Virus record (IMG/VR): IMGVR_UViG_3300002514_000197
Span: 1-27,578 of that record
Reading direction: 5' to 3' (one strand)
Source of the DNA: a virus
Length of the DNA: 27,578 nt
Shown: one piece after another, positions 1 through 27,578 of the stretch
How positions within the stretch are numbered: the stretch's first letter is position 1
Layout: every line of letters begins with the position of its first letter
Notes under the pieces: generated by a model
The model's input: only the letters and a program-made list of their open reading frames with translations
The model's database searches: none
What the model was told of the DNA's origin: nothing
Program-made: the position numbers and the translations under genes

Positions 1-76
1 CACCATACTCATTTCTCAAATCAGACGGGCATACATCTTCAAGCGACTTTCCATAGGTCCAACATTTGACATCCAC
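1..76 (-). CDS. Start of a gene running off the left edge
   Basis: A GTG at 74-76 overlaps the upstream stop (TAGTG) and has GGAGG six bases ahead. From it 25 codons are open to the edge: MDVKCWTYGKSLEDVCPSDL and so on. Both ATG-starting alternatives close quickly. The coupling style matches the rest of the operon. The product cannot be identified from this fragment. Confidence 0.6.
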   Translation of the reverse strand, partial: MDVKCWTYGKSLEDVCPSDLRNEYG

Positions 77-1422
77 TAGTACCCTCCACTGCCGCCTCCA
101 CTATAGCCACCTCCTGACGGGGTGTCGCCTGTAGTTACTGAGCCTGCCTGCGCCCACTCAACACATACCTGGCCAGGTCCGTGAACGGGCCCTTCCATAA
201 TGGCACCATTGGGCATTCGATGCTTGACGCATTCGCCAGAACCAGGAGTTCTTGGAATTGTGATATCTGGGTGCTTATTAAGTCTGATGTTTAACCTCTC
301 TATCCTTTGCTCTATAGTATCGTTTTTTGTTTGTTTCAAAAAAGAATTACTCTTTTTTATGGCCGAGTGTCGATCATTGTAGTACTCCATAAAACGAGAG
401 ATCAAGTAATAGTAAAACAGTTCATCATCAGTAACACCGTGGTCATCCAATGTTTTTCTAGTCAGCCTATAGACACGAGAAACAGGTTCTTTCCCCGCCA
501 CGCAAACGTGTCCAAACCTAAAAGTCGGATTAGCGCGACGATAAGATTCATAAAACATTGTAGCCATTATCTTAAAAACATTAAAGTCGTCCTTATACGC
601 CAAAGAATAGCTCTTCTTGAATAAATCTACATAATCGTCTATTCCATACGCATTCATGCGAGGAATCATTGCAGTTGAGCGAGGGTTCGCAATTAATCGC
701 CATGGACAATTCTTATCAACATAGAACCCAAACCTTCTTGCATGCAGTAGAAAAAACCTGAAGTTCGCGTCGCCAACAAAAAAATCTTTGTCAACATCGT
801 TTGAAACATCCAAGTCTGCCACCTCTATGGCAAGGCCCGACGCGTTGGGCGACACATTGCGTGACGACAAAAAGCCGAGCCTTGTAAATGGATCTGCGTT
901 ACCAATAACGTCCTTCTCCATGAACATAAAGCTAAGAAATGATCTTAAGTCATGTATCCTCTTGTATCCTGAAGAAAAATTTACTCTATTCCGCACCGTG
1001 TCGGTGTATAGATTCTTCATATACGAATTATACAACAAATCAGGATCCGCCCAGGCCTTTTGCGGGATAACCGACCCCAAAAAAGTCTTTCTGCTTATCC
1101 TGCTTGTGGCAAATGCACGGTCAAAAAACTCTTTAAATTTCTCAAACGCGTCAACAACAAAGTTAGCCGCATATGTAGGTACCGGAGGTTCAAGTAGTTT
1201 CATCGCTGACGGGTTAATAACGACAATGTTTTGCTGTTCATCAATTCTTCCGTACAAAGGTTTATCATACCATAGATCAATAACGTACTTCTTCAGTTCC
1301 TTGCGGTCATCATTAAAGTAGCCTAAGTGGTATACCTCTCTTGAAGAATAGTTTTGTCTCGCCCTCATTTCATTAGATGCTAGGGACGGGAATGTAGTTT
1401 TTCTAATTTTCGGAATTGACAT
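76..1422 (-). CDS. Uncharacterised 448-aa protein downstream of hub-like gene
   Basis: I do not recognise this family. It is mixed alpha/beta with many aromatic residues (FRFFLLHARRFGFYV, DDELFYYYLISRFMEYY), a short YGRIDEQQNIVVIN motif (57-70), and a low-complexity C-terminus ending GGGYSGGGSGGY after a Pro/Gly segment. The start has an AGGAG site eight bases upstream. It follows a tandem TAG TAA TAG stop of the hub gene. Place implies a baseplate or tail component. The stop TAG shares its G with the GTG of the next gene. Confidence 0.75.
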   Translation of the reverse strand: MSIPKIRKTTFPSLASNEMRARQNYSSREVYHLGYFNDDRKELKKYVIDLWYDKPLYGRIDEQQNIVVINPSAMKLLEPPVPTYAANFVVDAFEKFKEFFDRAFATSRISRKTFLGSVIPQKAWADPDLLYNSYMKNLYTDTVRNRVNFSSGYKRIHDLRSFLSFMFMEKDVIGNADPFTRLGFLSSRNVSPNASGLAIEVADLDVSNDVDKDFFVGDANFRFFLLHARRFGFYVDKNCPWRLIANPRSTAMIPRMNAYGIDDYVDLFKKSYSLAYKDDFNVFKIMATMFYESYRRANPTFRFGHVCVAGKEPVSRVYRLTRKTLDDHGVTDDELFYYYLISRFMEYYNDRHSAIKKSNSFLKQTKNDTIEQRIERLNIRLNKHPDITIPRTPGSGECVKHRMPNGAIMEGPVHGPGQVCVEWAQAGSVTTGDTPSGGGYSGGGSGGY

Positions 1423-1439
1423 TTATAATGCTCCTATTA

Positions 1440-4391
1440 CTATGACGAGCCGTCGCCCGATGATCTACCAAAAAATCTGCTATCGGAAAAAAACTTATGT
1501 GTTGGCTTTGCTGTTATATGATAGTGGACACCATCAGATGCTTGTCGCTCAAATCTGCACTTAAGCTCTGTCTGAAACTTCCCCCTTTCAATAAAGTCTT
1601 TTGTCTCATATATCACATAGTATCCTTCTAGGGGGAGTCGGAAGTCTGCTTTGTTTATTCCCAAGATGCTTGGGTGAAAGTACACGCGCATGCCCGGATA
1701 AAAGATAGAGTTGCCAACGAGCCGCAGCGTAAGCAAATAGGGCTCAGATATCAAAACCAATTGGGACCCTATGCCCGTCCCCTGCGCTTGTTTTATCTTA
1801 GATTCTCTAAATCCCGGTAGATTATCCTTCTGGAACTCAGCCGCTATGAGAATGTCTGACAGGGAGCCTACAAAAAAATGTTTAAGGCCCCGCTTTTCGT
1901 CTTTAAGTAGGTCCCCGTCTAGATCGAACGATTCAGTCGGCGGACGGCCCCCCACAAACATAACTTGTACCTGATCTTTCGACTCAATGCCTGTTCCGTC
2001 CAAGCGCGTTAAAATGCTCTTAACTTTATTTATTGAAACGTAGTTATCGCCGGTGACCGGCCGTCTTTTAAAGACGTCTTTCGCTAACACCTCCGGAATT
2101 GAAAAAGGTATCTTGCTAATCGCGCCGGGAATAACGTTCCTAAAACCTAGCTCGCTGAGGTGTCTAAGCGAGATTGCCGCCAACTCTCTAATCCCCTTAG
2201 AGAGAAACTCACCTATCGTATAATCAAATCTCTCCTTAGAAACAATCGTTTCAACATACCATTTAAAAAAATTCTGGTACGTTATAGGTATGTCCTCTAT
2301 CGGAATATGCCATACCTGTTGTTTTCCCTGCTTATTGCTCCCTCTCTTGAACTTGCCGACCGGGCCCCCATCGGCACTGTCTTCGGCCTCGGTTCTTCGA
2401 GTCACCATTAGCGTCCCAATCAATATCTTATTCTTTTTGTGAAAAGCCTTGTCCTTAAACCGTGTGATAAAACCCTGCAAGCAGTCTCCTATCGTAACAA
2501 ATGTGACTGGGTACGTGTAGACTTCATCACCGTCTACTTTTAAAGACGGTTGTGGGTTTACTCTGTGGTTCAAAGACCACCTTACGCCCTCTGCCGCTAT
2601 ATCCCGCTGAAGATTTTTTAAGCTTTGACGTTCCTGCTCCTGTAAGGGGGCGTCAGCAGTCCCTCGATAGCCTTCCATATCGCCCAAGACGCTCTTTTTT
2701 GTTTTCACAAGGCCCATTATAACCGATGTTCTTAGACCAGCAACTTTGGCCGCCCTTAACACTTGGTTGCCAAGTTTTCTCCCACTACCAGCAGCGACCT
2801 CACTCACTTGTATAAGATCTGTGCTTGTCTCCGAGTGGATGCCAGCAAGCCCCTTCATCGCTCTAATAAATTTCTTCCGGTGCAGGCTGCGGCCATAGGC
2901 CTCACCGCTCTTACCGTACGGATTCAACAACTTTTCATCAAAAACCAGAGTCTTGACATATTTTACATCAACAGCCGCTCTTAGTGTTGCTGGTTCGCCT
3001 TCGGGGGTGGTGGTGATATCAAGTTTCCGGCGACCTCCAAGGGCAAATGGGTCCGAATCTTCATCCTGCTCGCTGAGATTCCAAGCAACTTCTGCCGATG
3101 TACCTGGTCCCGCGCTCGCTGCTCCCGCCCTTGCCACATTATCAAACGCCCGCCAAAACGCATTCGTGCTAAGTTTGGTCAGGTCTTGGCTATATGATAC
3201 CCTAGCATTATCTACACCTGTCAGTATCTCATCAAGATTACCAGCACTAGAGTCGTGCCTCACTCGGTCGGCGTATTCTTCACCATCAACAATGGCCTGT
3301 CTCGCTCTTATCAAATCTGCCACCCACGACCGGCCGCCGGGAGGTCCAAGGGGAGCAAAAATCGAATATCGCGGATCTGATGCCTCCTGTTCAACTGCGC
3401 CGATGTATTCCGCATCAATCGAAACAGTGCCCTCTTGTGATAAATCAAAAGTGTGTGTTAATATATTCAACGTTAAAGAGCGGTTCAGTCCCTCCAAGAC
3501 CTTCTTCAGCTTCTTTAAGTCCTTAAACGCGAAGTCCAGGTCAGCCATATCTTCCCTAACCGTCCAACCAAAAACAACTCTAATCCTGTACTCGTCTCCC
3601 CAATATGTAGCTTTTCCATCCCTGCCGTAATTTGCATTCGGCAACGGGGGCGACAAAACATCTACATGTCGCCATTGCTTATTCATGGCAAGAACCTTTT
3701 TCTCCGCCGCCTTCTGTGCCGCATCCGCCGCCAAATCCGCGTCTTCAACGCCCGTAACTTCCCTGGCAACAACTCCATTCAGGTCAATCCAATTCTGGAG
3801 TGCAATCTTTTGCACTCTTTTTCTCTTTTCTTCCGGAACTATTTCATGTCCTCTTGAAAGCTCATGCACATTAGAGAAGAAGAGCCTAAGACGACATCTA
3901 ATATTGTTCTCAACTTCCGCTTCGTTGACACCCTGATACGTTGCCTCAAAGCCTCGTAGCCCAGCAGAAGCGAGATGGCTTGGCGTGGGGCCACCAAGCA
4001 GTTCTACCTTCTCATGGGTCGGGTAGATCATCTCCACCTCTTCCGTCTCTCCCGTTCTATTGTTGGTAAACACCTTAAAAATTCTTATTTTTGGAACTAA
4101 GAAAGACAATTGATGAGCCTTCAACTTTCTTAATATCTGAAGTCCAGTTCTGCCGCACAAATATGAGATCACATACGGAATATCTTCTGGGCCGTAAGAC
4201 AGGCTATGATACTTTCTCTTGAAGCGCTTCCGTACTATCTTAAAGAAATCCTTGTTGAGGGTTAAGTGGCCTATTGGTCCCTGAACATAGTCTGGCGTAT
4301 AAAGGTTTTCGCCCCTCGACAGCAAACCCATATACGCGCTTGTTAAGGCGAGCTGCTCCCTCTCCCAGAATGTTAAAAACTCTCTACTCAT
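1440..4391 (-). CDS. Large baseplate hub-like protein (983 aa)
   Basis: The N-terminal region (about 145-178, GLRGFEATYQGVNEAEVENN then RLRLFFSNVHEL) and the C-terminal one (889-950: LRLVGNSIFYPGMRVYF, LPLEGYYVIYETKDFIERG and a final TELKCRFER strand) resemble the gp27/gpD hub families, in which strand pairs of the form Gly-Asn-x-x-x-x-Pro-Gly and Gly-x-Tyr-x-V recur. At 983 aa it is far larger than T4 gp27 (391 aa); the middle, about 210-880, is not assigned. It follows the LysM-like gene after three bases. The end is Ser/Gly-rich. Other possibilities are another baseplate wedge or a fused hub-spike. No lysozyme motif seen. Confidence 0.6.
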   Translation of the reverse strand: MSREFLTFWEREQLALTSAYMGLLSRGENLYTPDYVQGPIGHLTLNKDFFKIVRKRFKRKYHSLSYGPEDIPYVISYLCGRTGLQILRKLKAHQLSFLVPKIRIFKVFTNNRTGETEEVEMIYPTHEKVELLGGPTPSHLASAGLRGFEATYQGVNEAEVENNIRCRLRLFFSNVHELSRGHEIVPEEKRKRVQKIALQNWIDLNGVVAREVTGVEDADLAADAAQKAAEKKVLAMNKQWRHVDVLSPPLPNANYGRDGKATYWGDEYRIRVVFGWTVREDMADLDFAFKDLKKLKKVLEGLNRSLTLNILTHTFDLSQEGTVSIDAEYIGAVEQEASDPRYSIFAPLGPPGGRSWVADLIRARQAIVDGEEYADRVRHDSSAGNLDEILTGVDNARVSYSQDLTKLSTNAFWRAFDNVARAGAASAGPGTSAEVAWNLSEQDEDSDPFALGGRRKLDITTTPEGEPATLRAAVDVKYVKTLVFDEKLLNPYGKSGEAYGRSLHRKKFIRAMKGLAGIHSETSTDLIQVSEVAAGSGRKLGNQVLRAAKVAGLRTSVIMGLVKTKKSVLGDMEGYRGTADAPLQEQERQSLKNLQRDIAAEGVRWSLNHRVNPQPSLKVDGDEVYTYPVTFVTIGDCLQGFITRFKDKAFHKKNKILIGTLMVTRRTEAEDSADGGPVGKFKRGSNKQGKQQVWHIPIEDIPITYQNFFKWYVETIVSKERFDYTIGEFLSKGIRELAAISLRHLSELGFRNVIPGAISKIPFSIPEVLAKDVFKRRPVTGDNYVSINKVKSILTRLDGTGIESKDQVQVMFVGGRPPTESFDLDGDLLKDEKRGLKHFFVGSLSDILIAAEFQKDNLPGFRESKIKQAQGTGIGSQLVLISEPYLLTLRLVGNSIFYPGMRVYFHPSILGINKADFRLPLEGYYVIYETKDFIERGKFQTELKCRFERQASDGVHYHITAKPTHKFFSDSRFFGRSSGDGSS

Positions 4392-4394
4392 TTT

Positions 4395-4736
4395 TCACCC
4401 GTTGCTATAAAAATACGACACTATCGTTTCCACCGGCCTCGGGACCTTTATTAGCTCTCCCCGCCTCATGTATGCGTCAGAAGGCTTCTCATTATACCAG
4501 GCTATCACCCACCATAAATCCTTATCGCCATATTTATTGGCCGCTACGTTGTAGAAATTATCACCCATCTTCCAAACATAATTTTCCAGTTCCAACTGTC
4601 GTATGATTTCTACCGTCTTCTCCGGAAATTTTGGGGAATTATAATGTATAATATTCGTCCTCCCCCTTTCCTCCAGAAACCTTCTGTATTGATCGCGATC
4701 AAGGGTCGTCGTTGTTCTGTTATTGTATCTACTCAC
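4395..4736 (-). CDS. Baseplate wedge protein, T4 gp53-like with LysM-type domain
   Basis: A 113-aa protein whose second half (about 52-101) matches a LysM-type fold as in T4 gp53 and related tail LysM proteins: WKMGDNFYNVAANKYGDKDLWW (read in two parts), then VIAWYNEKP and a final hydrophobic ELIKVP. In contractile tails such proteins clamp the baseplate inner ring to the hub. It starts at GTG 4736 with GGAGG ten bases upstream. T4 gp53 is longer (196 aa); the N-terminal part here is short and basic. Confidence 0.82.
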   Translation of the reverse strand: MSRYNNRTTTTLDRDQYRRFLEERGRTNIIHYNSPKFPEKTVEIIRQLELENYVWKMGDNFYNVAANKYGDKDLWWVIAWYNEKPSDAYMRRGELIKVPRPVETIVSYFYSNG

Positions 4737-4742
4737 TTGTAA

Positions 4743-5699
4743 TTATCCTCCACCGCTCATTTCCTCCCTGATCGCCTCACCGTCGGGCGGGGGTGTGGTG
4801 GGGCCTTCTCCCGGTGTTCCCCCTGGGTCCGGCGGACGACCAACGACGTCCATCGGAGAGCCCTCGATGTCTTCCCTTTTACCCACCCAAGAAACCGGAT
4901 CCGCTGGGTGGAACTTGCTCTTTGCCGCTGTTTGCCAGCTTTTTAATGAGTAGCCATAAGGAAATCCATCCGCAAGAGGCACATCGTTATCAGAGCCTAC
5001 GTGTACCCACCCTGGGTCTACGTTGTGGATAGCCGTAAAGTCAATATTTATAGTATAGCCCTTTGGAACAGAGCCCAAAGACGTCTTTACCTTATCGGTA
5101 TGAGTCCACATCCCTATATCAAGAATCGGTGAGAACTGAAAGCTCTCAATGATCCCCGTCAGCCCTTCCGACTTCACATCATTGCCCCTAAGGGTAAACA
5201 ACTTTGATGACGGATTTTCAAACGCACCGTATGGGCCAAAACCAATTCTAAATTCCTTTCCATCTCTGCCGCCAGTGAAGCCGGTGCCCCCATCGGTTAT
5301 CATGGTTCCAAACAGTATTTTAAAATAGGGAGGTGATACGATGGATGTAGCCGACTTATCCCCCGGATGTGAGTCATAAGTAGGATACAGGTTGGCCGCC
5401 AAATAACTCAGCTTTTGTTGGAGGTGCATGCCGTCACCAAAATCCTGTGCCATGGCCTCCAATCCAAACGATAGCGTCCTTTGAGTGCCCTTGTAGGTGC
5501 AAATTGGATCCATTCTACCGTAAACTTCTTCTTTGTTATAATTTACTTTATAAGACTCATCAAAGCTCGTAAACGCAGCGAAGAAAGATATGTTCCAGCC
5601 GTGACTTATAGAATATATGTGTATAGTGCGCCCCGTACCTCTTGGTTTCGCAGGATTCCCTGAAGAGTCGCCGAACTCCTGGAAGTCTTTGAGTCCCAT
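4743..5699 (-). CDS. Baseplate / tube-initiator candidate (318 aa)
   Basis: Position directly after the tape measure and before a LysM-like wedge protein suggests a hub or tube-initiation protein (comparable with T4 gp48 or gp54), but I cannot assign it to one. Strand-rich core, including VNYNKEEVYGRMDPICTY (53-70) and a SFQFSPILDIG segment. A similar short motif, YGRID, occurs in the 448-aa protein of this window. The C-terminus (about 285-318) is Pro/Gly/Asp-rich and ends in GGG, probably disordered. The start is coupled to the tape measure stop. Confidence 0.72.
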   Translation of the reverse strand: MGLKDFQEFGDSSGNPAKPRGTGRTIHIYSISHGWNISFFAAFTSFDESYKVNYNKEEVYGRMDPICTYKGTQRTLSFGLEAMAQDFGDGMHLQQKLSYLAANLYPTYDSHPGDKSATSIVSPPYFKILFGTMITDGGTGFTGGRDGKEFRIGFGPYGAFENPSSKLFTLRGNDVKSEGLTGIIESFQFSPILDIGMWTHTDKVKTSLGSVPKGYTINIDFTAIHNVDPGWVHVGSDNDVPLADGFPYGYSLKSWQTAAKSKFHPADPVSWVGKREDIEGSPMDVVGRPPDPGGTPGEGPTTPPPDGEAIREEMSGGG

Positions 5700-7849
5700 T
5701 AGACGCCCTCTCTCCGGTCTATAAACCGACCTAACTCGCGGTGATCCAATATAATCTCATATGAATCCATCGCCTCCTTAACAGCTTTGGCTACCTTATC
5801 TGCCATCTTAGACGAATCTGTTCCTGTGCCTTGCTTTCCAGTCCATGCCCCCATAGCAGCTACTGGCGCAGCTACCGCCAGCGTCATGCCCGCTACTGCC
5901 ATCATTCCCATATTCATCGTATTAATCTTCGCTACGATATGATCAATAGAGGTCTCAATGACGCTCAACGGCTCCTGCATGTCCGTGATGGCTTTAATTC
6001 CAGATTCAAGCTTTGCCGTGGCTCGGGCGGCTTCACTAATTCTCTTCGCCTTCTTGGTGGTCTCTCCATCTTTGTCATCACCTCTTCCAATCAACCAGCC
6101 AATACCTTGAGCAGCAAACCCTATCGCCGCAATCACCCCCGCAATAGTAAGCAGGATAGGTATTAATTTTAAGGACGCTTGCCCAAACGCTGCGACACCA
6201 GGAGCAGCAGCAGCCATCATCGCCCCAAGGCCTCCCACGGCCGGGGCGGTCACACTTACGGCGGGCAGAAGCGCACCAAGGATCGCCCCAAACATGGCTA
6301 GTTTACCAACCAGCATCACAACAGCAATGGTTATACCGGCTACGGGTATTAACCACCCACCCCACGCTTCATTCCATTCAAGAATGAAACCTAAGATGTC
6401 GGCCATCAACTGACGAAGAGGCGCCAAAGATACCGCATAGGCTTCTGCCACCTGCTTTCTTCTCATTTCAAGGGTTAAGTTCGCCTGAGAGGCCTTTTCG
6501 AGTGCCTCTTGGCTCTGGTTGTATTTATTCATCTCTTGCAGCCCTCGCTGATACGTATCAAAGGTTCCCGAAAACATCTTGTTCGCAAGCGCCATATCGG
6601 TAATGCCAGCAGCGTTTGCAATTGCCTGTCGCTGGAATCTATTCATCGATTTCCAGCTTGTATTGGACGACTCAACGGCCTGCATCATAATCTTTATTCT
6701 TTCGTCTTCACTTGCATTAAGCAGGTCCACCGAATTAATAAGGGGACCGCCCAATATAGAATTCAACCGCCCTGCTGCTGTCGCAGCATTTTCAAACGTA
6801 TCATATTGAGACATGGCTCCCATCAATTCAGACACCGAAGCGCCAAGTTGCTTAGACGCAGTTGCCATATTACGAAAGACCTTATCTGCCTGTTGTCCGA
6901 ACTTGGCTAATGCGGGGCCTGTTTGGTTTAAATCTTGAATCATCTGCGCGGGGGGGACTTCAATGTCCCTGGCCAAGTTAGCAATACCGGTTAAAGACTG
7001 TTTGCTTGCATCAGCAGACTTTCCAAAAGATTTCATTAGTGTCTGCATCGCTTGCGATGAGTCAACACCGGAAACACCAAGCCCGTCAAGAGCGATGGTT
7101 AATCTCCCGATACTGGCTCTTTGCTCTCCTGTTAGGAGCGTAAATTCAGTAAAACCGGTAAAGAGGTCCCTATACGCTCGTGCAGTAGCCGCTTGTCCTG
7201 TCGCCAACGCCCCAGTGTCCCTAACGAGGCTCCTTATCTCACCATCATACTTTCTAGCTGCGCCAGTTGTTCTACCAAACTCAGCGAGGAGAATTTCTTG
7301 TTCAACAGAAACCTTCTTTGTATTATCAGCAAACTTACTTAATAGCGTAATACCTAAATTGGCGGGACTAAGGGCATCTTTCATCCCCTTCTTAAGGTCT
7401 AAAAGCGCGCCTTTAATATCGCCCGCCTTATGCATTTTCTCCATCTTACCAAGAAAGCTCTCTTCAAAACTCTTAATGCCAAACTTGCTTCTAACTTTAT
7501 CTGCGAAATCCTTATACCTATCCTGTAACTCACCGATCTTACCAATCTGTTGGTCAAGCTCTGCGTTGATTCTTCTGAGGTCCGCGATGGTTTGAGCGGA
7601 TTTCTTTCTGTCTTCATTGGACGCCCCCCCCGCCACCTCCATCTTCATCTGCTCTTGTCTTATGAGAGTATCGTTCAGCGCGATACTCTCTCTAAGAGAT
7701 TGCGCTGCTCTATCTCGTGCCTGATTAAGCTTGTCGTACTCATCCGTCGCGTCACTAACGTGCTCGGCCTGCTCTTTTACAAGTTCATTGACTTGTTTCA
7801 GCAATTGCGTTTGTCTGTCCAGAACCTCTGGGCTTGGTGTATCAGCCAT
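5699..7849 (-). CDS. Tail tape measure protein
   Basis: This sets tail length and is ejected with DNA. It is 716 aa: a long charged coiled-coil start (about 10-120), a mixed helical middle rich in Ala, Ser and Thr, a strongly hydrophobic segment (about 496-589, including IPVAGITIAVVMLVG and LIPILLTIAGVIAAIGFAA), and a helical tail. Composition, hydrophobic patch and place after the chaperone pair identify it; no metallo-peptidase or lysozyme domain was seen. T4 gp29 is 590 aa, so a tail somewhat longer than T4's is expected if the usual length relation holds. The stop shares one base with the next start (TAATG). Confidence 0.85.
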   Translation of the reverse strand: MADTPSPEVLDRQTQLLKQVNELVKEQAEHVSDATDEYDKLNQARDRAAQSLRESIALNDTLIRQEQMKMEVAGGASNEDRKKSAQTIADLRRINAELDQQIGKIGELQDRYKDFADKVRSKFGIKSFEESFLGKMEKMHKAGDIKGALLDLKKGMKDALSPANLGITLLSKFADNTKKVSVEQEILLAEFGRTTGAARKYDGEIRSLVRDTGALATGQAATARAYRDLFTGFTEFTLLTGEQRASIGRLTIALDGLGVSGVDSSQAMQTLMKSFGKSADASKQSLTGIANLARDIEVPPAQMIQDLNQTGPALAKFGQQADKVFRNMATASKQLGASVSELMGAMSQYDTFENAATAAGRLNSILGGPLINSVDLLNASEDERIKIMMQAVESSNTSWKSMNRFQRQAIANAAGITDMALANKMFSGTFDTYQRGLQEMNKYNQSQEALEKASQANLTLEMRRKQVAEAYAVSLAPLRQLMADILGFILEWNEAWGGWLIPVAGITIAVVMLVGKLAMFGAILGALLPAVSVTAPAVGGLGAMMAAAAPGVAAFGQASLKLIPILLTIAGVIAAIGFAAQGIGWLIGRGDDKDGETTKKAKRISEAARATAKLESGIKAITDMQEPLSVIETSIDHIVAKINTMNMGMMAVAGMTLAVAAPVAAMGAWTGKQGTGTDSSKMADKVAKAVKEAMDSYEIILDHRELGRFIDRREGV

Positions 7850-7855
7850 CGATCA

Positions 7856-8176
7856 TCACCCTATCGGCCATTCCATACCGGTTTGCGTTTTAAAGTTCCT
7901 GGTTGCTACATCCAGATATGCCTTCTGCCGGTAGGTTCTAGGATCCTCAAGGCCGTTCTCTATGACGCTTGACATATATTTCTTTTCTCTCATAAGAGTC
8001 TTCAAAAAGCTGTCAATCTGTCCCCTCGTGCCCTTTATCTTATGGTTTGGTAGATCCCTTCCAGCGAACAGGGCCTGCAAGCTCTGCACGGTAACCTTAA
8101 TCAATGCTTGATTTCTTATATCAAGCATATCAAATATATCCATCCCTTCAGACAAGTCTAAGATCTCTTTAGCCAT
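7856..8176 (-). CDS. Uncharacterised 106-aa protein between chaperone and tape measure
   Basis: No family is recognised. The protein is mainly helical, with an N-terminal acidic helix (EILDLSEGMDIFDMLDIRN) and a basic middle (LPNHKIKGTRGQ), and no membrane segment. The start has a strong GGAGG site eight bases upstream. Its stop lies seven bases before the tape measure start. Place between chaperone and tape measure suggests a tail-assembly factor, but this is inference only. Confidence 0.82.
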   Translation of the reverse strand: MAKEILDLSEGMDIFDMLDIRNQALIKVTVQSLQALFAGRDLPNHKIKGTRGQIDSFLKTLMREKKYMSSVIENGLEDPRTYRQKAYLDVATRNFKTQTGMEWPIG

Positions 8177-8192
8177 TATAAAAACCTCCGGT

Positions 8193-8231
8193 CAAAGTAA
8201 ATAGTTTTCATATGAAAAACTTCTTACTTTG
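8193..8231. repeat. Long imperfect inverted repeat after the chaperone gene
   Basis: An almost symmetric 39-base inverted repeat: outer arms CAAAGTAA and TTACTTTG (8 bp), one wobble and one mismatch, then inner arms AGTTTT and AAAACT around CATATG with a single bulged T. It begins at the stop codon of the shifted chaperone frame and ends just before the strong ribosome-binding site of the 106-aa gene. There is no T-run, so it is not an ordinary intrinsic terminator. RNA stability, processing or a protein-binding operator are possible roles. Confidence 0.7.
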
Positions 8232-9211
8232 TAGACCTCTTAATCGCATCTCCCTCATCCTTGAGCTGCTGAGCAAGCCTTGCAACAAACCAATTACGAA
8301 GTCCTACCGGCAAGTTATACGCCTCCGAAAGGCTCCACCCTCCGTAATATTTTAACGCAAAAAACTGTTCGTATACCGATTCAATATATTCTTCACTCAA
8401 ACCAAAAAAAGTCCGGCCCCAGCCTAACCTCCAGTTCAGCTTCGTGGCCACATGAACCGCAGACAAAGTCTCTAATAAAGTCAAGATTGGGTGTCACCTT
8501 TTTATACGTATTCCTCAAATATTTAGCATCCCTGGCGGGCATTCCGTCAATAGCCTTATGGACAACTCTCTTGTCTGTCTCGTCGTTAATTTTGACCACA
8601 AACTGCTTTAATTGCCCGGTAACAGAATCACTGTCCTTCAACTCGCCCAAAGCCTTCTCATCATGACCATTAATCGGCCTGCACAAAACAGCGAAATTTG
8701 ATGCAGGAAGCACCACCGTGAATAATCCATCCTCATCCAGAGTCACGTCGAGATCTTCAAGCTGCTGTTGCCACAAGTTACTTTCAATCTCCTGTAGATC
8801 GTATATTTTATCGCTCTGGGACATGCAAAGCGGGCATATGGTTTTTGTTCGATACTCCTCTCCATAACCACTTACTCTCGTGGCAAGGATTATAGCATTT
8901 CTATCCCCGACCAATAAGTCATCAGATTTTATACGCCGATCTACAATAATACTATTCATCAGCCTATCAAAAACGATTCCTTTCTTGATAAAAGACTTAT
9001 TAGTCAGGATGTCTTCTTCTTTGGCGGTCATTTGCCTTATCTCTATGGTATCCACGTTGTGAAGTGGATGTTCTTCCGGATAAAACAAGCCTTTTGATGG
9101 CAGGTCAACAAACTCTGTCGGAGTGACAAACTCCAAGCCCCCACCTGCCTGGGGGGCGTCTATGTTATCTGGTTTTTTTCCTAGTCCAAGTCTCTCTAAA
9201 TTTCTTGACAT
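8224..9211 (-). CDS. Putative frameshift fusion: gp26-like protein plus C-terminal extension (about 328 aa)
   Basis: The frame from 8484 to 8224 lies +1 (equivalently -2) relative to the gp26-like gene and overlaps its end by 92 bases. It lacks any ATG, and its most upstream possible start, TTG 8484, has only a poor ribosome-binding site. At GAC TTT TTT TGG, a run of seven T at 8404-8410, a +1 slip of tRNA-Phe would re-pair perfectly and read GGT next. The fusion would have 269 residues of the first frame plus 59: GLSEEYIESVYEQFFALKY, YGGWSLSEAYNLPV, and a helical, charged end. The extension lies directly before the small gene and tape measure. The frameshift itself is inference. Confidence 0.6.
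8393..9211 (-). CDS. gp26-like baseplate/tail-assembly chaperone, frame-0 product
   Basis: A 272-aa protein with the features I associate with the T4 gp26-type baseplate family: FVDLPSKGLFYPEEHPL (35-50) and an N-terminal helical MTAKEEDILTN (61-71). Two zinc knuckles, CPLC (126-129) and CGSCGHE (251-257), probably bind one metal. T4 gp26 with gp51 helps assemble the baseplate hub. The stop at 8393 is overlapped by another frame that carries a conserved-looking 59-residue tail, so this is most likely the short product of a frameshift pair analogous to lambda gpG/gpGT. It sits between tube and tape measure, the usual chaperone place. Confidence 0.85.
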   Translation of the reverse strand: MSRNLERLGLGKKPDNIDAPQAGGGLEFVTPTEFVDLPSKGLFYPEEHPLHNVDTIEIRQMTAKEEDILTNKSFIKKGIVFDRLMNSIIVDRRIKSDDLLVGDRNAIILATRVSGYGEEYRTKTICPLCMSQSDKIYDLQEIESNLWQQQLEDLDVTLDEDGLFTVVLPASNFAVLCRPINGHDEKALGELKDSDSVTGQLKQFVVKINDETDKRVVHKAIDGMPARDAKYLRNTYKKVTPNLDFIRDFVCGSCGHEAELEVRLGPDFFWFE

Positions 9212-9232
9212 CTATACCTCATTATTATCTTC

Positions 9233-9745
9233 TTAACTTGTCTCGCTGAACCCAGCATAATCATAACGTACCGTTATAGATAGTTCAACAAAACCATCAT
9301 CTTCGTATGACACATCTCCCCACGCAACTCTTTCAATCCACGCATTGTGTAGCGTCCATTTGTCCTGGGTCGCACCGTCAACATCTATTTGGGTCACGGT
9401 TATGTCGCCAATTCCCATACCACCGGACTTGTTCAGAGAAAGATCGAGAGCAGACGCATCGGTTGGCATCGCATATCCCAGGCTAGTTGTTATATAGTCC
9501 CAAAGAACTGCTGCGCTGTGGTTCGTTGCATCGCCAGAACCAAGATCGACAAAAGTCATCTCTACCGGCTCCCAAGTGGGCATCCCAGGGAAATAAAATT
9601 TGTGGTTTAGGTAATTATGCTCGTGCGCATTAACCGAAAAGACAGGCTTGACTGCCGTTTTAGCTGTTAACGGGTCCAAGGCCCCCACATCAACCTTAAA
9701 TCTATTCTTTCTCTTGGGATTTACTATGCTATTCCAAAATGCCAT
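9233..9745 (-). CDS. Tail tube protein, T4 gp19-like
   Basis: This 170-aa protein (T4 gp19 is 163 aa) is the inner tube subunit. It has the usual layout: an N-terminal helix MAFWNSIVNPKRKNRFKV, a GMPTWEPVEMTFVDLGS block as in other tube proteins (PTWEP-x-x-x-T), a long loop, and a final strand pair with NAWIERVAWGDVSYEDDG and ELSITVRYDYA. It directly follows the sheath gene, with a GGAG ribosome-binding site. Confidence 0.94.
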   Translation of the reverse strand: MAFWNSIVNPKRKNRFKVDVGALDPLTAKTAVKPVFSVNAHEHNYLNHKFYFPGMPTWEPVEMTFVDLGSGDATNHSAAVLWDYITTSLGYAMPTDASALDLSLNKSGGMGIGDITVTQIDVDGATQDKWTLHNAWIERVAWGDVSYEDDGFVELSITVRYDYAGFSETS

Positions 9746-9773
9746 CTATTTAGTCTCCGTAATATAATTAGTA

Positions 9774-12770
9774 CTATTCATTGAAAACCGCGCCTTGATT
9801 CGTTATCACAAAGTCAAGTAATATGAACTCAATGGACTTGGCAGGCTTAACGATAATCTTCGCGTATAGAGCGTTCTGGTCAATCAAGTCCGGAGTGGTG
9901 GTGGTCTTATCTAAAATAACCTTGTAGTCAACAAGCCCACTGCCGGCTTTAACCTCAGCCAAGAACGGATTTACCTGATTCAAGAACGATTGCCATGTAC
10001 TCTCGACATTTTGCTCGAACAGAATCCCCTTAGCCATGCGTTGGATATTCCGCTTGAGATAGATCAACAGCCTTCTAACGTTAATACGATCCAGTGCCGA
10101 TCTTTCCACCTGAAGCGTCTTTTGTCCGAAGATAACAATACCTTCGCTAGAGAAATTGGCGATTGGGTTAATGTTAACCTCATACAGCCTGTCTCTGTCT
10201 TTTGCGCTTAAAGGATCTATAGTCCCGACAATGTCTAATCCGTACTTCGACGCACCGTCGCCAATACCTCCTCGGCTGAAGCCCGCAGGTGCAAACCAAA
10301 CCTCAGACGCCTTTTCGCTCCAAGATATAGCTGCTAGTGCCGCCACTGACGGGGGCAGGTAGAAGGTGTTGGTGCCACCGCCGGTTGTTCGCGCCTCAAC
10401 CCACGGATAATAAGCACATCCGTAACTACTGTTCAAAGTTCGGGCTCTAAGATTGCTTACAGTTGTTTTAACACTGCCGTAAGTTGAGGTCGCCGTCCTA
10501 TTACTCGTTTCCGAGGCAGGCTTGTAGCCTCCTTCCAAATCAACAATAGCCAGAGCGTCCCCTCTTTGCTCCATCTTATCAACCAATTTCTTTGTAATGG
10601 TTGTGTTTGTAATGCCGGGAGCAGCCGCCATATTGATAGATAACTCCTCCGGAGTGGAGATGAGGTCGATCGCCTTGCCCAGTGAATATACATAAGTGTT
10701 ATTCAACTCAGTTCCGCCCGATGTATCACCATTGTTAAATGGATCAGGCTCTCTAATGTCCAACCCATCTGTTCCGCCAAACAATGGAACAGAGAAATTA
10801 TTAGCCCAGCAATCAGCGTTGGGGGTTCCCGCTTGGCCCATAACGCCTTCCGGTTTTTCCGTTACCGCAGTGAGTGAAGTTCCCGCAGCGCGGCTACCAG
10901 ACACATACACTGGGCCTGCGCCGTCAACGCTACCGCTAACATCATCCAATGTAAAGTAGGTCTGCACGCGCATGCCATTCGATACGTCGGAATACGAAAA
11001 TCCGTTGACACCATCAGGCGCAGCCCTCAAGATGTCTAGAGTTGCTCTGTCCGCACGCTGGTCGCTGTTAACCCTGGTTCTAAGGCCAAAGTAACATCCC
11101 TGCGTGCCCTCTTGCGTGTCTATTGGGAACCCCTGCGTCGACGCACTCTGGACAAGATTTATGTCGGGCCAGATAAAGCTGCACGAAAGGCGAGCCGGGA
11201 ACCCAGCAAAGGCCGCATCGTCTTCAGCCGTTCGAGCTGTCTTACCCGCAAAGTCATCTCTCAGCCAGTTACCAGCTTGCTTGCTGAAGTAAAAGCCACC
11301 GCTCACAAATGTATTGTGTCCGTTGTGTGGTTGAGCAAGCTTGCTAATAGTCGCCCCCGCTGAGCCCGACGCCATAGTGAATCCGTTAGGTCTTGCGGGG
11401 CCTTCAAAACCAAAAGGTATCAAGGTAGAATCAAGATTATCATCCGCCATCTCTATTCTAATGTAGGCCGATCTATTGGCGTTCCTCCCCACCATTCTGT
11501 TCTTCTTCAGGGTATCGTCCCAAACGGGATATTGATCTCCTATCACCTTCGCGATATAGTTAGGCGATCTTGGATCTAAATTCAAGTCCCCATGATACTC
11601 CAGTACTTTCTTCTTGGCTTGTGTGTCCGAGTTAAAAAGTTCTCGAATCTCCACATCAAATCTTGCATACGGATAAACATCCGCGTCCTTCGAGACGCTA
11701 ATATTAGCAATACAGATCTTTATGTTTCTTTGCGCCCACCCATCACCATTAAGAGTGTGGAATTTAAACAGCTTTGTAGTATCACGAGCAACATTGAAGC
11801 TGGTGCCATCAGACGTCGTGGTATCCTGTGAAATAATCCACCCCGTTCGAGCGCTCGTCGCCTGCTTACCATAGTGATCAGCCCACGCCACCGACCCTGA
11901 GTGCATTGAAAGGATTATACCGTAGTATTGGTCCCCGGAACCCCCCGCTGATACGGCGCCGGTTAAGTGATTCTCAAAGGTTTCGCCAAGCCAATAGGAT
12001 TGAACATCCGACGGCTCTGTAGAAGCATTGACCCTGGTTGGGTTCGTGTTAAAGGCGTTTCTAATAAATCCATCCGTCGTGCCGGGATCGAAGTGGAAAG
12101 AAATCTTGTCCGTGGCACTCCCGGAGTGCATAAGAACCGTAAATTGACCGCCCTGGGCGGTGTTCTTTATAATTGTGCTCGCGGAGGCCGTCACGCCAAG
12201 GTCACACCCTGCCACGCCAATAGCTGCCGACATAGCAGTCCCCGAAAGCTCAATTCCAGTGCTGCCATTCAGATACCAAACAGCAGCCAAGTTACCAGTA
12301 ATATCGGGCCTTGTTGTCCCATCACCGTAAGCTGACCCACTCGCTATAATAAAAAGGCCAAAAGCCCCGCCGTTTTGTGAATACTCAGTCGTCGACCCTG
12401 TCGTATATGTCGTTTTCCATCCGGCCAGAGTTCCCGCGCCCAACTCTTTATCAGACTGTTGGCCCAACAACCTCACGATCGTAACAGGAGAATTATTCTT
12501 TAACCACGCCTTCGCTGCGTGTCCGCCATAGTTGACTGCTGACTTATTGCCATCTCGCCAGCTATTTGCCTCAGTCCCCTCGCTCGGCATCCCAAACATA
12601 TTAACAAACTCTTCGTAACTATTCACCTTAGTCGGTATCATACCAGGGCCCTTATCAAAACGTCCGATAATAGCAGGACCGATTGCGTCTTCTCCCTGTC
12701 CGTACTGTGACTGGTCGATCTCATTGGTAAAAACGCCAGGCGAAATAAAAGTAAAATCCTTTGATGCCAT
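9774..12770 (-). CDS. Contractile tail sheath protein, T4 gp18-like
   Basis: This forms the contractile outer tube. The N-terminus FISPGVFTNEIDQS is the typical sheath start. The C-terminus is the conserved gp18 domain: INVRRLLIYLKRNIQRMAK, then FEQNVESTWQSFLNQVNPFL, and a terminal strand-rich segment ending in VFNE. I start at ATG 12770 (MASKDF), which has GGAG nine bases upstream; the ATG at 12794 overlaps that site. The product is about 998 aa, half as long again as T4 gp18 (659 aa), owing to Gly/Ser/Thr-rich inserted regions between N- and C-terminal domains that probably form outward-facing domains. The tube gene follows. Confidence 0.96.
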   Translation of the reverse strand: MASKDFTFISPGVFTNEIDQSQYGQGEDAIGPAIIGRFDKGPGMIPTKVNSYEEFVNMFGMPSEGTEANSWRDGNKSAVNYGGHAAKAWLKNNSPVTIVRLLGQQSDKELGAGTLAGWKTTYTTGSTTEYSQNGGAFGLFIIASGSAYGDGTTRPDITGNLAAVWYLNGSTGIELSGTAMSAAIGVAGCDLGVTASASTIIKNTAQGGQFTVLMHSGSATDKISFHFDPGTTDGFIRNAFNTNPTRVNASTEPSDVQSYWLGETFENHLTGAVSAGGSGDQYYGIILSMHSGSVAWADHYGKQATSARTGWIISQDTTTSDGTSFNVARDTTKLFKFHTLNGDGWAQRNIKICIANISVSKDADVYPYARFDVEIRELFNSDTQAKKKVLEYHGDLNLDPRSPNYIAKVIGDQYPVWDDTLKKNRMVGRNANRSAYIRIEMADDNLDSTLIPFGFEGPARPNGFTMASGSAGATISKLAQPHNGHNTFVSGGFYFSKQAGNWLRDDFAGKTARTAEDDAAFAGFPARLSCSFIWPDINLVQSASTQGFPIDTQEGTQGCYFGLRTRVNSDQRADRATLDILRAAPDGVNGFSYSDVSNGMRVQTYFTLDDVSGSVDGAGPVYVSGSRAAGTSLTAVTEKPEGVMGQAGTPNADCWANNFSVPLFGGTDGLDIREPDPFNNGDTSGGTELNNTYVYSLGKAIDLISTPEELSINMAAAPGITNTTITKKLVDKMEQRGDALAIVDLEGGYKPASETSNRTATSTYGSVKTTVSNLRARTLNSSYGCAYYPWVEARTTGGGTNTFYLPPSVAALAAISWSEKASEVWFAPAGFSRGGIGDGASKYGLDIVGTIDPLSAKDRDRLYEVNINPIANFSSEGIVIFGQKTLQVERSALDRINVRRLLIYLKRNIQRMAKGILFEQNVESTWQSFLNQVNPFLAEVKAGSGLVDYKVILDKTTTTPDLIDQNALYAKIIVKPAKSIEFILLDFVITNQGAVFNE

Positions 12771-12802
12771 CGTGGGGGTCTCCTTGAAAAACAATTTCTC
12801 TC

Positions 12803-12813
12803 TATTAACTAGT
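12803..12813 (-). promoter_or_regulatory. ACTAGTTAATA motif upstream of sheath gene, candidate late promoter
   Basis: Sense strand ACTAGTTAATA in the 99-base gap before the sheath gene, preceded by AAAAAAT and 19 bases ahead of the GGAG. It fits the shared pattern ACTANTTANTA. The rest of this gap holds no other recognisable feature apart from a small CTATG/CATAG stem near 12855. Confidence 0.3.
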
Positions 12814-12869
12814 ATTTTTTAAATGCAAAATGCTAATTTCACATTCACTATGTATCCATAGCATCTTAT

Positions 12870-13979
12870 TTAAGCGCCAAAGCCGCCGAGCCCCTCCTGT
12901 ACATCCAAAAGGTACTGTACAAAAAGCCCTGGGTGGGCCTGTACTGCCATCGGGGCAGATGCCGCACCGGGGTGGAGGAGGTGGAATGCCTCCATGGCAC
13001 GCAGCTGATCCGCAGTAGACAGCGTGTGGAGAAAACTAGTCGCTGCCGCTAGGTCCGCTTCCGAGCTAAAAGGTTCGACAATCGGAGACGGCTCTTCACC
13101 GCCAACAACTCCCAACACAAGGCCTGGCCATTGTTGGGTCTCACTGCCGACAACTGGAGACCCGCCCGCAGCATTGTTACGAGGCCACGTTGATTCTCGA
13201 CCAAATATTATACGAACAGCGTTCTCCCTATAAACAAGCTTGGGCTGCTCCTGATTAGGACCTTGCCCCATCAGATACCCTAGAACCTCAACATTAATCT
13301 TTGTCTTGTAGGTTTTTTCCTCACCTCCAATATCTGACGCATTGCTGTCTAGATTGAACGAAGAATCAACAAACGCCTCATATGTATGATCGTCACTGCC
13401 AAAGGTAAAATAATTTATCTGTCCCGGTTTTGTTATAAAAGGAGTTATCAAATCATTAATGTGTTGCAGGTATTGCGTCCTGATGTTTACCTCATAATTT
13501 ATGTAAACGTATACAGGTAGTGGCGCAGTGACTGTTTGATAAACAACTCTCTCATTTTTAAATGGGAAGTTTTTTTGCCCATGCAGCTCTTGTGCCATCA
13601 TATTGGCAAAATTTGAGGTCTTTTCTTGGTTGATACGCCGAGCCACCGTTATTGCGCCCCCTTCTGCGTCCTTGCCAAGTGGAATATGTGCCGGAATAGG
13701 ACCTTTTCGGGCTGGATCCTTGGTGATCTCAGACCTGAATACGCTGATTATTGGTAACTTTAACTCCCCTGAGTCGGCTCGAATGTCCAAATGCGTCTTT
13801 CTGTGGAAAGCCCTCTCTGCGCTCTGCCAAATAACAGGCACTTTCTTGAAGCCCTCACGATGCATCACATGAAGATCAAGCTTTTCATCGATATACTTAA
13901 AAAAAGCCTCATCAATGGTCTCCATGGTGCTTAAAGAGATAAGTTCCTCCCTGATTATAGATGTATCCTTACTTGCCAT
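12870..13979 (-). CDS. Tail terminator / sheath stabiliser, T4 gp15-like
   Basis: This caps the tube and sheath and joins the tail to the neck. Similarity to T4 gp15 is seen in KKVPVIWQSAERAF, LKLPIISVFRSEI and YVYINYEVNIRTQYLQHINDLITPF (compare VPITYASKEHF, LPRINLHLVDF and YELSIFTRYEDDMFQIVEQILPYF). I start at ATG 13979 (MASKDT), which has GAGGG eight bases upstream; a start 27 bases earlier would deepen the overlap with the previous gene. The product is 369 aa versus 272 in T4; the final 100 or so residues are an Ala/Gly/Pro-rich extension. It lies directly upstream of sheath and tube. Confidence 0.8.
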   Translation of the reverse strand: MASKDTSIIREELISLSTMETIDEAFFKYIDEKLDLHVMHREGFKKVPVIWQSAERAFHRKTHLDIRADSGELKLPIISVFRSEITKDPARKGPIPAHIPLGKDAEGGAITVARRINQEKTSNFANMMAQELHGQKNFPFKNERVVYQTVTAPLPVYVYINYEVNIRTQYLQHINDLITPFITKPGQINYFTFGSDDHTYEAFVDSSFNLDSNASDIGGEEKTYKTKINVEVLGYLMGQGPNQEQPKLVYRENAVRIIFGRESTWPRNNAAGGSPVVGSETQQWPGLVLGVVGGEEPSPIVEPFSSEADLAAATSFLHTLSTADQLRAMEAFHLLHPGAASAPMAVQAHPGLFVQYLLDVQEGLGGFGA

Positions 13980-14463
13980 CGAACAGACCCTCACGAGCAA
14001 GAACACATTTAGCGGAAACCTCCATTTTATGGTCTACTTGGCCAAAAATCCGACGAGGCTCCGACCAAGTCACTATCTCATAGAAAAAATCCCCGTATAG
14101 GACAAAATCGCCCTCTGTTACATACAAATTTTGATCCTCAGTCAAGCGTCTCTTGTGAAAATGAACAGTTATCTCCGTTGATGCATCTATCCCGTGCTCT
14201 CCAGTAACAGTCTGCAAACTTTCCCAGTCCACGAGTGCGAATACCGTGATTGGGGGCAAAAACACTTTGTCCACCGCCTCACCATAGACTGGATGGAAGT
14301 TGGTTCTAGTGATATCTATCGGATAATACAAGATCTGCTGGCCGATGACCCTTTCTATAAGCTCATCGTTAACCTGCTTAACAAGATCACGCTCCTTCTT
14401 ACCAAGGAATAGGGGCGGTGGGGGGTTGTTCGGCCTTTGCCATTTGTTTGTTGGTGCTGCCAT
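13969..14463 (-). CDS. Neck protein, T4 gp14-like
   Basis: A 164-aa protein whose pattern resembles T4 gp14 (256 aa) without its length: YYPIDITRTNFHPVYGEAVDK, then a strand-rich middle, then EGDFVLYGDFFYEIVTWSEP followed by FGQ, comparable with EGD...FEI.WVEP...LGQ in T4 gp14. The N-terminus is Pro-rich. It lies between gp13- and gp15-like genes, starts a few bases after the upstream stop and overlaps the next start by 11 bases. The role is expected to be head completion/neck. The assignment rests on pattern and synteny. Confidence 0.72.
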   Translation of the reverse strand: MAAPTNKWQRPNNPPPPLFLGKKERDLVKQVNDELIERVIGQQILYYPIDITRTNFHPVYGEAVDKVFLPPITVFALVDWESLQTVTGEHGIDASTEITVHFHKRRLTEDQNLYVTEGDFVLYGDFFYEIVTWSEPRRIFGQVDHKMEVSAKCVLAREGLFDGK

Positions 14464-14467
14464 CTAT

Positions 14468-15784
14468 TTATCCTACATATACGAAGTACGGAACTGTCTG
14501 GAACGTTTTCTGTGCCGCCTCAGTCATGGCCGCATCCGCCTCAGTAAGCTTCAGATAAGTTAGTTCATCCAATAACTCTCTAAGATCCGTCCTAAGCCTA
14601 TCCTGCTCGTCCTTCGCCTGCGATAAAAGATCCGCCGCATTTAAAGTAACGCTTTCTCCCGGAATCGGAATAGTCGAAAATTTACCCCTGACCTGCCCCA
14701 GCATCTCCTTTGATAACGCAAGGGCATATTTACGAATCCACTGTTTTCCCATAGAATTAATCTTGTCAAATGGCAGCGGACCAAACGGCAACGTATTCAA
14801 ATTGTTAACTCCGTCAACCTGCGCCTTATCTACTGAGTTTGAATCTGTCTCCCAAGCATTTTTCTGTACCGAAAACTCAACATGGAGTATCGATGGGCCA
14901 TAAGACGTTGGTTCGGGGTATATTCTTATTACATTGTTTTTTATTTCATATGAGTAATGAGAGTTTCTCGTGTATATTGCATCTTCGTATGCCATAGCTT
15001 GCATCTTATTCTGCCACACAGGGACAATTTCGAACGTGCTATCATCCGCATACATTCCGTAACTAGACAAATTCCCTACGGCGTTAAGTCCGCCATAATA
15101 CCCATAGAATCTCCACATAGCATGTGGAGTTTTGTAATAAACTCTCCTAATAAAGACCCTGCTGTCTTTAATCTTATTGGGGAATGAAGAGTTAGAGGCC
15201 AAAGAGGACTGTGAAAGCATATGTTGGAGGTTATAATCTTGCACGCTTTTGGTTAGCGCAATAGAACCAGAATAAATTGGCTGCGTTCCTCCGATGCCGA
15301 CTTCAGTCGAAATAGTGTCGGCGATCTGCCTAGCGTATCCAAAATCAAAACGTGGGTATCTCAAGGAAACGTCAGTTAGGGTCTCTTGGCCCTCTATGGT
15401 TGACCCACTTATTTGACCTCTCTGGTCAAATGATCCGGTGGTGTTCCCTAATGCTTGCCCTAAAACATTCTTGGCTTGATGTAGGTTGACAATGTTAGAG
15501 TATTCCAATACAGCCTCTTCATAGGCCGTGAATATGTTCTTCTCCGTAAGCTCAATATCAACGACATCGCCGCCAAGCTTTCTATATGTATAGTTAACCT
15601 GCTCCGCAGCACCCGTGACAAACAGCAAGCTATAGAGTTCATTTGAAGTCTCGTCTTGCTTTGTAGAGCGAACATAAACGCCAAGAGGGTAGTTAACAGC
15701 ACCCGCTGCCGTAGTTAAAGTACCGCTCTCAGGTAGCGCTATTGCGCTGGTTGTTTGCTTTGGTGTTAGCTGTGGGACTGCCAT
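14468..15784 (-). CDS. Neck protein, T4 gp13-like
   Basis: A head-completion protein placed under the portal, expected to link it to gp14- and gp15-like proteins. The C-terminal part shows the conserved segment around LALSKEMLGQVRGKFSTIPIPG (about 354-376) followed by a helical region (LLSQAKDEQDRLRTDLRELLDEL) that I associate with gp13-type neck proteins of T4 relatives. At 438 aa it is longer than T4 gp13 (309 aa), with a Gly/Ser/Thr-rich middle. The ATG at 15784 has an AGGAGG site at suitable spacing. It is the first gene after the capsid terminator and is followed by gp14-, gp15-, gp18- and gp19-like genes, as in T4. Confidence 0.72.
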   Translation of the reverse strand: MAVPQLTPKQTTSAIALPESGTLTTAAGAVNYPLGVYVRSTKQDETSNELYSLLFVTGAAEQVNYTYRKLGGDVVDIELTEKNIFTAYEEAVLEYSNIVNLHQAKNVLGQALGNTTGSFDQRGQISGSTIEGQETLTDVSLRYPRFDFGYARQIADTISTEVGIGGTQPIYSGSIALTKSVQDYNLQHMLSQSSLASNSSFPNKIKDSRVFIRRVYYKTPHAMWRFYGYYGGLNAVGNLSSYGMYADDSTFEIVPVWQNKMQAMAYEDAIYTRNSHYSYEIKNNVIRIYPEPTSYGPSILHVEFSVQKNAWETDSNSVDKAQVDGVNNLNTLPFGPLPFDKINSMGKQWIRKYALALSKEMLGQVRGKFSTIPIPGESVTLNAADLLSQAKDEQDRLRTDLRELLDELTYLKLTEADAAMTEAAQKTFQTVPYFVYVG

Positions 15785-15802
15785 GCATGTAATCCTCCTA
15801 CA

Positions 15803-15813
15803 TACTAAGTAGT
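15803..15813 (-). promoter_or_regulatory. ACTACTTAGTA motif after the capsid terminator, candidate late promoter for neck/tail genes
   Basis: Sense strand ACTACTTAGTA lies between the terminator and the first neck gene, where a new promoter would be needed. It is preceded by AAA and followed after four bases by GGAGG. The base after the motif begins a small ATGTA/TACAT stem that exposes the GGAGG in its loop (15787-15803). Confidence 0.35.
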
Positions 15814-15851
15814 TTTCTTGAAAGGTATTAGGGAAATAGGCTTAATCGTTT

Positions 15852-15887
15852 AAAAAAAAACCCCGGCCTCCTAAGAAACCGGGGTTT
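15852..15887 (-). terminator. Rho-independent terminator after major capsid gene
   Basis: In the sense of transcription a nine-base stem (AAACCCCGG paired with CCGGGGTTT, loop of 12 bases) is followed directly by a run of T, at 15852-15887. It lies 29 bases past the capsid stop and separates head genes from neck and tail genes. On the other strand the stem is followed only by TTTATA, so it should act mainly on leftward transcripts. It is the only convincing intrinsic terminator in the window. Confidence 0.92.
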
Positions 15888-15915
15888 ATATGTCATACTT
15901 AACCGGAGTTAAATA

Positions 15916-17799
15916 TTAGCTAGTAGCGCCTGCGCCGCCCATCATGTCTTGGACAACAACCAGTCCATACATATCAGGTCGAACCATCTTCTTGGCGTAC
16001 CGAGTCATGACACCCTTACGGGGCACGAAGTCCTCAGTACCGAAGATAGTCGGGGTGACCTGCAATGGCACGTATGGAGCGTACACATAGCCCGACTCAA
16101 GGAAGCTAGCGCCCTTGCGACCCACGAGAACAACGTTCCGCAGGAAGTAAGGATCAACGTAGACATCCCACTTCTTGGAGAGTGCACCAACCTTGACAGC
16201 ACCAACCGTACCACGATCAGCGTCACCAGTGACACTAGCGCGGAAACCAGCAGTGAACTCAAGGATGTTGGCGATCTCAGGACCACAAACAATGAAGTTT
16301 GCGCCACCGCGAAGCGTCTTGCGGTGAATCTGAGCGCTCACGTCGTTGATGGTCTCAACGAGAGTCTCATACCACTCAGACACGTTACCGGTGAAGTCGG
16401 GAGCCGCCGAAGAGGCACCAATTTCCTTACCAGTCTCGCGTTGAACAAACTTGGAAGGCGAACGTGACCAGAAGTAACGGCCAGCCTTCGCTCCAACAAC
16501 AAGGTCATTGAGAATCTCACGATCGATTTCAAGAGCAATCTGCTCCGAAAGGATCTGCGTAAGCTCAACCTCGGCATCGAGGTTATGATACGCATTGAGA
16601 TCTTGACCAAGCTCGGGAGTCCACTTAGCCTTGAGCTTCTTGGTCATCGCCGTAACGGCAATCGCATCCACCTTGATATCGATCTCGGGAATGTCAGTAT
16701 TCATTCCAGCGAGAGGTCCAATATTCTCAGTGTACGCGCTACCAGCGCCTTCAAGGCCCCATGGTGTACCAGGGACAACAGCACCAGCCTCACCAGCTCC
16801 GAAGCTATCGGCAACAGCGTAACTAAACTTGTTGCCCTCACGGGACATGAGAGAAAGAGTACCAGAAGCGAGCACCAACCGATCGGACTGTGAGCCCGTT
16901 GAAGCAGCCATAATGAGCAGCGTTGTACCATAAATGGTATCGAGCGGATCATACTGCGTCAAGCGACGAGCCTGTCTACCAGTCTCTGCGTGCGCATGAA
17001 TTCCTGCGGCAAGGGTGCCAGTCAGCGTATTCGCAATAGTAATAAGATTATCTTTATTAAGACTGGGGAAATTGGTGACTGCCACCGTACCAATAGCAAC
17101 ACCAGAACCAGAAAGGTCTGCGTCGTTACGGGTCACATAGTCAAAGTACTCCTGAACAGTGTTGAACGTAATGCTACCGAAGCCCGAGTTAGCAGTCGCC
17201 GGAAACGCAATCGTTTGCGGATCGGAGACATCTTCTCCAGCAACACCGGCATCAGCACCACCCACAGTACCAGTAACCATGGTGGTGATGAGAACAGTCT
17301 TGTCGTCGGTGAAAGAGCCAGTGGGCGAAGAGTAGCCGTTATTCAATGAATAAAAGCCTGTCTCATCGTTCAGCCCTGACAAGCTCACGCCGCCAGTGAT
17401 CTGCGAAGCAACCGCTCCACCGCCATACAGCGAACTATTGGCCGTAGCGCCAAAGCGAGCCTCGTTGAACGTAAAGTCCAAGAAGAAGATCAGACCAGAA
17501 GGCAAGCTCATGGGCTGAACACTAACAATATCATTGGCAATCAAGCCACCAAAAACACGACGAACGATGGGAAACGCAACAGAAGCAAAGCCCTGCACAT
17601 CACCACCAGCCATAGACGACGCTTCCTTAAGAAGCTGAGCCGCCTGATTCTCAAGCAAACGAGCCATAGTATTCTTTTTATGGTCGTGAGAGAGTCCTTC
17701 CAAAAGGCCGGTCTTGTCCCACTTTTCAAGCAGGGCAGCACCTTCATTTTGGAGGGAACGCTCTTTAATACCCTCAGTAAGGGTTTCTAAAACAGACAT
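15916..17799 (-). CDS. Major capsid protein, T4 gp23-like
   Basis: This is the shell protein of the T4 gp23 type (HK97 fold). Matches include VRRVFGGLIANDIVSVQPM (79-97), KAKWTPELGQDL (390-401) and LDAEVELTQILSEQIALEI near 407-425, all at gp23-like positions. The N-terminus (1-59) looks like the cleaved delta domain; LKE ending at Glu59 is a good gp21-type cut site, comparable with T4 cleavage after residue 65. At 627 aa it exceeds T4 gp23 (521 aa), the extra lying mainly between about 150 and 350. The ribosome-binding site is strong (AAGGAGG) and an intrinsic terminator follows the gene, consistent with very high expression. Confidence 0.95.
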   Translation of the reverse strand: MSVLETLTEGIKERSLQNEGAALLEKWDKTGLLEGLSHDHKKNTMARLLENQAAQLLKEASSMAGGDVQGFASVAFPIVRRVFGGLIANDIVSVQPMSLPSGLIFFLDFTFNEARFGATANSSLYGGGAVASQITGGVSLSGLNDETGFYSLNNGYSSPTGSFTDDKTVLITTMVTGTVGGADAGVAGEDVSDPQTIAFPATANSGFGSITFNTVQEYFDYVTRNDADLSGSGVAIGTVAVTNFPSLNKDNLITIANTLTGTLAAGIHAHAETGRQARRLTQYDPLDTIYGTTLLIMAASTGSQSDRLVLASGTLSLMSREGNKFSYAVADSFGAGEAGAVVPGTPWGLEGAGSAYTENIGPLAGMNTDIPEIDIKVDAIAVTAMTKKLKAKWTPELGQDLNAYHNLDAEVELTQILSEQIALEIDREILNDLVVGAKAGRYFWSRSPSKFVQRETGKEIGASSAAPDFTGNVSEWYETLVETINDVSAQIHRKTLRGGANFIVCGPEIANILEFTAGFRASVTGDADRGTVGAVKVGALSKKWDVYVDPYFLRNVVLVGRKGASFLESGYVYAPYVPLQVTPTIFGTEDFVPRKGVMTRYAKKMVRPDMYGLVVVQDMMGGAGATS

Positions 17800-17821
17800 T
17801 TGTAAATCCTCCTTTTAAATT

Positions 17822-18892
17822 CTATTTTAATCCAGCTAATGCTTTCCAACGATCTAAGGCTGGTGCTTGACCGTCTGGTGCTGCTTCGCCCTTACGAGCT
17901 AACAACATTGCTGAAGAAGAATGTTCAACGGCTTCGCTAAGTGATTCTGGATGGCGTTTGGTGCTGCCCACTGAGCTTTGAAGTGTCTCAAAAATTAATT
18001 TTGCCTCTTCAACAGATTTAGCCTCGGAGAGTTTTTCGGCAACTTGTGACTTTTGCCGCTCATTCAGGGAGTTGTTCTCCAAAACTTTAACTTTATAGAG
18101 AAGTTTAGCATTAACAACGTTGGATTCTTCAAGAATTCCTTTCATCATTGCTACTGCCTCTGTCAACTTCTCAATACGTGTATCTTTATTTTTAAGTTTT
18201 TTTGTATCATCTTCAATAGTCTTTTGAAGATCTTTATTCTCTTTTTGAAGCCCTTTCACTGCCTTGTTTATTGCCTCAAACTCTTCCTTGTGTTCATCGC
18301 TTTGCAACATTGCAAGCAATTGCTTAGCCTTATACTGCATTTTTGATTCAGGTGTACCAGCCCAGCCATCTTTTTCTGGCGAAATATCAACAGTAAGCGA
18401 CTCTGCTAATTCCTCCACGGCCTCTCTTATATCTTCCTCCGAGATTTTTTCCTCCGTAACGACTTCTTCATCCATCGGAGTCTCCTCTTCTAGGTTGTCC
18501 TCGGAAAGCAGCCCAAGCTCTTCATTAAGCTTCGCAAGATCAAGAACGACAGTTTCTTCGCCGGGAACCTCTTCGCCCTCCTCATCAGATGCCGTCAAGG
18601 CTTCAGCAGCATCTCCCTCTTCGTCAGGGCATAAGCATACTTTGGGCGTCATGCCTTCCGTATCTTGCTCTACCGAAGTCTTGATTTGATCCAAAACAGG
18701 CGGCTCCTGCGGGGCGCCCAGTTCCATCTCTTCCTCTTCATCCGCAAAAAACTCATCTTGTTCTAACATTTGCTCAACAGCTTCTTTAATCTGTTCGGAA
18801 TATTTGTCGACCACAGCAGCTTCAGCGCTGTTGTAGGCGGCCTCTCTAAGAGCGTCGGCTTCGACTATAGCTTGGTCAAGTAATGTGGACAT
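17822..18892 (-). CDS. Prohead scaffold (major core) protein, T4 gp22-like
   Basis: This protein forms the core on which the capsid shell assembles and is later cut up by the protease. At 356 aa it is highly acidic from about 45 to 165, then has a Lys/Glu coiled coil (about 205-275) and a block SLNERQK (275-281) followed by a conserved-looking helical segment (AKSVEEAKLIFETLQ) that I associate with T4-type head core proteins. The C-terminus ends RWKALAGLK, like a capsid-binding tail. Many (Leu/Ile)-x-Glu sites are present, as expected of a protease target. It lies directly upstream of the major capsid gene (22-base gap). An odd CLC pair sits in the acidic region (86-88). Confidence 0.88.
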   Translation of the reverse strand: MSTLLDQAIVEADALREAAYNSAEAAVVDKYSEQIKEAVEQMLEQDEFFADEEEEMELGAPQEPPVLDQIKTSVEQDTEGMTPKVCLCPDEEGDAAEALTASDEEGEEVPGEETVVLDLAKLNEELGLLSEDNLEEETPMDEEVVTEEKISEEDIREAVEELAESLTVDISPEKDGWAGTPESKMQYKAKQLLAMLQSDEHKEEFEAINKAVKGLQKENKDLQKTIEDDTKKLKNKDTRIEKLTEAVAMMKGILEESNVVNAKLLYKVKVLENNSLNERQKSQVAEKLSEAKSVEEAKLIFETLQSSVGSTKRHPESLSEAVEHSSSAMLLARKGEAAPDGQAPALDRWKALAGLK

Positions 18893-18917
18893 CTGGGTTT
18901 CTCCTAAAACACGTCAA

Positions 18918-18928
18918 TAATAAATAGT
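18918..18928 (-). promoter_or_regulatory. ACTATTTATTA motif upstream of scaffold gene, candidate late promoter
   Basis: Sense strand ACTATTTATTA in the 61-base gap before the scaffold gene, preceded by an A-rich stretch. The same 11-mer recurs at 19438-19448 and close variants in other gaps. The TSS is not known; on the other strand it reads AATAAATA, which resembles T4-type late promoters, so orientation is ambiguous. Confidence 0.35.
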
Positions 18929-18953
18929 AAGTTTTAAGATAAAAAAACCAACC

Positions 18954-19421
18954 TTACGCCATTCCTGGACAATCGGTCACCCCTGAGCCAGTTAAATGCC
19001 ACATGCTAGATGCCGGAATGTTCGTAAGTTCGGCAAATATTTGGTAGGTCGCTGCGACGCCGCTTTGATTGGCGATATAGACCTTATCACATTTAGTATT
19101 AAAGGTTACTGAGCCGCTCTCCCCCACAACTTCAATATAGTGAAGGCCAGTGTGAACATCAGCAGTGGTGGTCGCACTTTGTTCACCCGCCGTCCCCGGT
19201 CTCGTGATCGAAGTGACCGTCGATCCGCTTTGAAACTGAACTTTAATATACGTCGTATTTGCCGCCGACGTATTAATAACTGTAAAGGACCTTGCAACAT
19301 AGGGAAACTGCATCATTTGCACTTTATCATTCGCAATGCTTGACCCCGATATCCACGGGGTACCCGACGACTGGTATGAAGGCGTATGCCATATTCCAGG
19401 ATTTCCATAATTCATTGCCAT
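18954..19421 (-). CDS. Small beta-rich protein, putative virion/head decoration protein
   Basis: A 155-aa protein rich in Ser, Thr, Gly and Val, with alternating hydrophobic strands (VARSFTVIN, TYIKVQFQSG, GLHYIEVVG, CDKVYIANQSG), the look of a single beta-sandwich domain. There is no signal peptide. It sits between bS21 and the scaffold gene, and its upstream gap contains the recurrent ACTATTTATTA motif. A capsid surface or decoration role fits composition and place, but no family was recognised with confidence. Confidence 0.72.
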   Translation of the reverse strand: MAMNYGNPGIWHTPSYQSSGTPWISGSSIANDKVQMMQFPYVARSFTVINTSAANTTYIKVQFQSGSTVTSITRPGTAGEQSATTTADVHTGLHYIEVVGESGSVTFNTKCDKVYIANQSGVAATYQIFAELTNIPASSMWHLTGSGVTDCPGMA

Positions 19422-19437
19422 TTTTTTCTCCGCTTGT

Positions 19438-19448
19438 TAATAAATAGT
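19438..19448 (-). promoter_or_regulatory. ACTATTTATTA motif upstream of small beta-rich protein gene, candidate late promoter
   Basis: Identical 11-mer to the one at 18918-18928; it overlaps the first base of the bS21 stop codon by one base and ends six bases before the GGAG of the next gene. Confidence 0.35.
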
Positions 19449-19678
19449 TATTTTATATCCAATTTCTTATTTCTTTCTTGTTCTGCTTTACGAGCATTAT
19501 TAATTTTTTGCTTCTTTTGTCTTCTTTTTTTGGTGGAGGGTTTTTCATAAAATCTTTTACTTAAGTATTTCTCCATTACCCTTTCTTTCTTGGTCTTCTT
19601 TATGAACTTCTTAATTAATCGATTCGTGTCACCACGAACCTCATTGAGAGTTACCTCAACATTTATTGCTCTACTCAT
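19448..19678 (-). CDS. rpsU: Ribosomal protein bS21, phage-encoded
   Basis: This 76-aa, very basic protein carries the bS21 signature: an N-terminal beta strand (INVEVT), a helix with RLIKKFIKKTKK, and FYEKPSTKKRR at 43-53, matching FYEKP-T/S-x-x-x-(K/R) in bacterial bS21, followed by a long Lys/Arg-rich helix. Length is close to E. coli bS21 (71 aa). bS21 binds the 30S platform near the 3' end of 16S rRNA and helps initiation on mRNA. It lies between putative internal head proteins and scaffold, with an AAAGGA ribosome-binding site, three bases after its neighbour, so it should be made late with the capsid genes. It looks intact. Phage bS21 homologues are known; the reading that it tunes host ribosomes toward phage mRNA is inference. 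Confidence 0.9.
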   Translation of the reverse strand: MSRAINVEVTLNEVRGDTNRLIKKFIKKTKKERVMEKYLSKRFYEKPSTKKRRQKKQKINNARKAEQERNKKLDIK

Positions 19679-19681
19679 TTT

Positions 19682-20083
19682 TCATCCTTTTAAAGCATCC
19701 CATTTACCACCGGCAAGCCTCATAATCCCAGTAATATCAACACCGGCATCGTCTGGCGGCACCCCTGCGAGTGCCGCCCCAAGGCCCTCTTCTGGTCCAG
19801 CCACCGGCTGTGTGTTCTCGAATACATTAATGTCAGTGCCAATCGGCCCAACCGATTCATTAAGACGACGAATTCTTTCTTGGCGCTGTCGCTCAAGTTC
19901 CTCTTCTTGGCGTCTTATGTCTGCCGGATCGGGACCTCTCTTCACCTCAGTTATAGTTTGCGCACCCATACCTCTTACGACTTCGGATACCACCTGAGAT
20001 AAAATGCCCTCTTCAAGAAGAACTTCTCTAATTGTTTGTTTAATCAAGGGCTTTAATACTTTTTTTAATTCATTTGTTTTCAT
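19682..20083 (-). CDS. 133-aa protein with related N-terminal peptide, putative internal head/core protein
   Basis: The N-terminus (MKTNELKKVLKPLIKQ then TIREVLLEE) is a looser version of the leader found in the two upstream genes: MK, then LK, then IK and a Glu-rich end. A charged coiled segment follows (about 55-75, RQEEELERQRQERIRR). The C-terminus is Gly/Pro-rich and ends KWDALKG, resembling the end of the scaffold protein (RWKALAGLK). The gene is followed after three bases by the bS21 start. The ribosome-binding site is weak. An in-frame seven-codon frame just upstream (MKVTKTE then TGA) looks like a remnant start. The function is unknown; association with the prohead core is inferred. 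Confidence 0.75.
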   Translation of the reverse strand: MKTNELKKVLKPLIKQTIREVLLEEGILSQVVSEVVRGMGAQTITEVKRGPDPADIRRQEEELERQRQERIRRLNESVGPIGTDINVFENTQPVAGPEEGLGAALAGVPPDDAGVDITGIMRLAGGKWDALKG

Positions 20084-20111
20084 GTATCACTCTGTTTTAG
20101 TTACTTTCATT

Positions 20112-20408
20112 TTATATAAGCCCCAGTTCTTTGCTTTTTGCAATTAAAGCTTGGTCACAACGTTTCACAACATCTAGTTTATTATTAAAATAATCCATTA
20201 CTTTAGCAGACAGTTCTTCATGTCTGGCGTCTTCCTCGGGGGAAAGGTAACCTTTATTCATTAAAATTTTAAGCTGTGTGGCTGTCTCGACGTAATCTGT
20301 GCAATCATCACCTTTATCTTTCTTAAAAAAGTCAAGAAATCCTTCTTTTACTGTTTTTTCTATCTCTTCTTTAATAATCTGTTTTAATTGTGATTTGGTG
20401 ATTTTCAT
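20112..20408 (-). CDS. Small protein with MKITK-type N-terminal peptide (98 aa), putative internal head protein
   Basis: The N-terminus MKITKSQLKQIIKEEI repeats that of the preceding gene, and the DNA of the first 16 codons differs at only 6 of 48 positions, so the leader was duplicated. The remainder is unrelated: a helical, charged domain of about 75 residues with two cysteines (in DDCTDY and KRCDQA). It follows its neighbour by 11 bases with an AAAGGA ribosome-binding site. A potential protease site, IKE, ends the leader. Role as an internal head or core protein is inferred from leader and position. Confidence 0.78.
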   Translation of the reverse strand: MKITKSQLKQIIKEEIEKTVKEGFLDFFKKDKGDDCTDYVETATQLKILMNKGYLSPEEDARHEELSAKVMDYFNNKLDVVKRCDQALIAKSKELGLI

Positions 20409-20419
20409 TGTTTATTCCT

Positions 20420-20827
20420 TTAGTACATTCCGCCGGTATCTCTATCTCTATAAGATGTCCGGGTGCCTTCTTCGCCTTGTGGGCCTGCGCCTATTGCCTT
20501 TAGAGCTTTTTCAAGTTCTGTTTTAAAGTTTGAGGCAATAGGCTCATCTGGATAATCTCCTAGAAACCAATATTTGTCATCGTCTTCAATTTTACCAATT
20601 ACTCCGTCTGCCAAGCTGTCGATATCGTAAGCGCCGATGATCACATGCTCAACGCCGTTAATACGGAGCTTGACCTCTGTTTGATCATATTTTGTTTCCA
20701 TTCCTAAAAATTCAACACTTGTTTCTGTACCTTCAAGTTCAAACGAAACTTTGCGGTTTTCTTCATTTAGGACTCTTCCAATCTCTTCTTTAATAATTTG
20801 CTTTAATTGTGCTTTTGTAATTTTCAT
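20420..20827 (-). CDS. Small protein with MKITK-type N-terminal peptide (135 aa), putative internal head protein
   Basis: The first 16 residues, MKITKAQLKQIIKEEI, are a short basic amphipathic helix almost identical to the start of the next gene's product. The rest is a separate, strand-rich acidic domain (about 26-100) with a Gly/Arg-rich end. Two (Leu/Ile)-x-Glu sites, IKE (12-14) and LNE (20-22), lie at the end of the shared peptide, where a gp21-type protease could cut. The gene overlaps the protease stop by four bases and has an AAGGA ribosome-binding site. An encapsidated protein delivered by a removable targeting peptide, like T4 internal proteins, is an inference. Confidence 0.8.
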   Translation of the reverse strand: MKITKAQLKQIIKEEIGRVLNEENRKVSFELEGTETSVEFLGMETKYDQTEVKLRINGVEHVIIGAYDIDSLADGVIGKIEDDDKYWFLGDYPDEPIASNFKTELEKALKAIGAGPQGEEGTRTSYRDRDTGGMY

Positions 20828-21441
20828 GATAGGATATCCTTAATTAAAGAATCAATCTTGTTTTCATTAATTAGAGTTTCATTAACGTTAATGTGCGGTC
20901 CAATAGAAATGTTTTTAGGTGATAAATACGCACCCGGTGTTGACGGCTCTGAGACCATATCAAAACAGATCAGTTGAAAATCATCCTCAACAATGGTTTG
21001 TCCATTGGATTCACGCACAGAACCAAGACCCCTTGAAGAGATGCCAAGTTTGATGCCTGACTTAACCAAGGACTTAAGAATTTTACCAGATGGTGTATCA
21101 AGAACTTCAATCTTGCCCATCACATTATCACCGTCCCACCACATCTTCGTTACGAGGTGGCTGGCGTTCTTTAGGTTGATAACAGAATCATCAGGGTGGT
21201 CAAGTTCCCCCAAGGAACGACGCTCGCTCACAGCATTTTGGTATCTTTCAAGCTCTCTCTGTAAAGTTTCTTTGCGATAAACTCTTCCGTTACCATTTTT
21301 AACACCAGCCCTTTGGCAAACGCCGACAAGATAAACGCCACCATTAGAAATGTTACGTTTCTCGGATTCGGTTAGCCGCTCAATAGGGCACCGGCCCTCG
21401 GGGCATAACTCAAAATATTCTGTAAGCAGTTGTTTTGCCAT
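20824..21441 (-). CDS. Prohead core protease, T4 gp21-like
   Basis: This serine protease of the T4 gp21 type (peptidase family S77) matures the prohead by cutting scaffold, capsid and internal proteins, typically after a (Leu/Ile)-x-Glu motif. At 205 aa it is close to T4 gp21 (212 aa). The two hallmark blocks are visible: GELDHP with catalytic His82, and KLGISSRGLG with the catalytic Ser at 135 or 136. Its start is coupled to the preceding 42-aa gene (TAATG), and its stop overlaps the next start (ATGA). The C-terminal 25 residues may be the self-removed part, but I could not place the cut. Confidence 0.94.
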   Translation of the reverse strand: MAKQLLTEYFELCPEGRCPIERLTESEKRNISNGGVYLVGVCQRAGVKNGNGRVYRKETLQRELERYQNAVSERRSLGELDHPDDSVINLKNASHLVTKMWWDGDNVMGKIEVLDTPSGKILKSLVKSGIKLGISSRGLGSVRESNGQTIVEDDFQLICFDMVSEPSTPGAYLSPKNISIGPHINVNETLINENKIDSLIKDILS

Positions 21442-21569
21442 TATTTCTTTTTACCTTTCTTGGGGGTATTCTTCTTACCATATCCATCGTACTGATTACC
21501 GACCTTACTAGCACCCTTTACGCCCCATACATAAGAAGCAGGACTATTTTTAACCACCTTCGCTATCAT
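21441..21569 (-). CDS. 42-aa basic micro-protein immediately upstream of protease
   Basis: A 42-codon frame preceded by a strong ribosome-binding site (GGGGAG, 7 bases before the ATG) and ending in TAA that shares its last A with the protease ATG (TAATG). The product is basic, with a Lys-rich end (KKNTPKKGKKK). T4 places its small prohead core genes 67 and 68 between portal and protease, so a core or internal head role is plausible by position, but no sequence match is claimed. The coupling to the protease start and the good ribosome-binding site are the main evidence that it is expressed. Confidence 0.65.
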   Translation of the reverse strand: MIAKVVKNSPASYVWGVKGASKVGNQYDGYGKKNTPKKGKKK

Positions 21570-21657
21570 AATATATCTCCCCAAGCAGGGCTCCCCCCTG
21601 CGTGCCTATGCTACCGTTGCAACAACGACGAACCTCTGGCGTATTGCGCCGTCTCAT
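21550..21657 (-). CDS. Possible 35-aa micro-protein between DUF1360-like gene and 42-aa gene
   Basis: An ATG overlapping the upstream stop (ATGA) opens a 35-codon frame ending in TAA at 21550-21552. A G-rich ribosome-binding stretch (GAGGGGGTGA) stands just before the start. The product starts MRRRNTPEVRRCCNG and is Arg- and Gly-rich. The frame overlaps the following 42-aa gene by 20 bases, a style seen elsewhere in this operon. Against it: it is short, has no recognised homologue, and the same bases could simply be leader for the next gene. I keep it as a low-confidence candidate. Confidence 0.3.
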   Translation of the reverse strand: MRRRNTPEVRRCCNGSIGTQGGALLGEIYYDSEGG

Positions 21658-21962
21658 AACTCACCCCCTCTTCTATTAATTTTTAAACCGAAATCATCTA
21701 ACAACATTGTAATAAAATAACTCGTTCCTGCTGAAATGCACCCACAAATGAATGCATTTATAAGATTATACTCAAATGTAAATAGTTCTGTGTATCCGTT
21801 TATCGACCACAAGAAAATACCAGCCCAAAAGCCAATGCATAGAGGGCAGTGGAATAATTCACCCAATTTGCCTTTGGTGGGCCTTATGGGGTTAAAGATG
21901 GATCCATACAAGAGGATGAAGGTTAAGCCATAAGAGGCGAGAATAAAGTGTATAAGTTCCAT
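21654..21962 (-). CDS. Small membrane protein, DUF1360-like
   Basis: A 102-aa protein with three likely membrane segments, at about residues 3-23, 41-55 and 66-89. Between the first and second lies HCPLCIGFWAG (38-48), the Cys-x-x-Cys plus FW pattern I associate with DUF1360 proteins of phages and bacteria. The family has no established function that I know of. An integral membrane protein is unexpected amid head genes; prohead assembly at the inner membrane, as in T4, is one possible link. The stop TGA overlaps an ATG (ATGA) that opens a candidate 35-codon frame. Confidence 0.75.
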   Translation of the reverse strand: MELIHFILASYGLTFILLYGSIFNPIRPTKGKLGELFHCPLCIGFWAGIFLWSINGYTELFTFEYNLINAFICGCISAGTSYFITMLLDDFGLKINRRGGEL

Positions 21963-21968
21963 TTACAC

Positions 21969-22535
21969 CTACAAACGATAGATGGCAGACAGACCATACG
22001 GCTGAGTTCCTGGTCGTATCGAACCCTTTTCGGCTGCTTGGCGTCTCGGATCGAAATCTGTGGAGTCTTCCTCATCGGGCTCAGTGAGCCTCTTTTCAAA
22101 TTCATCATAAAACTCTTTCTCGTAAGCAAGATGAGGCCTCTCGGCGTCAAGAAATTTTTGTAAAGCATATAACACGTATCCCACACTATCATATTCGCTT
22201 GATTCGGGAATGTCTGCTTGCATCGAATTATAAACAGAGCCGCCTTGAACAGTCCCATACTTTACAACGCCCATCTTATAAAGATATTTAAAGAGCCTAT
22301 CTTCGGCATCATAAACATGCGAGCCCATCTCATTTTTTGGGAACGCCACAACCTTGAGGTCTTTAGGCATGATAACTATATCTATGTCTCGGTGATCGAA
22401 AACAATAAGATTTCCCTCAAGTGTCTTCCTGATCTTAAAAGATAACGGAAACTCCATCTTCTTGTCTCTTATTGAGACTTTGACCTTGGAGCCCACGTCC
22501 TTCTCGGCAGTGCCTATTGAAACATTAACCGACAT
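21969..22535 (-). CDS. Uncharacterised 188-aa protein in head module
   Basis: No family is recognised. The N-terminal half looks strand-rich (residues about 5-75, with FDHRDIDIVIMP), the middle helical, and the C-terminal 40 residues acidic then Gly/Arg-rich and probably disordered. The start overlaps the preceding gene by 11 bases. There is no signal peptide or membrane segment. Its conserved-looking placement between portal and protease suggests a virion or prohead component, as inference from context only. Confidence 0.78.
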   Translation of the reverse strand: MSVNVSIGTAEKDVGSKVKVSIRDKKMEFPLSFKIRKTLEGNLIVFDHRDIDIVIMPKDLKVVAFPKNEMGSHVYDAEDRLFKYLYKMGVVKYGTVQGGSVYNSMQADIPESSEYDSVGYVLYALQKFLDAERPHLAYEKEFYDEFEKRLTEPDEEDSTDFDPRRQAAEKGSIRPGTQPYGLSAIYRL

Positions 22536-23334
22536 CGCTTTGTAGCTCCCCTACAAGCTCTTGCAGCTTAAGCACTTTCTTCAGAAGATCACCATCTATC
22601 CACTGGCCCTTGAACGAGTCAATCACCTCCAACACCGGCTCAAAGTTATTGTTCTTACTTGACTCACTGTGTACGGCTTCTCTCAGCCTAGCAATCTCAG
22701 TGTTGAGGAATATTTTAAGACCCAACCCATTGTCAGAAAACGAATTAATGTACTTTTGTAGGAGCGTTTCTTGCTCCGCAAGCAACTTCTTGTCAAACAT
22801 AGCATTAAACTTTTTAATATGAGTTCGCATAACAAGCTTGTCCGTCGACACTTTCTTGCTTTTTTTTGCCTCTGCGAGAGGTCTTTTCGTCATATACCCC
22901 AAAAACTGCTCTTCCAGAATAACCCTACTCTTGGGGCCGAGTTCCCCGCTGAACAACTGGTATGCCGTTGCCATAGAGGTGTACGATGGTACAAAATTAT
23001 CAAACACCTCAGAAGACAGCAACTTGTTTATCTTATTAATAAGGCTCGTCTGTTCTGCGAACATTTCATCTTGCGGAAGAGCAGCATGTTGGCTACAAGC
23101 CTCTTTGAGCACTTTCTCTGCCTGTCGGGGCGTGACGCCGTCAGTCGATAAAATAGATTTATAGATGGAAAGTTCACCCTTCAGCAAAGAATTCGCACCA
23201 AAAGACTCTTTCAAGATCTTTAAAATAACTTTCTTTCTCTCGACATCGTTGGCGATGATGGACTTAGTTAACTCTTTAGAGAGAACTTCAAACAAGAACG
23301 CCGTATTTCTTTTTTTATTGTGTTTTAGTCTCAT
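22525..23334 (-). CDS. Uncharacterised helical 269-aa protein downstream of portal
   Basis: I do not recognise this family. The protein has a basic N-terminus (MRLKHNKKRN), is predominantly helical by eye with many Lys/Glu/Leu repeats, and has no membrane segment. It overlaps the 3' end of the portal gene by 20 bases and the next gene by 11 bases. In T4 the equivalent interval between portal and protease holds the prohead core genes 67 and 68, which are much smaller; position makes a head-assembly or core role plausible, but no sequence similarity is claimed. Confidence 0.8.
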   Translation of the reverse strand: MRLKHNKKRNTAFLFEVLSKELTKSIIANDVERKKVILKILKESFGANSLLKGELSIYKSILSTDGVTPRQAEKVLKEACSQHAALPQDEMFAEQTSLINKINKLLSSEVFDNFVPSYTSMATAYQLFSGELGPKSRVILEEQFLGYMTKRPLAEAKKSKKVSTDKLVMRTHIKKFNAMFDKKLLAEQETLLQKYINSFSDNGLGLKIFLNTEIARLREAVHSESSKNNNFEPVLEVIDSFKGQWIDGDLLKKVLKLQELVGELQSDVG

Positions 23335-25297
23335 TTAGTTTAATCTCTAATCCTTCAAGCATGCTGTCTATCTCTCGCTTTGATCCGAATATGTGTTTCT
23401 CTTCCCTCGATAAACCATCTTCTTCTATATAATTAGAGTCTTTGCCCTCTGAAAGATACCCCTGGAAAGGTAATTCTACAGCATTCCTTATCTCAGACCC
23501 TGTCCAAGTCCCCCTATGTGTTCTTCGAGGGCCCTGCTCAAGGGGGACAATATTCTTCTTTGTTTCTTTTTTAAAAGCGACTGCTGCCTTATCCCTTCTT
23601 TTAGGCTTATGTGTTTTTCCTTTCCACTTCGGCTTTGTATACTCTGGGGCCCCCGGAACGGGGTCCGGTGACTCAGTGACTTCCTCTCCCGGCTTTGCTA
23701 GTAACACATCATCTTCCACTTCTCCACCAGCGCCTTCTTCACCACCGGCCTCACTAGGTGGCTCTTCCGCGCCACCCAATTCGAATCCACCTCCCTCCAT
23801 CTCTGTGCCTCCGGTAAGGTCCATTCCCATAGCGGCTTCTTCGGCTTTGATTGATTGTTCAAGCGCTAAGTCAAGCTTTTTATCAAAGAACCTCTCTCTC
23901 TGCATGCGCAGCGTTTCTTTCTCAGATATATTAAAAATGTTCTCAAATACCCATCTACGAGAAAAGTACCCCTCCGACCCAGCAGAAGCGACATCAAATT
24001 TGGTCCTCCAGTGCTCTAGCTCTTGTAGTTCGGCGAGCTTGGAAGGGTTGTTCAGGGTCAGTCTAAAACTTGTAAGATCTCTACCGCGATAGCCAAGAGT
24101 AAAAAGATGGATGATCGCCACCTTTTCAAGTTCCGAGACAACAGACTTCTGTAGTCTCTGTATTGTTCTCGCAAATCGAATATCCTTTTGCGCCAAGGTT
24201 GTTTTATCTTCTGTCCCTCCTTCCATGTTTGTAAGGTAAGAGGCCGGTATCTTCAGCGCAGCAAATAGCTTATCTCTCAAATATCTGATATCATCGATGT
24301 CGCCTGTGTATGTGCCTCCCGGTAAGTTCTCTATCCTCGTGCCTTGCTGGCCCCCTCGAACAGGGATAAAATAATCCTCTTCAGTAGACATCGGATTATA
24401 ACGCAAATCTACTCGACCAGTATTTTGATTAACAATTTGATTCCTTTTCATCTGCGTTATAACGCGCTGCATGTACTGCTCAACGTCCTGTGGTGCGATA
24501 TTTCCCACATCCACATAGAACACTCTACGCTCCGGTGATCTTACGATACGATACGCCATAACAGCATCTTCCATTAACGTAAGTTGTCTCCAAATTCTAC
24601 GAGCGGGCTCTAAAACAGAAGTGCCATATGGAACATACTTATCATTACCTAAAATACGAAAATGTGCAACCTGCCAGTTCTCAAACGTCATCGCCCCCTG
24701 GTTCCACTGAAACTGCACGTATTTAGGGTTCGTCTTATCCTCGCCCTCTAGCCTTTCGATCTCATTCGATGGAAGACCTATGGCGTACTTAATGCCGTCA
24801 TTATCGTCAATGTCAAGGTAAAGAAAGAAGTCTCCATACTTACACATCGCTCGTGTCCATCCGAAAAGATTAAACTCCAAGTTAAGAATTTTAAAAAACA
24901 GGTTGTCTAATATGCCTTTTATCTCTTCACTATTGGTCTTGATATTTAACATATCATTAAGCTCATTGCTGGTAGTCATCTCGTCAGCATAGATGTCCAG
25001 CGCGGATGCGATTTCAGGAGTAAACTCCATCTGGTCAAAATCAATATACCGTTCGCCCCGCTGTTGATTTGACATATAGGAGAACGCAAGCGACTTATAG
25101 GGATTGTGGTCCTCTCGCTTAAACGATTGGCCAGAAGCAGACTTAAACTGACTCGCTTGGGTGGCGTACTGCCTAGACTTTAGCTGTCTTGGCTGCTCCC
25201 TGTCATAAACAGCAAGGGGTCCCGAAAGCAGCCTCGTTAGCTGTCTGTACAGCCTGCTGGCGGGGTTATTAGGATTTTTAATGTTGTTTTTTGCCAC
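23315..25297 (-). CDS. Portal vertex protein, T4 gp20-like
   Basis: The portal is the dodecameric ring at the unique capsid vertex through which DNA is packaged and to which the neck attaches. The gp20 signature is clear: RSPERRVFYVDVGN (253-266), then MSTEEDYFIPVRGG (303-316) and IENLPGG (322-328). The start codon is GTG at 25297, with a GGGG ribosome-binding stretch lying in the last codons of terminase; no better ATG is present. At 660 aa it is longer than T4 gp20 (524 aa). The excess is a C-terminal tail from about residue 490: Gly/Glu-rich and acidic to about 545, strongly Lys/Arg-rich to about 600, then a helical end. The last 20 bases overlap the next gene. Confidence 0.96.
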   Translation of the reverse strand: MAKNNIKNPNNPASRLYRQLTRLLSGPLAVYDREQPRQLKSRQYATQASQFKSASGQSFKREDHNPYKSLAFSYMSNQQRGERYIDFDQMEFTPEIASALDIYADEMTTSNELNDMLNIKTNSEEIKGILDNLFFKILNLEFNLFGWTRAMCKYGDFFLYLDIDDNDGIKYAIGLPSNEIERLEGEDKTNPKYVQFQWNQGAMTFENWQVAHFRILGNDKYVPYGTSVLEPARRIWRQLTLMEDAVMAYRIVRSPERRVFYVDVGNIAPQDVEQYMQRVITQMKRNQIVNQNTGRVDLRYNPMSTEEDYFIPVRGGQQGTRIENLPGGTYTGDIDDIRYLRDKLFAALKIPASYLTNMEGGTEDKTTLAQKDIRFARTIQRLQKSVVSELEKVAIIHLFTLGYRGRDLTSFRLTLNNPSKLAELQELEHWRTKFDVASAGSEGYFSRRWVFENIFNISEKETLRMQRERFFDKKLDLALEQSIKAEEAAMGMDLTGGTEMEGGGFELGGAEEPPSEAGGEEGAGGEVEDDVLLAKPGEEVTESPDPVPGAPEYTKPKWKGKTHKPKRRDKAAVAFKKETKKNIVPLEQGPRRTHRGTWTGSEIRNAVELPFQGYLSEGKDSNYIEEDGLSREEKHIFGSKREIDSMLEGLEIKLNETKTQ

Positions 25298-25300
25298 TTT

Positions 25301-26875
25301 CTACCCCTTCAGTAACCACGAATACTCTCTATACTTCTCAACCTCACCCGTCTGCTGTATCTCCTCGAACCCATGCATACCAGGAATTGTAGTATTCATG
25401 GTGGTGGGGTTGCGCACCATACATTTCAAAAATGTTTCTCTATAACTCACGTCCCTCTGCCCTTCAACAAAAACACTATCCTTAACCCAGCACCCAATTG
25501 CGCATGCCATTATAAGATCATCATTGCTTTTGCGTGACGCCTGCGGGCGTCCGGACTTCCAAACAAATTGCTCCATCTCAGCCAAGGTCCTTCTTGAATA
25601 TATTTTAATTAGTTTATTTCGTACAAACTCTTCCATTTTGGCAATTATCAAAGGTCTCGTTTTTTGTGTGGTGGCAAACCCTGGGATTGCTGTCGACATA
25701 TACTCTCCAATATAGCTCTCCACGTATTCGTGCGTACTCTTCTTGGAATAGTATATGTTCGGGTAACCTCTGTTAATTAACTTTTCTAAAACAGAAAAGC
25801 CCACGGTGTTATTTTCAACAACTAACATAGAGTTGCCGTACTGTTTTCCTGCGCTCATTAGAACCTCTGAAAAAATATCAGGCGTCGGCTTCCCTTTATA
25901 CTCAGCCACAACCTCATTAGTGTCAATTCTTATTACATGAAAGACAGAAAAATCATTACCATCTCCTCTTGCCACATCAGCCGAAATAAAATAATCAGCA
26001 GATTCATCATACTCCCGCCAGATCCACAAATTTCTATCAAACCCTGTTTTATATTTGGGGTCCTCACACCCCTCCTTCATTCTCTGTATATCTTCCGAAT
26101 CAAAAACAGTTTCACCAGACATGTTAAAATTGCACTCTAGTTCCTGTGCGATCTGTCTTCTTGACATATTACGAGTTTCTTTATCAAACCACTCCTGCCC
26201 CCTATCGGGATGTACTTCCCACGGTAGCACCGTCAGATTGAAATCATTTTCGCCACTCTCAGCTTTAGAGCAAATCTCATGGAACCAATTACCAACCCCA
26301 TTCGGAGTTGACAAAGCTATACACCGGCCGCCTGTCGAAAGTGTAGGGTACAAACCGGTCCATAATTCTTCGAGCCCATCAACGTGCGCGGCCTCGTCAA
26401 TAACCAATAAGGATAGCGCCTCAGAACGACCAGCGTCTCCGCTAGTTGACGAAGCTTTTATTTGTGACCCATTTGATAATTCAAATGATGCCCTATTGTC
26501 AATGGAAATGTTTGTAATTTGCATCCAAGCAGGCAAATTCTTAATCATCGCCTTAACCTTTTTAACCAAGTTGGAAGCCGTACCAAATTTAGTAGCAATG
26601 ACAAGAACGTTCTTATCCCTATGAAAAAGCATGAGCCACGCCACATATGCCGCAGTCACAGTAGAAATGCCGAGCTGCCTTGCCTTTAATATGACATTAA
26701 AGCGATAGTCGTTAAACTCATGCACCAGATCCCTCTGAAAGTCGTAAGTCTTAAACGGGATAAGGCCTCTCATGGGGTGGGATATTCTACAATAGCTGTT
26801 TATAAAATAAGCCGGGTCTTTACCCGATTTTACAATTTCTTTTACAATCTCGTCCTTTGAAAGCTCAAAAGACAT
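25301..26875 (-). CDS. Terminase large subunit, T4 gp17-like
   Basis: This is the ATP-driven DNA packaging motor and headful nuclease that docks on the portal. At 524 aa it is somewhat shorter than T4 gp17. The ATPase domain comes first: a deviant Walker A, KARQLGIST (64-72); Walker B, LLVIDE (156-161), with the catalytic Glu161; and a coupling motif LSTPNG (188-193). The RNase H-like nuclease follows: Asp300 in SADVARGDGND, Glu354 in LVVENN and Asp453 in NDDLIMA form the usual acidic triad. The gene starts at an ATG overlapping the upstream stop (TAATG) and ends with TAG three bases before the portal start. No small terminase subunit could be recognised in the window. Confidence 0.96.
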   Translation of the reverse strand: MSFELSKDEIVKEIVKSGKDPAYFINSYCRISHPMRGLIPFKTYDFQRDLVHEFNDYRFNVILKARQLGISTVTAAYVAWLMLFHRDKNVLVIATKFGTASNLVKKVKAMIKNLPAWMQITNISIDNRASFELSNGSQIKASSTSGDAGRSEALSLLVIDEAAHVDGLEELWTGLYPTLSTGGRCIALSTPNGVGNWFHEICSKAESGENDFNLTVLPWEVHPDRGQEWFDKETRNMSRRQIAQELECNFNMSGETVFDSEDIQRMKEGCEDPKYKTGFDRNLWIWREYDESADYFISADVARGDGNDFSVFHVIRIDTNEVVAEYKGKPTPDIFSEVLMSAGKQYGNSMLVVENNTVGFSVLEKLINRGYPNIYYSKKSTHEYVESYIGEYMSTAIPGFATTQKTRPLIIAKMEEFVRNKLIKIYSRRTLAEMEQFVWKSGRPQASRKSNDDLIMACAIGCWVKDSVFVEGQRDVSYRETFLKCMVRNPTTMNTTIPGMHGFEEIQQTGEVEKYREYSWLLKG

Positions 26876-27438
26876 TACGCTCTCCGAGTATCGTTCGGTG
26901 ACCTCTTGTTGGTACTTTGATCAAGGAAATTCTTAAACGATTTTTCAATGTCGCCGCGTTCTGGTTTGTTCTTTAGCACCGTAGCCTTAGTCTCCAGTCC
27001 ATCGTTGGGGGCAATCCCCTCAAGCCCGCCTATCTTGTAGCTCTTCTGGCACATAGCAAACACACGAACGCGACTCGTCTCTTGCACCAAGATATCGCAT
27101 TCCCCCATAGCTTTCAAGCTTAAAGTATCGCTAGTGATCTCTTTGTATTTTTTTTGCAGATGTTTCCTAATGTCCTCTATTGTTGCATCAATATCATTCT
27201 CAAACGGAGTTGAATACACCTCCTTGAGTGTACACTCCGTTTGATAGTTGATCGTAAGTGTGTCGCCCATGATCTTAACTTTGAAACCATCAATACGACG
27301 ACTATCGTATACAGGATGCCCTTCTTCCCTCTTAAGGCCAATCTTATACGGCTTGCCTTCCGAGTCTAATGCGCCATCATAACAATCTGCCGCTGCTTGG
27401 GCGATCCCTTTTACTATATCAAGTGTTTTTTGTGACAT
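26875..27438 (-). CDS. Uncharacterised 187-aa protein upstream of terminase
   Basis: I do not recognise the family. The protein is mixed alpha/beta with a strand-rich middle (residues about 52-75 and 105-135) and a basic, probably disordered C-terminus (KRSPNDTRRA). The start is well supported: GGAG lies 8 bases before the ATG. The stop TAA shares its last A with the terminase ATG (TAATG), so translation of the two is probably coupled. Its place directly before the large terminase is where a small terminase subunit often sits, but it lacks the coiled-coil look of T4 gp16 and I see no DNA-binding motif, so I leave it unnamed. Confidence 0.75.
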   Translation of the reverse strand: MSQKTLDIVKGIAQAAADCYDGALDSEGKPYKIGLKREEGHPVYDSRRIDGFKVKIMGDTLTINYQTECTLKEVYSTPFENDIDATIEDIRKHLQKKYKEITSDTLSLKAMGECDILVQETSRVRVFAMCQKSYKIGGLEGIAPNDGLETKATVLKNKPERGDIEKSFKNFLDQSTNKRSPNDTRRA

Positions 27439-27578
27439 CTTTTGGTCTCCATCCTTCTAGCCAACGTTGTTCTCTACTCTCAATGTACTGTATGTAGCAA
27501 TGTTCACAACATTGATATTTGCTGGTGTAAATATCATCTTTTATCGTCATCAACCTTTTTGTACAAACCGGACAATAT
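27419..27578 (-). CDS. Zinc-ribbon-like small protein, C-terminal part (N-terminus outside window)
   Basis: This frame is open from the right edge and ends at a TGA at 27419-27421; 52 residues are visible and the start lies beyond the window. It shows a CPVC knuckle close to the edge and a CCEHC knuckle about 20 residues later, the spacing of a zinc-ribbon or treble-clef site. A charged, Trp-rich tail follows (SREQRWLEGWRP). The gene overlaps the next one by 20 bases, consistent with a continuous late operon leading into terminase. The function is unknown; a DNA- or protein-binding zinc module is an inference from the cysteine pattern only. Confidence 0.65.
   Translation of the reverse strand, partial: YCPVCTKRLMTIKDDIYTSKYQCCEHCYIQYIESREQRWLEGWRPKDVTKNT

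Follow-up and report, generated by a model that had tools for sequence, protein, structure and literature searches.

A probable programmed +1 frameshift in a gp26-type phage gene and its likely relation to T4 gp26 and gp51

The gp26-type gene of the viral DNA analyzed here probably yields two proteins through a +1 ribosomal slip, forming a chaperone-like pair whose two products T4 would make from two genes, 26 and 51, after duplication. The window, by which we mean the whole 27,578-nt stretch (IMG/VR record IMGVR_UViG_3300002514_000197), carries this gene near a probable tape measure gene, and comparison with relatives strongly supports programmed +1 frameshifting at a T-run close to its end. 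We infer a slip of limited efficiency: most ribosomes would terminate at TGA to give the 272-aa gp26 product, and a fraction would slip by +1 while peptidyl-tRNA-Phe sits on UUU in the P site and the A site presents UGG, giving a 328-aa fusion of gp26 and an extension. By position and homology, the pair would act like lambda gpG/gpGT, as a tape measure chaperone and a rarer extended form, presumably binding the tape measure and tube proteins. The locus comprises the following features:

5699..7849, minus strand: probable tape measure protein, 716 aa (from position and hydropathy)
7856..8176, minus strand: 106-aa ORF with no assigned function, lying after the extension and ahead of the tape measure candidate
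8224..8403, minus strand: +1-frame extension, 59 codons plus stop, GLSEEYIESVYEQFFALKYYGGWSLSEAYNLPVGLRNWFVARLAQQLKDEGDAIKRSTK (open frame; stop at 8224-8226)
8393..9211, minus strand: gp26-like gene, unshifted product of 272 aa (PF12322 T4_baseplate; phrog_150 baseplate hub)
8404..8410, minus strand: T7 slip run (P-site TTT at 8405-8407, A-site TGG at 8402-8404)
8415..8424, minus strand: short 5′ hairpin GGC-UGGG-GCC (from synonymous constraint and folding energy)
8428..8432, minus strand: SD-like GGAGG upstream of the slip site (GAG codon invariant in 54/54 lineages)
9233..9745, minus strand: tail tube protein (gp19-like), preceding gp26 (phrog_4542, E 1.8e-21)

Read along the minus strand, the order is therefore tail tube, gp26-like gene, +1-frame extension, 106-aa ORF and probable tape measure gene, which places the pair between the tail tube and tape measure genes, as for G/GT pairs, with the 106-aa ORF intervening. 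The gp26-like gene scores 38.1 bits against PF12322 (T4_baseplate, gp26/gp51), above the curated cut-off of 24.5, and its product has an AlphaFold model with a pLDDT of 84.6. The probable tape measure protein has hydrophobic segments at 495-541, 552-570 and 647-669 and gave no match in a Pfam search; in relatives, a homologous ORF sits after gp26. Phages SP-15, LIS04 and immuto share the order tube, gp26, extension, tape measure, with the tape measure annotated downstream of gp26. A counterpart of the 106-aa ORF is otherwise present in a single relative (L001). Rhodothermus phage RM378 has its tail tube gene downstream of gp26 on the opposite strand and retains the T7GG +1 site.

The gp26-like gene ends in CTG GAG GTT AGG CTG GGG CCG GAC TTT TTT TGG TTT GAG TGA, with its stop codon at 8393-8395. 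The initial annotation had correctly placed T7 and GAC TTT TTT TGG before this stop and numbered the residues of the fusion; the reading frames also confirm its statement that the gp26-like frame ends inside a shifted ORF with no ATG, the +1 frame being open from 8403 to its own stop. A +1 slip on the TTT before TGG would give ...PDFF-GLSEEYIESVYEQFFALKYYGGWSLSEAYNLPVGLRNWFVARLAQQL.... Upstream TTG and GTG codons are present in the shifted frame of the window, with no convincing SD ahead of any of them. Because TTTTTTTGG occurs twice in the window against 0.78 expected, which by itself is unremarkable, the case depends on comparison among relatives. A chance T-run was rejected, as its conservation in 80/80 relatives exceeds chance.

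These 80 window-type relatives came from a scan of IMG/VR (best identity 67%, most others 43-50%). Every one of them carries TTT TTT TGG or TTC TTT TGG (TTY TTT TGG) shortly ahead of the gp26 stop, and in all of them the +1 frame runs on, a few contigs ending early. As in a G/GT pair, a second ORF in another frame thus accompanies a slippery site conserved ahead of the first stop, and of the T-run and frame offset, whose conservation the initial annotation had put forward as a check, the former is kept as TTY TTT TGG and the latter unchanged. The extension has the same consensus in all window-type relatives, GL..EY...YEQFF.LKY.GGWS..EAYNLP.GLR. The P-site Phe codon is TTT in each of 54 non-redundant lineages (TTT usage 80%, p = 4e-6). 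T7GG followed by a +1 extension is also found in the isolated phages Microcystis Mel-JY01 and Rhodothermus RM378.

A sister group, obtained by a second scan, from Flavobacterium phage immuto, provided 79 readable relatives, every one of which has the +1 extension. Their P- and A-site codons are TTT TGG (40), CTT TGG (34), CTA TGG (4) and CTT TAC (1), the last two combinations occurring in L199, L210, L221, L224 and L227. Among non-redundant sequences, Leu at the slip position is encoded by CTT in 24 of 26, where CTT makes up 22% of Leu codons and TTA is the common one. No window-type or immuto-type relative showed TTC in the P site, a codon that would abolish +1 re-pairing. The P site is thus of the RF2 type (CUU or UUU, then U): it is TTT in 54/54 of the window family, and in the sister group 74/79 have either TTT or CTT followed by TGG. 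Because TTT TGG and CTT TGG both re-pair on UUU, their alternation supports a +1 slip and disfavors a −2 slip or transcriptional slippage in those lineages. CTA TGG does not re-pair after +1 and counts against a +1 slip in four sister sequences.

Among more distant relatives, phages SP-15 (Bacillus), LIS04 (Listeria) and GXN1 (Streptococcus) have a +1-frame extension after gp26 without TTTTGG; NCC CGA before the stop, common to the three, could be a different +1 site. Of two huge-phage relatives, LR756508 has a +1-frame extension with no obvious slip site; in LR756511 the ORF is separate, with its start in an overlapping TAATG. Scans from the gp26 of RM378 and of SP-15 each retrieved only itself.

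The extension is under purifying selection in the shifted frame only. Window-type extensions have a pN/pS of 0.21 in the +1 frame versus 1.1 and 2.2 in the two remaining phases, and the shifted-frame values are 0.42 for the immuto type and 0.26 for the cyanophage type described below; across all three types, the other two phases give 0.9-2.2. The shifted frame lacks ATG, GTG and TTG altogether in three non-redundant window-type lineages (L013, L022 and L070), and in seven more the first start codon lies at extension codon 42-52. With start codons lacking or far internal in these lineages, internal initiation cannot be the general mechanism.

Upstream of the slip site, the GAG codon of the SD-like element is fixed against a usage of 34% (p about 1e-25), and further codons constrained at synonymous positions between −24 and −4 include CCG (50/52) and GCG (46/51). 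Together, these gp26 codons form TGGAGG and a GC hairpin, which in most relatives is of a stronger CCGC-loop-GCGG type. Sliding synonymous resampling gives a mean z of about 0 over the gene and −3.4 to −5.3 at the hairpin only, with synonymous constraint and hairpin restricted to −27 to −4 of the slip site. Hairpin variants move register yet fold (e.g. CGGC-UGGG-GCCG in L001), folding is weak in L013, L024 and L070, and pair counting over lineages found zero double compensatory changes as a sign of covariation in the 5′ hairpin. The GGAGG lies at −25 to −21, a linear spacing of 20 nt from the P site, and the A-site codon is UGG; RF2-type shifts have an SD about 3 nt upstream and a stop codon in the A site, and 3 nt is the SD spacing known to stimulate +1 shifts (PMC5009743). 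Folding of the hairpin may reduce the effective spacing of the SD to about 7 nt, and the slip is probably stimulated by these two upstream elements, GGAGG and the GC hairpin.

Cyanophage gp26 genes carry a textbook signal for −1 frameshifting (U UUU UUC), predicted to lead into the ORF annotated as gp51. A scan from the gp26 of Synechococcus phage DSL-LC02 gave 79 readable loci, and all 79 have T TTT TTY 0-2 codons before the stop, with a −1 frame encoding FF..MAHtnLESYYKiNFALmQHHKYSLTEIENMiPWERe.Yl.LL. GAG is present at −15 in 37 of 41, and the remaining four GAA codons all precede the rare GGG, so the SD-like core is kept; its distance to the heptamer is 10 nt, and SDs that act in −1 shifts lie 9-14 nt upstream (PMC5009743). 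A stem-loop begins 5 nt downstream in most loci (resampling z about −3.5, to −3.6), with 83% of cells paired versus 27-45% when slid. S-PM2 and P-SSM2 show the same, and the predicted fusion junction of S-PM2 is SFFR then ISMFYNNLENYYR. The −1 site also occurs unchanged in Aeromonas phage Ah1, with similar ones in Vibrio ValKK3 and Sinorhizobium phiN3. The cyanophage extension, which matches 533 INPHARED records, either goes unannotated in these genomes or appears as a gp51 gene of its own, in most cases starting at an ATG inside the downstream stem. The −1 direction usual for G/GT pairs is thus found in this sister group, and +1 in the window. The initial annotation had considered a +1 or −2 event in a gp26-type protein less usual; the case is less isolated than it suggested, with sister lineages arriving at that fusion through a −1 shift, an overlapping ORF or duplication.

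Homopolymers are error-prone in sequencing, and an assembly or sequencing indel in the T-run would mean that gp26 and its extension are one normal ORF. This explanation has a negligible chance of being right: more than 150 independent contigs and the isolated phages share the same offset at differing sites (TTT, TTC, CTT), and the C-interrupted sites rule it out. Such sites also bear on a Mu-like −2 programmed frameshift on the T7 run, the option that the initial annotation had given beside +1. It would enter the same reading frame and is permitted by T7 in the window, but lineages with TTC TTT TGG or TTT CTT TGG hold the frame and cannot re-pair after −2, and we regard it as very improbable. 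Transcriptional slippage, in which an RNA hairpin followed by U7 causes the polymerase to drop one U and the shortened mRNA encodes the fusion, fits the GC hairpin found 2 nt before an uninterrupted T7 in most window-type lineages, an arrangement resembling the stem-loop-driven slippage of a Roseiflexus IS (PMC5009743). However, the frame is unchanged by TTCTTTTGG in 6/54 lineages and by TTTCTTTGG in 24/50 sister lineages, and the restriction to NTT-TGG tracks codons rather than run length, making this an unlikely source of the fusion.

The second frame might instead be a small gene of its own, with an internal start or with translation coupled to termination at the end of gp26, in line with its annotation as gp51 in cyanophages. 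Overlapping starts in the distant relatives Cygsa01 and LR756511, and an ATG just past the gp26 stop in many cyanophages, agree with such an arrangement. Against it, a start codon is absent or deep in the conserved domain in some window-type relatives, the slip sites are near-invariant, and the cyanophage ATG sits in the stem of the downstream hairpin; we consider it quite unlikely. A programmed +1 frameshift at the T7 run of the gp26-type gene, as the initial annotation proposed, is by comparison supported by conservation of site and frame and by selection on the extension.

The same annotation had suggested that T4 gp26 and gp51 could be tied to the general tail-chaperone scheme, and this tie holds by profile comparison. 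T4 gp26 is a paralog of gp51 (pairwise blastp 2e-6; profile E 1.7e-21), both belonging to PF12322, which covers only residues 1-201 of gp51. By profile-profile hhalign (single-sequence hhalign against T4 gp51 was uninformative), gp51 aligns end-to-end and collinearly with the cyanophage gp26-extension fusion (probability 98.7%, E 1.5e-16). Its last 50 aa match the cyanophage extension (97%, E 9e-11), and a control comparison of this tail with gp26 gave no match (0.1%). T4 gp26, in turn, matches the unshifted cyanophage gp26 (E 4e-17). As gp51 aligns with the fusion and gp26 with the unshifted product, T4 seems to encode each product in a gene of its own (26 and 51) as a result of duplication, the direction of change presumably running from one gene to two. 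As duplication would predict, Enterobacter phage EC-F2 has a gp51-like gene and a gp26-like gene in tandem, both on the same strand, versus divergent genes in T4.

The cyanophage and window-type fusions are also collinear (95.8%, E 6.5e-9), with an extension-to-extension probability of 87%. Compared directly, the profiles of the window-type extension and the gp51 tail gave no hhalign match (0.5%), and the link from the window to gp51 is therefore indirect, running through cyanophages only. Structures predicted separately for the window gp26 and a T4-type gp51 have their secondary structure elements in shared order, the latter with three additional C-terminal helices from residue 208, and both match gp26-family models in BFVD. 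A PDB fold search found no significant match to known tail chaperones; the HK97 chaperone 2ob9 ranked second, weakly (E 1.4, probability 0.14).

It was known already that gp26 and gp51 serve as chaperones of hub assembly and belong to one Pfam family, that cyanophages have a small gp51, and that G/GT chaperones made by frameshifting occur in most long-tailed phages "except T4". No earlier publication in the open-access literature searched describes a frameshift in gp26 or derives gp51 from one; within that literature, the frameshift link, its two directions and T4 gp26/gp51 as separated products are apparently new. We lean towards gp26/gp51 being the T4-type form of the frameshifted chaperone pair, realized by +1, −1, an overlapping gene or duplication, with a +1 signal of a new kind in which a hairpin shortens the effective SD-to-slip distance to ~7 nt. 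If so, T4 is no exception: its gp26 and gp51 are the two parts of one system that became fixed as individual genes, and gp51, which is not part of the final particle (PMC3004832), gains a testable role. This would also account for the report that no tape measure chaperone was detected in a T4-superfamily genome (PMC6509524); the gp26/gp51 pair would be misannotated in many cyanophage records.

Several known systems share parts of this arrangement. Like RF2 (prfB), where CUU_U is the conserved rule and UUU_U a minority (PMC5009743), the +1 gp26-type genes have a P-site CUU/UUU followed by U, a +1 direction and an upstream SD-like sequence; unlike RF2, they have UGG rather than a stop codon in the A site, and a hairpin between the site and an SD 20 nt away. 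Listeria phage PSA and Bacillus phage SPP1 also have frameshifts in structural genes, +1 in PSA, but these extend capsid or tail tube proteins (in PSA at proline codons) rather than a chaperone. In Kyanoviridae, cyanophage gp26 and small gp51 belong to the same protein family with a homologous extension, in contrast using −1 at U UUU UUC with an SD and downstream stem-loop, and annotated as two genes. T4 gp26 corresponds to the unshifted product and gp51 to the gp26-extension fusion of cyanophages, though as two genes on opposite strands without a frameshift. Lambda gpG/gpGT (Xu, Hendrix and Duda 2004) likewise has two overlapping ORFs located between the tail tube and tape measure genes, with a small extension and a slippery site conserved close to the end of the first ORF; here, the first protein is larger and of the T4_baseplate family, and the shift, as predicted from sequence, would be +1 at UUU UGG rather than −1.

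Follow-up and report, generated by a model that had tools for sequence, protein, structure and literature searches.

Ribosomal protein bS21 has been described among the structural genes of 388 of 900 phages by Chen et al. 2022 (PMC9723584), and the accessible sections of that study report its transcription with structural genes late in infection and propose both a late ribosome hijack and packaging of the protein in the virion. Substitution of the host bS21 in favor of phage mRNA was likewise predicted, according to the available part of PMC7162821. In the Bacteroidetes phages of Chen et al., as far as the accessible text describes them, bS21 lies near TerL, portal, prohead protease and major capsid protein (MCP) genes, as it does here, but on the strand opposite the head genes, and position 54 (the Tyr54 position) is still aromatic. 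Pelagibacter myovirus HTVC008M also carries a phage bS21, which enters E. coli 70S ribosomes; in that E. coli system, ribosomes with the phage protein made ~5% of the normal amount of protein (PMC6375957, accessible sections). Its bS21 gene is located near heat-shock protein and clamp genes rather than head genes, in contrast to the head-operon gene described here, and this agrees with the statement, in the accessible part of PMC7029224, that S21 belongs to no specific cluster in pelagimyophages. Microcystis phage Mel-JY01 (PP395634), an isolate, has the same slot as our locus (protease, one gene, RpsU, more genes, capsid, all co-directional), although its bS21 retains Gly in the turn; our literature search returned no paper naming this phage. 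Flavobacterium phage immuto has an MCP and protease close to those studied here, but there was no bS21 in the 9.5 kb of its head region that were examined. The accessible portions of PMC9004378, PMC13157829 and PMC7481178 contain nothing on a head-operon bS21 slot.

The window, meaning the whole stretch of DNA that was analyzed, is a linear IMG/VR fragment of 27,578 bases with no Rfam match and no tRNA. Its minus strand, on which all of the window's features named below lie, carries a T4-like block in the order TerL, portal, three ORFs, S77 protease, two small leader ORFs, core gene, bS21, a 155-aa ORF, a scaffold-like ORF and gp23. The terminase large subunit (25301-26875; Pfam, PHROGs), gp20-like portal (23315-25297; Pfam) and gp21-like prohead protease (20824-21441; Peptidase_S77, PF03420, 3.6e-34; PHROGs) are followed by proteins of 135 aa (20420-20827) and 98 aa (20112-20408) with the leader-like N termini MKITKAQLKQIIKEE and MKITKSQLKQIIKEE, respectively. 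The core gene, our name for the conserved companion of bS21, encodes 133 aa (19682-20083) with a C-terminal W-x-A-[LIM]-K motif and a leader-like N-terminal helix, so that it and its two neighbors share a leader-like N terminus. Its stop codon ends 3 bases ahead of the bS21 ATG, exactly the spacing given in the first-pass annotation, and a Shine-Dalgarno (SD)-like AAAAGGATG overlaps the stop at this junction (19679-19695); judged from this arrangement, bS21 is likely translationally coupled to the core gene. Gene place and coupling fit the late co-expression with capsid genes proposed in that annotation, which had, however, put bS21 just before the scaffold; a 155-aa ORF without a Pfam or PHROG match (18954-19421) intervenes. 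From place, acidic composition and C terminus (RWKALAGLK), we infer that the 356-aa product of 17822-18892 is the scaffold. The gp23-like MCP (15916-17799; 627 aa; Pfam, 1.6e-71) completes the block, and its Pfam domain is matched in two pieces ~200 residues apart, as it is in 25 of the 29 relatives with a match. A C-terminal motif similar to that of the window's scaffold-like protein ends the pre-capsid proteins of two other loci, L359 (5422-6663) and L360 (8342-9442), as RWQKLAGIIK and RMKKLAGIVK. KWDALKG forms the end of the core protein, and pre-capsid and core proteins perhaps carry a common capsid-binding tail.

The bS21 ORF (19448-19678) is complete, starts with ATG and encodes 76 aa, with predicted helices at residues 18-42 and 47-75 around a KPS turn. 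It had been read at first pass as a very basic protein of bS21 type, and this reading was borne out by a net charge of +18 (pI 10.7), by a match to the PHROG 'ribosomal protein S21' (E = 4.1e-6) and by a profile search in which PF01165 (Ribosomal_S21) matched at E = 4.5e-6, though its score of 26.7 bits falls 0.3 bit short of the curated cut-off of 27 bits. PF01165 was matched in all 50 of the relatives' loci that were counted (50 of 51 IMG/VR loci, L021 being left out) and exceeded the cut-off in 49; three long relatives reached only 18.8-21.5 bits. Such low scores could reflect drift off the ribosome. The short, basic, two-helix protein has the turn motif [FYH]-x-K-P-S as FYEKPS, and the bacterial-type bS21 core, including F25, K27 and K46-P47-S48, is retained in the head-operon bS21s. 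Chance homology was dismissed because a profile built from 24 phage bS21s retrieved bS21, at E <= 1, from 42 of the 49 bacterial genomes searched. Purifying selection is strong: of the 21 pairs among seven close bS21s, 8 were free of silent-site saturation and gave omega values of 0.03-0.12, although these values are rough, every dS being > 1. A fairly confident structure model (pLDDT 83.8, pTM 0.43) gave eight Foldseek matches, all of them weak ribosome entries (best E = 1.6), and aligned weakly to solved bS21 (Z 2.6-4.4, rmsd 8-15 Å). A tblastn search of 50,697 phage records with the window bS21 returned no match at E <= 0.01. Homology to bS21 is secure on the strength of profiles, relatives and selection. 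One relative, L008 (5986-6342), has a bS21 ORF with a tandemly duplicated C-terminal part, which is either an assembly error or a true duplication.

The window bS21 turned out to be ordinary for its lineage. A scan of IMG/VR identified 51 loci with a relative of it, and among 50 of these a protease was present in 38, a portal in 30 and gp23 in 29, with all three missing in 3. The order portal, protease, bS21, MCP was constant across the 50 records, and 97 of 97 portal, protease and MCP features lay on the bS21 strand, unlike in the phages of Chen et al. All 12 records without a protease have <2.5 kb remaining upstream. In 51 of 51 loci the gene before bS21 is a member of the core family (three clipped at the contig end, one of them to 6 residues), and, with start codons picked by the analyst, bS21 begins -4 to +10 nt from the core stop in 50 loci and at +42 in the other. 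Two further sets of loci were anchored on the core gene and on the protease. Some contigs occur in more than one set, and loci were ranked by their similarity to the window, so the counts apply to its lineage and not to T4-like phages in general. In the core-anchored set (the best 80 of the core relatives in viral contigs, which number at least 584), bS21 lies downstream in 72 loci, adjacent in 63 and at 0.5-2.4 kb in 9; 3 of the 8 loci without it end within 130 nt. Four loci (L086, L089, L099 and L117) have the core gene with no bS21 directly after it, and the record of L089, which is among the five not ending so soon, carries bS21 about 5 kb further downstream; insertions can shift bS21 away from the core gene without its loss. 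In the protease-anchored set (the best 80 of 596), 62 loci have both core and bS21, 3 have the core only and 15, most of them cut short, have neither; none has bS21 without the core. Where at least 700 nt remain downstream, bS21 is present in 62 of 68 loci, and where at least 2 kb remain, in 52 of 53, always co-directional, with L306 as the exception. PF01165 matched once in 14 of 16 records of at least 100 kb and never twice. The location inside the capsid operon, which had been singled out initially as the unusual part, is the rule in this lineage once gene order is compared (52/53), was already published in 2022 (PMC9723584, accessible sections), and is neither novel nor unusual. What the present analysis adds is the lineage-wide pattern of near-universal presence, a nearly constant companion and a separate group.

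The companion is itself a large family. K11-P12, G26 and W128 are invariant in 19 aligned members, and no match above chance was obtained against Pfam and PHROGs; a weak Pfam match to a RelB-like antitoxin in 6 of the 19 (best E = 0.004) was taken as chance and rejected. The core protein of one relative (L011) had no tblastn match at E <= 0.1 in the 50,697 phage records, the 154-aa bS21 neighbor in Mel-JY01 did not match the core profile, and the structure model of the core protein was poor (pLDDT 61.6). Neither the core companion nor a single bS21 lineage of head operons was the subject of any paper returned by our literature search, which subscription papers mostly fell outside and which other wording could have escaped.

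Head-operon bS21s differ from cellular ones in charge. Lys occupies position 30 in all 44 distinct head-operon bS21s and in 109 of 110 further ones (153/154), recruited with a profile that itself carries Lys at that position, but in none of the 30 cellular rows, where the residue is E, Q, S, A or D; HTVC008M has Met. Chen et al. place phage-specific bS21 changes in this same first helix, above the anti-SD, in the accessible text (PMC9723584). The median net charge is +23 for the 44 head-operon proteins versus +13 for 25 cellular rows, those of at least 90 aa being excluded. A change of Gly33 to Arg/Lys was considered as a phage mark and rejected: it holds in 42 of 44 bS21s near the window, but 53 of the 110 further ones keep Gly. 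The window bS21 has no Y, F or W after the KPS turn, unlike the phages of Chen et al., and among the 44 distinct sequences 5 carry such a residue at any tail position.

Phylogenetic trees were built from 75-81 usable columns, with long branches and with phage rows recruited by similarity, and the cellular rows were bS21s from the 30 of 42 matched genomes whose loci were fetched; an earlier scan of genome contigs with the phage profile had matched 335 stretches, none of them a relative. In the first tree the 44 head-operon bS21s formed one group (support 100/97). A later tree, in which 40 random members of the 107 further sequences and 9 of the first set were placed against 27 cellular rows, again separated the group from cellular bS21 (support 99/94; all 200 bootstrap trees); the long-branched cellular rows L258, L262 and L266 were dropped from the later trees. 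HTVC008M bS21 grouped with Alphaproteobacteria, as published, in contrast to the head-operon bS21s, and because of this placement the phage label requires two changes on the first tree. The bS21s of Mel-JY01, outside the window's group, and LR756508 have long branches (2.5 and 3.3), and either one acquisition into the slot or several would fit them. Few columns and long branches limit the trees, and a single origin of the head-operon bS21s is possible. Across 62 loci, bS21 distances correlated with those of the core (r 0.63) and the protease (r 0.47), and core with protease (r 0.52); none of 1,000 permutations reached these values, the maximum for bS21 and core being 0.18. Because the bS21 group stands separate and its distances follow core and protease, head-operon bS21 looks like an old, vertically kept, phage-owned gene and not a recent host capture. 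Branching inside one bacterial order, which the first-pass annotation had offered as a sign of capture and a means of naming the host, was not seen: the head-operon bS21s fall outside all sampled cellular bS21s, so no host is assigned.

Initiation signals in the window are strong. An SD energy of <= -4.5 kcal/mol was obtained for 23 of 27 window starts, picked by the analyst, versus 173 of the 549 remaining ATGs of that strand, and the MCP start has the best SD of all (-11.6 kcal/mol). SD-led genes are a further difference from the Bacteroidetes phages in the accessible text of Chen et al. The Bacteroidia-type ribosome hides its anti-SD (PMC9976891, accessible part), and a host ribosome of this type appears disfavored because the window's genes are SD-led and its bS21 tail has no aromatic.

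We consider it reasonably probable that this is a phage-owned bS21 of a T4-like lineage, made in the late head operon behind a head-core-like gene, which enters the 30S subunit and favors SD-led late phage mRNAs. The protein would be synthesized late, together with the head proteins, and, by analogy with HTVC008M, would enter newly made subunits or exchange with host bS21. Once in the 30S it would sit next to the anti-SD, where Lys30 may add positive charge on the first helix and favor initiation on strongly SD-led late phage mRNAs, with capsid gene mRNA as the main beneficiary. Since the lineage appears to have kept bS21 for a long time, the protein is probably used for biasing host ribosomes during new virion production. 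The ~5% translation result is as compatible with inhibition as with bias.

That result is one ground for a different function, in which bS21 regulates its own operon or inhibits host translation, through mRNA binding or poisoned host initiation and not through selection of phage mRNA. The conserved coupling to the core gene also suits it, but the published assay was done across distant species, active ribosomes are required for late phage synthesis and the window has no known structured RNA family; we regard it as improbable. A non-ribosomal role, in which a basic protein derived from bS21 now serves head assembly or DNA condensation together with the core protein encoded next to it, would account for several observations: bS21 occurs without the core in 0 of 62 protease-anchored loci, the bS21-core distance correlation is far above its permutation maximum, the net charge is raised and some members score below the PF01165 cut-off. 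Linkage to the core is weak as an argument for a head role, however, because head gene order is rigid anyway; core and bS21 are separated by at least 0.4 kb in 7 of 62 protease-anchored and 9 of 72 core-anchored loci, and the bS21 core motif and two-helix spacing are under strong purifying selection, all of which leaves this reading unlikely.

Packaging in the virion had been raised in the first-pass annotation and was already proposed in print (PMC9723584, accessible sections); the protein would then be injected and act on ribosomes as the next infection starts. The window bS21 sits among leader-bearing head proteins, and its place in the operon suggests co-expression with the shell. T4-type internal head proteins have a capsid-targeting leader before a protease site, but a leader pattern that 28 of 45 distinct core proteins carry was found in 0 of 44 distinct bS21s; the analyst drew this pattern from the window's neighbors and not from curated T4 motifs. 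The result speaks only against packaging by way of a leader, and it lowers the likelihood of virion packaging, to which we give little chance. A broader proposal, rather unlikely in our estimate, is that a large T4-like lineage, most of it uncultivated, fixed one ancient bS21 in its head module, where the protein is now the obligate partner of an undescribed head-core protein. Ribosome remodeling would thereby be linked to head assembly, for example if the core chaperones or sequesters bS21 or if both are carried into the next cell.

The window bS21 is ordinary in kind, and the lineage-wide pattern makes it more useful as a test case than one window alone suggests. The lineage suggests that phage bS21 is not a passing host acquisition and that one bS21 lineage has been inherited with the head operon. 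The charge change at position 30 is nearly fixed and lies in the helix said, in the accessible text of Chen et al. (PMC9723584), to overlie the anti-SD. For late ribosome takeover, the lineage offers a defined residue (Lys30), a partner gene (the core) and, in Mel-JY01, an isolate whose head genes share the slot. If the broader proposal is true, the core-bS21 pair would tie ribosome remodeling to head assembly.

Follow-up and report, generated by a model that had tools for sequence, protein, structure and literature searches.

Two leader genes beside the prohead protease

The window, by which we mean the whole stretch of DNA analysed, is a complete virus record of 27,578 bases, and this record is apparently a fragment of a virus genome. 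Its minus strand carries a structural module of the T4 type with an S77 prohead protease, a scaffold-like protein and the major capsid protein gp23, whose best matches include Rhodothermus phage RM378. A putative terminase and portal were assigned by position and by the gene order of T4. Two small genes, ORF135 and ORF98, are located between the protease and the scaffold genes; both start with nearly the same peptide (the leader) and continue into different proteins (the cargo). The features of this region are listed from low to high coordinates.

15916-17799, minus strand: major capsid protein gp23 (PF07068, E=1.6e-71)
19682-20083, minus strand: third gene, starting MKTNELKKVLKPLIKQTIREVLLEEG; conserved family beside the protease, with homologues in 92 loci
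20087-20110, minus strand: possible leader stub (MKVTKTE*) immediately before the start of the third gene
20112-20408, minus strand: leader gene 2, ORF98; leader, putative V20-K-E22/G site and 76-residue cargo
20343-20408, minus strand: ORF98 leader, residues 1-22 (MKITKSQLKQIIKEEIEKTVKE), PSSM score 58.8
20420-20827, minus strand: leader gene 1, ORF135; 16-residue leader, putative L20-N-E22 site and 113-residue cargo
20762-20827, minus strand: ORF135 leader, residues 1-22 (MKITKAQLKQIIKEEIGRVLNE), PSSM score 59.3
20824-21441, minus strand: prohead protease (Peptidase_S77, gp21-like; PF03420, E=3.6e-34; phrog_207, E=2.7e-58), a candidate processing enzyme for the leader

The N-termini of ORF135 (MKITKAQLKQIIKEEI) and ORF98 (MKITKSQLKQIIKEEI) are equal over their first 16 residues but for one. 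The first-pass annotation of this DNA had described two nearly identical starts followed by complete divergence, and both observations were borne out: 6 of 48 bases differ, and nothing visible is shared downstream. The IKE site that it had pointed out (residues 12-14) is present in both proteins. Further along, residues 20-22 read L-N-E in ORF135 and V-K-E in ORF98, the latter not being a strict L/I site. A search of the record for further copies of the leader returned only these two genes and no third copy, and ORF98 had no match in the phage collection. An AF2 model of ORF135 from its single sequence places a helix at residues 5-21 followed by strands, at a mean pLDDT of only 47.8, which is insufficient for a fold search.

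The neighbouring third gene had been credited with a looser form of the leader. This was ruled out by a PSSM score below 0 and by its membership of a separate conserved family. This family occurs in 92 loci with 77 distinct N-termini, in most cases immediately downstream of the protease, and had no match in the phage collection. A stretch of the [LIVF]xE..G type lies at residues 15-34 in 72 of the 77 distinct N-termini, and we regard the third gene as a candidate prohead-core protein. A near relative of the window (L004) has a leader fragment comparable to the MKVTKTE* stub between its protease and third gene. The stub itself may be a chance occurrence, because motif stubs overall were not enriched over the reversed control (15 versus 17).

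The interval from the third gene to the scaffold region contains, at 19448-19678 (minus strand), a gene for a small protein resembling ribosomal protein S21; its Pfam match (E=4.5e-6) falls just short of the curated cut-off. Microcystis phage Mel-JY01 has an annotated S21 in the equivalent position.

Spread, genomic setting and putative cleavage site of the leader

At least 120 stretches in viral contigs matched a degenerate DNA pattern of the leader, and 753 distinct leader ORFs were eventually collected from 184 loci, ORFs sharing their first 40 residues having been dropped before counting. Many loci are tandem arrays of small ORFs that all carry the leader and all differ behind it. The arrays hold up to about 17 leader genes, and an alignment-based search of whole records found up to 26 matches in one record. 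The sharing is not due to chance, because 138 of 2670 ORF starts (21 loci, the window included) reached a PSSM score of at least 8, compared with 0 of 2040 in reversed sequences. The check proposed with the first reading, whether related phages carry this leader on different cargo, thus gave a strongly positive result. Three loci (L228, L222 and L213) have arrays of about 15-17 genes with a more basic variant of the leader (MKITKRQLKRIIKEEK.KLL.E), and their contigs include large genomes.

Searches beyond these contigs returned little. No start scored 8 or more in the scanned stretches of T4 (64000-110000), RM378 (80000-129908), Mel-JY01 or Flavobacterium phage immuto (all except 100000-107999 and 150001-160410). 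With three leader peptides as tblastn queries, the only known phage matched was LR756508.1 (E-values 2 to 9), and plasmids gave no match; a 22-residue query is weak, so diverged leaders may exist in both. A wider leader pattern, applied to bacterial and archaeal genomes totalling 257 billion bases, found seven stretches, all in metagenome-assembled bins. These fall on five contigs from four MAGs, all with leader genes and mostly in arrays. PF03420 was also present in two of the four MAGs, and one of the contigs (101,404 bases) is equal in size to a viral contig; we suggest that the leader contigs in MAGs are viral contigs in bins. A literature search found no description of the leader sequence in the sources it covered, which exclude most subscription journals and preprints.

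Leader and protease were found together from both directions. The leader was present in 37 of 50 virus records seeded with the protease, several of the 13 without it being short fragments, and PF03420 was found in 28 of 46 records that had been collected by the leader independently of the protease (the longer records among 79). The leader genes sit among head genes in contigs with an S77 protease. Leader genes were found upstream of gp16 and gp17, between these two, flanking the protease and after gp23. At protease loci, they are concentrated 6-14 kb upstream of the protease (near the terminase genes and upstream of them), up to 2 kb away from it, and 6-8 kb downstream. Two large genomes (273 and 288 kb) have long leader arrays also far from head genes. 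Strand was dropped as a line of evidence: all 181 of 181 leader genes lie on the protease strand, as do 957 of the 973 other genes (called greedily, at least 100 aa).

Residues 1-16 are nearly fixed across the leader ORFs, a conservation that arises partly by construction because the search pattern selects M1 to E15 except residues 6 and 10. To avoid circularity in evaluating the cleavage site, membership was scored on residues 1-16 only and the site was sought in residues 16-30. An [LIV]xE site was found there in 533 of 753 ORFs, compared with 256 +/- 13 (maximum 287) in within-protein shuffles and with 16% in a control window at residues 31-43. Replacing the glutamate of the pattern by aspartate or lysine lowered the count from 533 to 126 or 191, respectively. 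The two ends of the site are coupled, with E22 in 260 of 370 ORFs that have [LIVM] at residue 20 and in 49 of 383 that do not. Among residues following the site, Q and N were the most enriched and G, S and A less so. The original statement that the leader ends in (Leu/Ile)-x-Glu stands as a statistical trend: ORF98 itself has V-K-E, and about 29% of leader ORFs have no [LIV]xE in residues 16-30.

The prohead protease of T4 cleaves after L/I-X-E (PMC9026906). The window's gp23 has LLKE/A at residues 59/60 as a putative propeptide site, and all 42 distinct homologues (42 of 42) carry an [LIV]xE in the propeptide region, with A as the next residue in 32. By our reading of these N-termini, the motif would correspond to the T4 cut.

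Internal copies of the leader motif also occur. A few ORFs run leader-cargo-leader-cargo in a single frame, and 28 internal leader matches have no methionine at the first leader position; some of these probably start with GTG. A small module, VSSEKQRRWACAQ..., either follows a leader directly or forms the C-terminus of longer leader ORFs. An [LIMV]xE stands in front of it in all 12 of 12 leader ORFs, but these sequences are related and do not count as 12 independent cases. A tiny module (SNIYKWCP.G.KC.P..KTKWWKG), found directly after the leader and C-terminally in larger leader ORFs, was confined to leader ORFs (9 of 9) among the sequences searched. The loci that carry it are L092, L093, L132, L133, L134, L175, L194, L210 and L212.

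These results bear on whether the leader could instead be a binding or localisation helix that acts inside the cell and has no role in the virion. The helix is amphipathic, the site could simply extend its pattern (with [LIV]xE reflecting no more than an amphipathic acidic helix), and some internal copies of the motif exist. Such a helix would not readily account for the coupling between P3 and P1, the excess of glutamate over aspartate and lysine, the association with the S77 protease or the [LIMV]xE ahead of the shared C-terminal module, and we consider this explanation quite improbable.

Cargo diversity and turnover

The proteins behind the leader are highly diverse. Single-linkage clustering (E<=1e-3, with only the longest ORF per stop kept) divided 701 cargos into 426 clusters, 346 of them singletons; the largest cluster, with 146 members, is apparently chained together by shared modules. 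The idea of a modular leader joined to diverse cargo thus survives in its main part, with 753 ORFs and 426 clusters, and loses the third gene, which falls outside the set. The cargos have a mean net charge of -5.8, and 76% of 711 are acidic.

Domain searches covered 290 of 437 cluster representatives against Pfam and PHROGs, the longest 140 also against NCBIfam, and most cargos in this sample had no recognisable domain. Pfam identified seven families among the 140 and two among the further 150. PHROGs identified 19 families among the 140 (17 of them with no assigned function, one exonuclease and one annotated as virion structural protein, phrog_14991, E=0.00034) and a single family with no assigned function among the 150. 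Single members match RNase_T, RMF, FliG_C and some other Pfam families. One leader ORF (L127, 6255-7055, minus strand) has a YkuD L,D-transpeptidase cargo (E=2.6e-20) with its active-site motif, a cell-wall enzyme that may be carried in the virion. Because Pfam recognises little, the case for effectors is made from analogy and turnover and not from domains.

Turnover can be seen among near relatives. Two leader genes are present in the window and four in L003, whose protease is 94% identical. In L004, with a protease 93% identical, the part examined contains no leader gene but a leader-like fragment where the other two carry leader genes. The ORF135 cargo and its L003 homologue are 98.3% identical in DNA over a 484-base block, compared with about 75-89% in the flanking blocks. 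The far end of this block lies in the next leader, and the tract also takes in the last part of the protease gene. Between genomes, DNA homology usually stops inside the leader: homology ends at +20 to +75 in 176 distinct leader genes and spans the start in 48, compared with 240 and 1474 for other genes (locus pairs more than 97.5% identical across 2.5 kb and loci below 4 kb having been dropped). This pattern fits an exchange of cargo genes through the leader, although alignments also stop there for the simple reason that nothing beyond the leader is shared.

The clustering of these boundaries in leaders, together with the slightly greater codon similarity of adjacent leaders (0.62), might suggest that the leader is a trace of recent duplication or a selfish recombination site with no function as a protein. 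The codons argue against this. Where residues are equal, leaders of one locus have a codon identity of 0.587, nearly as low as the 0.547 of leaders from different loci, and the amino acids are nearly fixed, so it is the peptide and not the DNA that is kept. Selection on the peptide makes a functionless trace very improbable indeed.

The same data apply to the idea that the leader proteins are components of the prohead core (scaffold) that shape or fill the prohead and are then degraded or kept, rather than injected effectors. The position of the leader genes among head genes would agree with it, as would the adjoining third gene, which resembles a conserved core-type protein. A structural role is hard to reconcile with cargos of this diversity and turnover (426 clusters for 701 cargos; starts spanned in 48 versus 1474 cases), and the number of leader genes in the regions examined varies among near relatives (0, 2 or 4), which indicates that no single one is needed. 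We regard a core role as unlikely.

A proposed capsid-targeting propeptide and known systems

We propose that the leader is probably a propeptide that targets proteins to the capsid and is cleaved by the S77 prohead protease; packaging, cleavage and injection are inferred. What the data show is an N-terminal peptide conserved at the protein level (residues 1-16, often followed by [LIV]-x-E at about residue 22) on hundreds of small proteins that are otherwise unrelated, in phages of the T4 type with an S77 protease gene and mostly in the head-gene region. The proposal is weakened by a leader unlike the T4 CTS, by the acidic cargos, by the roughly 29% of ORFs with no site, by the arrays that lie far from head genes and by the 13 of 50 protease-seeded records with no leader. 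The amphipathic helix of the leader would bind the prohead core or scaffold, enclosing the cargo as the head forms. The protease would then cut after [LIV]xE, around E22 or possibly earlier at I-K-E14, and release the mature cargo within the head. At least some cargos would be injected from the head along with the DNA, and cargos would be gained, lost and exchanged quickly, often with exchange boundaries in the leader.

A more far-reaching version, which we put forward only tentatively, is a dedicated delivery platform of uncultured T4-type phages, in which a leader with an origin independent of the T4 CTS loads dozens of exchangeable effectors per genome into the head. The leader DNA would serve as the crossover site for cargo exchange in cassette arrays, and some cargos would be polyproteins with modules released at [LI]xE sites.

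If the propeptide reading is true, the leader is a tag by which phage proteins that are probably injected can be recognised in many uncultured viruses, and hundreds of nameless small ORFs become candidate host-takeover or anti-defence proteins. It would also be a natural and very permissive packaging signal, and a targeting peptide that doubles as a recombination site for effector exchange. The three internal proteins of T4 inhibit type IV restriction enzymes (PMC12373910), and the same screen could be applied to the leader cargos.

The internal proteins of T4 are the closest comparison. They have only an N-terminal leader in common, which directs packaging, and they are injected, each inhibiting a different GmrSD restriction system (PMC12373910, PMC9026906). 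Like IPI, IPII and IPIII with their CTS, the proteins described here are unrelated, small and joined to a common short N-terminal leader. As in T4, a gp21-type protease is encoded (that of T4 cutting after (L/I)xE) and the cargo varies across related phages (PMC9026906, PMC12373910). The differences are also considerable. The leader has no sequence similarity to the T4 CTS (PSSM scores of -53.8 to -56.7 for ipI, ipII and ipIII) and spans 16-22 residues, compared with 10-19 for the T4 internal-protein propeptides. Three such genes are present in T4, and ten or more are reported in its relatives, whereas our records have up to 26 matches. The cargos are mostly acidic, whereas the T4 internal proteins are described as basic, and the tandem arrays and occasional fused leader-cargo-leader ORFs are unlike the T4 internal proteins.

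Other phages offer partial parallels. The far-T4 phages are likewise divergent, uncultured and of the T4 type, and the available part of their description mentions no internal-protein leader (PMC4360716). The giant Salmonella phage SPN3US has ejection proteins with propeptides and many head proteins, several cut by its prohead protease; the available portions of those reports describe no short leader common to a large set of exchangeable genes (PMC5694885, PMC10052503). In phage P1, an N-terminal stretch of DarB is sufficient to bring a reporter into the capsid, but DarB is one large protein of an unrelated phage, whereas many small proteins are found here (PMC9024508). Because its leader is unmatched to that of T4 and its cargos are acidic and not basic, the system would be T4-like in its working and not a member of the T4 set by sequence.
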